Assembly (NCBI GenBank): GCA_963169355.1
Contig: CAUJCR010000031.1
Span: 1-64,000, forward strand
DNA length: 64,000 nt
Direction of reading: 5' to 3'
DNA from: Bacteroidota bacterium
GTDB taxonomy: Bacteria; Bacteroidota; Bacteroidia; B-17B0; Aurantibacillaceae
Position numbers and translations under genes: made by a program. Shown here piece by piece: positions 1 through 64,000 of this stretch; position 1 is the stretch's first letter, and each line of letters starts with the position of its first letter. The notes under the pieces are model-generated. The model ran no database searches and was not told where the DNA came from. It saw only the letters and a program-made list of their open reading frames with translations.

Positions 1-594
1 GAAGAACGTATTGCCAAGGAGAAAGAAGCGGCTGCTAAAGCAGAAGCCGAACGCATTGCCCAAGAAAAAGCTGCTGCAGAAAAATTAGCGAAGGAACAAG
101 AAGCCGCTCAAAAGGCAGCATTAGCAAAGGCCGCTGCTGAGCGAAAAGAGAAAGAAAGACTTGAGAAAATAGCCAAAGAAAAGGAAATCGCTGAGAAAAA
201 AGCGCAAGAGAAGGCTGCTGCTGAAAAGTTAGCACAAGAGAAGGCTGCCGCAGCAAAGAAAGCTGAAGAAGAACGTATAGCTAAGGAAAAAGCTAATACT
301 GAGAAATTAAATGCCGAAACGTCAAAGAATCAAGAAGGAATTATTGCGCCTGTGAATTCTGGTTCTGAATTGGAAAGAAGTTCAATTGGTTCTAAAGATG
401 CTAAGTATTCTTCTTTACAAACCATTGGGAGTCAAACACAATATTTAGAAAAAATTAAGAGAGGAAATGAACTCTTTAAAATGAAGCGTTATGCAGAGGC
501 CAAACCAGTATATGAAGAAGCGCTGAAGTTTAAGCCTAATGATCCAACAGCTACTAAGCGTCTCGAAGAAATAGAAGCATTATTAAAGAAATAA
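1..594 (+). CDS. C-terminal part of a coiled-coil/TPR protein (5' end outside window)
   Basis: The reading frame is open from the first base, so the start lies upstream of the window. Visible residues 1 to about 105 are an Ala/Lys/Glu-rich charged repeat (many AAAEKLAQEK-like units), as in TolA-type linkers and long coiled coils. A short polar stretch follows. The last 50 residues (from GNELFKMKRYAEAKPVYEEA to the end) look like one tetratricopeptide repeat with the usual Y-A-x-A-x-x-x-Y-E-x-A-L-x-x-x-P-N-D pattern. The function cannot be told; a periplasmic or scaffolding role is possible. The stop lies 3 bases from the stop of the convergent DUF1599 gene. Confidence 0.75.
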   Translation, partial: EERIAKEKEAAAKAEAERIAQEKAAAEKLAKEQEAAQKAALAKAAAERKEKERLEKIAKEKEIAEKKAQEKAAAEKLAQEKAAAAKKAEEERIAKEKANTEKLNAETSKNQEGIIAPVNSGSELERSSIGSKDAKYSSLQTIGSQTQYLEKIKRGNELFKMKRYAEAKPVYEEALKFKPNDPTATKRLEEIEALLKK

Positions 595-597
595 ATA

Positions 598-1128
598 CTA
601 AAGTTTAATTAATGCAAACACAGCATAGTTTAGCATATCCATATAGTTGGCATCTACGCCCTCGCTAATAATTGTTTGCCCTTTATTATCTTCTATTTGT
701 TTTACTCTAAAAATTTTCATTAAAATTAAATCGGTCAGCGAACTCATACGCATATCTCTCCAAGCTTCGCCATAATCATGATTTTTGTCTTCCATGAGTT
801 GTTTGGTTTGCTTGGTGTATTTATTATATAATAGCTCTACTTCTTCGTAAGGTAATTCAAGTCTGTCATCGTTTGCTAATTCTAATTGAATAAGTGCCAT
901 GACACAATAATTTACAATACCAATATATTCTCCCTTAATATCATCACCCACTTTTTGAGTTCCTTTTTCTTCGATGCTTTTAATACGTTGAGCCTTAATA
1001 AAAATTTGATCGGTAAGTGAAGTAGGGCGGAGGTTTCTCCAAGCTGTACCATAATCTTTCATTTTCTTTAAGAAAATATCTTTGCAAATTTTTATCGAAG
1101 CATCGTATTGTTGTGAAGTATTATTCAT
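598..1128 (-). CDS. DUF1599 / nucleotide-modification-associated domain protein, internally duplicated
   Basis: The 176-residue protein starts at the ATG at 1126-1128 (MNNTSQQYDAS). An upstream ATG in the same frame would overlap folP and gives an unlikely leader, so I rejected it. The protein contains two copies of the same block: DYGTAWRNLRPTSLTDQIFI..KAQRIKSIEE near residues 25-55 and DYGEAWRDMRMSSLTDLILM..RVKQIED near 115-150, each followed by a Y-x-x-x-x-N-Y-x-x-x-A-L-I-x-L segment. This matches the DUF1599 family as I know it from Bacteroidota, where it often lies next to folP. Its biochemical role is not established. The gene is divergent from folP with 30 bases between the starts. Confidence 0.8.
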   Translation of the reverse strand: MNNTSQQYDASIKICKDIFLKKMKDYGTAWRNLRPTSLTDQIFIKAQRIKSIEEKGTQKVGDDIKGEYIGIVNYCVMALIQLELANDDRLELPYEEVELLYNKYTKQTKQLMEDKNHDYGEAWRDMRMSSLTDLILMKIFRVKQIEDNKGQTIISEGVDANYMDMLNYAVFALIKL

Positions 1129-1158
1129 ATATTTAAGATGCGCTAATGTACTAAAAAT

Positions 1159-1992
1159 ATGGAGAAAACTTATATAATAAATGGTAAACAATTAACATTT
1201 AATAAGGCGCAGGTTATGGCTATTATTAACCTTACGCCTGATAGTTTTTATGATGGCGGTCGTTTTTCATCTATATCGGATATTGTAAAAGATGTTGAAC
1301 GCAAAATAAATGAAGGCGCAACGATTATTGATTTAGGTGCCGCTTCCTCTCGCCCAAACGCTGCCCCATTAGCTGTAAAAGACGAAATTTTAAGACTTGG
1401 CGAACCTTTAAGAAGGATTAGAAATGAGTTTCCTCATATCTTTTTATCGGTAGATACTTATTTGTCTGAAGTTGCTGATTTTGCTATTAGCGAGGGTGCC
1501 GATATTATTAATGATATATCAGGCGGAAAGCTAGATGAAAATATGTTACAAGTTGTGGTTAAACAACAAGTAGTTTATGTGTTAATGCACATGCAAGGTA
1601 CACCACAAAACATGCAACACAATCCGCAATACGATGATGTAACGAAAACAATTTTCGATTTTTTTAAAGAAAGAATAGCATATTTCCAATCCGTGAATTT
1701 TGATAAAATAATTTTAGATGTTGGTTTTGGATTTGGAAAAACGGTTGAGCATAATTATATGTTATTAAAAAATATATCTGATTTTACTAAGCTTGAATTT
1801 CCAGTTTTAGCTGGGCTTTCAAGAAAATCAATGATAAATAAAGTAATTAATACGATGCCAACAACTGCCCTAAATGGCACTACTGCTCTTAATATGTTAG
1901 CACTTCAAAATGGGGCTAATGTTTTAAGAGTACATGATGTAAAAGAAGCAAAGCAAGTGATTGATTTATTTGAATTCTATAAAAATGTCTAG
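1159..1992 (+). CDS. folP: dihydropteroate synthase
   Basis: The enzyme condenses 6-hydroxymethyl-dihydropterin diphosphate with p-aminobenzoate to give dihydropteroate in cytosolic folate synthesis. At 277 residues it is the normal family length. The pterin-binding TIM-barrel signatures are present: MAIINLTPDSFYDGG near residue 20, VDTYLSEVADFAISEGADII (aspartate and pterin loop), DISGGKLD, LDVGFGFGKT, LAGLSRKSMI (sulfa/pABA loop) and RVHDVKEA at the C-terminus. The start is an ATG 30 bases from the divergent DUF1599 start. Its stop is 7 bases from the stop of the convergent acyltransferase gene. Identification is firm. Confidence 0.95.
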   Translation: MEKTYIINGKQLTFNKAQVMAIINLTPDSFYDGGRFSSISDIVKDVERKINEGATIIDLGAASSRPNAAPLAVKDEILRLGEPLRRIRNEFPHIFLSVDTYLSEVADFAISEGADIINDISGGKLDENMLQVVVKQQVVYVLMHMQGTPQNMQHNPQYDDVTKTIFDFFKERIAYFQSVNFDKIILDVGFGFGKTVEHNYMLLKNISDFTKLEFPVLAGLSRKSMINKVINTMPTTALNGTTALNMLALQNGANVLRVHDVKEAKQVIDLFEFYKNV

Positions 1993-1999
1993 TGCGTTT

Positions 2000-3334
2000 T
2001 TATAGTGTCAAATTCTTAAAATCATTTATAATATCTTCACGTAAATGTTGTAAGTTACTAAAGACTTGAGGTTGTTTTGATTTTAATTGTAATGCTTTTA
2101 AGATTCCAAAAGTCTTTTTTCTAAAAGGAGATAACCATAAACAATACATACCTGTTAACACGGTTATAACTAATACCAATAAAGCCCACCACGCATTTGG
2201 TGCTAATGCTTTAGCTACAAAAAATTGAATAAGCCCAAATAATAAAAACATAACTGCACCTATTCCCATTAAAAAGGAAGCTTTAAACTCAATAATTTTT
2301 ACTTTTTTGTTTGTAATATAGGCAGTGAGAAAATAAGGGATATAACTTCCTAAAAGCCCTCTTATATAAATAGGAAAGCTTATTATGATAACTAAAAATC
2401 GTAATGATACATTTAGATAAGTTATTTTGGATTGTTTTAATGGATCAATCAACCAATCTTTAAGTTGATATTGTTTAAGTTGATTAAAATAATTTTCTGT
2501 TTTTGCAGAGAGTAATTTTAACTTTTCTGGTGCATCTTCTTCTAATTTATTTACCCATGTTACAATGTGTGTAGAAAACTTAAAATCATCTTCAAGATTA
2601 GTTGTATTTAATTGATGTTGGGTAAAATAGTCAGATTTATATATTTCCTCGAGATGAGCAATTAATGTTTCGTTATGTGGATGATTAATGTGTACAATTA
2701 GTTCTTTCATTTTTGGAGTTAAGTCTGCCAAAAATTGATTCATGGTTTTAGCTGGCGCTTCATTGTATGCAGTCATATATTCCGAAATACGGATAGGTTC
2801 TCCAACGTTAAAAAACAAGTTACCTCTAAATTGAGAAGGATTAGAATAATTTACGCCAACGGGTACTACGGTTAAATCTTTTAAATTATAAGCATCCATT
2901 GCTCCAAAAACCATACGCGGTACACCTTTTTTTAAAGGCCTTAATCGGCGCTCTTGAATACAGAGACCTTCAGCAAAAATGATAATTTTTTTATTCCTCC
3001 TTAATAGTTTATTTACTCTATCATAGGTTTCATCATTTTTTTTCAAGCCTTCTTTTCCACCATCTTGAATTCTAAATATGGGAATAATACCAAAGCTTTC
3101 TAGAATAGCTGAAATAATTCCTTTTTTAAAGGTGTCGCCTCTTGCTAAGTATCTTACTCTTGGTGGAAATACCATAGTGGTAAATGCAATAGGATCCATA
3201 AATGCGTTAGGATGATTCATGGCAATAATTACAGGCCCGTTTACTTTTATGGATTTTGCATTTTTTATTTGAATTCTTTTAAAGAAGAATCTAATAACAA
3301 AACACAGATAGAATTTAGTTAAATGCCATAACAT
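2000..3334 (-). CDS. PlsC-like 1-acylglycerol-3-phosphate acyltransferase with C-terminal membrane domain
   Basis: A 444-residue membrane acyltransferase of glycerolipid metabolism. The N-terminal half carries the acyltransferase block: MNHPNAFMDP at residues 39-48 (catalytic His-Asp pair, here with five residues between H and D, as in a Bacteroidota subgroup) and IIFAEGLCIQERRLRPLKKG near residue 118 (the FxEG motif). The C-terminal third (about 300-410) has several hydrophobic segments (RFLVIIISFPIYI, FLMGIGAVMFLLFGLIQFFV, WWALLVLVITVLTGMYCLWL), so the protein is anchored in the inner membrane. Acyl donor and exact substrate cannot be told. A TATGTTTG promoter box precedes the start on the minus strand. 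Confidence 0.85.
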   Translation of the reverse strand: MLWHLTKFYLCFVIRFFFKRIQIKNAKSIKVNGPVIIAMNHPNAFMDPIAFTTMVFPPRVRYLARGDTFKKGIISAILESFGIIPIFRIQDGGKEGLKKNDETYDRVNKLLRRNKKIIIFAEGLCIQERRLRPLKKGVPRMVFGAMDAYNLKDLTVVPVGVNYSNPSQFRGNLFFNVGEPIRISEYMTAYNEAPAKTMNQFLADLTPKMKELIVHINHPHNETLIAHLEEIYKSDYFTQHQLNTTNLEDDFKFSTHIVTWVNKLEEDAPEKLKLLSAKTENYFNQLKQYQLKDWLIDPLKQSKITYLNVSLRFLVIIISFPIYIRGLLGSYIPYFLTAYITNKKVKIIEFKASFLMGIGAVMFLLFGLIQFFVAKALAPNAWWALLVLVITVLTGMYCLWLSPFRKKTFGILKALQLKSKQPQVFSNLQHLREDIINDFKNLTL

Positions 3335-3341
3335 AAGTGTA

Positions 3342-3349
3342 CAAACATA
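3342..3349 (-). promoter_or_regulatory. -7 promoter box TATGTTTG for the acyltransferase gene
   Basis: On the minus strand the bases read TATGTTTG, an exact match to the Bacteroidota sigma-ABfr -7 consensus TAnnTTTG, ending 7 bases before the ATG. I see no convincing -33 TTG at the right distance. Confidence 0.45.
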
Positions 3350-3362
3350 TTAAAATTAAATG

Positions 3363-3390
3363 ATAAGAGCCATTAAAAAATGGCTCTTAT
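3363..3390 (-). terminator. hairpin downstream of the SPFH gene
   Basis: A perfect 12-base-pair stem (ATAAGAGCCATT / AATGGCTCTTAT) with a 4-base loop lies just after the stop of the minus-strand SPFH gene. The bases beyond the stem are AT-rich rather than a clean T tract, so termination strength is uncertain. Confidence 0.65.
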
Positions 3391-3403
3391 TTACTAGTGA
3401 GTA

Positions 3404-4522
3404 TTATCCAACTGGAGGTGGTGGAGGCGGAGGTACGGCGCCAAATACCGAAGATAATTCAGCTTGAGTTTCGGCAGCTAACCAACCACTCATGCCTTGT
3501 TTCCAAACTAAACTTTGGCGTGTAAATTGTCCAGATACAGCCATTTGTTGTAATTGTTGTAAGCTAAAAGGACCAGTTTGAGCTCCATTCACCGCTACAA
3601 AATATTGAGTAATGGGCGGTGGTGGAGGTGTATTAGTTCCTGTATTACCATTAAATTGTTGGTTTTGAAAAGCGTTACCCATTTGATTCATCATGCCGAA
3701 TCCCATACCAGCTCCCATGCCAGCTCCCATCATACCGCCGCCGTTTGGGTTTTTAGCAGCTTCTTCCATCGCATTTGCAGCTTGAAATTGTGTATAAGCA
3801 CCAAGGTTTCCAATAATTCCCATGCTACTTCTTTTATCAAGAGCTTGTTCAACTTCAGGTGGTAATGAGATGTTTTCAATTAAAAATTTAGTAAGGTCTA
3901 ATCCTATCTCGTTAAATTCTGGTTTTATTTTATCTGTAATAATTTTTGAAACCTCATCGGTGTTAGAAGATAAATCTAATACAGGAATTTTACTTTCTGC
4001 TAAAGCATCCATGCCTCTTGAAACAGCAATATTTCGGAGCTGTTCGTTAACTTCTTCTACAGTATATTGCGAATCAGTTCCTGATATTTCTTTTAAAAAC
4101 TTAGCGGCATCATTTACTTTAAATGCGTAAGTTCCAAAGGCTCTTAATCTTATTGGTCCAAACTCTGCATCACGTAGCATTATGGGGTTTTTTGTTCCCC
4201 ATTTTTGATTAATAAATTGTTTAGTACTAATAAAAAATACATCTGCCTTAAATGGGCTATTAAAGCCGTATTTCCAACCTTTTAATGTGGTAAGAATTGG
4301 CATGTTTTGCGTACTTAATTCGTACATGCCAGGTTGAAACACATCGGCAATTGTACCTTCATTCATAAATACAGCAACTTGACTTTCGCGCACAGTAAGC
4401 TTTGCGCCCATCTTTATTTCGTTTTGAAAACGAGGAAATTTATACACAATCGTGTCGTTTGTACTGTCTGTCCAATCGATGATGTCAATAAATTCACCTT
4501 TTATTTTATCCCATAATCCCAT
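3404..4522 (-). CDS. SPFH domain protein with C-terminal GYF_2 domain
   Basis: A 372-residue protein. Residues 1 to about 240 form an SPFH (stomatin/prohibitin/flotillin/HflK) region of the YdjI or 'virion core protein' type: MGLWDKIKGEFIDIIDW, ESQVAVFMNEGTIADVFQPG, then KPEFNEIGLDLTKFLIENIS. A Met/Gly-rich flexible linker follows (about 260-300, GMMGAGMGAGMGFGMMNQM). Residues about 305-362 are a GYF_2-like module (QYFVAVNGAQTGPFSLQQL ... QSLVWKQGMSGW), and the protein ends in a poly-proline tail. There is no signal peptide; membrane association through the SPFH domain is likely. In Bacillus, YdjI-type proteins take part in a membrane stress response, but no PspA partner is seen beside this gene. 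Confidence 0.85.
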   Translation of the reverse strand: MGLWDKIKGEFIDIIDWTDSTNDTIVYKFPRFQNEIKMGAKLTVRESQVAVFMNEGTIADVFQPGMYELSTQNMPILTTLKGWKYGFNSPFKADVFFISTKQFINQKWGTKNPIMLRDAEFGPIRLRAFGTYAFKVNDAAKFLKEISGTDSQYTVEEVNEQLRNIAVSRGMDALAESKIPVLDLSSNTDEVSKIITDKIKPEFNEIGLDLTKFLIENISLPPEVEQALDKRSSMGIIGNLGAYTQFQAANAMEEAAKNPNGGGMMGAGMGAGMGFGMMNQMGNAFQNQQFNGNTGTNTPPPPPITQYFVAVNGAQTGPFSLQQLQQMAVSGQFTRQSLVWKQGMSGWLAAETQAELSSVFGAVPPPPPPPVG

Positions 4523-4592
4523 AATAATTGTTTTAAAATATTTATGGTAAATATAATAAATTCTAATGGTTTGTAATCTTTTTTAAGCATCT

Positions 4593-5816
4593 TTGTTTGT
4601 GCAACAAAAGGTAGTTATAGTTATTGGTGGAGGAGCTTCTGGTTTTTTTGCAGCTATTAACACGGCTCAGAATTTTCCAGAGGCTAAAGTGATTATTCTA
4701 GAAAAGACGAATAAAATACTATCAAAAGTGAGGGTTTCTGGAGGCGGACGCTGTAATGTAACGCACCATTGCTTTGATAACTCCGAATTAATTAAAAATT
4801 ATCCAAGAGGGCATAAAGAATTACGGCAAGTGTTTGCTCAGTTTTCGGTACAAGATACTATTGAATGGTTTTTAAAAAGAGGATTAAAACTAAAAGTAGA
4901 AACCGATGGTAGAATGTTTCCTACAACAGATACGAGCGAGTCGGTAATAGAATGTTTTTTATCTGAAACCCAAAAATACCATATTGATATTTATAAAAAC
5001 GAAGAGGTTATTTCGATAACGCAACAACATTCAACTGGTATTGAAGTAAAAACAGTTAAACAAACTTATTTAGCCGATGCTGTTATTTGTAGTATTGGCG
5101 GTCATCATCAATTATATAATTATCAGTTTTTACAAAAAATAGGTCATCAAATAGATGATTTAATTCCTAGTTTATTTACACTTAATTTACCACAAAGCCC
5201 GCTTAAGGAATTAATGGGTTTGAGTGTAAAACAAGGTACAGTTAAAGTTGTGGGAACCAAGCATCAATATTCGGGACCAATATTAATAACACATTGGGGG
5301 CTTAGCGGACCAGCCGTTTTAAAACTATCAGCATTTGCTGCAAAAGATTTTTTTGATTTAAATTACAATGCCACTATTCATATTAATTGGACTGAGCACC
5401 AATTAGAAGATGAGATTAGAACACAGATAGAGAAGTTACGTACTTCGAAGATGAAGATTGTAAATACGCCACTCTTTGATATTCCAAAGCGATTGTGGGA
5501 ATACTTAATAACGCGTGCTGATATTGATAAACACAAACTGTGGGTAGAATTAGGCAATAAGCAGTTTAATAAATTGATTCAAGTGGTTTTTAACGACCAA
5601 TATGATATGCGTGGCAAAACAACTTTTAAAGAAGAGTTTGTTACAGCAGGGGGTGTTAATTTAAAACAAGTTGATTTTAAAACGATGCAAAGTAAATTAA
5701 TGCCTGGTTTATTTTTTTGCGGTGAGGTGTTGAATATTGATGGAATTACAGGCGGATTTAATTTTCAAAATGCTTGGAGCACGGCTTGGATTGCCTCAAA
5801 CCATGTTTTGAAATAA
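4593..5816 (+). CDS. HI0933/BaiN-like NAD(P)/FAD-dependent oxidoreductase
   Basis: A 407-residue flavoprotein. The N-terminal Rossmann FAD motif is VVIVIGGGASGFFAAI (GGGASG at 12-17), followed by ILEKTNKILSKVRVSGGGRC (family-typical SGGGRCN). The C-terminus carries FVTAGGVNLKQVDFKTMQSK and the FAD-closing LFFCGEVLNIDGITGGFNFQ, both typical of the family. Some members are flavin-dependent reductases; the substrate here is unknown. There is no in-frame ATG near the front: the start is TTG at 4593 or GTG at 4599. A CATCTTTG sequence, one mismatch from the -7 box, overlaps this position, so the message may have little or no leader. The stop is 4 bases from a convergent stop. Confidence 0.88.
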   Translation: MFVQQKVVIVIGGGASGFFAAINTAQNFPEAKVIILEKTNKILSKVRVSGGGRCNVTHHCFDNSELIKNYPRGHKELRQVFAQFSVQDTIEWFLKRGLKLKVETDGRMFPTTDTSESVIECFLSETQKYHIDIYKNEEVISITQQHSTGIEVKTVKQTYLADAVICSIGGHHQLYNYQFLQKIGHQIDDLIPSLFTLNLPQSPLKELMGLSVKQGTVKVVGTKHQYSGPILITHWGLSGPAVLKLSAFAAKDFFDLNYNATIHINWTEHQLEDEIRTQIEKLRTSKMKIVNTPLFDIPKRLWEYLITRADIDKHKLWVELGNKQFNKLIQVVFNDQYDMRGKTTFKEEFVTAGGVNLKQVDFKTMQSKLMPGLFFCGEVLNIDGITGGFNFQNAWSTAWIASNHVLK

Positions 5817-5820
5817 AAAA

Positions 5821-6489
5821 TTAGTAATTAGTTTTCCAAATAAATATTAAAATTAGCCATTGTATAATAAGGGCAATCCAGATTGGCATTTTGCTAGGTT
5901 CTGAAATTTCTTTGAGATTTTGAATGGTTTTTGTTTTAAATATTTCATAGAAGTCTTGATTTTTATTTTTAAAATCAACATCGTCTAATTTTACTCTCTT
6001 CATAGCAAAAGCAATAATTCTTCTAAGCCATTTATTTTCGTTTTGATCTTCTTGAACAGATTGAATCATACGAATTTTATTTACAGAATAATCCCCTATA
6101 TTTTTAAATACATGAGGAGAATTATTTTTAGATCTCAAAAAGATTTTGTCTAAAAATGGATATACTAAACTTTCTGATTTATCAGTTAGAATTTGATGGG
6201 CAACTTTGGAGATGATATAGTTGTTTCCTAAAATAAAAAAAGTAATAGAACTAGCAAAGCAAGTTAATAGCCATAAGAATGTGCCAATAGGGCGATTCCA
6301 AAAATTGTAAACGAAATTAGGGATAAAACTATAGCTATTTGTTGGCGCACCTTCTCCTTGTGTTGAAAGAATTGCAAATTCAATAATTATTACCGAAACA
6401 GTAGAGATGAATCCTAATAAATTTATCTTAACAAATGTCATTAAGATTTTAAACGATAGTTTAGCAAAATATGTAAAGTGCTCTTTCAA
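5821..6489 (-). CDS. hypothetical membrane protein
   Basis: A 222-residue protein that I do not recognise. Three hydrophobic segments are visible: about residues 12-40 (ILMTFVKINLLGFISTVSVI...), about 70-95 (FLWLLTCFASSITFFILGNN) and about 203-219 (WIALIIQWLILIFIW). A soluble, Lys/Asn-rich domain of roughly 105 residues lies between the second and third. There is no signal peptidase site and no obvious enzymatic motif. Its stop is 4 bases from the convergent flavoprotein gene, and its start is 38 bases from the end of the ureohydrolase gene on the same strand, so the two could be co-transcribed. Function unknown. Confidence 0.6.
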   Translation of the reverse strand: MKEHFTYFAKLSFKILMTFVKINLLGFISTVSVIIIEFAILSTQGEGAPTNSYSFIPNFVYNFWNRPIGTFLWLLTCFASSITFFILGNNYIISKVAHQILTDKSESLVYPFLDKIFLRSKNNSPHVFKNIGDYSVNKIRMIQSVQEDQNENKWLRRIIAFAMKRVKLDDVDFKNKNQDFYEIFKTKTIQNLKEISEPSKMPIWIALIIQWLILIFIWKTNY

Positions 6490-6527
6490 AAAATATTTAT
6501 TGTAAACTAAAAATACAGAATTTTCAG

Positions 6528-7571
6528 TTAATTCTTTGGTAAATTATTCACTCCTTTTATAAAATCGCTTATTAAATAGGCAATGAGCTTACCAGTTTTG
6601 TTATCTGCTTTTAAGTGCGCTAAAATTGGCGCACCTTCTGCAATATGAAAGTAAAGTACGGGTAAAGATTTCCCACATTGATAAGCATATTGTCTGGCTT
6701 GTACGGGCGAAATACCGCTACTTGTTTTAGCACTAGTTGGAACGTTGGTAATGGCATCTAAATCTATTTCTACACCACATTTTTTGGCATGAACAAATGC
6801 TATGTTTTGCTGTAAGGCTGTATGAAAACTGCTTATCTCTTTTATGAAAATATCTTCGTAGGTGCTAAAATAAAGTAAATGGTTATTGTTGGTAAATTCG
6901 TTAAGTACTCGCTCAGTATTATATTGTTCATGCATGCAAAAAACAGAGTAGGCGTGAAGATATTGATGATAGTAAGCGTAACTAAAACCATTTCCACTAT
7001 GTCTTCCTTCCAAAGGTCTAAAATCAGTATGTGGATCGCAATTAATAACATTAATTTTTTGTTGTAAGGCATCATAACAGCCTTTAATAATAGGATAAGC
7101 ATTGTTGTGTCCACCGCCAATTATAATTGGTATTTTACCACTTTGTATAATTTTAGTAATAACAGTTGAAACCCTTTTATCTATTTCCTCTACGAGTTGT
7201 CGTAAAATAGTTAAATCATGATGATTCTTGGGATTTAGTTCATGGGCCTTTTCCATTAAGTCTTCTACAACTATGTGCCCCAATAAACATATAGAACTCC
7301 CAGTTAAAAAATGATTACTTTGTTGGTTTAAAAAACTATCTAATGCTGGTTTCCATGCAGTGTGTGCGCCACCTCTACCAAAATTTGCCCTTACGCCTAT
7401 ATCTTCGGGAATTCCTAAAAGAACAAATTGGCAATCAATTGTTGCTAATTCCGTTTCCCATTCTTTAGTGTTTTTTATCAATCGAATTTCTTCACCAATT
7501 TTAGTTTCATTGGTTCTAGTTCTAACGAGTTGTTTTAAGTCCTTTTCGGAATATACTTTTATTGATTGCAT
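6528..7571 (-). CDS. formimidoylglutamase-like ureohydrolase (arginase family)
   Basis: A 347-residue binuclear manganese ureohydrolase. The metal-ligand motifs are present: GGGHNNAYP (first His), NCDPHTDFRPLEGRHSGNG (Asp-His-Asp) and EIDLDAITN (the Asp pair). In Bacteroidota this sequence type is usually annotated as formimidoylglutamase, which converts N-formimidoyl-L-glutamate to glutamate and formamide in histidine breakdown. No other hut genes lie nearby, so the substrate could also be a related guanidino compound. The start is an ATG at 7569-7571. Family membership is firm; substrate is inferred. Confidence 0.82.
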   Translation of the reverse strand: MQSIKVYSEKDLKQLVRTRTNETKIGEEIRLIKNTKEWETELATIDCQFVLLGIPEDIGVRANFGRGGAHTAWKPALDSFLNQQSNHFLTGSSICLLGHIVVEDLMEKAHELNPKNHHDLTILRQLVEEIDKRVSTVITKIIQSGKIPIIIGGGHNNAYPIIKGCYDALQQKINVINCDPHTDFRPLEGRHSGNGFSYAYYHQYLHAYSVFCMHEQYNTERVLNEFTNNNHLLYFSTYEDIFIKEISSFHTALQQNIAFVHAKKCGVEIDLDAITNVPTSAKTSSGISPVQARQYAYQCGKSLPVLYFHIAEGAPILAHLKADNKTGKLIAYLISDFIKGVNNLPKN

Positions 7572-7583
7572 ACATTAATTCAT

Positions 7584-7608
7584 AAAAAAAGTCCCAAAAA
7601 AGGGACTT
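7584..7608 (-). terminator. intrinsic terminator of the secreted-protein gene at 7628
   Basis: A stem AAGTCCC / GGGACTT with a 6-base loop. Read on the minus strand it is followed by seven T residues, just downstream of the minus-strand gene ending at 7628. Confidence 0.8.
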
Positions 7609-7627
7609 ATTAAGGAAATTGAAATAA

Positions 7628-8239
7628 CTACCACTCGTCTGAGTTTACAGGTAATGTACTCGAGAGTTGCATTATTTCTTTAATATCAGTAACTACTAAT
7701 GCGCTATTCTTTAGCGCTTCGCTTTTTATGCGTTTCCATAAATCGGAAGGTAGTTTCATACTACCACATTTTGGTACTTCGCTATAAACATCACCTCCAG
7801 AGTAATCGCCGTTTTTGGCATTATGAGATATTTTAGAAATAGTGTATCTGTATTTTCCTTCTTTAGCTTCAATACACACATGCATGGTAATAGTACCTTG
7901 TACATCTGCTGCTGGGTTTAACTCTTTAGGTTTATATGGAAATTCAACTACACATTCGGCTTTGCTTCCTGCAGTTACGCCATTTTTTTTCGTGTATTTT
8001 TTTGTTTCAGTTTTTACGAAATTAACTCCACGTTTTAATAACTCACTTGCAGCCATGCCTTTTGGAGCAGATGTGTCAACTGGTACAGAGCCATCTTCAT
8101 TAGGAGGTAAAGCCACTGGATCTGCCAACATGGCCACTACGCCTTGTATTTTATTTTCATCAGTTTTAGCTTCTTGAGCACTTACATTACCTATAATAAG
8201 GCTGATTGCAACTGAACATATAATCGATCTTAATTTCAT
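7628..8239 (-). CDS. secreted hypothetical protein, possibly DUF4468-like
   Basis: A 203-residue protein with a clear signal peptide (MKLRSIICSVAISLIIGNVSAQ, cleavage expected after SAQ). The mature part has a Pro-rich, acidic front (VALPPNEDGSVPVDTSAP) and a mixed alpha/beta domain with VQGTITMHVCIEAKEGKYRY and SKISHNAKNGDYSGGDVYSE. The C-terminus (LWKRIKSEALKNSALVVTDI) resembles the DUF4468/TBP-like fold proteins common in Bacteroidota, but I hold that only loosely. Three Cys residues lie outside the signal peptide's own cysteine. Monocistronic, with its own terminator. Role unknown; probably periplasmic. Confidence 0.65.
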   Translation of the reverse strand: MKLRSIICSVAISLIIGNVSAQEAKTDENKIQGVVAMLADPVALPPNEDGSVPVDTSAPKGMAASELLKRGVNFVKTETKKYTKKNGVTAGSKAECVVEFPYKPKELNPAADVQGTITMHVCIEAKEGKYRYTISKISHNAKNGDYSGGDVYSEVPKCGSMKLPSDLWKRIKSEALKNSALVVTDIKEIMQLSSTLPVNSDEW

Positions 8240-8285
8240 AAACGATGTATGATTATCTAAATTTTAAACAGTAAAATTACAATAA

Positions 8286-10706
8286 TTATATGATTTTGGT
8301 GTATTTTTCAGGATTTACTTCTAACATAAGGTTGTAAATAATGTCAAATACATCATCTGAACTTGGTTTTGAGAAATAATCACCATCAGAACCATAAGCA
8401 GGGCGATGTTCTTTAGAACAAATGGTAATTGGTTTAGAGTCTAAATATTGATAACCTCCTTGTTCTTCTAATACTTTTTGCATCATAAAGGCACTTGCGC
8501 CGCCCGGTACATCTTCATCAAAAAATACAATACGATTTGTTTTCTTTAATGATTCAACAATTAAATGATTAACATCAAAAGGTAATAAAGTTTGTACATC
8601 AATTAACTCAACAGAGATGTCATGTAATTTTAATTGAGCAATGGCATCTTGAGCAATACGAACAGACGAACCATAAGTTACTAAAGTTACATCTTGTCCT
8701 TCTACTAAGGTTTCTGGAATGCCTAATGCTAATTTGTATTCACCAATATTAGAAGGCATTTTTTCTTTTAAGCGGTAACCATTTAGGGGTTCAATGACCA
8801 AAGCAGGTTCATCGGCTTCCATCAATAGATTATAAAAACCAGCTGCTTGTGTCATATTTCTAGGCACACACACATTTATTCCACGGCAAGCATGAATAAT
8901 AACACCCATCGGTGAGCCACTATGCCATACGCCTTCTAACCTATGCCCTCGTGTACGAATAACTACAGGGGCTTTTTGCATACCTTTAGTTCTCCATTGT
9001 ACAGTCGCTAAATCATCACTCATAATTTGTAAGGCGTATAATAAATAATCTAAATACTGAATTTCAGGAATTGGTCTTAGGCCGCGCATAGCCAATCCAA
9101 TAGCTTGTCCCATAATGGTGGCTTCGCGTATTCCTGTATCAAACACACGATGTTCTCCATATTTGGCTTGTAAACCTTCTAATCCTTGATTTACGCCTCC
9201 TATTTTTCCAGAGTCTTCACCAAAAATGAGTGTTTCTGGATATTTATTTAAGATGTAATCAAAATTTTCGCGTAATAATTCACGACCATCTACTAGTTTT
9301 TCTTCGTTGTAAACTGGACTTACAGGTGTAATATGGCTTGTTTGTTGATTAGATTGAGATAATATGTGTGAGCTATAACGGTCAGCATTTTCAATATTCG
9401 CAATTCTAAGCCAGTCAATTAATTTTGTACGTGCTGGTATGTTTTCTGTTTTGGTTAAGCGCAAAACTTTTTTTACAGCGGAGTGTAAATCTCTTCTAAA
9501 TGGTTCTTTAATGGCAACTAGTTCAGTTTTAATTGTGTTAATTGTTTCACCATGAGCTGAGGATGGAATTATCTCGTCTAATATTTGAGAGACTTCGTTT
9601 ATCTCAGATTTAATTGGTTCTAAATAATTAGCCCAAGCTGCTTTTTGAGAATTTTTGACTTCGTTTTTTGTTTCTTCTTCAATGGTGTTTAACGTAGCCT
9701 CATCAGCTAAGGCATTTTGTAAAATCCATTCACGCATTTTTTTAATACAATCAAAATCACTTTCCCATTGTAAACGTTCTTTTGATTTATATCGCTCATG
9801 AGAACCAGATGTACTGTGCCCTTGAGGTTGAGTTACTTCTTCTACATGTACTAACACAGGTACGTGTTCTTCGCGACATATTTTTGCTGCTTTTTCGTAA
9901 GTTTCGCATAGATGGGCATAATCCCAACCTTTTGTTTTAAATATTTCATAGCCTTTACCACCATTTTCTCTTTGAAAACCTTTTAAAATTTCTGAAATAC
10001 TTTCTTTGGTGGTTTGGTATTTTTTTGGAACAGAGATGCCTTGACCGTCATCCCACACGCTGATAAGCATTGGAATTTGTAATACACCAGCTGCATTGAT
10101 GGTTTCCCAGAATAAGCCTTCAGAGGTAGAGGCATCACCTATGGTTCCAAATGCAATCTCATTTCCTTTGTTACTATAATTTAAAAACTTGCCTGTTTGT
10201 AAATCGGTATTGGTTCTATAAAAATGCGAAGCATAAGCTAATCCAAGTAGGCGAGGCATTTGTCCACCCGTAGGCGAAATATCGGAAGATGAATTTTTTT
10301 GATTAACTAAGTTTTTAAAACTACCATCTGCATTTAAACTATGTGTGGCAAAATGCCCTCCCATTTGACGACCAGCACTCATAGGTTCTAATTCTAAATC
10401 GGTATGACCGTATAAACCAGCAAAGTATTGTTGAATAGATAATTCGCCAATAGCCATCATAAAGGTTTGGTCGCGGTAATAACCGCTACGAAAATCACCA
10501 TTCTCAAATACCTTTGATAAAGCCACTTGAGCGAGTTCTTTTCCATCACCAAATATTCCAAACTTAGCTTTACCAGTTAATACTTCTTTGCGTCCCAATA
10601 AGCTAGTTTGACGGCTTAAGTTTATTAAACGAAAATCATCTAAGACAATTTTTTTAAAATCATCAAAACTTAAACCTTTTGCTGTTGATATAGTTCCTTG
10701 TTCCAT
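8286..10706 (-). CDS. fused E1 alpha-beta 2-oxoacid dehydrogenase (thiamine-diphosphate dependent)
   Basis: An 806-residue single-chain E1 of a 2-oxoacid dehydrogenase complex. Residues 1 to about 390 are the alpha part: the thiamine-diphosphate site GDASTSEGLFWETINAAGV near 190 and SVWDDGQGISVPKKYQTTKE. Residues about 465-806 are the beta part: ETLIFGEDSGKIGG, DTGIREATIMGQAIGLAMRG, a transketolase C-terminal domain with VTLVTYGSSV, and FFDEDVPGGASAFMMQKVLE. It decarboxylates a 2-oxoacid (branched-chain or pyruvate) and acylates a lipoyl E2, which is not in this window. In many bacteria the two parts are separate genes; fused forms are known in Bacteroidota. A TTG-N23-TATATTTG promoter precedes it. 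Confidence 0.9.
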   Translation of the reverse strand: MEQGTISTAKGLSFDDFKKIVLDDFRLINLSRQTSLLGRKEVLTGKAKFGIFGDGKELAQVALSKVFENGDFRSGYYRDQTFMMAIGELSIQQYFAGLYGHTDLELEPMSAGRQMGGHFATHSLNADGSFKNLVNQKNSSSDISPTGGQMPRLLGLAYASHFYRTNTDLQTGKFLNYSNKGNEIAFGTIGDASTSEGLFWETINAAGVLQIPMLISVWDDGQGISVPKKYQTTKESISEILKGFQRENGGKGYEIFKTKGWDYAHLCETYEKAAKICREEHVPVLVHVEEVTQPQGHSTSGSHERYKSKERLQWESDFDCIKKMREWILQNALADEATLNTIEEETKNEVKNSQKAAWANYLEPIKSEINEVSQILDEIIPSSAHGETINTIKTELVAIKEPFRRDLHSAVKKVLRLTKTENIPARTKLIDWLRIANIENADRYSSHILSQSNQQTSHITPVSPVYNEEKLVDGRELLRENFDYILNKYPETLIFGEDSGKIGGVNQGLEGLQAKYGEHRVFDTGIREATIMGQAIGLAMRGLRPIPEIQYLDYLLYALQIMSDDLATVQWRTKGMQKAPVVIRTRGHRLEGVWHSGSPMGVIIHACRGINVCVPRNMTQAAGFYNLLMEADEPALVIEPLNGYRLKEKMPSNIGEYKLALGIPETLVEGQDVTLVTYGSSVRIAQDAIAQLKLHDISVELIDVQTLLPFDVNHLIVESLKKTNRIVFFDEDVPGGASAFMMQKVLEEQGGYQYLDSKPITICSKEHRPAYGSDGDYFSKPSSDDVFDIIYNLMLEVNPEKYTKII

Positions 10707-10724
10707 AAATTAATCCTTATCTTA

Positions 10725-10758
10725 CAAATATAAATTTTTAGCCGTAATAATGAAACAA
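10725..10758 (-). promoter_or_regulatory. promoter of the E1 gene (TTG-N23-TATATTTG)
   Basis: The minus strand reads TATATTTG at 10732-10725, an exact TAnnTTTG -7 box, with a TTTTG -33 element 23 bases upstream. The ATG follows 18 bases after the box. Confidence 0.55.
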
Positions 10759-10777
10759 AATTGTCGATTTTTTGCAT

Positions 10778-10810
10778 AAAAAAAGCCATACTTTTTGGTA
10801 TGACTTTTTA
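10778..10810 (-). terminator. intrinsic terminator of the secreted-protein gene at 10829
   Basis: An inverted repeat (CATAC / GTATG with flanking A and T tracts and one mismatch). On the minus strand the stem is followed by a run of seven T, directly after the stop of the minus-strand gene ending at 10829. Confidence 0.7.
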
Positions 10811-10828
10811 GTGAATATTAGGGTAATT

Positions 10829-11290
10829 TTACTTCTTTTTAGCTTTTTCTTTTCCTGTAAAATCGTACTTTTTCTTTAGTTTGTCCTTTTTGGTAATTTT
10901 AACTTCCCCACTAATATCGTAGTTCTCAACAATAAATTTCATAATAATGGTTTGGTCATTTTTGTCGGTAGCCGAAGCTTCTACTTCTGAATAGTGGTTC
11001 TCCGTATCGTCTTCATCTGTGTATGTAGAGTCTTTGGTTACTTCGTATTTTATCCAGCTGAATTCATGTTTGTCAAACATTAACTGACTAAATACCCCTT
11101 TGCTAGCTTTAAATTCAATTTCGTCTTCAACACCTTTTTTAGGAGGTGCACCTTCTTTTACTTCGGTCATTGTAACGGTAAATTTTCGTTTATCTACCGA
11201 GTCTTTTGGGTCTCCTTTTTTAGTGGCATTAATGCCTAATATACCAATAGTAACAAGTGTTGCAGAAATTATTAGGTGCTTAATTTTCAT
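10829..11290 (-). CDS. small exported hypothetical protein
   Basis: A 153-residue protein. I place the start at the ATG at 11288-11290 (MKIKHLIISATLVTIGILGI), which gives a proper hydrophobic signal segment; an ATG 18 codons upstream would put a charged stretch before it. The mature part is highly charged and looks beta-rich: KRKFTVTMTEVKEG, GVEDEIEFKASKGVFSQLM, SEVEASATDKNDQTIIMKFI, and it ends in a Lys-rich tail. No known domain is recognised. It is monocistronic with its own terminator. Probably periplasmic or surface-associated; function unknown. Confidence 0.65.
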   Translation of the reverse strand: MKIKHLIISATLVTIGILGINATKKGDPKDSVDKRKFTVTMTEVKEGAPPKKGVEDEIEFKASKGVFSQLMFDKHEFSWIKYEVTKDSTYTDEDDTENHYSEVEASATDKNDQTIIMKFIVENYDISGEVKITKKDKLKKKYDFTGKEKAKKK

Positions 11291-11447
11291 TGTATCAAAA
11301 TTTTTAGTTTTGGTAAATTTAATAAAAAATGGTTTTGCATTCATAATGTTTACATTTATTTAATAAATTTTACTGTAATAGCTACAAATCATAGCACGAT
11401 AACGTCAATATAGATTTTATATTTACAGTATCTAATCAATTTACTTT

Positions 11448-12722
11448 ATGGAGCCATTAGCCGAACGATTAAGACCAACCAGTTTAGAAGATTATATTGG
11501 GCAAGAACATATTATAGGTACGGATACGGCATTGCGTAAGGCTATTGAGCAAAATTTATTACCATCCATCATTTTTTGGGGACCACCTGGTGTGGGTAAA
11601 ACAACCTTAGCGCACATTATATCTCAAAATTTAAAACGTCCTTTTTATTCGTTAAGCGCCATCAACTCGGGGGTAAAAGATGTGCGTGATGTTATAGAAA
11701 AAGCCTCGCAAGATGGCGGTTTTTTTAAACAAGAAAAACCTGTTTTATTTATTGATGAGATTCATCGCTTTAGTAAATCGCAACAAGATTCTTTGTTGAA
11801 CGCCGTAGAAAAAGGAATTGTTACACTTATTGGCGCTACTACCGAAAACCCATCTTTTGAAGTAATTCCAGCTTTGCTTTCAAGATGCCAGGTAATTGTT
11901 TTAAAACATTTAACCAAGGATAATTTAATTCAGCTTTTAAAAAATGCTATTCAGCATGATGTGTATTTAAAAAATAAAAATATAACACTCAAAGAAACAG
12001 AAGCTTTATTAAGAATTTCGGGAGGTGACGGACGTAAATTATTAAATGCCTTTGAAATTGTGGTAAATGCCATTCAGGGAAATGATATTGTTGTAACGGA
12101 TGATGAGGTAAAAAAATATATTCAACAAAATTTAGCCTTATATGATAAAACAGGCGAACAACATTACGACATCATATCGGCATTTATTAAATCAATAAGA
12201 GGTTCCGATCCTAATGGTGCTGTATATTGGTTAGCCCGGATGATAGCAGGTGGCGAGGATCCTAGTTTTATTGCTCGAAGGTTATTAATCTTAGCATCTG
12301 AAGATATAGGAAACGCTAATCCTACAGCGCTTGTTATCGCCAATAACTGTTTTCAGGCAGTTAATGTCATTGGTTTTCCAGAAAGCAGAATTATATTAAG
12401 CCAAACAGCTACTTACTTGGCTTGTTCGCCTAAAAGCAATAGTAGTTATATGGCAATAAATAAAGCTCAAGAAGTAGTAGCGCAAACAGGAGACTTATCA
12501 GTTCCTTTGCATTTACGCAATGCTCCCACTAAATTAATGAAAGAGTTGGGTTATGGTAATGAGTACAAATACGCACACGATTTTGAACATCATTTTGTAC
12601 AGCAAGAATTTTTACCAAACGAATTAAGTGGCACTACGTTTTATCAACCTTCAGAATATTCGAGAGAGAAAGATCTAAAAGAGTTTTTGAAACAACGATG
12701 GAAAGATAAATACAACTATTAG
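11448..12722 (+). CDS. rarA: replication-associated recombination ATPase RarA (MgsA)
   Basis: A 424-residue AAA+ ATPase related to the clamp loader, which acts at stalled replication forks with SSB. Visible motifs: the N-terminal [20 protein letters not shown], Walker A GPPGVGKT at 45-52, Walker [10 protein letters not shown] near 101, sensor 1 [11 protein letters not shown], the arginine finger region ALLSRCQV, and the C-terminal RarA signature [20 protein letters not shown] followed by SEDIGNANP. Length is normal for the family. The start is an ATG after an AT-rich leader. The last four bases overlap the convergent gene at 12719. Confidence 0.95.
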
Positions 12723-13156
12723 TCGTGAACTAAGTCGTCTGAATTAGGCTCAAAAATCATTATTTTTCCAAGCCCAACAATTAAGCCACCCACAATTTGT
12801 TCAATAATTTGCCAAGCACAATCTACAATAATGTATTTTGTATTAACGGCATGTGTAAATGATATGCCCAGTACGCTTACAATGGCAAATAATATAAATC
12901 CAACCATAATGCCACTAACGATACCACGCGATATGGGTTTTGGAATATATTTCTTTAGTAATCTAGACTCAAAGGTGCGATAGATAACAAATGAGATAAC
13001 TAAATAAACTAATGCTGCTAATAGAAGGAATAAAACGATGTTAAAGGAAATTTTTTCTAAGTCATTTAAAAATACGCCATGCCAAACATAAAAAAGGCTA
13101 TACATTATGACAGCAGAAACAATCCAGCTAATAAAAAATCTAAATGAATACAGCAT
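12719..13156 (-). CDS. hypothetical four-helix membrane protein
   Basis: A 145-residue integral membrane protein with four predicted hydrophobic segments: about 5-25 (FRFFISWIVSAVIMYSLFYV), 38-60 (FNIVLFLLLAALVYLVISFV), 80-102 (GIVSGIMVGFILFAIVSVLG) and 118-137 (CAWQIIEQIVGGLIVGLGKI). The C-terminus is short and acidic. No domain is recognised. Its stop overlaps the 3' end of rarA on the opposite strand by four bases. Monocistronic as far as visible. Function unknown. Confidence 0.65.
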   Translation of the reverse strand: MLYSFRFFISWIVSAVIMYSLFYVWHGVFLNDLEKISFNIVLFLLLAALVYLVISFVIYRTFESRLLKKYIPKPISRGIVSGIMVGFILFAIVSVLGISFTHAVNTKYIIVDCAWQIIEQIVGGLIVGLGKIMIFEPNSDDLVHD

Positions 13157-13238
13157 ATTGCTAATTCTATGTTTTTTAACACTGCATATTTACAAAAACT
13201 TTGCCAAACTATAAGTATTATAATGTTAAAATAAATAC

Positions 13239-13246
13239 TAAATTTG
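13239..13246 (+). promoter_or_regulatory. -7 promoter box TAAATTTG
   Basis: An exact TAnnTTTG match ending 5 bases before the ATG of the lipoprotein gene at 13252. If used, transcription would begin at or very near the start codon. Confidence 0.45.
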
Positions 13247-13251
13247 TAAAT

Positions 13252-14850
13252 ATGCGTTTGTTTAAAACAACCTCTATTATCATACTTTTTTTGGGTGTAA
13301 TACTTTGTTCATGCAAAAAAGAAACCAGTTGGGACATAGATGCCGCTATTCCAATTGCTAAAAGCCATTTGAACATTAGTAACTTTTTTGGTGATACCAT
13401 TTTTCAGGCTGATTCGAGTGGTTTGTTACATATCGCTTTTAGTAAAGACCTTATTAATTTTACCATTGATACTTTAGTAAAATTACCTGATACTACTGTG
13501 AATTTGCGATATATAGTTCCTTTTACTACTAACCTAACACCTGGCACAGTTATATACTCAAATGCGTCTGGAACGGATAAGGAAATTACTTTTGATGTGC
13601 CTAATGGGGTGGCATTAAACAAAGCTATTGTTAAATCGGGGTATTTAAAGATTGAGTATCAAAACACATACGCACAACCGCTTAACTTTAGTTATATAAT
13701 TAACTCTGCAACTTTATGGGGTACGCCACTTACTGTTAATCAAGTGGTGGCTGGTAATTCTCATTTAACAAAAATCTACTCATTAGCTAATTATGATATT
13801 AATTTAACTGGGTTAAGCGGCAATCAAATTAATACCTTGGTACAAACTTATACAATATCTACCGATGTAAGCGGGCAGCCAGATGTATTGCAAGCAGGGC
13901 AAGGTATGGTTATTAATTTATCTTTTACTGAGATTGTTCCAGAATATGTACAAGGTTATTTCGGTCAACAAAACATGTCGTTTGGTCCAGATACCTCAAG
14001 CCTAGGTCTTTTTGGTAATTTCTCTCCAATTAATTTACAGCTAACACAATCGGCTATTAACTTTAAAATTATTAATGAGTTTGGGATAGAAATGAGCAGC
14101 TCCATTAACGCTATTACGTCCATTAACTCTAGCCAATCGAGTGCGGTTACATTAAATGCTGGTAATATGCTTCAATCTATTAATGTAAATAGAGCCAATA
14201 AAACCAATAATCCTTCTAACCCTGTTTTTCCATGGGTTAAACAAATTAATATAAATTCATCAAACTCTAACTTAAATCCTTTTTTAGAAAATTTACCTAA
14301 CTACTTGGCTTATTCGGTAAATGCTACGCTTAATCCGCTTGGTAATATTTCGGCAGGTAATGACTTCGCCTTTTTTGGAAGAGGGTTAAAAGTAATTGCA
14401 GATATTGATATTCCATTAAAATTATCGGCTAATAATTTTATGTTAGTTAATTACTCAAAAATGGATTTAACCCAAATAAAGGAACTTGAAAACTTAAATA
14501 GCTGTCAAATTATTTTACAAGCTATCAATAATTATCCTTTTGAAGCAAGACTACAAGGTTATATGATTGATGAGTATGGACAAACCATTGATTCGTTGTT
14601 TTTACCAGGAAACAACACCTTGGCGTCGGCAGTTACAGATATAAATAATGTGGTGTTAAGCCCAGTTAACTCTAAATTAGAGGTAGTGCTTGATAAACAA
14701 GGTATTGAACATTTAACAAAGTGTAAGCAAATTAAATTTGTAAGTCAATTCTTTTTACCAAATCAACCAACTCCTATTACTATAAGAGATAATAGTTATT
14801 TGGATTTAACTTTGCATGCCTACGTTAACTATACTGTTAAAAACAAATAA
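13252..14850 (+). CDS. surface lipoprotein, unknown function
   Basis: A 532-residue protein starting at the ATG at 13252, which opens a lipoprotein signal peptide (MRLFKTTSIIILFLGVILCS then Cys-Lys-Lys, lipobox LCSC). The upstream in-frame ATG at 13201 would bury this signal and lies before the promoter box, so I rejected it. The mature chain is Asn/Ser/Thr-rich and beta-strand-like throughout, opening with WDIDAAIPIAKSHLNISNFF, as in outer-membrane lipoproteins of Bacteroidota. The stop overlaps the start of the next gene (TAATG), so it heads an operon with the DUF5723-like and propeller genes. Specific role unknown. Confidence 0.75.
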   Translation: MRLFKTTSIIILFLGVILCSCKKETSWDIDAAIPIAKSHLNISNFFGDTIFQADSSGLLHIAFSKDLINFTIDTLVKLPDTTVNLRYIVPFTTNLTPGTVIYSNASGTDKEITFDVPNGVALNKAIVKSGYLKIEYQNTYAQPLNFSYIINSATLWGTPLTVNQVVAGNSHLTKIYSLANYDINLTGLSGNQINTLVQTYTISTDVSGQPDVLQAGQGMVINLSFTEIVPEYVQGYFGQQNMSFGPDTSSLGLFGNFSPINLQLTQSAINFKIINEFGIEMSSSINAITSINSSQSSAVTLNAGNMLQSINVNRANKTNNPSNPVFPWVKQININSSNSNLNPFLENLPNYLAYSVNATLNPLGNISAGNDFAFFGRGLKVIADIDIPLKLSANNFMLVNYSKMDLTQIKELENLNSCQIILQAINNYPFEARLQGYMIDEYGQTIDSLFLPGNNTLASAVTDINNVVLSPVNSKLEVVLDKQGIEHLTKCKQIKFVSQFFLPNQPTPITIRDNSYLDLTLHAYVNYTVKNK

Positions 14851-16097
14851 TGAAACTACGTTTTATACTTATATTTTTTTGGTTAGGCTTGAATATAAAA
14901 GCACAGTATAATTCTGATTTTTTAAGTTTTGATAAAACAGGAAGATGCATTTCTATTAATGGAGAATATGAGTTAGGTTCTAATGGTATTTATAATTCAT
15001 TTTTAAATAAATTTATTTATGGGGGGTATATTGATAAAAAAACCAAAGATGCCTCTAATAATAATATGAACAATCTAAATGTATTGGGTGCAAATATGAA
15101 TTACGACATTGCTTCTTTTTTTGGAAGAGATGCGCGTTTTTCATATTTAATTGGCTTTAAAGATCAGCAGATTTTTAATTCGTCATATACTAAAGATTTT
15201 TATCAATTAATGTTTTATGGTAATAAGCCGTATCTAAACGAAACCAAAAATTTTTCAGGCTCAAATATCAATTCATTAAGGTTTCAGGAAGTTAAACTAG
15301 GATTTATATGGCATCGCATTGATACAACTGCCAAGGTGGGAGTTTCGGTATCAATATTGCGTGGACAACATTTATTTTATATAAGAGCCAAAGAAGGTTC
15401 ATCATTATACACCAATAACGATGGTACCGCATTAACTTTTAATTCAAATTTTATTATGGCAGTGGGCGATACCACTAAATATAAAAACCCTTTTATGTTT
15501 GCAGGTATTGGTGCTAGTGCTGATATTTTTTTCGAAACACCTTATAAAGGAAAATTAGGAAAGGGTAGCGTTTTAACAGTAAATGCGAATAATATTGGTT
15601 TTTTACATTGGAATGATAATAGCGTGCAATATAGCAGTGATTCCACCTTTACCTTTGATGGTTATCATGTAGATAATTTATTGGACATAAAAGACTCTAC
15701 ATTATCGGCAATAAATAAAGACACCATTATTAGAAAAACAACCAATGCGCATAAAGAATCTTTTAACGTGAATATTCCTACCAATTTATTAATTATTAAT
15801 AAAATTTTGTTTACTGATAAATTTGCTTTGAGTGTTGGCTTTCGATATTTGTTTAATTCTAATTTTAAGCCCTATTTTTTTACAGATGTGGAGTATAAGT
15901 TACTTAAAAACTTTACAGGCTCATTACATTTAGCGTATGGTGGTTATACCCGATTTAATGTGGGTTTAGCATTTACTTACTCTACACCAGGTTGGTATTT
16001 TAGATTAGGAAGTAATAGTTTACAAGGATACATTTCACCAAAAAACACTTATGGGCAAGGAGCATTCATTAGTGTGGCTAAAAAATTTAAAAGATAA
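14850..16097 (+). CDS. DUF5723-like outer-membrane protein
   Basis: A 415-residue protein with a signal peptide (MKLRFILIFFWLGLNIKAQ). The body resembles DUF5723 proteins of Bacteroidota: FLNKFIYGGYIDKKTKDASN, FSYLIGFKDQQIFNSSYTKD, GNKPYLNETKNFSGSNINSL, then alternating beta strands (LGFIWHRIDTTAKVGVSVSI, ADIFFETPYKGKLGKGSVLT) to a final aromatic strand FISVAKKFKR, which suggests an outer-membrane barrel or porin-like fold. It is translationally coupled to the lipoprotein gene (1-base overlap) and followed after 2 bases by the propeller gene. Function is not established for the family. Confidence 0.75.
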   Translation: MKLRFILIFFWLGLNIKAQYNSDFLSFDKTGRCISINGEYELGSNGIYNSFLNKFIYGGYIDKKTKDASNNNMNNLNVLGANMNYDIASFFGRDARFSYLIGFKDQQIFNSSYTKDFYQLMFYGNKPYLNETKNFSGSNINSLRFQEVKLGFIWHRIDTTAKVGVSVSILRGQHLFYIRAKEGSSLYTNNDGTALTFNSNFIMAVGDTTKYKNPFMFAGIGASADIFFETPYKGKLGKGSVLTVNANNIGFLHWNDNSVQYSSDSTFTFDGYHVDNLLDIKDSTLSAINKDTIIRKTTNAHKESFNVNIPTNLLIINKILFTDKFALSVGFRYLFNSNFKPYFFTDVEYKLLKNFTGSLHLAYGGYTRFNVGLAFTYSTPGWYFRLGSNSLQGYISPKNTYGQGAFISVAKKFKR

Positions 16098-16099
16098 AC

Positions 16100-17545
16100 A
16101 TGCGATACATTAGTTTATTTATATTAATTAATCTTTGTGTGGTGTTAGAGGCTCAACCACCTGCAAAATTCTTTTGTAGATATGGCGGTTCTGGATATGA
16201 CGTTGCTTATGATGTCGTACAAACTTTTGATGGTGGTTATGCAGTTGTAGGTTCAACAAGTAGTTTCGGACAAGGCAATACAGATATGTATTTAATGAAA
16301 TTAGATAGTATCGGGAATCGAAAATATGATAAAGCTTTTGGAGGTGTAAGTAATGAAACTGCAAAAGGAATTATTCAATTACCCGATTCTAATTTAGTAA
16401 TGGCAGGATATACCAGTTCTAGTGGAGTAGGAGGTTATGATGTTTATTTGGTTAAAACAGATAAGAATGGAAACTTGATTTGGCAAAAAACCATTGGAGG
16501 GGCTGATTGGGATTTTGCAAATAGCATCAAACAAACTTCTGATGGTGGTTTTATTATTTGTGGCACAACGTATAGTTTTGGTTATGGTAATGCCGATGGT
16601 TATGTTCTTAAAACTGATGTAGATGGAAACGTGCAATGGTCAAAAACATTTGGCGCACAAAAAGATGATGAATTTAAATCTGTTATTCAAACTACAAGTG
16701 GAAATTATGTATTAACGGGTTATACGAAGAGTTATGCTGATTCCTTAGGCGATGGTTGGATCTTTCATTTAAACCAAACAGGCGATTCTATTTATTCAAC
16801 CACCATTGGGGGAAGTTATTATGATTGTTTTAATAATGTGATTGAGTTAAGCAATGGGAATTTATATTACGCTGGAGAGAATAAAAGTTATAAGAACGGT
16901 GTTAATAGTGTAAACTGGCAGTACATGACTAATAGTACTAATGTACAACAAATGAATAATTTTATTGGTAATACGAATACGGAGCGTTATAACGCGAGTG
17001 CGCAAGGGTTAAACGGTAATATTATAACCGTAGGATATAATCAATACATGGGTAATAATTCGGATGGAAATATACATGTTTATAATAATGGCTTGTGGTA
17101 TGTGGCCTATTATCCATTTGGTATTGAGAAAACAGATGAGTTACTAGCTATTGCGCCTACTAAGGATAAAGGATTTGTAACGGTTGGAAAATGTTTTGGT
17201 AACACTTCTTTATTAGACGATATTTTATTTGCTAAGATAGATAGTATGGGTAATTATGGCTCCAGTATTGTTGGCATCAACGAACAACAAAAAGAAGTAA
17301 ATTCGATTCAGATTTACCCAAATCCTGCAAGTGGTTATGTGATAATTAATAGTGCAAATTCTGCTGTAAATACAGAAAATTGTTATCAGTTAGTTGATAT
17401 TAATGGAAAAGAAGTTTTATTTGGTTTAATTGCAAATCAAAAAACGAGACTTGATTTAGAAAGTATTTCTTCAGGATTATATTTTGTGAAGATATATAAC
17501 AAGCAAACATTATTGCAGTGCTTTAAAGTATCAGTAATAAGATAA
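16100..17545 (+). CDS. type IX-secreted propeller-like protein
   Basis: A 481-residue exported protein. An N-terminal signal (MRYISLFILINLCVVLEAQ) is followed by about six repeats of roughly 48 residues with the pattern G-G-S-x-x-D-x-A-x-x-x-x-Q-T-x-D-G-G-Y-x-x-x-G (for example FDGGYAVVGSTSSFGQGNTD, SDGGFIICGTTYSFGYGNAD), as in delta-60-like beta-propeller repeats. The last 80 residues form a type IX sorting domain: SIQIYPNPASGYVIINS, then YQLVDINGKEVLF and SGLYFVKIYNK. It is expected on the cell surface or released. The ligand is unknown. Third gene of the 13252 operon. Confidence 0.82.
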   Translation: MRYISLFILINLCVVLEAQPPAKFFCRYGGSGYDVAYDVVQTFDGGYAVVGSTSSFGQGNTDMYLMKLDSIGNRKYDKAFGGVSNETAKGIIQLPDSNLVMAGYTSSSGVGGYDVYLVKTDKNGNLIWQKTIGGADWDFANSIKQTSDGGFIICGTTYSFGYGNADGYVLKTDVDGNVQWSKTFGAQKDDEFKSVIQTTSGNYVLTGYTKSYADSLGDGWIFHLNQTGDSIYSTTIGGSYYDCFNNVIELSNGNLYYAGENKSYKNGVNSVNWQYMTNSTNVQQMNNFIGNTNTERYNASAQGLNGNIITVGYNQYMGNNSDGNIHVYNNGLWYVAYYPFGIEKTDELLAIAPTKDKGFVTVGKCFGNTSLLDDILFAKIDSMGNYGSSIVGINEQQKEVNSIQIYPNPASGYVIINSANSAVNTENCYQLVDINGKEVLFGLIANQKTRLDLESISSGLYFVKIYNKQTLLQCFKVSVIR

Positions 17546-17549
17546 AACT

Positions 17550-18995
17550 ATGTTGAGTCGGTTTATTTCTGATAACACACCAACCTTTACCAAACATATT
17601 GGACTTTTGTTTTTGGTTGTGGTGCTCGTCAACCTTTTTTTTAGAGTGTTTTATCTTGAGTACTCATCTTATTGGTATGATGAAATTATTAGTATAAAAG
17701 CAGCTTCCGAAGATTTTGGGCACATCAAACATGTATCTGAATGGGATAATAATCCACCATTTTATTATTACTGCTTAAGCGTGTGGATTAAACTTTGGAA
17801 TGATTCTGAATTTGCATCAAGGTTCTTGAGCGTGCTATTTACGGCCATTGGTGGAGGCGTTTTATTTGTATTTGCTAACCAATATTTTAATAGAAATACA
17901 GCTATTGTAGCCTCGTTATTTTATCTGTCAAATAATTTTATTTATGCGTATTCTCATGAGGCAAGAGCCTATGCTTTAGTAGTGTTGTTAGTGCTTTTGT
18001 CGTCTTATCTATTTTTTAAATTAAAGAATGATTTGTCTTGGAAAAATACAGTATTACTTGGTTTATGTAATTTCTTTTTAATTTATACGCATTATATAGT
18101 TGGTTTAGTATTGGTATTTCAATGGCTTTTTGTGTTGATTTGGTTTTATAAACCTTGGATTAAAAAATATTTAATAAGTACATTACTTGTAGTTGTATTA
18201 GTCTTATTAAGGTTTTCTAAAAAACAGTGGTTATTAATAATTGGATTTAATAAACCTGAAAGTAAATTTTGGTTACAAAAATCGGATGTTGAGCTGTTAC
18301 ATAAAACTTTGTCGGAGTTCTTTTTTCAATCCTCTTTTATTTTTCCTTTTTTACTTGTCATTGTTGTTGGGCTTGTTTTATTTTTTAAATTGAAAAATCA
18401 AGAGAAATTACAAGTTTATTTATATTCTTTTTTAGTGGGCATTGCATCAATTGTAATCTTATATTTCATGGGCAAACGAGTTTCTATTTTTTTAGATAGG
18501 TATTTAATTTTTTGTTTGCCTTTTATATTTATACTCATAGCGGCTACTTTAACTTTGTTTCGATACAACATAGTGATAATGATATTGGTACTTGCTTTCT
18601 CTATTTATTCGATTTTGCAAATTGATTTTAAAACTGAAAAATCAATGAATTACCGTGAGGCTGTTGCTTATCTTAAAGAAAATACAACATCTAACGATTT
18701 AATTATAGTAAAAACAAAGGATATGCAGCCTTTATTTTCTTATTACTATGAAAAAAATTATTTGAAAGAAAAACGAAAACAATTGCAACAAAAGAATATT
18801 GAATTTTGTAATTCTTGGGAAGATTTAAGCGTAAATGTAGATGATTTTGAAAGAGTGATAGTAGTTGATTCTTTTTACGAATTAAATCCATTTGAAACTG
18901 ATTTTGTAAAGCAACTAAGTTCTTCCAATAAGCTAATATCTACAAATACTCAGTTTAAGGGCATAAGAATAACCGAATACCATAAATTAGAATAA
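17550..18995 (+). CDS. GT39-type (GT-C) membrane glycosyltransferase
   Basis: A 481-residue polytopic protein of the ArnT/PMT-like GT-C superfamily. The first helix is followed by the conserved periplasmic motif SSYWYDEIIS (acidic pair at 44-45) and then DNNPPFYYYCLSVWIKLW, the h-P-P-h-Y motif of the family; SHEARAYAL follows near 136. About ten hydrophobic segments extend to residue 370, with a soluble C-terminal domain after that. Such enzymes use polyprenyl-phosphate sugars and act on the periplasmic side. Acceptor unknown. It lies 4 bases after the propeller gene, so co-transcription is likely; its stop is 2 bases from a convergent stop. Confidence 0.82.
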   Translation: MLSRFISDNTPTFTKHIGLLFLVVVLVNLFFRVFYLEYSSYWYDEIISIKAASEDFGHIKHVSEWDNNPPFYYYCLSVWIKLWNDSEFASRFLSVLFTAIGGGVLFVFANQYFNRNTAIVASLFYLSNNFIYAYSHEARAYALVVLLVLLSSYLFFKLKNDLSWKNTVLLGLCNFFLIYTHYIVGLVLVFQWLFVLIWFYKPWIKKYLISTLLVVVLVLLRFSKKQWLLIIGFNKPESKFWLQKSDVELLHKTLSEFFFQSSFIFPFLLVIVVGLVLFFKLKNQEKLQVYLYSFLVGIASIVILYFMGKRVSIFLDRYLIFCLPFIFILIAATLTLFRYNIVIMILVLAFSIYSILQIDFKTEKSMNYREAVAYLKENTTSNDLIIVKTKDMQPLFSYYYEKNYLKEKRKQLQQKNIEFCNSWEDLSVNVDDFERVIVVDSFYELNPFETDFVKQLSSSNKLISTNTQFKGIRITEYHKLE

Positions 18996-18997
18996 TT

Positions 18998-19741
18998 TTA
19001 TTTCATCTGCATAAATTCAAGAAACTTACTAAGCGCTTTTCGTTTTTCATTATCTAAGTGATAAGAAATTTTATGTCGCAAATAATCAAATGAATCGGTT
19101 GTGCCTAATATCGTATTTGGATATTCTTCAACAGCCTCGCGTATATGTTCAATGCCGTATTTTAAACTTGTATTAAATTGAGTAATAAATTCGTCTTCTA
19201 ATTTATGATTACTCACCCAGCAGGCAAATACAAAAGGTAAGCCAGTGTATTGATGCCATTGCTCTGCTAAATCATATTGGTAAGGATATTTAGTTAAACC
19301 AAATGTTCTATCTCCAATTATTACAGCACCTGTAGTTCCTTTAATTTGATTTTCAAAACCCTGTGAAGCAGGAATGAATTGTATGTTTTTTTTCCAAAAA
19401 TGTTTATTTAAAACTTGAATTAAAGTAATAGAAGTTTTGGATTGATAATCTAAGAGTATATGAGTTAGTTCATTGAGTGGTTTTTCTGAAAATAGTTTAA
19501 CGCTATCAACCTTTCCTACAGCTCCAATACAAAAATCGGTAATAATATGATAATTTTGTAATTCGGGTAAAATAGCCACAGGAACAACGCCTATATCTAC
19601 TTCTTTGTTTTTTAATTTTTGGGCACACACACTCGGAATATCTAATTCTATTTTATGATCCCATTTTAAAGGACAATGCCTAAGCCCATACAAAAAAGGC
19701 GTAGTGTTGTAATAATTTACAATAGAAATAGAATACGACAT
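18998..19741 (-). CDS. mqnA: menaquinone biosynthesis protein, MqnA/MqnD family (likely chorismate dehydratase)
   Basis: A 247-residue periplasmic-binding-protein-fold enzyme. The front SYSISIVNYYNTTPFLYGL and SVCAQKLKNKEVDIGVVPVA, GAVGKVDSVKLFSEKPL, and LPFVFACWVSN are typical of MqnA, which dehydrates chorismate in the futalosine route to menaquinone. MqnD is a close relative, but the Asn-x-x-Pro-F-L-Y-G-L opening favours MqnA. No other mqn genes are in the window. The ATG start is at 19739-19741. Its stop is 2 bases from the convergent glycosyltransferase stop; upstream on the same strand is the SerA-like gene. Confidence 0.85.
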   Translation of the reverse strand: MSYSISIVNYYNTTPFLYGLRHCPLKWDHKIELDIPSVCAQKLKNKEVDIGVVPVAILPELQNYHIITDFCIGAVGKVDSVKLFSEKPLNELTHILLDYQSKTSITLIQVLNKHFWKKNIQFIPASQGFENQIKGTTGAVIIGDRTFGLTKYPYQYDLAEQWHQYTGLPFVFACWVSNHKLEDEFITQFNTSLKYGIEHIREAVEEYPNTILGTTDSFDYLRHKISYHLDNEKRKALSKFLEFMQMK

Positions 19742-19773
19742 GGTGCTAAAAATACAGAATGATACTTGAAAAA

Positions 19774-20724
19774 TTATTTTAAAGCATCAATAAGCTTTTC
19801 GGCTAATTCTACACCAATACGTTCTTGCGCTTCATTGGTGGCAGCACCAATATGTGGCGTTAATGATATTTTAGGGTGTTTTAAAATATCTTGATTTGGA
19901 GTAGGTTCATTTTCAAATACATCAAGTCCTGCGTGTGCAATTTTCCCTGAATTTAAGCCTTCAATCAAAGCTTTTTCGTCAATTACACCTCCGCGAGAAG
20001 CATTTATTAAAATAACGCCTTTCTTCATTTGATTAATTTCTTTTTCTGTAATGACATTTCCTCCTGGGACATGTAAAGAAATAATATCGGCATTTGAAAT
20101 TAACTCTTCTAAACTTACCGTATTTATTTTTGCTTCTACACCATTAGTTCCATGAATGTCAATTTTAAGTGTTGCTTCTTTTACAAATGGATCATACGCC
20201 AATACCTTCATGCCACAGCCTAAGGCTATTTTTGCAGTGTATTGTCCAATTCTACCAAACCCAATAATACCAATTGTTTTATCACGTAGTTCAATTCCTT
20301 TCGCATAATTTTTTTTCAATTCATCAAATTTACTGTTTCCTTGGTTCGGCATTTGACGATTGCTGTCATAAACAAATCGAACGACGTTAAATAAATGAGC
20401 AAATACTAACTCAGCTACAGAATTACTAGAAGCAGCTGGTGTATTGATTACTTGAATTCCTTTTGAACGAGCATATTCTACATCAATATTATCCATGCCA
20501 ACGCCACCACGACCAATTACTTTTAAATTAGGGCAAGCATCAATTACATCTTTTCTTACTTTAGTTGCGCTTCGAACAGTTAATGCTACATAATTTTTAG
20601 CGTTTATCTCTTGTGCTAAATTTTCTTGAGCTACTTTCTCTGTAATTACAGTAAATCCAGCTTTTTCTAATAAGCTCTTTCCTACTGCATCTATGCCATC
20701 ATTGGCTAAAATTAAACGACTCAT
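19774..20724 (-). CDS. D-2-hydroxyacid dehydrogenase, probable phosphoglycerate dehydrogenase
   Basis: A 316-residue NAD-dependent dehydrogenase lacking an ACT domain. Visible: the substrate-side [40 protein letters not shown], Rossmann motif [20 protein letters not shown] near 153, the catalytic Arg in [14 protein letters not shown], Glu in [13 protein letters not shown] and His in [13 protein letters not shown]. It most likely oxidises 3-phosphoglycerate in serine synthesis, but other D-2-hydroxyacids are possible because no serB or serC is adjacent. It lies 24 bases downstream of the MoxR gene and 32 bases upstream of mqnA, all on the minus strand. Confidence 0.82.
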
Positions 20725-20748
20725 AAGTTAATTTTCTTTTGGTTAAAA

Positions 20749-21714
20749 TTATTTTAATTGATTTATAATATCTTCAATACTAATACCATCAGCTTCGGCT
20801 TTGTAATTACGAATAATACGATGGCGTAAGATAGCATTTGCAACCGCTTTCACATCTTCAATATCTGGACTGTATTTACCATTGATAGCAGCATGACATT
20901 TAGCACCAAGAATTAAAAATTGCGAAGCTCTTGGCCCTGCACCCCATGATAAATATTTTTTTGTAACCTCGGCACTGAATTCAGAGTTTAGGCGTGTTTT
21001 GTTTACTAATTTTACAGCATATTCTAATACATTATCCGCTACTGGAATTTTACGGATTACATTTTGAAAATATATAATTTCCTCAGCCGAAATGATTTTA
21101 TCCAATGCAATTTTTGTATCGGTAGTGGTTTGTTTTACTACTTGTAACTCTTCGGTAAAGCTTGGATAATCGAGCCACACATTAAACATAAAGCGGTCGA
21201 GTTGAGCCTCCGGTAAAGGATAAGTTCCTTCTTGCTCAATAGGGTTTTGAGTGGCTAATACAAAAAATGGATTACCTAGCTCGTATCGTTTACCTGCGGC
21301 TGTTACACTACGCTCTTGCATGGCTTCTAATAAAGCAGCTTGTGTTTTGGGTGGCGTACGATTAATCTCATCAGCTAAAACAATATTTGCAAATAAAGGT
21401 CCTTTTATAAATTTAAAATTTCGTTGTTCGTCTAATATTTCAGAACCAATAATGTCGCTAGGCATTAAATCGGGGGTAAACTGTATGCGATTAAAAGATA
21501 AGCCTAGCACATCAGAGATTGTATTTACTAATAATGTTTTTGCTAAACCAGGCACACCCACTAATAAACAATGTCCTTTGCAAAAAATGGATATTAATAC
21601 ATTTTTAATAGTATCCTGTTGTCCAACAATTACTTTTCCAATTTCGGCATTTAGTGCATTGTATTTTACTACAAAGGCATCTATGGCTTCTACATCATTT
21701 TTATAATTTATCAT
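20749..21714 (-). CDS. MoxR-family AAA+ ATPase
   Basis: A 321-residue AAA+ ATPase. Walker A is LLVGVPGLAKTLLVNTI near residue 50, Walker B is VLADEINRTPPKTQAALLEA near 113, sensor 1 is FFVLATQNPIEQEGTYPLPE, and the arginine finger region is EAQLDRFMFNVWLDYPS. The C-terminal lid carries SWGAGPRASQFLILGAKCHA. MoxR ATPases act as chaperones for von Willebrand-type protein assemblies and usually sit beside DUF58 and VWA genes; none is here. Instead it lies between the SurA-like chaperone genes and a SerA-like gene, 17 bases after the chaperone gene. Confidence 0.9.
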   Translation of the reverse strand: MINYKNDVEAIDAFVVKYNALNAEIGKVIVGQQDTIKNVLISIFCKGHCLLVGVPGLAKTLLVNTISDVLGLSFNRIQFTPDLMPSDIIGSEILDEQRNFKFIKGPLFANIVLADEINRTPPKTQAALLEAMQERSVTAAGKRYELGNPFFVLATQNPIEQEGTYPLPEAQLDRFMFNVWLDYPSFTEELQVVKQTTTDTKIALDKIISAEEIIYFQNVIRKIPVADNVLEYAVKLVNKTRLNSEFSAEVTKKYLSWGAGPRASQFLILGAKCHAAINGKYSPDIEDVKAVANAILRHRIIRNYKAEADGISIEDIINQLK

Positions 21715-21731
21715 ACACGTATAATAATTTG

Positions 21732-23075
21732 TTATTGGTTTATTGTCCAGTTATATTCTAACGGACAAGTTTTAAATTCACCTTCATCAATTTTAATGTA
21801 AGTTGATTTTGATTTTTTGCTAATCCAATTTTTTATTAATGTTTTATTTCTATTAAAAATAGCCATGTTTAATATTTTAGTATAATCATCTGTTAGGTTA
21901 GCTTTGTGAGGATCTGTTCTAGATTTTAAATAAACAATTCTCCAACATGGTTTTGCATCTACAACATGTTGAATAATAGGACTTACATCGCCCACTTTCA
22001 TTTGATTTTCAAGCATAAATACAAGATTTTGATCCATTTCGCCTAATTCACTTAATTCCCATTTTGTAGTATTGTTGCTAGGATTTACAATAATCCCTCC
22101 ATTTTGTTTGGTGTCTTTATCTGTGCTGTATTTTAGAGCCGCATTTGCAAATGTCATTTCTCCTGACATTATAATATTTCTTATACTATCAAGGCGTTCT
22201 TTTGCTACTAATACCTCAAGCTGCGATACCTTAGGCGCCATTAATATATGTCTTACTTCTACACTTTCACCTTTTCTACCAATAGATTGGATAAAATGAA
22301 AACCGTAGGTTGTTTCAAATATTTCAGAAACCTCTCCTGGCTTTAAACGATAGGCTACTGCTTCAAATTCAGGAACCATTTGTCCTCTCATAAATTGGTA
22401 ATAGCCACCATTTTTTGCCGAACCTGGGTCTTCGCTATATAATGCTGCTAAAACACTCATACTTTCGCCGTTTAATACACGTTGTCTGTATTTGTCTAGT
22501 TGTTCTCTTACAGTCACCTTTGCCTCATCGCTTACTGGTGGTTGCATTACAATGTGACCTATCTCTAATTCAGAATTTATTAACGGTAAGCTATCTATTG
22601 GTAAGGTGCTATAAAATTCTTTTACTTCGCTTGGCGTAAGTTTTGCTTCGCCTGTAATTTTTTGTTGCATTTTTTGAGCCATAAGCTGATTTTTTACATC
22701 ATCTCTTAACTCTTCTTTAAAAACACTGATACGCTTTCCATAAAATGCTTCAAATTTTTCTTCGCTACCCAACATACCAACATAGTATTGAATGCGGCGA
22801 TTTAATTCGCCATCTACTTCTTGGTCTGAAACGGTAATACTATCTCTATCGGCTTGTGATAATAATAACTTTTGAAATAATAAATCTTCAAATACCTTGC
22901 AGCGAGCGTTTGCACCAAGATCTTGCTTCTCATTTTGCTGTAATAGGCTAGTTTCAATTTCTGAAAGTAATAATGGATTTTTTCCTACTACTGATACAAC
23001 CTTGTCTAATAATACAGGTTGTGCTTGTACACTTGTAATGATAATAAATATGGCGAAAAATAGGTTTAACTTCAT
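21732..23075 (-). CDS. SurA-like periplasmic peptidyl-prolyl isomerase
   Basis: A 447-residue exported chaperone. The signal peptide MKLNLFFAIFIIITSVQAQ is followed by a SurA N-domain (VLLDKVVSVVGKNPLLLSEI), then two parvulin (PpiC) domains. The first spans about 165-265 (ELEIGHIVMQPPVSDEAK, ALYSEDPGSAKNGGYYQFMR, YGFHFIQSIGRKG). The second spans about 270-375 (EVRHILMAPKVSQLEVLVAK, LKYSTDKDTKQNGGI). It should help fold outer-membrane proteins in the periplasm. It is 9 bases from the upstream lipoprotein gene and is followed by moxR, a plausible operon of three to five genes. Confidence 0.88.
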   Translation of the reverse strand: MKLNLFFAIFIIITSVQAQPVLLDKVVSVVGKNPLLLSEIETSLLQQNEKQDLGANARCKVFEDLLFQKLLLSQADRDSITVSDQEVDGELNRRIQYYVGMLGSEEKFEAFYGKRISVFKEELRDDVKNQLMAQKMQQKITGEAKLTPSEVKEFYSTLPIDSLPLINSELEIGHIVMQPPVSDEAKVTVREQLDKYRQRVLNGESMSVLAALYSEDPGSAKNGGYYQFMRGQMVPEFEAVAYRLKPGEVSEIFETTYGFHFIQSIGRKGESVEVRHILMAPKVSQLEVLVAKERLDSIRNIIMSGEMTFANAALKYSTDKDTKQNGGIIVNPSNNTTKWELSELGEMDQNLVFMLENQMKVGDVSPIIQHVVDAKPCWRIVYLKSRTDPHKANLTDDYTKILNMAIFNRNKTLIKNWISKKSKSTYIKIDEGEFKTCPLEYNWTINQ

Positions 23076-23084
23076 TGTACTAAA

Positions 23085-23960
23085 TTAGTTATAAATTTCT
23101 AATTGTTTGTTTGCTTGTGCTTTCTCAAAAAAATCTTTTCTTACAGCGTCTATTAATTGGACTTTCCGTTGATTAATGAGCATGTTTTTAATGTTAGTTT
23201 TTTCAAAATTAAGTGGCGATAAACTATTTTTAGATTTAACATCATAAATTCTCAAAAAATAAAAGCTGGTTTCGTCTGTAAACTCAAATGTTTTTCCGGC
23301 TTTAATGTCGTATTCTGCAACTTCCTTTAATTGATTTATTTCTTTTTTTAGTTCATCAAATAGTAGCCATGCTCCTTCATCATTCATATAATAATTGTTA
23401 GCATATTGAATACACATTTCTTTAAGTAGCCCCATATCTTTCGCATCGGTTGAATAACACAGCTTTTTAAATTTATCAATGTTGGGAATATTTAAAGGCG
23501 TTTTTATATATAATACCTTTACAATATTATTTCTAAGTAAAAAATTTTGTGAATGGTTGTTATAATATTCCTCTATTTCTGCATCGGTAATAGTTGTATC
23601 AAGTTTTTCATCTAGTAGTTTTTTCTGAAACGCATGCGTTAATAGTTCTTTCTTATAATTTTCAATGGCTTTTTCAAAGTTTTGTTCTTCTTCTGTTAAA
23701 TATCTTAGTGCTTCTTGATAGAATACCTCATTATAAGCCCATTTATTAATATAGGTTTTAATATAAGCTATACTATCACTTATGCTGATACCTTTTGGTA
23801 ATATGTTTTTTAGATCCTCCTCATATAAGATGCTATTATTAACTTTTGCAATTACTTTTCCATGATTCTGTTTATCGCTTGTAGAGTTGTTACATGCCAT
23901 TAAGAGAATAGTTAAACAGCCATATATAAGATAAATGTTTATGTACTTTGAATATTTCAT
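23085..23960 (-). CDS. PpiC-related lipoprotein without an evident isomerase domain
   Basis: A 291-residue lipoprotein (MKYSKYINIYLIYGCLTILL, lipobox LLMAC). It resembles SurA-type chaperones in its helical N-terminal part: VIAKVNNSILYEEDLKNILP, then a long charged helix FEKAIENYKKELLTHAFQKK and DAEIEEYYNNHSQNFLL. The centre has weak PpiC-like traits (NNIVKVLYIKTPL, TFEFTDETSFYFLRIYDVKS), but I cannot see the complete parvulin motifs. It sits between two clear PpiC proteins on the same strand, so an envelope-biogenesis partner role is likely. Activity as an isomerase is doubtful. Confidence 0.72.
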   Translation of the reverse strand: MKYSKYINIYLIYGCLTILLMACNNSTSDKQNHGKVIAKVNNSILYEEDLKNILPKGISISDSIAYIKTYINKWAYNEVFYQEALRYLTEEEQNFEKAIENYKKELLTHAFQKKLLDEKLDTTITDAEIEEYYNNHSQNFLLRNNIVKVLYIKTPLNIPNIDKFKKLCYSTDAKDMGLLKEMCIQYANNYYMNDEGAWLLFDELKKEINQLKEVAEYDIKAGKTFEFTDETSFYFLRIYDVKSKNSLSPLNFEKTNIKNMLINQRKVQLIDAVRKDFFEKAQANKQLEIYN

Positions 23961-23971
23961 GAAATTATTAT

Positions 23972-24005
23972 AAAAAAAGGCTGTATGGTATTACAGCCTT
24001 TTTTT
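23972..24005 (-). terminator. intrinsic terminator between two chaperone genes
   Basis: A 7-base-pair GC-containing stem (GGCTGTA / TACAGCC) extended by seven A-T pairs, with a T tract on the minus strand. It follows the stop of the gene at 24020 and lies before the lipoprotein start at 23960. It may partly separate the two transcription units. Confidence 0.8.
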
Positions 24006-24019
24006 ATTGAGTTGTTTAC

Positions 24020-26149
24020 CTATTTTACAGTGTTTAAAACGTCTTCGTTTACTTTAACCGTATATTTGTTTTTGAGATACGATAACCATTCTTTTTCTAG
24101 ATAGTTTTGATAATCGGCAGTAACCATACCTTTAGCTTCAGCTAATTTTTTTGGTGATTTGCCAAGTAAATTATTAATCACTAATACGGTAATTTTCCCT
24201 TCTTTCTCATTTTTAATATCTGCAGCTACAACACCTTTTTTCCAATTAGCATCTACATTTTTGTTTTCGCCTTTAATATAAGTAATATCATCTGCTGTTA
24301 CATTTAATTGAGAGGTTTTATTTATTGTCTCTACAATTTCTTTCTCAGATTTGTTTTTCTTTAATAACGCTCTTACTTCTTTAGCTATTTTATCGTTAGC
24401 ACAATGATACATTGTAACTTCGGCTCTTTCATCCCATAAATAATTGTTTTTATTTTTTTCGTAAAAATCTTTTAAGCCTGTAGTATCTTTTACCGCTTTA
24501 CTCCACACTTTTTGGTCGGTTAAATCAAATAATAAGATGCCATCGCGGTATTCTTTTAATAAATTACGATATTCTGGATATTTACTTTCTAACTGAGAAT
24601 CTTCGTAGTTGATGATAGTTTCATCTACAAAGTGGTTATAGGTTTGTTGTAAGAACATGTTATTATCCATAACAGGTCGGGTAGTTTGATGACTCTCTAT
24701 ATATTTAGCGAAATCATTGGCGGTATAAATAATAACGGTTTCTTTTCCATCTTTTTTGGTTGAGAGTCTAAATAATTCTTTATTGCCTAATTTACTAGCT
24801 TTTTTACTTTCCCATTTTCCTTGGTAAACAGTTGTATCTATTACTTTTAAGAATTCTTTTTTAACAGCGGGGTTTTCTTTAAAATTATTTTCGGTTTTTA
24901 TCTTAGCAATTAACGAGGCTTTTCCTGCTTGTGTTCTGCTGTCTTTATTTATGCGTTGTTTTATTTCGCCTTTCATATCATCAAAAGTGGCAATGCCTTT
25001 TTTATCAAGGCGTTTTACAATGTGCCAACCATAGGCTGTTGTAAAGGGTTCGCTATAGTCGCCATTATTGTTTAAAGCAAAAGCTGCTGTTTCAAATTCA
25101 ATTGGCATACGACTACTTCCAAACCATTGAAGTTGTCCGCCTTTTTCAGCACTTGGTTTATCGTCAGAAAACTGATGAGCTAACTCGTCAAATTTTTCGC
25201 CTGCTTTTAGTTTTGTATATATTTCATCTATTTTTGTTTTTAGGTTAGCTTTTTCTTTATCCGAAGCACCTTTTGGAAATTTAACCATAATGTGTGCTGT
25301 TAAAATTTCTCCTTGATTAGGGCGTTTATCAGCTACTTTTACAATGTGATAACCAAATCGAGTTCTCACAGGCATACTTACTTCTCCTACTTTTGTATTG
25401 TATGCCATACTTTCAAATGGGTAAACCATTTGCAATGAAGAGAAATAACCTAAATCACCTTTATTGTCAACAGCTGAAGGATCTTCAGATGTTTTTTGTG
25501 CAGCTGCCGCAAATTTATCGCTTGCTGAACCAACAATGGAACTTATGTTTTTTACACTGTTTAGTTTTGCGTTATAATTTGTAGTATCTTGTTTGGTAGA
25601 AGATTTTGTTAAAGCAGAAGAACTTTTCTTTAATAAATTTTCGTATTCAGTAACTTTAGCAGGTGTTGGGTTTTTTCCCATGATAGCATCTCTTACAATC
25701 ATCATACGTGTATAAGCCTCTATGGTATCTTTTGGTAATGCGTCTTCGGCAAGGCGGTATAAGATATGTGAAGCTTTTACTTCGGTTTTCATTCTGTCGT
25801 AGGCTTCTTGAATTAAAGCTTCGGTTACATTTTTATCAGTAAGGTAAGGTGCTGCTAATTGTTTACGATAACCTGCAAGTTCTGTTTTAAAGGCAGCGTT
25901 GGTATCTAAGCCTAAGGCTTCGGCTTCAAAAACTTTCATCTTAAAGGTTGAGAATAAATCAACGTATTCTTTTACCGATTTTTGCTCTTTATTTACTTCT
26001 TTTCCACTGTTCTTGTGGTACACATTTTCAAACTCACTTTTATAAACTGGCTTGTCGTTAATATTCATTATTACAGGGTCTGTTGATTGTGCCACTGTTG
26101 TTAATGCTATAACTGAGCATGATAAAATTCCTAAGGTACGTTTCTTCAT
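24020..26149 (-). CDS. large SurA/PpiC-type peptidyl-prolyl isomerase
   Basis: A 709-residue exported protein with a signal peptide (MKKRTLGILSCSVIALTTVA, then QS). The N-domain has VIMNINDKPVYKSEFENVYH. Two parvulin domains follow: about 85-270 (VKASHILYRLAEDALPKDTI, DNKGDLGYFSSLQMVYPFES, RFGYHIVKVADKRPNQG; interrupted by a Ser/Thr-rich insertion) and about 285-385 (AHIMVKFPKGASDKEKANLK, PSAEKGGQLQWFGSSRMPIE, YGWHIVKRLDKKG). The C-terminal half (about 400-709) is a mixed-charge region without a known name. It is expected to act on outer-membrane proteins. A TAAATTTG promoter box precedes it and a terminator follows it. Confidence 0.87.
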   Translation of the reverse strand: MKKRTLGILSCSVIALTTVAQSTDPVIMNINDKPVYKSEFENVYHKNSGKEVNKEQKSVKEYVDLFSTFKMKVFEAEALGLDTNAAFKTELAGYRKQLAAPYLTDKNVTEALIQEAYDRMKTEVKASHILYRLAEDALPKDTIEAYTRMMIVRDAIMGKNPTPAKVTEYENLLKKSSSALTKSSTKQDTTNYNAKLNSVKNISSIVGSASDKFAAAAQKTSEDPSAVDNKGDLGYFSSLQMVYPFESMAYNTKVGEVSMPVRTRFGYHIVKVADKRPNQGEILTAHIMVKFPKGASDKEKANLKTKIDEIYTKLKAGEKFDELAHQFSDDKPSAEKGGQLQWFGSSRMPIEFETAAFALNNNGDYSEPFTTAYGWHIVKRLDKKGIATFDDMKGEIKQRINKDSRTQAGKASLIAKIKTENNFKENPAVKKEFLKVIDTTVYQGKWESKKASKLGNKELFRLSTKKDGKETVIIYTANDFAKYIESHQTTRPVMDNNMFLQQTYNHFVDETIINYEDSQLESKYPEYRNLLKEYRDGILLFDLTDQKVWSKAVKDTTGLKDFYEKNKNNYLWDERAEVTMYHCANDKIAKEVRALLKKNKSEKEIVETINKTSQLNVTADDITYIKGENKNVDANWKKGVVAADIKNEKEGKITVLVINNLLGKSPKKLAEAKGMVTADYQNYLEKEWLSYLKNKYTVKVNEDVLNTVK

Positions 26150-26177
26150 AATATTTGTATTAATTTAAAAGAGTGAA

Positions 26178-26185
26178 CAAATTTA
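26178..26185 (-). promoter_or_regulatory. -7 promoter box TAAATTTG
   Basis: The minus strand reads TAAATTTG, an exact TAnnTTTG match, 28 bases before the start of the large PpiC gene. No good -33 element is visible. Confidence 0.45.
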
Positions 26186-26217
26186 ATATAAGTTTTAAAT
26201 TATTTGATTTGAAATTA

Positions 26218-27321
26218 TTACTTTATAATTTCTTCTAGTTTAGCATCTAAGTCAGGTCCTCTTAGATTCTTAGCAACAATTTTTCCTTCCTTGTCTAGTA
26301 GCAAATTTTGAGGAATACTACTTATTCCAAATAGTTTCCCTGCTTCGTTTCCCCAACCTTTCAGATCGCTTACTTGCGTCCAGGTTAATCCGTCTTTCTC
26401 AATAGCTTGTAGCCATTTCTCTTTAACTTGGTCAAATGAAACGCCTAACACAGTAAATCCTTTATCCTTATATTTGTTATAAGCCATTACCACATTAGGG
26501 TTTTCGGCTCTACACGGTCCACACCAGCTTGCCCAAAAATCAACTAAAACATATTTCCCTTTAAAGTCGCTAAGACTTACCATTTTCCCATTTGGGTCGG
26601 CTTGCGAAAAATTAGTTGCGGTGTAGCCTATTGTTGTTCCTCTGAGTTGAATTAATTTTTCTTGTGCTAATTTTCCATACTTAGTATTTAAAATACTTTT
26701 ATCAAGTAATCCAACCACTCTTTCTAATTCTTCAATGCTTGGATTTTGGTTGTTTTGATTGTTAAAATAAATAACATATCCACTTACCGCAGATTTAGGA
26801 TGTTTTTTAATAAAGTCCTCAATAAATGTTTTTACTTCTTTTTCAAGTTCCTGATATTCGGCTACTTTAGCATTCATTGTAGCAGGATCGCCTTTATATT
26901 TTGCTTCGTTATATGCATTAACTAAGCCTTGTTGGCGAGCGCCAAAAGATGACATACCAGCGTTATATTCGGCGTAATCTTTTTGAGTTTGCCCACCTGT
27001 TATTGTTGCTTTTGGAAGACTATCTATGTAGCCATTAATGGTTGTTTTACCAGCATCTACAAAAAATATTAAGTTGGGTTGTTCGGATATGGCTCTCGTT
27101 TTTGTAATCCAATACATATTGGGTTCAGGCACTTTGCCAGTAAACGAAAATTTTGACAATTTTACCTTGGCACTATCTGTATAATCTTTACCGTCCCACT
27201 TATGATGAAGATAAATATATTGATTATCAGGTACGTTTTTCATTTCTCCTGAAATTGAAAAAGATTGAGCAAACAAATTGACAGATGCCAACAAAAGAAT
27301 ATAGCTAAAAACTTTAGTCAT
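26218..27321 (-). CDS. TlpA-like thiol-disulfide oxidoreductase with DUF4369-type N-domain
   Basis: A 367-residue exported protein. A signal peptide (MTKVFSYILLLASVNLFAQ) leads into a DUF4369-like beta domain (SFSISGEMKNVPDNQYIYLH ... ITGGQTQKDYAEYNAG), then a helical linker (about 110-215). The C-terminal thioredoxin fold contains VDFWASWCGPCRAENPNVVM with active-site Cys-Gly-Pro-Cys near 267, and the cis-Pro region SSIPQNLLLDKEGKIVAKNL. It is a periplasmic thiol reductase of the TlpA/ResA type common in Bacteroidota; the partner is unknown. A TAAATTTG box precedes it. It is divergent from the nuclease operon. Confidence 0.9.
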   Translation of the reverse strand: MTKVFSYILLLASVNLFAQSFSISGEMKNVPDNQYIYLHHKWDGKDYTDSAKVKLSKFSFTGKVPEPNMYWITKTRAISEQPNLIFFVDAGKTTINGYIDSLPKATITGGQTQKDYAEYNAGMSSFGARQQGLVNAYNEAKYKGDPATMNAKVAEYQELEKEVKTFIEDFIKKHPKSAVSGYVIYFNNQNNQNPSIEELERVVGLLDKSILNTKYGKLAQEKLIQLRGTTIGYTATNFSQADPNGKMVSLSDFKGKYVLVDFWASWCGPCRAENPNVVMAYNKYKDKGFTVLGVSFDQVKEKWLQAIEKDGLTWTQVSDLKGWGNEAGKLFGISSIPQNLLLDKEGKIVAKNLRGPDLDAKLEEIIK

Positions 27322-27343
27322 TTTAATAATTGATTAAACTGAA

Positions 27344-27351
27344 CAAATTTA
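27344..27351 (-). promoter_or_regulatory. -7 promoter box TAAATTTG for the TlpA-like gene
   Basis: The minus strand reads TAAATTTG 22 bases before the ATG, an exact TAnnTTTG match. Confidence 0.45.
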
Positions 27352-27463
27352 GTTTTTATTGGGTGTTTATAGGCGCATTATTCGTTAAAAAATGAAAATT
27401 TGAGGGGTATTTTGCCTTAATTGTTAAATCTATATGAAAAAATTATCAAGTTATTCACAATTA

Positions 27464-27616
27464 TAGATTTGAGTAGTAAAATCTTTGTATTTTTGGTTCG
27501 GAAAATATGCGGGTGAACACCCTACAGGCATTTACAAAAAGACTTCTGTTTTTTGATTTAAATGATCCGAAACCGCTCGCAGTAAAAAGTTCAATAATTT
27601 TAAAATTTATCAAAAC
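27464..27616 (+). promoter_or_regulatory. promoter boxes and structured 5' leader of the nuclease operon
   Basis: The gap of 295 bases before the lamin-tail gene holds two TAnnTTTG matches (TAGATTTG at 27464-27471 and TATTTTTG at 27488-27495), then a sequence able to form a three-way junction. The closing stem pairs GGTTCGGA (27495-27502) with TCCGAAACC (27566-27574, one bulged A). One hairpin pairs GGGT with ACCC (27511-27522), and another pairs ACAG (27524-27527) with CTGT (27546-27549). The ATG follows 42 bases after the closing stem. I cannot assign it to a known riboswitch class. If the second box were used, transcription would begin inside the closing stem, so the first is more compatible. 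Confidence 0.45.
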
Positions 27617-28528
27617 ATGAAAAAAACTTTACTTTGTTTGCCGTTACTTGTTTTTAGTATAGCTGCTAAAGCGCAAGATTGTTCAGATTTGTTTATTTCT
27701 GAATATGTAGAAGGTGGTGGAAATTCAAAAGCAATCGAATTTTATAACCCAACTAATGCCTCAATTAACTTAAACAACTACCGTTTAGTGCGCTACTCTA
27801 ATGGTTCTACAACTGGTACGGATAGTACAGATTTAGTGGGAACAATTTCTTCTTACAGCACATTTGTAATTGCCAATGGAGTGGGAGTAACTTCGGGAGC
27901 AACGGGATCGTCCCCTGCTTGTGACCCTGCATTACAAGCTTTAGCTCAACAACTAGATGGTGCTTATCCAGTTCCTACCTTTATGAACGGAGATGATGCG
28001 TTAATGCTAGTAAAGAAAAACCCATATACAGTTTTAGATATTTTTGGGAAAATTGGCGAACAACCAGCCACTGCTTGGAGTGATGTTGCTCCTTACGATG
28101 GAACGATTGGTAAATGGTGGACAAAAGACCATTCGTTACAAAGAAAAGCGAGTGTGAAAGAAGGTGTGAAAACTAATCCAACATTGTTTAATGTAAAATT
28201 ACAATGGGACTCATTACCAAAAGATAATTGGACAAACTTAAATCTTCATACTTGCGATTGTAATACTTCGTCAGGAATTAAGGAAAATGTCCAATTAGTA
28301 AAACTAAAGGTGTATCCTAATCCTTCTAACAGTTCAGAAATTGCATTTGTAAGTGATAATGTGATAAATGAAGTGAAAATTGTTAATGCCATTGGACAAG
28401 TAGTTTATACTACTACATCTCACCAAAAAACAGTTGTTTTAAATCAATTGCATTTAGCACCTGGCATTTATCATGCAGTAGTAAGTACTCCTGTAGGAAC
28501 AAAATCAGAAAAGCTAATCATACAATAA
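27617..28528 (+). CDS. type IX-secreted lamin-tail-domain protein
   Basis: A 303-residue exported protein. After the signal peptide (MKKTLLCLPLLVFSIAAKAQ) comes a lamin tail domain: CSDLFISEYVEGGGNSKAIE, FYNPTNASINLNNYRLVRYS, TFVIANGVGVTSG, GDDALMLVKKNPYTVLDIFG. It runs to about residue 215. The last 75 residues are a type IX sorting domain (LVKLKVYPNPSNSSEIAFVS, VVYTTTSHQK, PGIYHAVVSTPVG). Lamin-tail proteins of Bacteroidota are often found with extracellular nucleases, and here the same operon ends with an endonuclease. Binding of nucleic acid or a surface anchor role is inference. Confidence 0.85.
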   Translation: MKKTLLCLPLLVFSIAAKAQDCSDLFISEYVEGGGNSKAIEFYNPTNASINLNNYRLVRYSNGSTTGTDSTDLVGTISSYSTFVIANGVGVTSGATGSSPACDPALQALAQQLDGAYPVPTFMNGDDALMLVKKNPYTVLDIFGKIGEQPATAWSDVAPYDGTIGKWWTKDHSLQRKASVKEGVKTNPTLFNVKLQWDSLPKDNWTNLNLHTCDCNTSSGIKENVQLVKLKVYPNPSNSSEIAFVSDNVINEVKIVNAIGQVVYTTTSHQKTVVLNQLHLAPGIYHAVVSTPVGTKSEKLIIQ

Positions 28529-28549
28529 TTTAGAGGATTTATAATTTTA

Positions 28550-28576
28550 AAAGGGCTGATGTAAATTCAGCCCTTT
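28550..28576 (+). terminator. hairpin between the lamin-tail and TonB-receptor genes
   Basis: A perfect 10-base-pair stem (AAAGGGCTGA / TCAGCCCTTT) with a 7-base loop. The T-rich tail is short. Because the following genes belong to the same functional group and I see no strong promoter in the gap, it may be a leaky terminator or an mRNA-stabilising hairpin that sets unequal expression. Confidence 0.7.
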
Positions 28577-28593
28577 ACATTTAACTTTAATAT

Positions 28594-31365
28594 ATGTTTT
28601 TAAGATTAAGTATATTGTTTTGTTGTTTTATATCTTCATTTGCTATAAACGCTCAAGATACTTCGCGTGTTACTTTGTCTGGTACCATTAAAGATTCTGA
28701 AACGGGTGAAGGATTAATTGGCGCTACAGTATTAGTAAAATCGGGTGTAGGAGCAGTAGCTGATTTAGAAGGTAATTTTAAGTTACAACTACCTAAAGGA
28801 GATTATACTATTGAGGTTTCAATGTTAGGATATAGCAAGTATGTGCAAAAAATAAAATTATACGCTCATAAAAAAATAGATGTTAAACTTGAAAACAGGG
28901 TGCTCGATGAGGTAGAAGTAGTAGCTAACGTTGCTCAAGTTAGAGAAACACCTGTAGCCTTTAGTTCAATTTCAGCTACTAAAATACAAGAGGAGTTAGG
29001 TAGTCAGGATATAAGTATGATTGCTAATACAACACCAGGTGCTTATGCTTCTAGTAGTGGTGGAGGTTCTGGAGATTCAAGGGTTACATTGCGAGGATTT
29101 GACCAAAGAAATATTGGTGTGCTTGTTGATGGTATTCCGGTAAATGATATGGAAAATGGTCAGGTATATTGGAGTAACTGGGATGGATTAAAAGACATTA
29201 CAAAGACATTACAAATTCAACGAGGACTTGGTGCATCAAAACTAGCCATTTCATCGGTAGGTGGAACTATGAATTTTATTACCAATGGTATTGAGCAAAA
29301 GCAACAATTAACAGTAAAGAAAGAGTGGGGGAATAACATGTATAACTTAATGGCTCTTTCTTATAACTCGGGGTTAATTAATAATAAGTGGGGTTTTACA
29401 TTGGCAGGAACTTATAAATCGGGAGATGGTTGGGCTGAAGGTACATGGACGAATGCTTACTCTTATTTTGCTAAAATACAATATATGCCTAATTCTCGAC
29501 ATATTATAAGTATTGGTGCTAATGGTGCGCCACAATCGCATGGACAGCGTTCCTCTAAAATGCAAATTGTGGTTTACGATAAAGAATATGCTAAAAAATT
29601 AGGAGTAAATTCTGATTCGGTACTTAGAAGTTGGGTAGTAAATGCTAATGGAACTCCTAACAATAGCTCTATCAAATACACAACTCCTACACAGGGCAAT
29701 AGAGATTTAAGATGGAATCCAGACCAAGCCATGCTTAATGGCAACATGTTTAATGATAAAATAAATTATTATCATAAACCGCTTTTTAATTTAAACCATT
29801 TCTGGAAAATTAGCGAAAAAACTAATTTATCAACTGTTGTATATGCCTCAATTGGTAAAGGAGGCGGAACAGGTTATTCTCCAAGTTTAACAAGTAGAGA
29901 CTCGGTAACAGGATACATTAACTTACAACAAAAGTACAATTCTAATACAGCAGCTAGTGCTATTAATCCGTATTACTCTCCTACGGAGCATAAATCCTCT
30001 ACCATTCTTCGTTCTACTAATAATGACCACAGATGGTATGGCTTATTATCCACAGCCACATCACGATTAAATAAAATGCTGACACTTACTTATGGTGTTG
30101 ATTTGCGTTATTACAAAGGTATTCATACACAAAGTGTTTACGATTTATTAGGTGGCGATTATTATGTTGATTTATCTAATCCTAATGTTTCATCTACAGA
30201 TATTGCAATTAGGATGAAAAGAAAAGGAGATATTATAGGCACTAATTATATTGGATTAGTAAAATGGGGTGGATTATTTGGGCAGGTAGAATTTAAAAAG
30301 AATAAATGGACAGGATTCTTTACAGCTTCTGGCTCTTATTCGGGATATAATAGAATTGATTATTTTAAAAAGAAAGATTTAGTTTTAGCTGATACTACCA
30401 TTAGAATGTCTATTGGCTATAATGATACGCTTTATTACAATGGCGTGATGTACACTAGAGAATCAAAAGAACTAAGAGATGCTGAAACAGGATGGGTGTA
30501 TCAAATAGGATATACCATTAAAGCAGGCGCTAACTATAATATTAACGAATACCATAATGTGTTTGTAAATGTTGGTGTTATGCAAATTCCACAAAGATTT
30601 GCTAATGTGTTTACCTTTGGAAATACAGTTGCTAAAGGATTTAAACCACAACAAATTCAATCGTATGAATTAGGATATGGATTAAAACATAGTAAGTTTA
30701 ACTTAAATGTAAATGGTTATTATACAACTTGGGGCAATCAACCTCAAAATACCATTACAGGACCTGATGGTGAAACCTATAATATAAACGGTATTGGATT
30801 AGTGTATAAAGGAATTGAGTTTGAAGGAATCTATCGTTTAATCAAACAAATTGAAATTGAAGGAATTTTATCGTTAGGCGATTGGCGATATAATACAGGA
30901 GGAATTATCACAATATATAACGAAAATAATGTATTGCAAAAAGAAATAAATTATGATGCTAAGGGTGTGCATGTGGGTAATACCGCTCAAACACAAATAG
31001 GAGGCGCTATAAAATTTATGCCTTTTAAAGGCTTTAGAATAAAGCCACGCTATATTTATTTTGATAAGAACTATGCTAATTTTAATGCTACTGATTTAAA
31101 AAGTGAATTTGGTATTGATAACAGAGGTCGTGAGAGTTGGAGAATACCAGCTTATGGTTTATTAGATTTAAGTGCAGGTTACGAATTCCCATTCAAAGCA
31201 TTTCAAGTTAGTATTTATGGAACAATAAACAATGTGTTAAATACCAGATACATTAATGACGCACAAAATAATGGAGCAAATGCTGCTAATTTTGATGCCA
31301 CCTCTGCTACCGTTTTCTTTGGTGTAGGCAGAACATTTACTTTTGGTACTAAGCTTTCATTTTAA
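28594..31365 (+). CDS. TonB-dependent outer-membrane receptor
   Basis: A 923-residue receptor. The signal peptide (MFLRLSILFCCFISSFAINA, then Q) is followed by a carboxypeptidase-like regulatory domain (TLSGTIKDSETGEGLIGATV, LPKGDYTIEVSMLGYSKYVQ), a plug domain (about 115-230: QVRETPVAFSSISATKIQEE, RVTLRGFDQRNIGVLVDGIP, LQIQRGLGASKLAISSVGGT) and a beta barrel ending in VFFGVGRTFTFGTKLSF with the usual terminal Phe. It imports an unknown ligand with TonB/ExbBD energy. Its place between a lamin-tail protein and a secreted endonuclease suggests uptake of nucleic acid degradation products, which is inference. Confidence 0.9.
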   Translation: MFLRLSILFCCFISSFAINAQDTSRVTLSGTIKDSETGEGLIGATVLVKSGVGAVADLEGNFKLQLPKGDYTIEVSMLGYSKYVQKIKLYAHKKIDVKLENRVLDEVEVVANVAQVRETPVAFSSISATKIQEELGSQDISMIANTTPGAYASSSGGGSGDSRVTLRGFDQRNIGVLVDGIPVNDMENGQVYWSNWDGLKDITKTLQIQRGLGASKLAISSVGGTMNFITNGIEQKQQLTVKKEWGNNMYNLMALSYNSGLINNKWGFTLAGTYKSGDGWAEGTWTNAYSYFAKIQYMPNSRHIISIGANGAPQSHGQRSSKMQIVVYDKEYAKKLGVNSDSVLRSWVVNANGTPNNSSIKYTTPTQGNRDLRWNPDQAMLNGNMFNDKINYYHKPLFNLNHFWKISEKTNLSTVVYASIGKGGGTGYSPSLTSRDSVTGYINLQQKYNSNTAASAINPYYSPTEHKSSTILRSTNNDHRWYGLLSTATSRLNKMLTLTYGVDLRYYKGIHTQSVYDLLGGDYYVDLSNPNVSSTDIAIRMKRKGDIIGTNYIGLVKWGGLFGQVEFKKNKWTGFFTASGSYSGYNRIDYFKKKDLVLADTTIRMSIGYNDTLYYNGVMYTRESKELRDAETGWVYQIGYTIKAGANYNINEYHNVFVNVGVMQIPQRFANVFTFGNTVAKGFKPQQIQSYELGYGLKHSKFNLNVNGYYTTWGNQPQNTITGPDGETYNINGIGLVYKGIEFEGIYRLIKQIEIEGILSLGDWRYNTGGIITIYNENNVLQKEINYDAKGVHVGNTAQTQIGGAIKFMPFKGFRIKPRYIYFDKNYANFNATDLKSEFGIDNRGRESWRIPAYGLLDLSAGYEFPFKAFQVSIYGTINNVLNTRYINDAQNNGANAANFDATSATVFFGVGRTFTFGTKLSF

Positions 31366-31397
31366 AATATAAAACAAATCAATATAAAAAACACCCA

Positions 31398-33707
31398 ATG
31401 AAAAAACTTAAATTACTTACAGCAATATTTAGTTTATATACAGCTATTGCAAATGCACAATGTGCTTTACCAACGGGATATAATTTCGAGAATTTTATCT
31501 CCACTACTAGTTTTACACCTTGCACCAGCGGATGGTCATCTAATATTGGAGGTTCATTTACTTATGCCACAGGTCAGGCAGGTTTAGCAGGACGATTAGA
31601 TATTTCTAATGAGTATGTGCAAATAAACACTGCTGATGCGATGGGAGTGGTAAGTTATTACCTTAAAGGATGGAATACAGGCGGAGCTTGGCAAGGGACA
31701 TTTAAACTACAAGAATCTGCCGATGGCTCTACTTGGAACGATTTAACTATACTGTCTAACACAGCTATTAGTAGTACCGCTTATACTAATTTTACAGTTG
31801 TGCCAACTGCAAGCTCACGTTACTTAAGATGGATTTTAACAAATAAAGTGTCTGGACATAATTTAGGACTTGATGAAATTAATATTGCAGTGGCTCCAGT
31901 TACTGCACAAGAAATAAATGTAAAACAAGCAGGCAATACTATTTTATCAGGCGGCAATGCTGCTTTATTTAATTCGCCAGTAGGTACACCAACAGTTGTA
32001 GCTTTTGATATTGAAAATATTGGTTCTGTTTCCACATTGTCTATTTCTTCAATAACTATTACAGGTACTGCTGCTGCTGATTATACGGTAACTGCACCTG
32101 CAACACCAACTACAGTTGCACCTTCATCAAATATTCCATTGCTTTTAAGTTTTAATCCAAGTGTAGCAGGTACGCGTTCGGCTATACTTTCTATTATGAG
32201 TGATGATGCTGATGAAGGGACGTATGTAATTAACCTGAATGGCATAGGTGGAAATTTAGCCACTCAACCAACTACACAAGCAACTAATCTTTCATTTTCA
32301 AATATTAAATCATACCGTGCCTTGGCTACTTATAGCGCTGCAAGTGGTTCGGTAGATGGTTATTTAGTTATTAAAAAAGAAACAGCTTCTACAAATACAG
32401 ATATGCCAGTAGATGGCGTTTCATATCAAATTGGAGACGCTGTTGGAGGAAGTAAAGTAATTTATAAAGGCACTGCAACTAGTGTTGGATTATCAAATAT
32501 ATATGCTGGGTTACCTTATGGTATTGCCGTATTTACTTACAACGGAAATGGTAGTTTTATTAATTATAATACAACTTCGCCATTGACAGGTAATTTTAAT
32601 GCTGCTACTTCTATGCAACCAGTTTCAGAATACGCTTCTATTAATGTGAATAGTCCTAGCTTTTTAACAGATTTATCGGCTTTAATTTATCCTCACACAT
32701 CTATTTTTTATAGTAATTATGATGAAACAATGATTAAATTGTTTACGGCGAGAGATACCACGGGAGGTAAAAAAGTAGTAACATGTGTGTATAGTAGCGA
32801 AAATTATGTTTACACCGAGCCTTTTGATTTTTCATATATAAGTCGTGAGCATAGTTATTGCCATCAATGGATGCCTACGAATCCTGCTGACGGAACAGGC
32901 GCTGCCCCTAATAATGTTGAACGAAAAGAATACAATGATCAACATCATTTATTTCCTACTAATCAAGACGATGTAAATGCAGTGAGAAGTAATTTCCCGA
33001 TGGGTGAGGTAGTTACAGTTCAAAGTTCTTATATGCAATCAAGAAGAGGGCAAGATGCTTTGGGGCACACCGTATTTGAACCAAGAGCTTCGCATAAGGG
33101 GGATTTTGCAAGAGCGGTAATGTATATGGCTACTTGCTATAATGGACAAAATAATGCCTCTGGTGTACCACAAAATTGGAAACTTAAAGATCCTATTTCT
33201 GGAACTATTGCTTATGGGCAAGATCAAAATATTTTAAAGAAATGGCATTTTCAGGATTTACCAGATGCTTGGGAAATTTCAAGAAATGATTTTTTAGATT
33301 CACTTCAAGGAAATCGAAACCCATTTATTGATAGTGTGCGTTATGCTTGTTATATTGATTTTAATAATATGACATACATTGCTGCTCCTACATATACTAC
33401 TGGTGTTAATAATCCATGTTATGTAAATGTGGATATCAAAGAGAATGTGCCTACTCATTTTGAATATGTATTAGCTCCAAACCCAACAAATAATAACTTT
33501 TATTTAATGATTGACTCTAAGGTTGCAGATGCGTTTGATGCCTCTATTGTAGATGTAACTGGAAGAGTGGTGTATCATAAAAATATTGATATGATACAAG
33601 GATTTAATAATGTTTTAATTGATGATGCAAAGCTACAAAGTGGCGTTTATTTTGTAAATCTTAATTACAAAAATGAGAAAATAACTAAGAAATTAGTTGT
33701 TCAATAA
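31398..33707 (+). CDS. secreted endonuclease I with type IX sorting domain
   Basis: A 769-residue exported nuclease. After the signal peptide (MKKLKLLTAIFSLYTAIANA) come a discoidin-like stretch (about 20-165), an Ig-like choice-of-anchor domain (about 170-285, EINVKQAGNTILSGG ... LSFNPSVAGTRSAILSIMSD) and a fibronectin-like stretch. Endonuclease I spans about 410-655: SREHSYCHQWMP near 482, YNDQHHLFPTNQDDVNAVRS, FEPRASHKGDFARAVMYMAT, LKKWHFQDLPDAWEISRNDF and NPFIDSVRYACYID. These fit the Vibrio-type EndA beta-beta-alpha-Me nuclease with its REH motif. The last 80 residues are the sorting domain (YVLAPNPTNNNFYLM ... SGVYFVNLNYKNE). It should degrade extracellular DNA or RNA. A strong terminator follows. 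Confidence 0.92.
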   Translation: MKKLKLLTAIFSLYTAIANAQCALPTGYNFENFISTTSFTPCTSGWSSNIGGSFTYATGQAGLAGRLDISNEYVQINTADAMGVVSYYLKGWNTGGAWQGTFKLQESADGSTWNDLTILSNTAISSTAYTNFTVVPTASSRYLRWILTNKVSGHNLGLDEINIAVAPVTAQEINVKQAGNTILSGGNAALFNSPVGTPTVVAFDIENIGSVSTLSISSITITGTAAADYTVTAPATPTTVAPSSNIPLLLSFNPSVAGTRSAILSIMSDDADEGTYVINLNGIGGNLATQPTTQATNLSFSNIKSYRALATYSAASGSVDGYLVIKKETASTNTDMPVDGVSYQIGDAVGGSKVIYKGTATSVGLSNIYAGLPYGIAVFTYNGNGSFINYNTTSPLTGNFNAATSMQPVSEYASINVNSPSFLTDLSALIYPHTSIFYSNYDETMIKLFTARDTTGGKKVVTCVYSSENYVYTEPFDFSYISREHSYCHQWMPTNPADGTGAAPNNVERKEYNDQHHLFPTNQDDVNAVRSNFPMGEVVTVQSSYMQSRRGQDALGHTVFEPRASHKGDFARAVMYMATCYNGQNNASGVPQNWKLKDPISGTIAYGQDQNILKKWHFQDLPDAWEISRNDFLDSLQGNRNPFIDSVRYACYIDFNNMTYIAAPTYTTGVNNPCYVNVDIKENVPTHFEYVLAPNPTNNNFYLMIDSKVADAFDASIVDVTGRVVYHKNIDMIQGFNNVLIDDAKLQSGVYFVNLNYKNEKITKKLVVQ

Positions 33708-33728
33708 TTTGATTTTGGTTTCTATAAA

Positions 33729-33764
33729 AGAGGTTGTTGGCTATTGCCAATAACCTCTTTTTTT
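33729..33764 (+). terminator. intrinsic terminator of the nuclease operon
   Basis: A 13-base-pair stem (AGAGGTTGTTGGC / GCCAATAACCTCT, with one G-T pair), a 4-base loop and seven T, 21 bases after the endonuclease stop. Confidence 0.9.
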
Positions 33765-33838
33765 GGGGGTAATGGTGTAAAAAATAGTTGGTAAAATGCT
33801 TTGAACTCTTTGATGGGTAAGAAATTGTATGAACTTAT

Positions 33839-34561
33839 TTACCAAATGGCAAAGTTGTTAAATATCATGGCTTTTCCCCATTTTTCTTTTCCAAATTCTT
33901 TTTCGAGCTGTGCTTTTAATTCCGATTCTTGGTAAGTTTTCTTTGCCTTTTTAGGCACGAAAACAGAACTCTCGGGTGCTTTTACTTCTACTGATTTAGC
34001 AAAATAAATAACACCACCATCCTCAGTAGCTAATCCTAATATGGCACCTGGCAAACCTAAAATACTTTCAGGGCCAATGGAATTATTAATTTCAAGACAA
34101 AACCAAGCATATATGCGTGTACTATCATTTACATTCCATATCGCTTTTCGGCATTGGTAACCGCAAATGTTTCGTTTACTATCGGTTATTTTCCATTGAA
34201 ACTTTCTTACCGAATCTAATAAAACAAAATGCTCACCCCATATTTTCTTTTCGGTGTATCGTTGTTTGGTTTTATAATTTTGATACACCACATTTTTAGA
34301 TGTTGCCCAACTCATCTTTTCTACTAGGTCGCTTTCTTGTGGCTTAAATGCCGAGATGGTATCATTAAAATACAACTCAAATACATCTATTTTGTTTTTA
34401 TCTTCTTCGCGCAACCATTCTTTTACATAGCTGTCATTTTTAAATTTTTTATACAAATTGGTTCTACGTTCATACGTAATTTTACCTTGTGTTATTTGAG
34501 AATACATAACATGACAGCAAAACAAGCTGATTAAAATATATATCAATAGTTTAAAATTCAT
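33839..34561 (-). CDS. GLPGLI-family secreted protein
   Basis: A 240-residue exported protein. The signal peptide MNFKLLIYILISLFCCHVMY leads to ITQGKITYERRTNLYKKFKN, and the family motif appears as GLPGAILGLATEDGGVIYFA. Other conserved features are the CGYQCRKAIW segment and YAWFCLEI just before the motif. GLPGLI proteins are Bacteroidota-specific, of unknown function, and usually pair with TonB receptors of the kind encoded just upstream. The ATG lies inside the end of the receptor gene (11-base overlap), so translation is probably coupled. Confidence 0.9.
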   Translation of the reverse strand: MNFKLLIYILISLFCCHVMYSQITQGKITYERRTNLYKKFKNDSYVKEWLREEDKNKIDVFELYFNDTISAFKPQESDLVEKMSWATSKNVVYQNYKTKQRYTEKKIWGEHFVLLDSVRKFQWKITDSKRNICGYQCRKAIWNVNDSTRIYAWFCLEINNSIGPESILGLPGAILGLATEDGGVIYFAKSVEVKAPESSVFVPKKAKKTYQESELKAQLEKEFGKEKWGKAMIFNNFAIW

Positions 34562-37295
34562 CTTCTTCCTCCTTTGCTTTGTTGCTATTAAATTTGAAAG
34601 TAGCTTTTAATAGATAGTATCTTGAAATGATGTTTGTTTTAGTATCGGTAATAACATTAGAGGTTGTATTTCTATTTAAGCTAATATTTTGGTTTAACAT
34701 ATCGTAAGCATAAAATCCAATTATCAAGTTTTCTTTTTTAAAGAATGTTTTAGAAATGTTAGCATCCCAAATAAAATAATTTAAGTTGTAGCCTTGACTT
34801 CTTTGCGAATTAATGGTGTAATTTCCATCGGTTTCGAGAGTGAATTTAAGGGGTAATTTAATAAGCAAATAAGCCGAAAGCCCCTGTGAAGTGTAAGGTT
34901 TGTTGCTACTATTGTTTAACGAAGACTGTGAAAAATTATAATTGTAATAACCACCTACTGAGGCTTCCATTTTTTCTATATTCAATCTTAAATTTAGATT
35001 TAGGTTGCTATTCAAATTTTGTGTTTTGTTGAGTAAATTATTGATTAATGTTTTTCTATCCGAGTAATTAGCAGACCCATCAATGCCAACTTCAAATTGT
35101 TTTGAAAAGAATGGGATACTGGTGCCAACATAAGCATTCGCATTATAATTTCCATTAATATTAATGGCTTGTGATAAAGTTCTGCCAATACTATCGTAAA
35201 GTGTTGATGTAACTATATCGTTATTGATATAATTATACGAAACACCTAGCCAAGTGTATTTTCCTGAGATAGATTTCCATGAATTAAAATTCAAATTAAC
35301 ACCGTGCGAATAGGTAGGTAATAAATTAGGATTACCAATATTAATAAAATTAGGATCGGTGTTGTCTTTTACAGGTTGTAATTGGCTTATGGTAGGGTTT
35401 TGAGAATTTGTGGTATATCTAATGTCTAAAGCCATGTTATCTGAAAATTTATACCTAAGCGTTGAAAATGGTAAGATGTTATTAAAATTTTGAGTGATAA
35501 GTTGATTAGTAAACAAGTTGCTATTATGAACAAATACATTACGTGCCTTTGTGCCAATGGTGAAACGTAATTTTTTAATTTCATATATAAATTTTAAACC
35601 ACCACGGTTTATTTGTTTTGTATTTATAAAATTATTGGTAAGCGACGAGTCGATTTGAGTATATTCTCCTCCGACGTTATTTAATGATTTTTTATCTTGC
35701 TTGCTATTGTAGTACATATAATCATAAGATAATTCTAATTTTATTTTTTTAGTTAAGGGCTCAATAAAACTGGCACTTGCAATATGGTTGATGTTATCTG
35801 TTAATGAACGTTTCTTCTGGTCAATAGATTGTAAAGAGTAAGAATTGGTGTCATTATAAAACGAATTATTGGTTTGTAACATGCTGTTTCCTTTGTTTTC
35901 TGAAATAGCGTTGCTATAATTAAAATTTAAAATCCTATCTGTTTTTTTAAATCGTCTGATAAGTTTTAAGTTGTTAGATATATCAAACCCTTCACTATTT
36001 GAGGCGTTATTTATAAAGGTGTTTCGGGTTTTAATATTATCATTTCTTACAAAATCGGTTTCATCAGCACTATTTGATTGGCCATTTAAAACATTTATTT
36101 TAGATCGAAAATATAAATCAGTTAAAGAGTCTATTTTTTGTTCTAAACCTAAATTAATGGTATGAGATTCGTTTTTTTGAAAAGCATTTGTTTGATTTGA
36201 AGTTCTGTAACTAGTATCGGGTAAGAAAAATTGTGAGGTTTGCTCTGTAAACGATTTTACTTGAGAGGTATTATATGAATAATTAATATTTAGTTTGGTG
36301 TTTTTAGCAATTTTATCCGAGTAATAAAATCCAGACTTTATATTTAACGGGATTCCCTGTGGTGTATTGGTTCTATACATCATCATCATTTCGCCATCAT
36401 CGCCATATTGTGTGTCAAATTCATTATTTAATCCATATTTATACACATCATCCCAATTAAAACTAGAATTAGGCGTATTACTCGCTAAACCAAAAACTGA
36501 GATTTTTAATTTCTTTTTAAAGTAATTAGCTAATACCTCTCCCTCATGATATTTCTGAAAATCGCTGGCTCCACTCAGTTTCCCAAAATAACCCTTCTTA
36601 GCTTCGTCTTTTAATTTTAAGTTTAATATTTTTTGTGTTTCCTCGCCTGTAGAGGCATTAGCGGCATCATCGCTTTTTTTCTCATACACCTGCACTGACT
36701 CGATTGAATTAGCGGCTAAGTTACGAGTAGCCATAGTAGGATCGGTTCCAAAAAATTCATCGCCATCTACTAAAACCTTATCTACCGATTTACCCTGCGA
36801 AGTAATTTTACCATCTTTATCTACCTTTAATCCTGGTAATTTTTTTAATAAATCCTCTACGGTAGCATTGGCTTTTGTTTTAAAAGAATCCGCTACATAT
36901 ACCAAGGTATCGCCTTTATAATAAATAGGATCTTTAAAGGCAAAAACAGTAACTTCATCTAACGTTACATTTTTAGGTTGCATAATTATTTTACCAAAAT
37001 CGTACACCAAATTTTTAGTATCACCAAAAATAAAATAGCCCATATCGGCAAATTTGGGGTGAGAAATAATTACCTGATAAGTATCGATGGGCAATTGTTC
37101 GAGGTTGAAAATTCCTTGTTCATTTGTTCGGGTAAAATTTACTAAAGTAGAGTCCATTAATTTAACAGCCATTACCACTGCATTTTGTAAGGGTGTTTTA
37201 GCAACTGTATCTTGTACATGACCCGAAACGCTCAACTTTTGAGCAAAGGACGAGGAGATTTTTAGTATAAAAAGTAAGAGTATGAATCTCCTCAT
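34551..37295 (-). CDS. TonB-dependent receptor-like beta-barrel protein (OMP_b-brl_3 type)
   Basis: A 914-residue outer-membrane protein. The signal peptide MRRFILLLFILKISSSFAQ is followed by a carboxypeptidase-like regulatory domain (LSVSGHVQDTVAKTPLQNAV) and a plug (TVEDLLKKLPGLKVDKDGKI, VDKVLVDGDEFFGTDPTMAT, IESVQVYEKKSDDAANASTG). A large barrel follows with IRYTTNSQNPTISQLQPVKD and NIGNPNLLPTYSHGVNLNF. This type pairs with GLPGLI proteins, as here. Ligand unknown. There is no TonB box that I can recognise. No clear TAnnTTTG box lies upstream. Confidence 0.88.
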   Translation of the reverse strand: MRRFILLLFILKISSSFAQKLSVSGHVQDTVAKTPLQNAVVMAVKLMDSTLVNFTRTNEQGIFNLEQLPIDTYQVIISHPKFADMGYFIFGDTKNLVYDFGKIIMQPKNVTLDEVTVFAFKDPIYYKGDTLVYVADSFKTKANATVEDLLKKLPGLKVDKDGKITSQGKSVDKVLVDGDEFFGTDPTMATRNLAANSIESVQVYEKKSDDAANASTGEETQKILNLKLKDEAKKGYFGKLSGASDFQKYHEGEVLANYFKKKLKISVFGLASNTPNSSFNWDDVYKYGLNNEFDTQYGDDGEMMMMYRTNTPQGIPLNIKSGFYYSDKIAKNTKLNINYSYNTSQVKSFTEQTSQFFLPDTSYRTSNQTNAFQKNESHTINLGLEQKIDSLTDLYFRSKINVLNGQSNSADETDFVRNDNIKTRNTFINNASNSEGFDISNNLKLIRRFKKTDRILNFNYSNAISENKGNSMLQTNNSFYNDTNSYSLQSIDQKKRSLTDNINHIASASFIEPLTKKIKLELSYDYMYYNSKQDKKSLNNVGGEYTQIDSSLTNNFINTKQINRGGLKFIYEIKKLRFTIGTKARNVFVHNSNLFTNQLITQNFNNILPFSTLRYKFSDNMALDIRYTTNSQNPTISQLQPVKDNTDPNFINIGNPNLLPTYSHGVNLNFNSWKSISGKYTWLGVSYNYINNDIVTSTLYDSIGRTLSQAININGNYNANAYVGTSIPFFSKQFEVGIDGSANYSDRKTLINNLLNKTQNLNSNLNLNLRLNIEKMEASVGGYYNYNFSQSSLNNSSNKPYTSQGLSAYLLIKLPLKFTLETDGNYTINSQRSQGYNLNYFIWDANISKTFFKKENLIIGFYAYDMLNQNISLNRNTTSNVITDTKTNIISRYYLLKATFKFNSNKAKEEEDEF

Positions 37296-37627
37296 ATAGT
37301 AGTTTTATTAGTTAAAATTAATGATATAATACATTACACAGTAAAAGTTACAAAAAATTAACAAACAAAGGATTAAATAGAAGCAGAGCTTCGTTTAATC
37401 TCTATAGGTTATGGGCTGCCCTTCTTGTCTGGCGTGGGTTTCGCTGTTTTTGGTGCGGTGGGGCAGACACTCTCCGTGCCAAGTTTTGGTCTGTGCGTTG
37501 GCTTCCTACGACAGGCTCAGGACAAGTGTGCGACTTGGAAAATGCGAAGCATTCACGAACACAAAAAAACACAACAAATCGTGAGTAATTGTGTGGCTGT
37601 GAAGCGTTGGCATACTGTCTCTTTTTT
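37296..37627. other. intergenic region at the edge of the accessory island
   Basis: This 332-base gap is AT-rich up to about 37400 and visibly G+C-richer from about 37405 to 37550. It contains two copies of GCGTTGGC (37495-37502 and 37604-37611) and the sequence GACAGGCTCAGGACA (37510-37524), part of a short dispersed repeat type known from many genomes. A T tract (37619-37629) ends the segment just past the TIR stop. No gene is supported; a small frame that could be read at 37425-37631 is not convincing. Confidence 0.55.
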
Positions 37628-38476
37628 TTAGTTTAATACTCTGTCAGATATTTCTTTTGCAATTTCTTCAATTGTAAAACTCGATGTATTCAATGCCAAC
37701 ATATCTGCAATTATTGGACTGAATTTTAAAACTTCGTTTTTACTGATTTTATGCCAAATCGGAAGTATTACTTTTTCTCCGTTTACTTCTCTTGCAAAAA
37801 GTCCGTCCAACTCTCTTTGTGGCCATTCTTTGCTGAAAAATGCTTCTGATAAAACTACAATTCCGTAGCGTGAATTTTTAAGTCCGTTGTCAATGGAGCT
37901 TCTAAGGCTGTCGCCAACTCTCAATGTAAATTCATCATACCAAACTTTAAGACCGTGTTGCTGTAAACACTTTACAAAATCTCTCACAAAGTCGGATTTG
38001 TCTTCTGATGCGTGGGAAACAAAAACGTCATAAGTTGTCTGAATAATTGGCTGTGGCTTTAAAACATCAAAAGAATGAAGGGATTGCATTTTCTGCTTTT
38101 CCATTTCCCTTGTAATCTGTTGTTGCAAAGTCAACATTTCTTTTTGCTCTTTCTTTGCTTTGTCTCTTTCTTTCTGTTCTTCTTTGTTGAGTTTGCTTTG
38201 AAGTTCAAGTTTCCTTTTCTGTTTATCGGCTAATGATTTTGATTTCGTACTTTTATCCTTTTCAAGTTTACTTATTTCTTCATTCTTTTTGGTCAAGTCT
38301 TTTTGATATCCAATCATTCTTTTAAGGTCTTTCTCCCTTGCAATTTTGTCAAGCAAACTATGTGCTTCTTTTTGCTTACGAGTGATGTTTGCATCAATGG
38401 GATGAATACTTCTCTCAATCGAGTTTATATCTCGGTCAACATTAGCTATTTCTCTTGCAATACTTTCAATGCTCAT
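37628..38476 (-). CDS. coiled-coil TIR-domain protein, probable defence effector
   Basis: A 282-residue protein. Residues 1 to about 135 are strongly charged coiled coil (AREIANVDRDINSIERSIHP, LTKKNEEISKLEKDKSTKSK, KERDKAKKEQKEMLTLQQQI). Residues 148-282 are a TIR domain: TTYDVFVSHASEDKSDFVRD, LKVWYDEFTLRVGDSLRSSI, SRYGIVVLSEAFFSKEWPQR, ELDGLFAREVNGEKVILPIW. The glutamate at 222 (in PQRELDGL) is the expected NADase catalytic residue. Bacterial TIR proteins of this type usually deplete NAD or make cyclic ADP-ribose signals during phage infection. It lies 2 bases after the type IIG gene, so the two form one operon. Enzymatic activity is inference. Confidence 0.9.
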   Translation of the reverse strand: MSIESIAREIANVDRDINSIERSIHPIDANITRKQKEAHSLLDKIAREKDLKRMIGYQKDLTKKNEEISKLEKDKSTKSKSLADKQKRKLELQSKLNKEEQKERDKAKKEQKEMLTLQQQITREMEKQKMQSLHSFDVLKPQPIIQTTYDVFVSHASEDKSDFVRDFVKCLQQHGLKVWYDEFTLRVGDSLRSSIDNGLKNSRYGIVVLSEAFFSKEWPQRELDGLFAREVNGEKVILPIWHKISKNEVLKFSPIIADMLALNTSSFTIEEIAKEISDRVLN

Positions 38477-38478
38477 TC

Positions 38479-41400
38479 TTAATTACTTTCAATAATTTTA
38501 ATTTCTTCTTCGGTCAAATTGAACATATCATAAATAATCAAATCAATTTTTCTTTCAAGGTCAGTAGTCTCCGAATTGATGTTCATTGATTTTTTGTCTA
38601 AAATGGCTTTAGCAATTTCAATTAATTCGTTATCATATTTGCTAAACATAAATGGCAAGTTATCAACTTCGTAGCCGTTTACATTACTACTGGTGCTACG
38701 GGCTTTGAATATAAAATTTATAAGTTTAGAGTTTAACCAACAAAGCAATAATTCCAATTTGCAATTGAATGGTTCCAATAAGTAGTTGCAAGAATTCGCT
38801 AAAAACATATTACTATCTACAATATTTGCTTTAATCCTTCTTGATTCATTTACTCCTGTCAAACCTTGTAATGCAATTCTTCGCTTTGAAGAATCGGAAA
38901 GTTTTTTGTCCGAAATTATACTTGATAATTTTTTCAAATTGACGAATTCAATCTCGCCTTGAGAAATTTGTTCCTTTTTTGTCTTAATGATAAATCTATC
39001 TAATTGAACTCCTTTCAACAACATAGCATCTGATTGGTTTTGTGTCAATGCAGATTTGCCAAATGTCATATCTATTTCTCCCGTTAAACAAGGTGCTATG
39101 CTTCCAAGTTTAACTACATCGTTTATGGAATAAACTTTTACCAATAAATTAAAAGATTTGGTGTCAGTTAACGGAATCTGAACTAAGTCGGAGTTTAGTT
39201 TTATTAGGTCGTTTGCACTAAAATAAGAACGATTATTACTTATTGTTCTGTCGTAAGAAATTCCAATATCAAATAAATTGTTCGCTTTTCTTTTAGATGT
39301 TAGTAGAATTGCTGTTGACATTTTAACATCTTCAAAAACTCTTCTGCTTGCATTGTCTCTTTCGGGGAAAGCATCTACTTTTATTAAAGAATGGTTTAAA
39401 AAAATATGCTTTCTTAAATTTACTGATGTTGTATCAGTCAAAATTCCGTAAGGGATAATCATACATTGAAATCCAATATCTGAACTTATTTTATAACTAA
39501 ATGCTAAAAATATTCTTGCTGCATTTATTACCCCACCTGTAGCTTCAGGATATTTATTTTTAAGTAGTTCAATTGTTAAGTCGTCTGTTGTTAAAGCAAC
39601 TTTCTTATTCTGTTTTTTATTAAACAAACCATAAGGCGGATTACCAATCACCACATCAAAACCTACAAAATCGCCATCGTCATTCAGCACTTCAGGAAAT
39701 TCAAAACGCCATTCAAAAGCGTTTTCAAAAATCTTGTTGGCTTTTATTTCTTCAATTTCGGCTTCCAATTTTTTAGTTTCTTCGGTCAGTTGTTGCACTT
39801 TCTTGTTCCAATCGGCTTTTTCCTTTTTGCCCATTTCAAAAAGTTGCTCTTGATTGGTCATTTGGTATAAGTCGCCTGAAAGTTTACGTAGCTTCTTTAC
39901 TTTCGGGTCGTTCAATGAAATTTCGCTTCTAAAATCCGATTTAATGTCAGCAATCAGTCGTTCCATTTCTCTTTTCTGTTCCTTGCTTTCAGCGTTTCGG
40001 TACGTGTCAACGGCTATTCGGTAGCTGTCAATGGTCCATTTGCTTTTTTTGAGAGCTTGTTTCAGGTCGGCATCAATGGCAAAACGGCTCACCAAAGAGT
40101 TTCCGCATTTTATGTTGATGTCAATATTCGGAAGTGTTTCAAGCTCTGTGTTGTTTTTGTAGTAAGCATTTTTCAAAAGCTCAATCCACAAACGCAAACG
40201 GCAAATTTTTACCGAGTTGGAATTGATGTCCACACCAAAAAGGCAGTTTTCAATTATGGTTTGCTTTTCGTGGAAAAGCGTTTCTTGTATGCGCTGGCTT
40301 TCCTTGTTGTTTGGATTGTATTCAAACAGTTCTCCTTCTTCATCTGTTACAATCAGTTCATCATTTACCACTTCCACTTGATATTCTTTCAAGCGTTTGC
40401 CGTCACGGTCTTGCAGAATTTTCAAATCGTTTTTAACGGCAATCACTTCGTTAAGTGCCGAAACTAAAAAGTGTCCGGAACCAACGGCAGGGTCGCAAAT
40501 CTTGATGCTGTTTATAATTATGTTGGCTTCTTTGCGGTCGTCAATTTTGTCGTAAAGTTCTTCAATGCTTGTGCAGTTCCATTTTTTAGCTTCGTTGAAT
40601 TTCTGCACCACGGCTTTGCGAATGGTTTCGCGACACATATACATGGTGATGAAACCTGGAGTGAAAAACGAACCGTCTTTATAGCCGTTTATTTTCTCGA
40701 AAATCAATCCGAGAACCGAAGCGTTAATCAGCGTTTTATTGTCTTCCTGAATTTCTTCTCCGCCTTCTGCTCCAAAGTCGTAAGCATCTAAAAATTCAAA
40801 TAAATATTCCAATGTATTTAGACTTCCTGTTCGCTTTTTGCCTTGGTCGTTTTTTAATACGGTGGTTGAAATGATTGGTATTTTCTTATCGTCCTTTAAA
40901 TTGCTTATGAATAAAGTTACTTGTTCAATATCTGTTGGCTCAAAAAGCGAACTGTTTAAGTATGGAACTTTTTCAAATGCTTTTTTTACATCATCGTTTC
41001 TGTCTTTGTATTTACGAGCCAATACCTGAAAAAACAAGCTGTTCAGGTCGTCATAATTTTTGATTTTGTCAAGATTGAGAAACGAATACGATTTATCGCC
41101 TTTGTGATAGGTGATGAGTTGGGCTTCCAACAATTTTAAAAACAAAATACGGTTTATCCAAGTAATCGAAAGTTCAAGAGCAACATTAAAAAGTCTTTCT
41201 TGTTGTGTGTTGCCAAACTGATTTGGCTTTTCAAGTCGGCTCAATTTATCTAAGCTATCAAGCTGAATGATAGCATCTTCAAGGATTGTTCCTGTGTGTC
41301 GTTCACCTGCTTTGTTTCGTTCAATCAGTTTTTTGCTTCCATCTTTGGTTTCAGTCAATCCGATAATGTGCAACAACTCACTGTAAAAACGTTTGTCAAG

Positions 41401-42138
41401 GCTGTTACTGTCGTTGGTAAATGGAAGTTTTAAAAGATGTTCTGGCGATAACAATTTGAATAAAGCAATCAACGAATTGTCGTCTGCCTTGTCAGCATTG
41501 CGAAGCGGCTTTTGATATTCTTGAATATTGAAGTATGTAAATTCAATTTCAGAAGTGATGTCAGCGATAAATGGTTCGGCAATTTGCTTGTAGAAAAAAT
41601 CAGTTTTTGTATCTGCCAAACGTCCGCCTTCAAACTCTGTGAATTGTTTTACAAGGTTTTTATTTTGGGCAAAAAGTCTATCGAAAAGGGTAGCGTCAAA
41701 AATGAACCATTCGTTAATGTTGGTCGCCACCAAATGTTTTACTTCAAGGTTTTTATGTGTAATTCTTTCTCGTAGGTAATACAAAACCAATTCCTGAAAT
41801 GCTTTTACATTCAGTTTTTTGGTGGTAATCATTTCCGTTTTGTTGGTTGGCTTTTTAGCTTCAATGATAATGCCAACTGTCGAGTTTGCATTTTGTCCGT
41901 TATGAATAACAAGGTCGTTTCGGCCTTTGGTATTTATAAAATGATTTGGGTCGTAATAGATTTTCTTTAAAAAGTCAGAAACCAAGTTTTTATGAAACTC
42001 TTCGCTTTCGGTGTCATTTGTCCTGTCGAGTAAAGTAATGAGATTGGTCTTGAAACCTTCAATTTCAGTTCTGTTCGGTTTTACTTTTAAAAAGGCTTTG
42101 TTTAGTGCCTTTTTTGGTTTCAATTCTTTTAAAATCAT
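38479..42138 (-). CDS. type IIG (Eco57I-like) restriction-modification enzyme
   Basis: A 1219-residue enzyme joining nuclease, methyltransferase and specificity parts. N-terminal: KGRNDLVIHNG (Asp75) and VGIIIEAKKPTNK (Glu93-Ala-Lys95), a PD-(D/E)xK site. A helical region runs to about 500. The methyltransferase has SAM motif I KICDPAVGSGHFLVSALNEV near 546 and the amino-methyl motif IV FDVVIGNPPYGLFNKKQ near 833, so N6-adenine methylation is likely. Residues from about 860 form the target-recognition part (LLKGVQLDRFIIKT, INFIFKARSTSSNVNGYEVD). All key residues are present, so it appears intact. The 3' third (38480-39600) is AT-richer than the rest, which suggests domain exchange. Confidence 0.92.
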   Translation of the reverse strand: MILKELKPKKALNKAFLKVKPNRTEIEGFKTNLITLLDRTNDTESEEFHKNLVSDFLKKIYYDPNHFINTKGRNDLVIHNGQNANSTVGIIIEAKKPTNKTEMITTKKLNVKAFQELVLYYLRERITHKNLEVKHLVATNINEWFIFDATLFDRLFAQNKNLVKQFTEFEGGRLADTKTDFFYKQIAEPFIADITSEIEFTYFNIQEYQKPLRNADKADDNSLIALFKLLSPEHLLKLPFTNDSNSLDKRFYSELLHIIGLTETKDGSKKLIERNKAGERHTGTILEDAIIQLDSLDKLSRLEKPNQFGNTQQERLFNVALELSITWINRILFLKLLEAQLITYHKGDKSYSFLNLDKIKNYDDLNSLFFQVLARKYKDRNDDVKKAFEKVPYLNSSLFEPTDIEQVTLFISNLKDDKKIPIISTTVLKNDQGKKRTGSLNTLEYLFEFLDAYDFGAEGGEEIQEDNKTLINASVLGLIFEKINGYKDGSFFTPGFITMYMCRETIRKAVVQKFNEAKKWNCTSIEELYDKIDDRKEANIIINSIKICDPAVGSGHFLVSALNEVIAVKNDLKILQDRDGKRLKEYQVEVVNDELIVTDEEGELFEYNPNNKESQRIQETLFHEKQTIIENCLFGVDINSNSVKICRLRLWIELLKNAYYKNNTELETLPNIDINIKCGNSLVSRFAIDADLKQALKKSKWTIDSYRIAVDTYRNAESKEQKREMERLIADIKSDFRSEISLNDPKVKKLRKLSGDLYQMTNQEQLFEMGKKEKADWNKKVQQLTEETKKLEAEIEEIKANKIFENAFEWRFEFPEVLNDDGDFVGFDVVIGNPPYGLFNKKQNKKVALTTDDLTIELLKNKYPEATGGVINAARIFLAFSYKISSDIGFQCMIIPYGILTDTTSVNLRKHIFLNHSLIKVDAFPERDNASRRVFEDVKMSTAILLTSKRKANNLFDIGISYDRTISNNRSYFSANDLIKLNSDLVQIPLTDTKSFNLLVKVYSINDVVKLGSIAPCLTGEIDMTFGKSALTQNQSDAMLLKGVQLDRFIIKTKKEQISQGEIEFVNLKKLSSIISDKKLSDSSKRRIALQGLTGVNESRRIKANIVDSNMFLANSCNYLLEPFNCKLELLLCWLNSKLINFIFKARSTSSNVNGYEVDNLPFMFSKYDNELIEIAKAILDKKSMNINSETTDLERKIDLIIYDMFNLTEEEIKIIESN

Positions 42139-42195
42139 CTACAAATTATATTTTCTATTTCAGTCGGTTAAGATAAGTTTTAATATCGAAACGAT

Positions 42196-42351
42196 GTTAG
42201 TGCGTTGGCAAAAAAAATGGCTCTTTTGCTTGCGAAGCGGTCGCCTGTACGTTAGGGAAAGCAAATGTGCCTGAATGTGCGGTTGGCTTTTCGGGTCATT
42301 TTTCTGTCGTTTTGTTGATGCTCTGTCTTTCGTCATACGTTTGCCACTAAC
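42196..42351. repeat. G+C-richer element bounded by an imperfect inverted repeat
   Basis: The left end reads GTTAGTGCGTTGGCAAA (42196-42212) and the right end TTTGCCACTAAC (42340-42351). The right end is the reverse complement of GTTAGTGGCAAA, so the two ends match apart from a CGTT insertion on the left. The roughly 130 bases between are clearly G+C-richer than the flanks. It could be a small non-coding mobile or structural element; no transposase is present. Confidence 0.5.
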
Positions 42352-42367
42352 GTCAGCCTGTGAAAAA

Positions 42368-42418
42368 ATTCATTATCACTATCACAAGCTGTTTGTTATT
42401 TGTGAAATAAAAATACAA
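42368..42418. repeat. direct repeat copy A, 51 bp, left of the Fic gene
   Basis: It matches copy B (43541-43585) at 43 of 45 positions, apart from an extra TATCAC here (a tandem duplication of TATCAC). The shared core contains AAGCTGTTTGTTATTT. Both copies are preceded by AGCCT. Confidence 0.85.
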
Positions 42419-42526
42419 ATAAAAAATGAATAAAAATATCGGGAGCATATAATGGCGACTAGGTGTGAGTTTTCTTTCTTCTCGCCCTCTATGTTTTTTA
42501 ATACACTAAGTCAGGTCTATCTTTAA

Positions 42527-43405
42527 TTATTCTTCGTAGTAGTAGGAGTAATCAATGCCTTTCATAAACATTTCTCGATCCTTAATTTTAGGAGTTAACA
42601 CATTTTTTATGAGTTGTTGTAATACACTGCTATCAAAAGTACTAATAATCATTGCATTCATATAATCATCTTTTTTTATCTTGCTCCAATCCACACATTT
42701 TTTCAAGCTTTTCTTCAGCATTAAATCCAGCCATATTCTGGTACTTCTGCCATTGCCCTCCATAAAAGGATGTGCTTTGTTCATCTCCGTGTACTTTAAA
42801 ATAATCTCTTCAAGTGTTGTTTGTGGCATCGCATCTATTTGCTTTAATTTATCTTTTAAGTGTTGAGCATATACAAACTGATAGCCTCCTTTTGAAATAC
42901 TTTTCTCTCTTATTTGCCCAGAAAAATTATACAAGCCACCAAATAGATAAGCGTGTATTTGTTGCAAACCTTTGGTTGTGCCTACTTCAAACTCGTTGAT
43001 TAACTTGCTTTCAAATAAAGTATAAGCTTTCTTTTTACTTTGCCCGTCAATACTGGTGTCGCTGTATAGAAACCAATCCAAAAATTTCATTGCCCTGTTG
43101 TTGGGGAAATTTTTGGATAGCTCAACAATCCCTGCACTATCCAATAAATCGGTTTTGTATTTTTTGCCGTCTGTAGCCATTAACTTCAGTTGGGTAGTAG
43201 CACTAACCAACTGATGGTTTTCCTTTTTCAGTTTGGCTTTCAGGTATTTCCAGTAGTTGCGAACTTTTGTATAGTCCGGTTCTTCGTTCAGTACAGCTAC
43301 AATATCCAACACGCTAAACCACCATTTGGAATTAGCATCGTCCCAAACAGCACGCACCTCACGGTCGTTGAAAAAACGAATGGATATTTTTTGCTGTTCT
43401 TTCAT
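42527..43405 (-). CDS. BRO-N / Fic fusion protein (probable AMP-transferase)
   Basis: A 292-residue protein. Residues 1 to about 115 resemble the BRO-N domain of phage antirepressors and DinD-like proteins: VWDDANSKWWFSVLDIVAVL, TQLKLMATDGKKYKTDLLDS, NRAMKFLDWFLYSD. Residues about 130-292 form a Fic/Doc domain with the active-site motif HPFMEGNGRSTR (His212) and C-terminal IDYSYYYEE, seen in other Fic proteins. Fic enzymes usually transfer AMP to a target hydroxyl; BRO-N usually binds DNA. No small antitoxin gene is adjacent, so self-inhibition or regulation by BRO-N is possible but not shown. The gene lies between direct repeats at the 3' end of gapA. The start is the ATG at 43403-43405. Confidence 0.87.
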   Translation of the reverse strand: MKEQQKISIRFFNDREVRAVWDDANSKWWFSVLDIVAVLNEEPDYTKVRNYWKYLKAKLKKENHQLVSATTQLKLMATDGKKYKTDLLDSAGIVELSKNFPNNRAMKFLDWFLYSDTSIDGQSKKKAYTLFESKLINEFEVGTTKGLQQIHAYLFGGLYNFSGQIREKSISKGGYQFVYAQHLKDKLKQIDAMPQTTLEEIILKYTEMNKAHPFMEGNGRSTRIWLDLMLKKSLKKCVDWSKIKKDDYMNAMIISTFDSSVLQQLIKNVLTPKIKDREMFMKGIDYSYYYEE

Positions 43406-43510
43406 TCTTGTATTCGCTTCTTTACTTGTTCTGTATTTTATGTTATAATTAATTAGAATATCTAATTCGTCATCAGTAAAACCATCATGTTCTGCAAGAA
43501 CTTTGTGTGG
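43406..43510 (-). pseudogene. in-frame remnant resembling the C-terminus of a restriction-type DNA methyltransferase
   Basis: The 35 codons directly before the Fic ATG are open in the same frame after a TAA at 43511-43513. They read, in part, VLAEHDGFTDDELDILINYN then IKYR. From memory this resembles the conserved tail of class I DNA methyltransferases of restriction systems (AEHYGFTEEELDFIINYDIK-like). No ATG, GTG or TTG begins this stretch, so it is probably not translated on its own. I read it as the scrap left when most of a methyltransferase gene next to Fic was deleted. It is too short to be certain. Confidence 0.55.
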
Positions 43511-43540
43511 TTATTTTACAATGCGCTATAACACTAGCCT

Positions 43541-43585
43541 ATTCATTATCACAAGCTGTTTGTTATTTATGAAATAAATATACAA
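43541..43585. repeat. direct repeat copy B, 45 bp, abutting the gapA stop
   Basis: It matches copy A (42368-42418) at 43 of 45 positions and ends one base from the gapA stop codon (43587-43589, minus strand). Copy-to-copy distance is 1173 bases, exactly enclosing the Fic gene and the methyltransferase remnant. Confidence 0.85.
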
Positions 43586-43586
43586 G

Positions 43587-44591
<1,005 letters not shown>

Positions 44592-44610
44592 TTATATTAA
44601 AAAACTTACT

Positions 44611-44618
44611 CAAAGATA
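44611..44618 (-). promoter_or_regulatory. -7 promoter box TATCTTTG for gapA
   Basis: The minus strand reads TATCTTTG, an exact TAnnTTTG match, 25 bases before the gapA ATG. Confidence 0.5.
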
Positions 44619-44717
44619 CTTAAATTAAAACAGATAAAGACATCTTATCTCAGCAAGTGTTTAAATTTCACAATTATTAGTAATAGCCTATTAAATAAGC
44701 GATTATAAGGCGAAAAA

Positions 44718-44749
44718 TTGTTATTAAAACAATAAAGTCAATATCTTTG
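44718..44749 (+). promoter_or_regulatory. promoter of the glycan cluster (TTG-N21-TATCTTTG)
   Basis: A TTG at 44718-44720 and an exact TAnnTTTG box (TATCTTTG, 44742-44749) are separated by 21 bases, within the Bacteroidota -33/-7 range. It precedes the ABC permease gene and is divergent from gapA. Confidence 0.6.
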
Positions 44750-44807
44750 TATGCTTCATGTAAAAGCACCAATTAAAGTAAAGTATATTTACGAATAAAG
44801 CAATCGT

Positions 44808-45641
44808 TTGAATAAAGAAAAAATAGTTATTGATTCGGGGTTAAGCTCATTCTTTTCACTGAGTGAAATCTTAAAATATAAGAGCTTACTGAATAATCTT
44901 GCCAAAAGAGATTTTATTGTAAGATATAAGCAAGCCTTTGCGGGTATTATGTGGGCGCTTATTAAGCCGCTTATTAGTATTTTAGTATTTGGTTATATTT
45001 CTAGTAAAATAAATTCGGCCGAAAGCACCGCTCTTAATTTTTTATATGTGGCTTCGGCTATGTTGTTGTGGCAATTATTTTCGAGTGTGTTTAACGATGT
45101 AAGCAATTCAATTGTGTCAAACGCTAATTTATTTTCAAAGGTTTATTTTCCTAAAATTATTATTCCATTAAGCACCATTTTAGTGTGCTTGGTTGATTTT
45201 TTAATTTCATTAATTATCCTTATTGTGTTATTTATTGTTTCGGGGCAAGTTGTGCATTGGCAAATAGTGTTAGCGCCTTTGTTTGTTGTATTAACTGTTA
45301 TTAATGGACTGGGCTTAGGATTATATTTCGCCACTATTAATGTAAAGTTTAGAGACATAAAATTTATTGTGCCTGTAGTATTGCAATTTGGTATGTATGT
45401 ATCGCCTGTTATATTTAATACCCGATACTATTTAGATAGGTTGCCCGAGTGGCTACATTGGTTATTTTGTTTAAATCCTATGGTAGGCGCTATTGATGGG
45501 TTTAAGTATTGTTTATTTGGAGGCGAGGCTATTTATAATTGGACTTACTTTGTATTGTCAATAGTTGTATCATTTATTTTTTTATTTATTGGAATCAAAT
45601 ATTTCTACAAATTCGAAAGAAGTTTTGTTGATTATATATAA
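44808..45641 (+). CDS. polysaccharide ABC-transporter permease (Wzm-like)
   Basis: A 277-residue ABC-2 type permease. The front LSEILKYKSLLNNLAKRDFI then VRYKQAFAGIMWALIKPLIS is the signature of O-antigen/capsule export permeases. Six hydrophobic segments follow, including LLWQLFSSVFNDVSNSIV and FGMYVSPVIFNTRYYLDRLP. It should move undecaprenyl-linked glycan across the inner membrane with the ATPase encoded next (1-base overlap, TAATGG). The start appears to be TTG at 44808; the next in-frame ATG lies inside the first helix. A 15-codon in-frame ORF (44751-44798) precedes it and ends in a stop. Confidence 0.87.
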   Translation: MNKEKIVIDSGLSSFFSLSEILKYKSLLNNLAKRDFIVRYKQAFAGIMWALIKPLISILVFGYISSKINSAESTALNFLYVASAMLLWQLFSSVFNDVSNSIVSNANLFSKVYFPKIIIPLSTILVCLVDFLISLIILIVLFIVSGQVVHWQIVLAPLFVVLTVINGLGLGLYFATINVKFRDIKFIVPVVLQFGMYVSPVIFNTRYYLDRLPEWLHWLFCLNPMVGAIDGFKYCLFGGEAIYNWTYFVLSIVVSFIFLFIGIKYFYKFERSFVDYI

Positions 45642-46894
45642 TGGCAAGTAACGTAGCTATAAAAGTTGAGGGCTTAAGTAAACAATACATACTTAACAAA
45701 GCAGGTGTGTCTAAAAGCGATACGCTGTACGGTAGCATGATGTCGGGCTTGCGCAATATTAAAAATATAGCTACTAAAAAAGAACGTGAGGAGTTTTGGG
45801 CATTAAACGATGTGTCGTTCGATATAAATCAAGGCGATAGGGTTGGAATTATTGGAAGGAACGGAGCTGGAAAATCAACCTTATTAAAAATTTTATCGCG
45901 CATTACGCCACCTACTGCTGGTAAAATTGAATATTATGGACGAATGGCCTCTTTGTTAGAAGTAGGAACAGGTTTTCATGGCGATTTAACTGGGCGTGAG
46001 AATATTTATTTAAACGGGTCTATTTTAGGAATGTCGAAGCAGGAGATAGATAAAAAATTTGATGAGATAGTTGCATTTAGTGAAATAGAAAAATTTTTAG
46101 ATACTCCTGTTAAACGCTATAGTAGCGGAATGTATGTGCGCTTAGCATTTGCCGTGGCTGCTCATTTAGATTCTGATATTTTAATAGTAGATGAAGTATT
46201 AGCAGTAGGCGATGCGGCTTTTCAAAAAAAATGCCTTGGTAAAATGAACGATATTAGTTCTAACGAAGGAAGAACCATTTTATTTGTAAGCCATCAAATG
46301 AATACTTTACAAGCGCTGTGTAATAAAGGCATGGTTTTACATAAAGGGCAAGTTTCGCTTAATGTATCAAGCGCTGATGTAGCCATAAAGCATTATATGC
46401 AATTAGCAAATCAAGTGGCTCGTTCGGCAGTTGCAGATAGAATCGATAGAGTAGGTGAAGGAAAGATTAAAGTAACGAATATTTCTTTTTTTCATTCGGC
46501 ACAAGCTACCGAGGAGTTAATTACAGGGCAACACATTGAAATTCATGTGTCGTATGAATGTAAAGCAAATTATGTAGGAAACCATGTAAATGTGGCATTA
46601 GCTATTTATGGCGATGATGGTGTGCTATATACAGTATTAAATAGCGAGAACACTGGAATGACCTATCAAAGTGTGAACGGGAATGGAATATTTATATGTA
46701 CTATAAATAAGTTACCTTTAATGGAAGGATCCTATTTCATTAATGTATCGATTACAGAGAGCGGTATTACACAAGATTGGGTTCAAGAAGCGGTTTTTGT
46801 AAATGTGATAGCTGGTGATTTTTATGGCACAGGAAAAATCAATCCATCTTCACATAAAAGTATTTTAATTGAAAATTCTTGGTCGAAAAAATGA
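45641..46894 (+). CDS. polysaccharide ABC-transporter ATPase (Wzt-like) with C-terminal glycan-binding domain
   Basis: A 417-residue ATPase. Walker A is GIIGRNGAGKSTLLKIL, the signature motif is YSSGMYVRLAFAVAAHL and Walker B is ILIVDEVLAVGDAAFQ, followed by the H-loop FVSHQMN. Residues about 265-417 form an extra beta-rich domain (KVTNISFFHSAQATEELITG, EIHVSYECKANYVGNHVNVA), like the Wzt C-terminal domain that binds the end of the polymer in some O-antigen systems. Its presence suggests that a terminal modification of the glycan is recognised before export. Coupled to the permease gene, and its stop overlaps the next start (ATGA). Confidence 0.9.
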   Translation: MASNVAIKVEGLSKQYILNKAGVSKSDTLYGSMMSGLRNIKNIATKKEREEFWALNDVSFDINQGDRVGIIGRNGAGKSTLLKILSRITPPTAGKIEYYGRMASLLEVGTGFHGDLTGRENIYLNGSILGMSKQEIDKKFDEIVAFSEIEKFLDTPVKRYSSGMYVRLAFAVAAHLDSDILIVDEVLAVGDAAFQKKCLGKMNDISSNEGRTILFVSHQMNTLQALCNKGMVLHKGQVSLNVSSADVAIKHYMQLANQVARSAVADRIDRVGEGKIKVTNISFFHSAQATEELITGQHIEIHVSYECKANYVGNHVNVALAIYGDDGVLYTVLNSENTGMTYQSVNGNGIFICTINKLPLMEGSYFINVSITESGITQDWVQEAVFVNVIAGDFYGTGKINPSSHKSILIENSWSKK

Positions 46895-47613
46895 TGTTTA
46901 AAAAACTGAAAAATATATTGGGTATTGCAGAAACAAAAGCATCTAATCATTTTCAAATAAGTGATAAGGCCGTTTTTCAAAAATCTGCTTCTTCGGTTAT
47001 TTTAAATAGCCAAATTATTCTTGAAAATGATGCGCAGTTAATTATTGGAGATCAAGTAAAAATTGAAAACTATCAAATTAGGATTTTAAGAGGCAAATGC
47101 CGAATTGAGAATGATACACAGCTTATTGGGGTTAAAAATACACTTTCTAATTCTATTTACATTAGTGAAGGTAGTCTCTTAATTGCTGATCATTGTATTA
47201 TTCAATCAGAATTTTGTATAAGATTTGGTGGCAACTGTTCGGTAGATTCATACACGGGAATTATGTATGGCACAGAGATAAGATGTGATGAGAGTTTGAA
47301 AATAGGTAAATTTAATATGATATCGTATGAATGTATGATTTATGATACGAATACGCATTGTATGTATAACCAAGATAAACGAAGAAAATTAACAGTGGAA
47401 AATTATCCTTATATAGGATTAGAAGTAGAGAAACCAGAAACGGCTCCAGTTACGATTGGTGATGACTGTTGGATAGGTAAGAGAGCCACGATATTGAAAG
47501 GAGTAAATATAGGCAATAACTCTACTGTAGCGACATGTGCTGTCGTTACAAAATCAGCACCTGCCAATAGTTTATTATATGGTAATCCTGCACAGCAAAA
47601 ACTTAAATCATAA
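46891..47613 (+). CDS. left-handed beta-helix (hexapeptide) acyltransferase
   Basis: A 240-residue protein starting at the ATG at 46891, overlapping the previous stop by four bases; a GTG four codons upstream is less likely. The second half has hexapeptide repeats (LIIGDQVKIENYQIRI ... SLKIGKFNMISYECMIYDTN, then VTIGDDCWIGKRATILKGVN, IGNNSTVATCAVVTKSAPAN, LLYGNPAQQ), and the sequence DTNTHCM suggests the catalytic His. It likely transfers an acetyl or similar group to a sugar or sugar nucleotide of the glycan. It could serve as the N-acetyltransferase for the amino sugar made by the FdtA/FdtB-type enzymes encoded below, but this is inference. Confidence 0.8.
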   Translation: MMFKKLKNILGIAETKASNHFQISDKAVFQKSASSVILNSQIILENDAQLIIGDQVKIENYQIRILRGKCRIENDTQLIGVKNTLSNSIYISEGSLLIADHCIIQSEFCIRFGGNCSVDSYTGIMYGTEIRCDESLKIGKFNMISYECMIYDTNTHCMYNQDKRRKLTVENYPYIGLEVEKPETAPVTIGDDCWIGKRATILKGVNIGNNSTVATCAVVTKSAPANSLLYGNPAQQKLKS

Positions 47614-47634
47614 GTATATAAAGGCTAAATAAAA

Positions 47635-48738
47635 ATGAAGATTCAGTACCTTACTCAATATTATCAGCCTTTTTTAGATAAGTTTTATACTCGTTTTCCT
47701 GATTTTTGTAATTTAAGTTATCAGCAAATGCTACAATTATTATTGAGTCAATATTTTGCAGATACTGGTGCAGCATATCATTATACGTATAAACACGGTC
47801 ATGAAGCATTTATAATTATTGCTAATTGTGAAGTGTTACAAAAAAAATGGGCAACCGAAAATAATATAACGTATTCTGAGAGTAATTGGGAAAAGGAAAT
47901 AGCATTAGCACAAATAAAACACTTTCAACCCACTGTATTTTATATAGAAAGTATTTTTAGTTTTTTTGGAGCATTTCTTAATGAAGCAAAATTACATTGT
48001 AAAAAAATTGTTGCTTGGATTTCCACTCCTTTTTCTACTGATTTACCACTTCAAAATATTGATGTGATTTTTTCGTCCACCCAACAGTTTGTTAAATCTT
48101 TTAATGAAAAAGGTATAAAATCTTATTATTTATTACCTGCGTTTGATAGTAGGGTGTTAGATGAAATTAAGAACCCACAACCAAAATCAATTCCACTTTC
48201 CTTTGTAGGTGGATGGAGTAATGTGCACGAAAACAGGAAACAATTCTTAAAATATTTCGCAAAACAAACACCTGTAAAGATATGGGGCTATGGCTATCAA
48301 CAATTTTATAGTAGAAAAACGTGGGCATATTACAAACATTGGCTTTTTCCAGATAACCCAGAAATTGAGAAAGCTTTTGTAGAAGAGGTCTGGGGATTGA
48401 ATATGTATGATGTACTTCAAAAATCAGTAATTACTTTAAATATTCATGAAGCCTTATTAAATGGAGATGTAGGAAACATGAGAATGTTTGAAGCAAGTGG
48501 AGTAGGCACCATGTTATTAAATGATTACGGTAATAATTTGCCTCAACTATTTGAGATAGATAAAGAAATTGTAGCCTATAAAAGTTTTCCAGAGGCTTTA
48601 GAAAAATATAGTTATTATAGTACACATCCTGAAAAAGCGATTGAGATTGGATTAAATGCTCAGAAGAGAACATTGAAGGATTATAATTATGATGTTTATA
48701 TGCAAAATTTATTGAGTTATCTAAAGCAACACATTTAA
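47635..48738 (+). CDS. glycosyltransferase, CgeB-like GT-B type
   Basis: A 367-residue cytosolic enzyme. The N-terminal half is a Rossmann-like donor part (KIQYLTQYYQPFLDKFYTRF, AYHYTYKHGHEAFIIIANCE). The C-terminal half carries the glycosyltransferase-1 type signature near residue 280 (NGDVGNMRMFEASGVGTMLL, then NDYGNNLPQLFE) as in CgeB-like proteins of glycan clusters. It most likely adds one sugar in building the exported polymer. Donor and acceptor unknown. It starts with an ATG 21 bases after the acyltransferase stop. Confidence 0.75.
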   Translation: MKIQYLTQYYQPFLDKFYTRFPDFCNLSYQQMLQLLLSQYFADTGAAYHYTYKHGHEAFIIIANCEVLQKKWATENNITYSESNWEKEIALAQIKHFQPTVFYIESIFSFFGAFLNEAKLHCKKIVAWISTPFSTDLPLQNIDVIFSSTQQFVKSFNEKGIKSYYLLPAFDSRVLDEIKNPQPKSIPLSFVGGWSNVHENRKQFLKYFAKQTPVKIWGYGYQQFYSRKTWAYYKHWLFPDNPEIEKAFVEEVWGLNMYDVLQKSVITLNIHEALLNGDVGNMRMFEASGVGTMLLNDYGNNLPQLFEIDKEIVAYKSFPEALEKYSYYSTHPEKAIEIGLNAQKRTLKDYNYDVYMQNLLSYLKQHI

Positions 48739-48754
48739 TATAAATTACAAATCA

Positions 48755-49579
48755 TTGTTTCAAAAAATTAAATATCAATTATATCAACTAAAAGTAAAGC
48801 TTCTTTCTTTCTTAAGAGGAGAAGTTAAGCATTCAAAACCTCATGGTTGGTTTGGAAACTATAAAACATGGCAAGAAGTGGAGCGCTTGTGTAATGGGTA
48901 TGATGCAGCTGATATTTTAAAAAAAGTTCGTCAATCGGTGTTAAAAGTTAGAAACGGGGAAGCAGTGTATGAACGAGATTCGGTATTATTTAATGAAATA
49001 CAATATTCGCCCGCTTTAATTGAAGCATTTAAAAAATCCATTAAAGATAACACGCTTCATGTTGTTGATTTTGGAGGTTCTTTAGGTAGTAGTTATTTTC
49101 AACATCAATCGTTATTTCAAAATTTAACCGATTTTAAATGGGCTGTGGTTGAGCAAAAACATTTTGTTGAATGTGGTAAAAACGATATTACTATCAACCA
49201 TTTAACTTTTCATCATACCATTGATGAAGCTCTCCAATACCAAAAGCCTCATGTTTTATTAGCATCTAGTGTTATTCCTTATTTTGAGAAACCTTATGAA
49301 CTCATTCAGAAACTTTTAAACTATCATTTTGAATACATTATTATTGATAGAACGGCATTTATTGATGCTACTGAAGAACGCATTACCAAACAGGTAGTCC
49401 CTGAATTTATTTATAAAGCGTCTTATCCCGCTTGGTTTCTTAATGAAGAAAAATTCTTAAAAGCATTTTCTGATAAGTATGAATTGCTTAATAGTTTTCC
49501 TAGTGCCTTTGATGCAGATGGAATTTTAGAAGATGGGAAAAGAGTATATCGTAAAGGATTTTATTTTAGAAAAAAATAG
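48755..49579 (+). CDS. TIGR04325-type putative methyltransferase
   Basis: A 274-residue protein matching the TIGR04325 methyltransferase family as I remember it: WFGNYKTWQEVERLCNGYDA, then RNGEAVYERDSVLFNEIQYS, and a SAM-binding motif HVVDFGGSLGSSYFQH near residue 110. The C-terminal half has HVLLASSVIPYFEKPYELIQ and YIIIDRTAFIDATEERITKQ. Members occur in surface-glycan gene clusters and probably methylate a sugar, but the substrate is unknown. No ATG is available; the start is TTG at 48755, with ACAAATCA upstream and no purine-rich ribosome site. Confidence 0.8.
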   Translation: MFQKIKYQLYQLKVKLLSFLRGEVKHSKPHGWFGNYKTWQEVERLCNGYDAADILKKVRQSVLKVRNGEAVYERDSVLFNEIQYSPALIEAFKKSIKDNTLHVVDFGGSLGSSYFQHQSLFQNLTDFKWAVVEQKHFVECGKNDITINHLTFHHTIDEALQYQKPHVLLASSVIPYFEKPYELIQKLLNYHFEYIIIDRTAFIDATEERITKQVVPEFIYKASYPAWFLNEEKFLKAFSDKYELLNSFPSAFDADGILEDGKRVYRKGFYFRKK

Positions 49580-49582
49580 GCT

Positions 49583-50623
49583 ATGTATAATTTTGTTACA
49601 TTATTTAATTCTGCTTATTTGTCAAGAGGTTTGGTCTTGTATCATTCTTTAATAAAACACTGTCCGCAATTCCATCTTTATGTGATTGCATTTGATGATG
49701 CAACGTATGATTATTTTCAGAAGTTTCCACAGCCACATTTAACGGCTATTTCACTTCAAGCATTTGAAGATGAAAAACTGTTATCCATTAAAACAACACG
49801 CTCAGCCACCGAATATTGTTGGACATGCACACCATCAACAGTATTATATGCTATTAATACCTTTCAATTAAACCATTGTGTATATATTGATGCCGATATG
49901 TGTTTTTATGAGAATCCTAAGATTTTGTTTGATGAATGGGGTGATAAATCGGTTTTAATTACAGAGCATCATTATACAAAACCTTATGATCAGAGTGAAG
50001 AAAGTGGGAAATATTGTGTGCAATTTGTAGGGTTTAAAAATGATAAAGATGGCTTGATGGCACTTAATTATTGGCGAAATGCGTGTATTGAATGGTGCTA
50101 TGCAAGAGCTGAGGATGGAAAATTTGGAGATCAAAAATATTTAGATGATTGGACGACTCGTTTTAATAAAGTGCATGTGATGGCGCATTTAGGAGGTGGC
50201 ATAGCACCTTGGAATATGCAACAATATTATTTCTCTAAATTAGGTCAGCAAATTATTGGTAAGGAAATTGCTACAGGAAAAAAGTTTGAGGCTATATTTT
50301 TTCATTTTCATGGTGTTAAAATATATACCGATTATATTGTGTCTTTAACTGGTGATATGTATGAAATGAATTCGGATGCTTTACATCAGTTTTATTTACC
50401 TTATGTGTCAAAATTAATGGAGGTTTCAAAACTTGTTCATCAACAAACGAATAGACTTTTTGATGCTAATGGAGCTAAAGAAAAATCACCTCAAAAACCC
50501 GAGAATTTTTTATCTTTGTTAAGATGGTATTTTTATGACATTAGACAAGATATTAAGAATATCAACGGTAAGAGAACAAAAGAACGGATGAAGTATAAAC
50601 ATTTTTATTACTGTAATGGCTAA
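49583..50623 (+). CDS. glycosyltransferase with nucleotide-sugar-binding DxD
   Basis: A 346-residue protein. It opens with YNFVTLFNSAYLSRGLVLYH, typical of a GT-A domain that looks for a nucleotide sugar, and carries CVYIDADMCFYENPKILFDE near residue 100 with the metal-binding DxD. Later features are GLMALNYWRNACIEWCYARA, KYLDDWTTRFNKVHVMAHLG and GGIAPWN. It belongs to the nucleotide-diphospho-sugar transferase group (GT8-like or related); the linkage is not predictable. It overlaps the cupin gene by eight bases, so translation is probably coupled. Confidence 0.75.
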   Translation: MYNFVTLFNSAYLSRGLVLYHSLIKHCPQFHLYVIAFDDATYDYFQKFPQPHLTAISLQAFEDEKLLSIKTTRSATEYCWTCTPSTVLYAINTFQLNHCVYIDADMCFYENPKILFDEWGDKSVLITEHHYTKPYDQSEESGKYCVQFVGFKNDKDGLMALNYWRNACIEWCYARAEDGKFGDQKYLDDWTTRFNKVHVMAHLGGGIAPWNMQQYYFSKLGQQIIGKEIATGKKFEAIFFHFHGVKIYTDYIVSLTGDMYEMNSDALHQFYLPYVSKLMEVSKLVHQQTNRLFDANGAKEKSPQKPENFLSLLRWYFYDIRQDIKNINGKRTKERMKYKHFYYCNG

Positions 50624-50984
50624 AATAATTGATTTAAAAACATTTACTGATAAGCGAGGCAATCTTACCGTTGTGGAAAAGATATTGCCATTTGATATAA
50701 AACGAGTTTTTTATATATATGGAGTAGATGATTCTAAGCGTGGTGGGCATCGTCATCATAAAACAATACAAGCAGCGGTGTGTATAAAAGGTTCTTGTAA
50801 AATTTATAACAATAATAATATCGTAGAAGAAATATTTGATTTAGATACGCCTAGCAAATGTTTAATTTTAAATCCAGAAGATTGGCACACGATGTATGAT
50901 TTTTCAGAAGATGCCATATTAATGGTTTTCGCCTCTGAATATTTTGATCAAGCCGATTACATTTTTGAACCCTACAACTCATGA
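50616..50984 (+). CDS. dTDP-4-keto-6-deoxyhexose 3,4-ketoisomerase (FdtA/QdtA-like cupin)
   Basis: A 122-residue cupin. [20 protein letters not shown] and [20 protein letters not shown] with the His cluster (HRHH), then [20 protein letters not shown] and [17 protein letters not shown], match the FdtA/QdtA/WxcM family. It isomerises dTDP-4-keto-6-deoxyglucose to the 3-keto form. FdtA and QdtA differ in the C-4 configuration of the product, which I cannot tell here. Next to it (4-base overlap) is the matching aminotransferase. No dTDP-glucose synthase or dehydratase gene lies in the window, so dTDP-4-keto-6-deoxyglucose must come from elsewhere in the genome. Confidence 0.85.
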
Positions 50985-52066
50985 TAGATTACGAAAATTT
51001 ACATCAATTAAATAAACCATTATTTGATGAGTACAAAAAAGCCTTTAACGAGGTTTTAGAAAGCGGTTGGTATATTTTAGGAAATAAAGTAAAGGAGTTT
51101 GAACAACAATTTGCACAGTATTGTCAAACTAAATATTGTGTGGGCGTTGCCAATGGCTTAGATGCTCTTCATTTATCATTAAGGGCTCTTAACTTTGAGC
51201 AAGGAAGCGAAGTGTTAGTGCCGTCAAACACCTATATTGCTACTATTTTATCGATAGTTGAAAATAAATTGCAGCCCATTTTAGTAGAGCCTAATTTAGC
51301 AACCTATAATATAGATCCTACTTTAATTGAACGCCATATAACACCTAAAACAAAAGCAATATTAGTTGTTCATTTGTATGGCAAAATGTGTGATATGGAT
51401 TCGATTATGGCAATTGCCAAAAAATACCAATTAAAAGTTATTGAAGATTGTGCTCAGTCGCATGGTGCACAATACAAAGGTAAATACTCGGGTAGTTTTG
51501 GTGATTATGCAGCTCATAGTTTTTATCCAACCAAAAATTTGGGTGCCATTGGCGATGCGGGTGCTGTTACCACCCAAGATGAGGGTTTGGCTAATTGCAT
51601 AAAGGTTTTAAGAAATTATGGCTCTGAGATTAAATATTACAACGAAGTAGTAGGTGTAAACTCTCGACTAGATGAATTACAAGCAGCTTTATTACTAGTG
51701 AAATTAAAATATATGGAGAAGATAACTGCTCATAAAAGAGTTTTAGCCAACATTTATTTTAATAATCTTAAATCTGATTTTATATTACCACAGTTACATT
51801 CAGATTATATAGATGTGTTTCATATTTTTAATATAAGACATGAGAAAAGAGATGCGCTAAAAGATTATTTATTGAAAAATGAAATTAAAACAGAGATTCA
51901 TTATCCTGTAGCACCAGTAAAACAAAAAGCAATGAAAGGCATTATTGATAATCAAGTAACGCCTATTGCTGAGTTAATACATCAAACAACTTTAAGTTTA
52001 CCAATTTCGTATTTTCATCCGGAAGATACAATACATAAAGTGGTAGAAGTCATGAATAAATTTTAG
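50981..52066 (+). CDS. DegT/DnrJ/EryC1/StrS aminotransferase (FdtB/QdtB-like)
   Basis: A 361-residue PLP-dependent sugar aminotransferase of normal length. Visible: [59 protein letters not shown], the PLP ring-stacking region [20 protein letters not shown], the Schiff-base Lys in [20 protein letters not shown], and [20 protein letters not shown]. With the adjacent cupin isomerase it should aminate a dTDP-3-keto-6-deoxyhexose at C-3, giving dTDP-Fuc3N or dTDP-Qui3N. N-acetylation would need a separate enzyme, perhaps the LbH protein at 46891. Confidence 0.88.
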
Positions 52067-52070
52067 AATA

Positions 52071-52841
52071 GTGCCAAAAATTTCAATCATAACTATTAAT
52101 TATAATAATGCTACGGGTTTAGATAAAACCATTCGTAGTGTAATTACTCAAACCTACAAAGAATTTGAATTTATAGTTATAGATGGTCAATCTACTGATA
52201 CGAGTGTTGATGTCATTAAAACGTATGCTCACCAGCTAACTAATTGGATAAGTGAACCTGATGGAGGGATTTATGACGCACAAAATAAAGGAATATTAAA
52301 TTCAACAGGAGATTATTTATTGTTCTTAAACAGTGGTGATGTATTAGTAGATAATAATGTATTGGAGCACGTAAGTACTAAACTGAATGGACAATCGTTT
52401 TATTATGGAAATTTAATTCTTGAATCCAATCATCAATCTGTAAAACACCAAGCTCCCGAGATAATTGACGTAGATTTTATGCTTAATAGTACTTTTTGGC
52501 ACCCTTGTGTGTTTATAAAATCGTCTCTCTTTAAGGAGTTTGGCTTATATAATACTACATTTAAAATTTGTGGAGATTATGAGTTTTTTATTCGTTGCTT
52601 ATTAAAACCTAATATCACTACTCAATATTTAGATCTATTTATTACACGATTTGATGCTAATGGAATAAGTAATAATCCTCAACAAAACCAATTACAGACT
52701 GAGGAGAGAGAAAAAGCATGGAGAATGAATGTGTCAGAACTTATTTATGAGAATTTAAAACAACAAAACTCATTTGCAAGAAGTAAGTATGCAACTGTTA
52801 TAAATCTCTTACAAAAATGGAGAGGTAAACCTAGATTTTAA
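52071..52841 (+). CDS. family 2 glycosyltransferase
   Basis: A 256-residue GT-A enzyme. It opens with ISIITINYNNATGLDKTIRS, then EFIVIDGQSTDTSVDVIKTY, and the diagnostic WISEPDGGIYDAQNKGILNS with YLLFLNSGDVL (the metal-site region). FWHPCVFIKSSLFKEFGLYN and FKICGDYEFFIRCL are acceptor-side motifs of the same subgroup. It adds a sugar to the growing glycan on the cytosolic side; specificity is unknown. The start is GTG at 52071, four bases after the aminotransferase stop. It overlaps the next gene by one base. Confidence 0.85.
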   Translation: MPKISIITINYNNATGLDKTIRSVITQTYKEFEFIVIDGQSTDTSVDVIKTYAHQLTNWISEPDGGIYDAQNKGILNSTGDYLLFLNSGDVLVDNNVLEHVSTKLNGQSFYYGNLILESNHQSVKHQAPEIIDVDFMLNSTFWHPCVFIKSSLFKEFGLYNTTFKICGDYEFFIRCLLKPNITTQYLDLFITRFDANGISNNPQQNQLQTEEREKAWRMNVSELIYENLKQQNSFARSKYATVINLLQKWRGKPRF

Positions 52842-53623
52842 TGCGCATGTTGAAGGGTATCAAGGAATATTTGTTTATAAGAAAAAAAAGATTGAAACAA
52901 TCTTTTTTTAAATTGATACGAAACATAAAACGTTCATTATCAAAAAAGCAGATGATTAATTCTGAAAATTGTTTTAATGTGCCAATCATTATTAATAACC
53001 GAAATCGCTATACTTTTCTTAAATTAATGATTGAACAACTAACTTCTTTTGGTTATAAACACATTTATATATTAGATAACGATAGCACCTATCCACCATT
53101 ATTAGAATATTATAAAACGGTATCTGCACAGGTTATTTTTTTAGGTAGAAATGTGGGTTATAAGGCATTATGGGAAACAGAGGTGTTTGAACAGTTTAAA
53201 AAGCAATATTATGTTTATACCGATCCAGATATCTTGATGCAAAAAGATTGTCCAAGTGATTTTGTTTATCATTTGTATAAGGCATTAAATCAATATCCGA
53301 TGGTTGAAAAGGCAGGCGTAGCTTTGAAGATAGACGACTTACCAGATTCTTATCTGTTTAAAAGAGAGGCTATCGAAAATGAAAAGTTATTTTGGCAAAA
53401 CAAATTAGATACCGATATATATGATGCACAAGTTGATACAACCTTGGCATTATATAAGCCATTTGCCTTTGGTATTGCTGAGGAATGTAAAGCCATAAGA
53501 GTAGCTGGTAAACTTACGGCTCAACATCTTACATGGTATTTGGATACTAACCATTTATCGGAAGAGGAATTGTATTATAAGCAATCTATAAAATCTAACT
53601 CATCAGTTTACAGCGTTAAATGA
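52841..53623 (+). CDS. glycosyltransferase-like protein (GT2-related)
   Basis: A 260-residue protein with a basic N-terminus rich in Lys and Arg (MLKGIKEYLFIRKKRLKQSF), perhaps for membrane association. A GT-A core follows: NVPIIINNRNRYTFLKLMIE, KHIYILDNDSTYPPLLEYYK, QVIFLGRNVGYKALWETEVF, and YYVYTDPDILMQKDCPSDFV with a D-P-D motif in place of the usual DxD. It probably acts as a transferase in this cluster. Donor, acceptor and activity are not shown. Translationally coupled to its neighbours (overlaps of 1 and 4 bases). Confidence 0.72.
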   Translation: MRMLKGIKEYLFIRKKRLKQSFFKLIRNIKRSLSKKQMINSENCFNVPIIINNRNRYTFLKLMIEQLTSFGYKHIYILDNDSTYPPLLEYYKTVSAQVIFLGRNVGYKALWETEVFEQFKKQYYVYTDPDILMQKDCPSDFVYHLYKALNQYPMVEKAGVALKIDDLPDSYLFKREAIENEKLFWQNKLDTDIYDAQVDTTLALYKPFAFGIAEECKAIRVAGKLTAQHLTWYLDTNHLSEEELYYKQSIKSNSSVYSVK

Positions 53624-54564
53624 GTGCATTAGTTTCAATATGTATCCCTACTTATAAGCAAACGCTTTATCTAAAAAGATGTTTGGATTCGGTTGTTAAT
53701 CAAGATTATTCAAGAGTAGAGATTATTATTTCGGATGACTCGCCCGATGATGCAGTAAAACTATTCTTAGATAAAGAATTCCCAAATCTTAAATACCATT
53801 ACCATAAAAATATTCCTTCTTTAGGTTCACCTCGTAATTGGAATGCAGCAATTCAACGCGCTAAGGGTGACTATATAAAAATTTTACATCATGATGATTT
53901 CTTTACACAATCTCATAGCTTAAGTATGATGGTAAATGAAATATCAAATACTCAATCTGATTTTCTGTTTTGTCAAACAGATGTGTGGTACACCAATAAA
54001 AACACACATCGTATTCAAAGCGTGTCTGACAAACAATTTCGATTAATGAAAGAAAAACCGGAATTGTTATTTTATAAAAATATAATTGGCGCTCCAAGTG
54101 TCATATTACATAAAAACAAGAAAGAATATAAATACGATGAAAATTTTAAGTGGTTGGTAGATGTTGACTTTTATTTGAATGCTTTGTTTTTAAAAGCCAC
54201 ATGGTGTTATATAGATAAACCATTAATTTCTACGATGCACGATGTTGAAGGTCAAATTACTGGAGCTGTACTGAACGATAAAGAAATTCAGATAAGAGAA
54301 CATATTTTACTGTTTAATAAGATAAAACCACGCATTGTTAATTTAAAAGGTGCAGCTCAGTTTTTCGATATTTTGTTTTTTAAATATCAAGTTAAGAATT
54401 TTGCTGAACTTTATGCAATAACGCCAGAAGCTGAAAATAACCATGCTTTTTACGAAGAAATAATTGCTGGATTGCCAAAATTTCGCTTTTTAAAAAATTT
54501 CAGAAATCGTTTCTTTGAGAGTCGTTACAATAATTATATCTTTAAATTTGAACCTTATTTATGA
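53620..54564 (+). CDS. family 2 glycosyltransferase
   Basis: A 314-residue GT-A enzyme: LVSICIPTYKQTLYLKRCLD, SVVNQDYSRVEIIISDDSPD, SLGSPRNWNAAIQRAKGDYI and KILHHDDFFTQSHSLSMMVN (the HDD metal-site motif), then NIIGAPSVILHKNKKEYKYD and FKWLVDVDFYLNALF. Its substrates are not predictable. The gene overlaps both neighbours by four bases (ATGA-type junctions), so it belongs to one continuous transcript. Confidence 0.85.
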   Translation: MSALVSICIPTYKQTLYLKRCLDSVVNQDYSRVEIIISDDSPDDAVKLFLDKEFPNLKYHYHKNIPSLGSPRNWNAAIQRAKGDYIKILHHDDFFTQSHSLSMMVNEISNTQSDFLFCQTDVWYTNKNTHRIQSVSDKQFRLMKEKPELLFYKNIIGAPSVILHKNKKEYKYDENFKWLVDVDFYLNALFLKATWCYIDKPLISTMHDVEGQITGAVLNDKEIQIREHILLFNKIKPRIVNLKGAAQFFDILFFKYQVKNFAELYAITPEAENNHAFYEEIIAGLPKFRFLKNFRNRFFESRYNNYIFKFEPYL

Positions 54565-55445
54565 TTATTGTAAAACTCATAGGAGGATTAGGCAATCAAA
54601 TGTTTCAATATGCGGCAGCTCGACATTTATCGCATTTAAGAGAGACGCCATTGCTTTTTGATACTAGCTATATTGATAAAGACCCCGGAGGTGCCTATAC
54701 TAAGCGTGAGATGGAATTAGACGCTTTTAATATTCAAATAGTGAAAGCTACTCAATCAGAAATTGATTTTTTTGATATACCACATTCCAATAAAATAACA
54801 CGTAGTTTGCAACGAAATTTCCCATCTTTTTTTAAGAATGTATATGCTGCGGAAAGTGGCTCCTCGTTTAATAAGCATTTCTTTAAATTTCCTAAAAACA
54901 CTTATTTGGAGGGATTTTGGCAAAGCGAGAAATATTTTTTAGCCATTAGAGAAATTATCTTAAATGATTTTACATTAAAAAACAAATTAGATACCGAATA
55001 TGAAAAATATTTGCATCAAATTCAATCGTTAAATGCCGTGTCGTTGCATGTCCGACGTGGCGATTATGTTTCGAATGAATTTGTGAAGCAACATCATGGT
55101 AATTTACCTCTTTCATATTATCAAGATGCCATTAAGTTTTTAAACAAATTTCAATCTAATTTAGATGTATTTGTCTTTTCTGATGACATTGCATGGTGTC
55201 GTTCTCATCTTAATTTGGAGGTCAATACACATTTTGTCGAGAATCTTTCTGGTTCTAATCCTCATTCTGAGATGTATTTAATGTCAAAATGTAAACATCA
55301 TGTGGTAGCAAATAGTAGTTTTAGCTGGTGGGGAGCATGGTTAAATACCAATTCATCTAAAATTGTTGTAGCACCAAGAAAATGGTATGCAGATAGCAAT
55401 TTAAATACTAACGATTTAATTCCAAAGACGTGGCAAATTCTTTAA
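54561..55445 (+). CDS. GT11 alpha-1,2-fucosyltransferase-like enzyme
   Basis: A 294-residue GT11 enzyme. MIIVKLIGGLGNQMFQYAAA is the family's opening motif; VSLHVRRGDYVSNEF carries the conserved HxRRGDY donor-binding block near residue 160; and HHVVANSSFSWWGAWLNTN is the third family motif. FVENLSGSNPHSEMYLMSKC lies between them. Such enzymes transfer fucose (or a similar 6-deoxy sugar) from GDP-fucose in alpha-1,2 linkage. No GDP-fucose genes are in this window. The next gene starts within its 3' end (16-base overlap). Confidence 0.92.
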   Translation: MIIVKLIGGLGNQMFQYAAARHLSHLRETPLLFDTSYIDKDPGGAYTKREMELDAFNIQIVKATQSEIDFFDIPHSNKITRSLQRNFPSFFKNVYAAESGSSFNKHFFKFPKNTYLEGFWQSEKYFLAIREIILNDFTLKNKLDTEYEKYLHQIQSLNAVSLHVRRGDYVSNEFVKQHHGNLPLSYYQDAIKFLNKFQSNLDVFVFSDDIAWCRSHLNLEVNTHFVENLSGSNPHSEMYLMSKCKHHVVANSSFSWWGAWLNTNSSKIVVAPRKWYADSNLNTNDLIPKTWQIL

Positions 55446-56458
55446 ATACAATATCACCTTTGGTGTCAGTTGTCATGTCTGCTTATAATGCAGAGAAATT
55501 TTTACGTGAAGCAATTGAAAGCGTATTAAATCAAACATATCAGCAGTTTGAATTAATTATTATTAATGATGGATCTACAGATTCTACTTTAGCTATTATA
55601 AAATCATTTCAAGATCATCGTATAAAAATAATTGATAACGAAATAAACCGAGGTCTTATTTATTCTTTAAACAAAGGCATTGAATTATCCAAAGGAAAAT
55701 TGATTGCTCGGATGGATGCAGATGATATTTGTATGCCTAATCGATTAGAGAAACAAGTTCAGATGTTTGAATTGAATCAAGATGCAGTAATTATTGGAAG
55801 TGATTATTATTTATTGAATCAGTCGAAACTCAAGTATATTAAAAATAGAAATGACAGTGATTATCAGAAAGCAGTATTGATTTTTACACCTTGTTTTTGC
55901 CATCCAACGGTGATGATGAAAAATATTTTTTCTCAATACAAATTATCGTATCATCCTGATTTTTTACATGCCGAGGATTTTAAATTATGGACTGATATGG
56001 CGCAATATGGAACGTTTTTAAATGTTGCACAACCGTTATTGAAATACCGTCATCATGCTAAACAAGTGAGTAATCAATATCATGAGAAACAATTAAAAAT
56101 TAGTAGTGATATCAGAGGTGCTTATTTGCAGAGGTTGGGGTTTAATATTTCTGAAGAGCAAATAAAGATAATTAATTTCATTGGGAATAATACTTTCATA
56201 AGAACTATAGAATCATTAGAAGCCATTGAGAGTATTTTACTTTTATTATATGAACAAAATAACTCTTTGAAAGTATTTAATACGTCTTCGTTTTCAAACT
56301 TTCTTCTGAAATTTTGGTTTGACTCATGCGGTAATACATCCTTGGGGTTAAGAGCTTATCATCTATTCTTTAAATCACATATTACTTCACTAGCTCATGT
56401 TACTTCTCGTCAGAAAGTAATTTTATTTGCTAAATGTTGTATTAGAAGGTTTAATTAA
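55430..56458 (+). CDS. family 2 glycosyltransferase, last gene of the glycan cluster
   Basis: A 342-residue GT-A enzyme starting at a GTG within the end of the GT11 gene. Motifs: LVSVVMSAYNAEKFLREAIE, SVLNQTYQQFELIIINDGST, DSTLAIIKSF, RGLIYSLNKGIELSKGKLIA and RMDADDICMPNRLEKQVQMF (metal site DADD). CFCHPTVMMKN and DFLHAEDFKLWTDMAQYG follow. The C-terminal 110 residues are less typical and may contact the membrane. Sugar specificity unknown. It ends the run of tightly packed genes that began at 44808. Confidence 0.87.
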   Translation: MANSLNTISPLVSVVMSAYNAEKFLREAIESVLNQTYQQFELIIINDGSTDSTLAIIKSFQDHRIKIIDNEINRGLIYSLNKGIELSKGKLIARMDADDICMPNRLEKQVQMFELNQDAVIIGSDYYLLNQSKLKYIKNRNDSDYQKAVLIFTPCFCHPTVMMKNIFSQYKLSYHPDFLHAEDFKLWTDMAQYGTFLNVAQPLLKYRHHAKQVSNQYHEKQLKISSDIRGAYLQRLGFNISEEQIKIINFIGNNTFIRTIESLEAIESILLLLYEQNNSLKVFNTSSFSNFLLKFWFDSCGNTSLGLRAYHLFFKSHITSLAHVTSRQKVILFAKCCIRRFN

Positions 56459-56542
56459 TGTCATAATTGTATTTGCTGTAATACTTAATTGCACTCTGTA
56501 ACCATTGATAACACTGTGTTTTTAAAAATATTTTAAAAAATA

Positions 56543-56575
56543 TTTGGAGATGTAAATATTTATACCTTAACTTTG
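56543..56575 (+). promoter_or_regulatory. promoter of the methionine operon (TTTG-N21-TAACTTTG)
   Basis: TTTG at 56543-56546 and an exact TAnnTTTG box (TAACTTTG, 56568-56575) are spaced by 21 bases, a good Bacteroidota -33/-7 promoter. It places transcription about 30 bases upstream of the riboswitch. Confidence 0.65.
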
Positions 56576-56607
56576 TCCCCGAATTATTACCCACCCATGT
56601 GTGTTAT

Positions 56608-56736
56608 AATTTATAAAGAAGTGGCGAGAGAATAGGCTCGATGACCCACTGGCAACCAACTAAAAGTTCTGATAACACAGAATTGGAAAACCGGTGCCAA
56701 ATCCTACTCCGATGAAAAACGGAGACAAATAAATTA
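56608..56736 (+). promoter_or_regulatory. SAM-I-type (S-box) riboswitch
   Basis: The segment contains the S-box landmarks in order: AAGAAGTGGCGAGAG, GGCTCGATGACCCACTGGCA followed by ACC, a variable hairpin (TTCTGATAACACAGAA), CCGGTGCCAAATCCT, and ACTCCGATGAAAAACGGAG. The likely outer stem pairs AATTTAT (56608-56614) with ATAAATT (56729-56735). S-adenosylmethionine binding should lower expression of the methionine genes downstream. The leader ORF start lies only about 15 bases beyond the aptamer, so the switch could control its translation directly; I see no intrinsic terminator as expression platform. Confidence 0.87.
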
Positions 56737-56750
56737 AAAAACTAAAGAAA

Positions 56751-56876
56751 ATGAAACACACAACAGCAACTAAAATCTCAGAATCTCAAAGAGAAGATTT
56801 AAAAGAAGTATCTAATTCATTTTTATTCTCATCAATGATGATGTTATACGGTATGTGCTGTTGTTGCATGTGCTAG
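56751..56876 (+). CDS. 41-residue Met/Cys-rich leader ORF
   Basis: An ATG 15 bases after the riboswitch opens a 41-codon ORF. The first part is hydrophilic (KISESQREDLKEVSNS). The last 13 residues read MMMLYGMCCCCMC, with five Met and five Cys, directly before TAG. Methionine and cysteine are exactly the products of the genes downstream (metY, metX, hom, cysD, cysN). The natural reading is a leader peptide whose translation senses Met and Cys charging, on top of the SAM riboswitch. A functional metal- or sulfane-binding peptide is an alternative. I do not know a named family for it. Confidence 0.7.
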   Translation: MKHTTATKISESQREDLKEVSNSFLFSSMMMLYGMCCCCMC

Positions 56877-56919
56877 TGTATCCCTTTTTATTTCGTGGAT
56901 ATTATCTATTGACTCTTAG

Positions 56920-58389
<1,470 letters not shown>

Positions 58390-58403
58390 TTTATCAAAAT
58401 AGT

Positions 58404-59444
58404 ATGAGTCATAAATTATTAGTTCACAACAAAAGATTTCTTTTAGAAAGTGGGTTATCACTTCCAAAATTAGAAATTGCCTATCACACATTTGGTAAGT
58501 TAAATGCTGATAAAAGTAATGTGGTTTGGGTAACACACGCACTTACCGCAAATAGCAATGTGTATGACTGGTGGAAAGGATTATTTGGAATAAATGACTT
58601 GTTTAATCCTAATGATTATTTTGTAGTGTGTGCTAATAATTTAGGCTCTTGTTATGGAACAACTGGCTCACTTAGTATTAATCCAGATACAAACGAACCA
58701 TGGTATGCTTATTTTCCTGAAATTACAATAAGAGATATGGCTAATGCCCTTCAAGTATTAAAGGAACATCTTGGAATTGAAAAAATTCACACTTTAATTG
58801 GCGGTTCGCAAGGAGGTCAAATTGCTTTAGAGTGGTCGTTACTTCAAAAAGATATTTCGGAGCATCTTATTTTAATTGCAACCAATGCCCAACATTCATC
58901 ATGGGGTGTTGCATTTAATGAGTCGCAGCGCTTGGCAATAAAAGCTGATAGAACTTATTTTTCTAATTCGCTACATGGAGGTGAAAAAGGCCTTGTGGCA
59001 GCAAGAAGTATCGCTTTGTTAAGTTATAGAAGTTGTGAAACTTATGTAAAAACACAATCACGGGATAAGTATCTAAGTAGCAATGCGTCTTCTTATCAAC
59101 GTTATCAAGGAGAAAAATTAGTTAAACGTTTTAATGCTTATGCTTACGTAAAATTATCGGAGGCAATGGATTCACATGATGTTGCAAGAAATAGAGGCGA
59201 CGATGTTGTTAGCGTTTTAAAAAACATACAGGCTAAATCATTAGTTGTTGGTGTAAAAACGGATATTTTGTTTCCTGTATCTGAACAACGGTTTATTGCT
59301 GAAAATATTAAAGATGCCGTATATCAAGAAATAGACTCTTTATATGGACATGATGGATTTTTAATTGAAACAAAACAATTATCGGAGCACATCAAACAAT
59401 TTTATCAAACAAGTACCATAAAAATTAAAGAAGAAGTTATTTGA
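58404..59444 (+). CDS. metX: homoserine O-acetyltransferase
   Basis: A 346-residue alpha/beta-hydrolase-fold acyltransferase that activates homoserine for sulfhydrylation. Motifs: VWVTHALTANSNVYDWWKGL, VVCANNLGSCYGTTGSLSIN (the typical NxxGxxxGxxGP-like region, here with S-L), nucleophile Ser135 in LIGGSQGGQIALEWS, and the acid/base region near the end: VGVKTDILFPVSEQ (Asp) and YGHDGFLIE (His). Normal length. Between metY and hom it gives an intact route from homoserine to homocysteine. Acetyl rather than succinyl donor use is inferred from family and from metY. Confidence 0.93.
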   Translation: MSHKLLVHNKRFLLESGLSLPKLEIAYHTFGKLNADKSNVVWVTHALTANSNVYDWWKGLFGINDLFNPNDYFVVCANNLGSCYGTTGSLSINPDTNEPWYAYFPEITIRDMANALQVLKEHLGIEKIHTLIGGSQGGQIALEWSLLQKDISEHLILIATNAQHSSWGVAFNESQRLAIKADRTYFSNSLHGGEKGLVAARSIALLSYRSCETYVKTQSRDKYLSSNASSYQRYQGEKLVKRFNAYAYVKLSEAMDSHDVARNRGDDVVSVLKNIQAKSLVVGVKTDILFPVSEQRFIAENIKDAVYQEIDSLYGHDGFLIETKQLSEHIKQFYQTSTIKIKEEVI

Positions 59445-59454
59445 AAAATAAATT

Positions 59455-60705
59455 ATGAATAAGAAATTAAAAATTGGATTATTTGGTTTTGGCTGTGTAG
59501 GGCAAGGGCTTTATCATGTATTAAATAATAGTACAGGTTTTAAAGCTGATATTGTGAAAATTGCCGTAATAGATAAAACTAAAACCAGGAGAGTTGAAAG
59601 TACATTAATTACCTACAATAAATGGGAGATATTGGACAATTCTGAAATTGATGTCGTTGTAGAGTTAATTGATGATGCCGATGAAGCCTTTTTAATTGTA
59701 AGTGAGGCTTTAAAACGAGGTAAACATGTCGTAACAGCTAACAAAAAAATGCTAGCCCAACATTTAGAAGAATTATATCATTTGCAAAATGAATATAATG
59801 TATCATTATTATACGAAGCTTCTGCTTGCGGAAGTATTCCAATTATTCGAACCTTAGAAGAGTATTTTGATAATGAAGAATTGAAAAAGGTTACGGGTAT
59901 ATTTAATGGTACTACAAATTATATTTTAACTAGAACCTTGGCGGAGAATTTGTCTTATCAAGAAGCACTATCTCAAGCACAGCTTAAAGGATTTGCAGAA
60001 TCTAATCCAGTGAATGATGTAGAAGGATTTGACCCCAAGTTTAAAGCAATTATTATTGCGCTACATGCTTTTGGCTTAATTATTAAACCTAATGAGGTAT
60101 TAAATATTGGAATTACCACTTTACATGAAAGTGATATTAAATATGCCAATGAAAAAGGATATAAAATTAAATTAACGCCTCACATTCATCGTATCGCTCA
60201 TAATAAAGTATCTGTGTTTGTAGTTCCGAGTTTTATAAAATCACATAATCATTTATATAATGTAGATAATGAGTTTAATGGTGTCATTGTAGAAGGCGAT
60301 TTTTCTGGTGAACAGTTTTTTCAGGGAAAGGGCGCTGGAAGTTATCCAACTGGAGCGGCTGTACTTTCGGATATTTCTGCCTTATCTCATGGTTATAAAT
60401 ATGAGTTTAAAAAGTTTGCGCAAAATCAAATTCCGAAATTTACCAACGATGTTATACTTGAGGTATATTTTAGATATAACTCGCCTGAAGATTTGCGACA
60501 TCTACAATTTGAAGAAATAACCGAGAAATATAATGGAAATGATTTTCATTACGTGATTGGTAAAATTCATCTTGAACAATTATTTGAGTATCGGGAATAC
60601 ATACTTACCAATCATCTTTTTATTTCACTATTAAATGAGCGAGTTGAGTTGTCAAATGACGGAAATCGTAAAACAGTTTTTAAAAAGGAACTTCAAATTT
60701 TCTAA
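59455..60705 (+). CDS. homoserine dehydrogenase
   Basis: A 416-residue NAD(P)-dependent enzyme that reduces aspartate semialdehyde to homoserine, the substrate of metX. The N-terminal Rossmann motif is LKIGLFGFGCVGQGLYHVL, followed by VVELIDDADEAFLIVSEALK, RGKHVVTANKKMLAQHLEE (conserved T-x-N-K) and YEASACGSIPIIRTLEEYF, GIFNGTTNYILTRTLAE. DPKFKAIIIALHAFG carries the conserved Lys region. GKGAGSYPTGAAVLSDISAL closes the cofactor site. It is a monofunctional form without an aspartokinase domain. Ten bases after metX, same operon. Confidence 0.92.
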   Translation: MNKKLKIGLFGFGCVGQGLYHVLNNSTGFKADIVKIAVIDKTKTRRVESTLITYNKWEILDNSEIDVVVELIDDADEAFLIVSEALKRGKHVVTANKKMLAQHLEELYHLQNEYNVSLLYEASACGSIPIIRTLEEYFDNEELKKVTGIFNGTTNYILTRTLAENLSYQEALSQAQLKGFAESNPVNDVEGFDPKFKAIIIALHAFGLIIKPNEVLNIGITTLHESDIKYANEKGYKIKLTPHIHRIAHNKVSVFVVPSFIKSHNHLYNVDNEFNGVIVEGDFSGEQFFQGKGAGSYPTGAAVLSDISALSHGYKYEFKKFAQNQIPKFTNDVILEVYFRYNSPEDLRHLQFEEITEKYNGNDFHYVIGKIHLEQLFEYREYILTNHLFISLLNERVELSNDGNRKTVFKKELQIF

Positions 60706-60805
60706 GAGGGCTTTAAATACTATTTAATTTGGTAGTTATTCTGTAAAATCAATAATTTACGAATTAATATTTAGGTGAAATATAGTTTAAAAGCTTGATA
60801 TTTAT

Positions 60806-60813
60806 TAGATTTG
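60806..60813 (+). promoter_or_regulatory. -7 promoter box TAGATTTG for cysDN
   Basis: An exact TAnnTTTG match 23 bases before the cysD ATG, in the 131-base gap after the homoserine dehydrogenase gene. No strong -33 TTG at standard spacing is seen. It suggests a separate transcript for cysDN. Confidence 0.5.
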
Positions 60814-60836
60814 CGCATATTCGCTAAATTTAAAAT

Positions 60837-61745
60837 ATGAGCCAACAGCTTGATTATTTAGACTTTTTAGAATCTGAGGCAATACATATTCTACGCGAAG
60901 TAGCTGGTCAGTTTGAACGACCTGCTTTATTGTTTAGTGGAGGGAAAGATAGTACGGTTTTGGTACACCTAGCACTCAAAGCATTTCGACCAGGTAAATT
61001 CCCATTTCCGTTATTACATATTGATACAGGACATAACTTTGAGGAAGCCATTATTTTTAGAGATCAACTGGTTAAGCAAATTGATGAAAAATTGATTGTT
61101 CGTTATGTAGCAGATACTATAAAACGCCATAATTTACAAGATGCTAAGGGTAAATTTCCGAGTAGAAACGTATTGCAAACAAATACTTTATTAGATACAA
61201 TTGAAGAATTTGCCTTTGATGCTTGTATTGGTGGTGCTAGACGTGATGAAGAGAAAGCACGAGCTAAGGAACGTGTGTTTTCTGTACGAGATGAGTTTGG
61301 GCAATGGAACCCAAAATCACAACGCCCAGAATTATGGAATATTTATAATGGGAAAATCAATAAAGGCGAGAATGTGAGGGTGTTTCCTATTAGTAATTGG
61401 ACAGAGTTAGATGTATGGAATTATATTAAACGAGAGCAAATTTCGCTTCCTTCTATTTACTTTACACATGAACGCGATTGTATTGTGTTAAAGAATGGAC
61501 AATTAATGAATGTTAATCAATTTGTAAAAATAGATGAAACAGATATACTTGTTCGTAAAAATGTAAGATACCGCACTGTTGGCGATATGACTTGTACAGC
61601 AGCTATTGAGAGCGTAGCTTATACGGTAGATGACATTATTAAGGAATTGGAAAATACTAAAATTAGTGAGAGAGGAGCTACACGAATGGATGATAGAATT
61701 AGTGAAGCGGCAATGGAGGATAGAAAGAAAAATGGATATTTCTAA
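60837..61745 (+). CDS. cysD: sulfate adenylyltransferase subunit 2
   Basis: A 302-residue PP-loop ATP pyrophosphatase-type subunit that makes adenosine 5'-phosphosulfate from sulfate and ATP in sulfate assimilation. The PP motif is LLFSGGKDSTVLVHLALKAF (SGGKDS at 34-39), followed by PLLHIDTGHNFEEAIIFRDQ, DACIGGARRDEEKARAKERV and FPISNWTELDVWNYIKREQI. The C-terminus VRYRTVGDMTCTAAIESVAY and ATRMDDRISEAAMEDRKKNG completes the family. Length equals E. coli CysD. Followed after 54 bases by cysN. Confidence 0.97.
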   Translation: MSQQLDYLDFLESEAIHILREVAGQFERPALLFSGGKDSTVLVHLALKAFRPGKFPFPLLHIDTGHNFEEAIIFRDQLVKQIDEKLIVRYVADTIKRHNLQDAKGKFPSRNVLQTNTLLDTIEEFAFDACIGGARRDEEKARAKERVFSVRDEFGQWNPKSQRPELWNIYNGKINKGENVRVFPISNWTELDVWNYIKREQISLPSIYFTHERDCIVLKNGQLMNVNQFVKIDETDILVRKNVRYRTVGDMTCTAAIESVAYTVDDIIKELENTKISERGATRMDDRISEAAMEDRKKNGYF

Positions 61746-61799
61746 GCAAAGAGTAATTAATGAATAATGATTAACATATTTTATTTTTATAAATAACTA

Positions 61800-63044
61800 A
61801 TGGATCTACTTAGATTTTTTACTGCAGGAAGTGTTGATGATGGGAAAAGTACGCTCATTGGTCGGTTGTTATTTGATAGCCACTCTATCTCAACGGATAT
61901 AATTGAAACATTAACAAAACAGAGTAAGAATATAAAAGACGACAATGCCTTTAATTTAGCTTTATTAACGGATGGATTGAGAGCGGAAAGGGAACAAGGG
62001 ATTACAATTGACGTAGCTTATAAGTATTTTACTACATCAAAACGAAAATTTATAATAGCTGACACACCAGGACATGTGCAATACACGCGTAATATGTTTA
62101 CAGGGGCATCATTAGCTCATTTAGCTTTGCTCTTAATAGATGCTAGGCATGGTATCACCGAACAAACAAAACGACACGCTGTTATTTCATCTATTTTAAG
62201 AATACCAAATGTACTTGTGTGTGTAAATAAAATGGATTTAATTAATTATAGTGAACATAAGTTTAATGACATAAAAGATGAATTTATAAAATTCTCTAAT
62301 CCATTAAATTTATCAAATATTACTTTTATCCCTATGAGTGCCTTACTGGGAGAAAACGTGGTAACACAGTCTAGTAAGTTGGAATGGTATAAAGAAAAGT
62401 CGTTACTAGATTATTTAGAAACTGTTGGGATTAATCCGTCTCAAGAATTACTATCGTCTAGATTTCAGGTGCAATATATTATAAGACCAGAAACGAATGT
62501 TTTGCACGACTATAGAGGCTATGCGGGAAAAGTGCTTTCGGGTAAATATTATGTAGGACAAAAAGTAAAGATCTTTCCTGGAAATTATGATACTGAGATT
62601 ACTTGTATTGAAATGAATCAACAAAATGTAACTGAGGCATGTGCAAATTCTTCTGTTATCCTTCATTTAAAAGATGCTATAGATGTGAGTAGAGGTAGTT
62701 CTATAATTCCAATAAATGAGTTACCAAATATAAGCAACGAATTTACTGCAACCTTGTGTTGGATGGATGATAGTTCGTTTGTAAAAGGTCAAAAATTTTA
62801 TCTTCAACAGAATTCATATAGAACAAAAGCAGTTATTAAAGAAATAGTATATAAAATAAATATTCACTCATTTACACCAATAGAAGGCGAATCTAACATA
62901 CAATTAAATGATATTTGTAAAGTTGTAATTAAAACAGCGGAATCAGTTTGTTACGATAAATTTACCGAAAATCGAAACAACGGTTCATTTATCTTAATAA
63001 ATGAAAACACACATAATACTGTAGCCGCAGGTGTAATAGAATAA
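61800..63044 (+). CDS. cysN: sulfate adenylyltransferase subunit 1 (GTPase)
   Basis: A 414-residue translation-factor-type GTPase that drives APS formation with CysD. Motifs: G1 FTAGSVDDGKSTLIGRLLFD at 8-27, G2 region REQGITIDVAYKYFTTSKRK, G3 IADTPGHVQYTRNMFTGASL, G4 VCVNKMDL. Two beta-barrel domains follow (FQVQYIIRPETNVLHDYRGY, AGKVLSGKYYVGQKVKIFPG; then SNEFTATLCWMDDSSFVKGQ). It lacks a fused APS kinase (CysC), so PAPS or APS reduction genes must lie elsewhere. Somewhat shorter than E. coli CysN (475). A terminator follows. Confidence 0.96.
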   Translation: MDLLRFFTAGSVDDGKSTLIGRLLFDSHSISTDIIETLTKQSKNIKDDNAFNLALLTDGLRAEREQGITIDVAYKYFTTSKRKFIIADTPGHVQYTRNMFTGASLAHLALLLIDARHGITEQTKRHAVISSILRIPNVLVCVNKMDLINYSEHKFNDIKDEFIKFSNPLNLSNITFIPMSALLGENVVTQSSKLEWYKEKSLLDYLETVGINPSQELLSSRFQVQYIIRPETNVLHDYRGYAGKVLSGKYYVGQKVKIFPGNYDTEITCIEMNQQNVTEACANSSVILHLKDAIDVSRGSSIIPINELPNISNEFTATLCWMDDSSFVKGQKFYLQQNSYRTKAVIKEIVYKINIHSFTPIEGESNIQLNDICKVVIKTAESVCYDKFTENRNNGSFILINENTHNTVAAGVIE

Positions 63045-63067
63045 TTAAAGTTATTTGATGCTATATT

Positions 63068-63101
63068 AAAAAAGCCTCTATCCGAAGGTAGAGGCTTTTT
63101 T
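63068..63101. terminator. bidirectional terminator between cysN and a convergent gene
   Basis: A 13-base-pair stem (AAAAAAGCCTCTA / TAGAGGCTTTTTT) with an 8-base loop has T tracts in both directions. It serves cysN on the plus strand and the secreted-protein gene on the minus strand. Confidence 0.9.
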
Positions 63102-63119
63102 ATGCGTTGGATTATGCAT

Positions 63120-64000
63120 TTAATGATTCACAATTAATTTTAATGTGGTTTCTTGTTTTTCTATTTCTAGCCTAATAAAATATACTCCTGAAGGAATATG
63201 TTTAGTCTCGAAACTAAATTGTTGGTGTCCTTGTTCGTATTTTGCTTCATGAATTATATCAGTAACTTTTTCTCCTAACACATTATACAAAGCAGCTTTG
63301 ATATTTGCTGTATTATTTAAGTTAAATGCAAGGTAACTTATTTGTGTAGATGGATTTGGATAAAGGTTGATATTACCTTTTATTTGGGTTAATTGATGAA
63401 TAGATGATGTAATACCAGTTGGATTTATGTACATAGAATCTACCACAAAATCAAGATTGTTAAATGTTGTAGAGCCTGTATTTATAACACGATGGTAAGT
63501 GCTACTTGTATCAAGTCCTGGGATGTCAACCATAATAAAATACGATTCTCCAGTTAAATTATCAGGTAATCCTGTTAAAGTGTATGTCCCATTTACATCT
63601 GTTGTTGTTTGTACTAACATTTGCCCGCCTGGGTTACGTCCTCCTTTTACAATGATACCTCCAATGGGTTGTCCTGGTGCAGTTGGCTTAAACTCATTAA
63701 AAGCTAATCGTTGCCCAAAGCCTATACCTTCAGTAATTGTTCCACTTAATTGACCAGAGCCTGGCGTAAATGTTGCTAAAGGAATAATTTTAATATCCTG
63801 ATTTGTATTATTTGTGCATCCATGTGAAATAATGGTTGCATCTTGCCACGTAGTTGAACTATCGGCATAAGTAATTTGTAGATTAGTTGCAGTAGGCGTT
63901 GCTCTAATAATGTATTGTCCACTGTCAACACTCGGAAAATTATAACTACTAGCCAATGAAACAGTTGTTAATGAATCCCATTTACTTAAATAAGAAGTGT
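63120..64000 (-). CDS. type IX-secreted protein, C-terminal part (5' end outside window)
   Basis: The frame stays open to the right edge, so only the last 293 or so residues are seen; the TTG at 63954-63956 is not the true start. Visible parts: YIIRATPTATNLQITYADSS, a prealbumin/carboxypeptidase-like regulatory domain (LSGTITEGIGFGQRL, TTTDVNGTYTLTGLPDNLTG, ESYFIMVDIPGLD) and a type IX sorting domain (GNINLYPNPSTQISYLAFNL, ALYNVLGEKVTDIIHEAKYE, SGVYFIRLEIEKQETTLKLI). It is a surface or released protein whose main domain lies outside the window. Confidence 0.85.
   Translation of the reverse strand, partial: TSYLSKWDSLTTVSLASSYNFPSVDSGQYIIRATPTATNLQITYADSSTTWQDATIISHGCTNNTNQDIKIIPLATFTPGSGQLSGTITEGIGFGQRLAFNEFKPTAPGQPIGGIIVKGGRNPGGQMLVQTTTDVNGTYTLTGLPDNLTGESYFIMVDIPGLDTSSTYHRVINTGSTTFNNLDFVVDSMYINPTGITSSIHQLTQIKGNINLYPNPSTQISYLAFNLNNTANIKAALYNVLGEKVTDIIHEAKYEQGHQQFSFETKHIPSGVYFIRLEIEKQETTLKLIVNH

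Follow-up and report, generated by a model that had tools for sequence, protein, structure and literature searches.

The SAM-I riboswitches that precede metY and metX in Bacteroidota are mostly followed by a conserved short open reading frame (ORF) that ends in a run of cysteine codons. The cysteine identity of these codons is under selection, the RNA is structured beyond what the amino acids account for, and the ORF is in fixed linkage to aptamers of the metY/metX type. It is very probably a translated, cis-acting leader, and the explanation that we favor as a whole, with fair confidence, is an attenuator-type leader peptide gene with the SAM riboswitch as its 5' UTR. The locus described below, which stands before genes for making homocysteine, lies in a stretch of 64,000 nucleotides that is referred to as the window.

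The locus and its genes

The features of the locus are as follows:

56543..56575, +, likely candidate promoter read from the sequence, with TTTG at 56543-56546 and TAACTTTG at 56568-56575
56608..56735, +, predicted SAM-I (S-box) aptamer (RF00162)
56608-56614 / 56729-56735, +, aptamer helix P1, made up entirely of A-U pairs (read from the sequence)
56736..56750, +, leader initiation region, A-rich and with no Shine-Dalgarno sequence
56751..56876, +, leader ORF of 41 codons with a Met/Cys-rich tail (sequence and comparison)
56856..56873, +, putative regulatory codons TGC TGT TGT TGC ATG TGC (C36-C39, M40, C41)
56845..56880, +, hairpin formed by the Cys/Met codons, the stop codon and 4 nt further, about -12.7 kcal/mol
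56881..56893, +, U-rich tract TCCCTTTTTATTT behind the hairpin, candidate weak intrinsic terminator
57043..58389, +, metY, O-acetylhomoserine/O-acetylserine sulfhydrylase, start MSTQQ (TIGR01326, 655 bits)
58404..59444, +, metX, homoserine O-acetyltransferase (by best match)
59455..60705, +, homoserine dehydrogenase, hom (NF004976)
60837..63044, +, cysD (60837-61745; TIGR02039) and cysN (61800-63044; TIGR02034)

Promoters of Bacteroidota have the pattern TTTG / TAnnTTTG, which the candidate promoter matches. It lies upstream of the sole Rfam match in the window, the SAM-I riboswitch RF00162 at 56608-56735; this match spans positions 1-108 of the covariance model, its full length, and at 66.5 bits clears the gathering score of 44.4. 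As the aptamer ends at 56735 and the ORF starts at 56751, the spacing to the ATG is the 15 bases that had been claimed from the sequence; this interval contains no terminator, in contrast to the metH copies described below. Translation of 56751-56876 likewise bears out the ORF as originally delimited (MKHTTATKISESQREDLKEVSNSFLFSSMMMLYGMCCCCMC, ending in GMCCCCMC), including the five Met and five Cys residues among its last 13 codons (MMMLYGMCCCCMC). The ORF family has no match in Pfam or NCBIfam. Family matches agree with the predicted succession of metY, metX, homoserine dehydrogenase and then cysDN, with the qualification that MetX scores below the curated cut-offs (340 vs 500; 318 vs 331), although the MetX models outscore all others by a wide margin. 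Co-transcription of cysD and cysN with hom is uncertain because of a 131-nt gap after hom. An upstream ATG at 56974 is in frame with metY (MIQARSIYN...; 56974-57042); this in-frame start is not kept in the sister genome L041, which keeps a hairpin of the same region, TTATGTTATGATAC/GTATTTATAACGTAA.

Recurrence of the riboswitch and leader pair

The original prediction implied that relatives retaining the riboswitch should also retain the ORF and its tail. We grouped 76 SAM-I aptamers, from 60 related genomes and the window's own, by their downstream gene; the window's genome has two, one before metH and the other before metY. A Cys-tailed ORF stands behind 24 of the 27 metY/metX aptamers, versus none of the 44 before metH and none of the five before other genes. 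At the metY/metX aptamers the leader ATG lies 2-15 nt 3' of the aptamer (mode 13), and this spacing is kept across families. One of the three exceptions, L042 (genome G016), has a leader lacking the Cys run; in this natural variant the aptamer and the MKHT start are kept, the run has decayed to MVACMWCGMRQFGFSF, and metX comes directly next. Another, L093, is an additional aptamer of genome G050, whose metY aptamer does have a leader. Judged from these counts, the leader ORF behind the aptamer is not a chance occurrence, and the outcome that would have counted against the original prediction, loss of the ORF or its tail where the riboswitch persists, did not arise.

A pattern search of genome contigs, which required a TGY run and left its frame free, returned at least 119 stretches. 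Among the matches listed, the run is in frame with the first ATG past the aptamer core in 98 of 119, several of the out-of-frame cases being chance hits in other phyla; the matches listed are mostly from Bacteroidota, with Mucilaginibacter, Pedobacter, Pontibacter, Fulvivirga, Chitinophaga, Haliscomenobacter, Lewinella, Psychroflexus and Marinoscillum among them. RF00162 was present in all 16 of the pattern-search loci that were checked. Among metX operons sampled across the class, the leader is found in five of the seven that have a SAM aptamer, the remaining two having no clear tail. These comparisons indicate that the same pair of SAM riboswitch and Cys leader is found across much of Bacteroidota.

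Selection on the tail codons

In groups of close relatives the tail Cys codons have a pS of 0.236 and a pN of 0.029 (pN/pS 0.12), the corresponding ratios being 0.76 in the leader body and 1.34 in other tail codons, and a comparison finds tail Cys replaced in 4.0%, tail Met in 11.7% and other tail residues in 42% of cases; as the pairs overlap, these counts show the direction of selection rather than its exact significance. The third bases of the tail Cys codons vary while the amino acid stays. Across 107 leaders, chosen partly on Cys content with Met content playing no part, the 14 residues at the end are 44% Cys and 12.7% Met, as opposed to 0.5% and 0.6% in the body, the sequence of which is poorly conserved and differs from genus to genus. 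One hallmark of ribosome-mediated amino-acid attenuators is present in the form of a conserved short ORF, clustered Cys codons and selection on Cys identity. Cysteine sensing, with the Cys codons as the conserved sensor, is well supported by this comparison, and it is likely that the leader senses Cys charging.

The tail had originally been proposed to sense Met and Cys alike. The Cys half of that proposal stands on the pN/pS of 0.12; for the Met half conservation is less strict, with tail Met exchanged in 11.7% of comparisons and missing from 14 of the 107 tails. Met is nevertheless a possible additional sensed amino acid: its enrichment in the tail over the body and its lower rate of replacement than that of other tail residues lead us to put the reading of Met charging, which is compatible with our preferred explanation, only a little short of an even chance. 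The Met codons are also located within RNA helices (UUCAUGAUG with CAUCAUGAA; AUGUGC with GCAUGU), and their conservation could arise from this. In Flavobacterium johnsoniae AUG is under-represented near start codons (PMC6847099), which may account for the Met-poor body.

RNA structure over the tail

The region from -63 to +22 around the stop was recoded synonymously, with the protein kept, in the 107 leaders. The native RNA is more stable than its recodings (mean z -1.06, t -11.2, n=107), and a hairpin with U-tract reaches a score of at least 18 in 35% of leaders compared with 6.7% of shuffles, the t and z of such tests overstating independence because the sequences are related. A further hallmark of attenuators, RNA structure that overlaps the regulatory codons and exceeds what the peptide sequence accounts for, is seen over the 107 leaders, the window being weak when taken alone (z -1.1, p 0.12 for its own leader). 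These results indicate that codon choice favors a hairpin formed from the Cys codons and the stop region, with a U-rich tract behind. They also bear on the idea that the peptide works in trans, for instance through its Cys run binding metal or thiols. Cys-rich peptide ends are able to bind metals, but the body shows little conservation (pN/pS 0.76) and varies between genera, and codon choice tracks RNA structure; we consider a role in trans very improbable.

In the window's family the Cys/Met codons make up the loop and arms of the hairpin, the stop codon falls within the 3' arm and U-rich sequence comes after; nearly all family members have a counterpart, with more than one type of pair at several positions. 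In the window the U-tract begins 4 nt beyond the stem, a strict terminator scan scored none, and the hairpin and U-tract score 17.7, with six shuffles reaching up to 17.2. The candidate terminator at this locus is weak, and we rate intrinsic termination there, as against translational or Rho-dependent control, as evenly balanced. In Mucilaginibacter two partners are available to the post-stop CACGU, the Cys codons and an ACGUG farther downstream, which is how an attenuator usually looks; such an alternative is unclear in the window. When all clades were combined, leader/post-stop helices reached no more than z 3.1 within 20 nt and z 1.4 within 40 nt, and RNAalifold on a mixed family alignment and on Mucilaginibacter gave a weak signal or pairs in doubtful places.

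A second kind of pairing is found in most family members, which have an extra ORF of 68-81 aa between the leader and metY/metX that is lacking in the window's genome. The codons just 5' of the tail pair with the start region of this ORF in covarying helices of unrelated sequences: TTCATGATG/CATCATGAA, TTCATAATG/TATTATGAA, CCATCTGTTG/TAACAGATGG, TAGTACTTC/GAAGTACTA, TTTTCATGT/ACATGAAAA and TTCATTGTTT/AAACAATGAA in different relatives. Cognate pairs exceed swapped ones with z 6.2 for 25 sequences, and with z 5.4 and 0/20,000 permutations for 14 representatives. For loci of the window's type, without the 78-aa ORF, a long-range start-codon helix was sought and set aside as unsupported (z 1.1, no signal); as the window's genome lacks this ORF, the helix does not seem to apply there. 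The extra protein itself (L043:4495-4728 on the minus strand and about 24 related loci) is conserved, with the pattern YGxAQRGG ... NILxSxE ... and an N at the C-terminus. It has no relative in Pfam, NCBIfam or PDB, and its structure model is helical and of low confidence (pLDDT 66, pTM 0.33).

These two structures bear on a tentative alternative, in which translation coupling or Rho replaces intrinsic termination, the Cys codons set the dwell time of the ribosome, and translation of the leader either protects the RNA against Rho or frees the start codon that follows. The covarying start-codon helix and the weak terminator of the window's genome fit with it, as does the proposal of Rho for the terminator-less poly-Cys leaders of Actinobacteria (PMC1262725). 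However, the Cys-codon hairpin with its U-tract beats shuffles across many clades, and the start-codon helix is undetected outside the set with the 78-aa ORF.

Riboswitch output and proposed mechanism

The metH riboswitch of the window's genome belongs to the same aptamer family as the metY copy, but the two groups of aptamers differ in what follows them. Behind the metH aptamers of the same genomes lies a CCCTTC..GAAGGG-U hairpin, the ordinary S-box arrangement; this simple motif is present in 21 of 44 metH copies versus none of 27 metY/metX copies, which thus lack the canonical S-box termination platform, and inspection by eye for a P1-controlled terminator found none. In short, a terminator platform without a leader ORF marks the metH copies, and a leader ORF without such a terminator the metY/metX copies. 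Initiation in F. johnsoniae responds to RNA structure up to about 20 nt from the start codon and favors A at -3 (PMC6847099). Most simply, SAM would act on initiation of the leader, and we think it rather likely that the riboswitch works in this way.

We propose that at high SAM the all A-U P1, which ends 15 nt 5' of the ATG, would be stabilized and leader initiation hindered; with no ribosome on the leader, the Cys-codon hairpin beside the U-tract would form and expression would stop. At low SAM the leader would be translated. If Cys-tRNA, and perhaps Met-tRNA too, were scarce, the ribosome would slow on the four-Cys run and cover the 5' arm and loop of the hairpin, which would then not form, leaving metY-metX-hom on, as geometry, selection and analogy suggest. 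The hairpin would likewise be covered by a ribosome that has reached the stop codon, and good discrimination would therefore need particular kinetics. In relatives with the 78-aa ORF, whose helix between the pre-tail codons and the start codon is indicated by covariation, a stalled ribosome might open that helix as well.

Alternatively, the two elements might be independent sensors in one 5' UTR, the riboswitch acting on transcription or mRNA stability through an unrecognized platform and the leader being a separate Cys attenuator. Poly-Cys leaders without a SAM riboswitch do occur in other families, for example before cysH (MMCCCCCCC) and metY, and the riboswitch and leader are therefore separable modules. 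Nevertheless, the interval from aptamer to ATG contains neither a terminator nor a competing hairpin, and the spacing of 2-15 nt is retained across families; independence appears unlikely to us. If instead leader initiation is the output of the riboswitch and the ribosome its platform, SAM and Cys-tRNA would form a two-input gate. As the pair recurs across the phylum, these bacteria probably read SAM and then cysteine supply in succession on a single RNA. The original prediction of two sensors in series stands to the extent that comparison supports a conserved leader, read by the ribosome and arranged in series with the riboswitch, whereas the SAM-first order of gating is only plausible. The broadest statement describes a composite regulator found across the phylum, whose riboswitch lacks a platform of its own and has initiation of a poly-Cys leader as its output and the ribosome as its platform, with start-codon unmasking in one family; in our view this may equally prove right or wrong.

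Relationship to known systems

The kind of system is known; what is new is the combination of SAM riboswitch and poly-Cys leader, and its spread. As was noted with the original prediction, Cys-rich leaders were reported earlier in Actinobacteria, where poly-Cys leaders were predicted in 2005, with no terminators and with Rho proposed (Seliverstov 2005, PMC1262725), and Cys-responsive poly-Cys leader ORFs, termed leaderless in the title, are attributed to mycobacteria (Canestrari 2020, cited in PMC13236596). These leaders resemble the window's leader in the short ORF, the Cys run at the stop and the sulfur-assimilation genes downstream, and differ in having no SAM riboswitch, no terminator hairpins (2005) and, in mycobacteria, leaderless ORFs, whereas the window's leader has a riboswitch as its 5' UTR and a hairpin made from the Cys codons.

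Other systems share single elements. The uORFC-8-2 of cysS in Rhodobacterales, with predicted Cys attenuation, has Cys codons in the first stem and a U run at the end, but only two Cys codons, a different target gene and phylum, and no riboswitch (PMC8632094). The SAM-II riboswitch of Sinorhizobium metA similarly lies beside an AUG and ahead of a more distant terminator, but is of another class, lacks Cys codons, and its first AUG is natively unused as a start (PMC9373788). The tandem attenuators of Salmonella mgtCBR are also reported to pass several signals through short leader ORFs on one transcript; the signals are other ones and there is no SAM aptamer (PMC3641672). For Bacteroidota, leader-peptide attenuation receives general mentions for F. 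psychrophilum and B. thetaiotaomicron, and we found no prior report of poly-Cys leaders in this phylum, or of a SAM riboswitch joined to one, in a literature of incomplete coverage.

On the comparative evidence the phenomenon is more general than the window alone could reveal. To our knowledge, Bacteroidota have no Shine-Dalgarno leaders and few of their RNA switches have been studied. If correct, our proposal would provide a widespread and easily tested riboswitch that acts via a leader peptide in this phylum, would show how SAM and cysteine, sulfur pools that are linked, can be weighed on one transcript, and would imply that many unannotated ORFs of 30-50 codons in these genomes are real. 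Natural variants are at hand in the form of leaders without the riboswitch, riboswitches without a clear leader and the degenerate leader L042 (G016), and culturable genera with such variants include Mucilaginibacter, Pedobacter, Chitinophaga and Pontibacter.

Other targets

Further combinations of SAM riboswitch and poly-Cys leader precede genes for sulfite reductase, PAPS reductase, an OsmC protein, a TonB-dependent receptor and an antiporter. Going by the genes downstream, sulfur is the theme common to the leader-controlled genes and cysteine the shared signal. Two poly-Cys ORFs of the window's genome (C8:150726 and C51:33593) were set aside, there being no sulfur genes downstream of them.

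Poly-Cys leaders (e.g. MTPIKQHHSSIASNRMMCCCCCCC) without a riboswitch stand before a cysH-like gene in L283, L284 and L285, where a promoter-like element, TATATTTG, lies shortly before the ATG; the transcripts are therefore perhaps near-leaderless. In L195, L193, L202, L116 and L199 a SAM aptamer or its core, together with a poly-Cys leader, precedes TonB-dependent receptors, a Na+/H+ antiporter-like protein and a RimK-like ATP-grasp protein, and these targets are possibly unrecognized genes of sulfur uptake or metabolism. SAM aptamers without a leader, from the family and the class (L082, L083, L067 and L102), precede a gene for a protein that starts with RFSxRVxNYVKYRPxYP...ADIGSGTG, which is probably a SAM-dependent methyltransferase.
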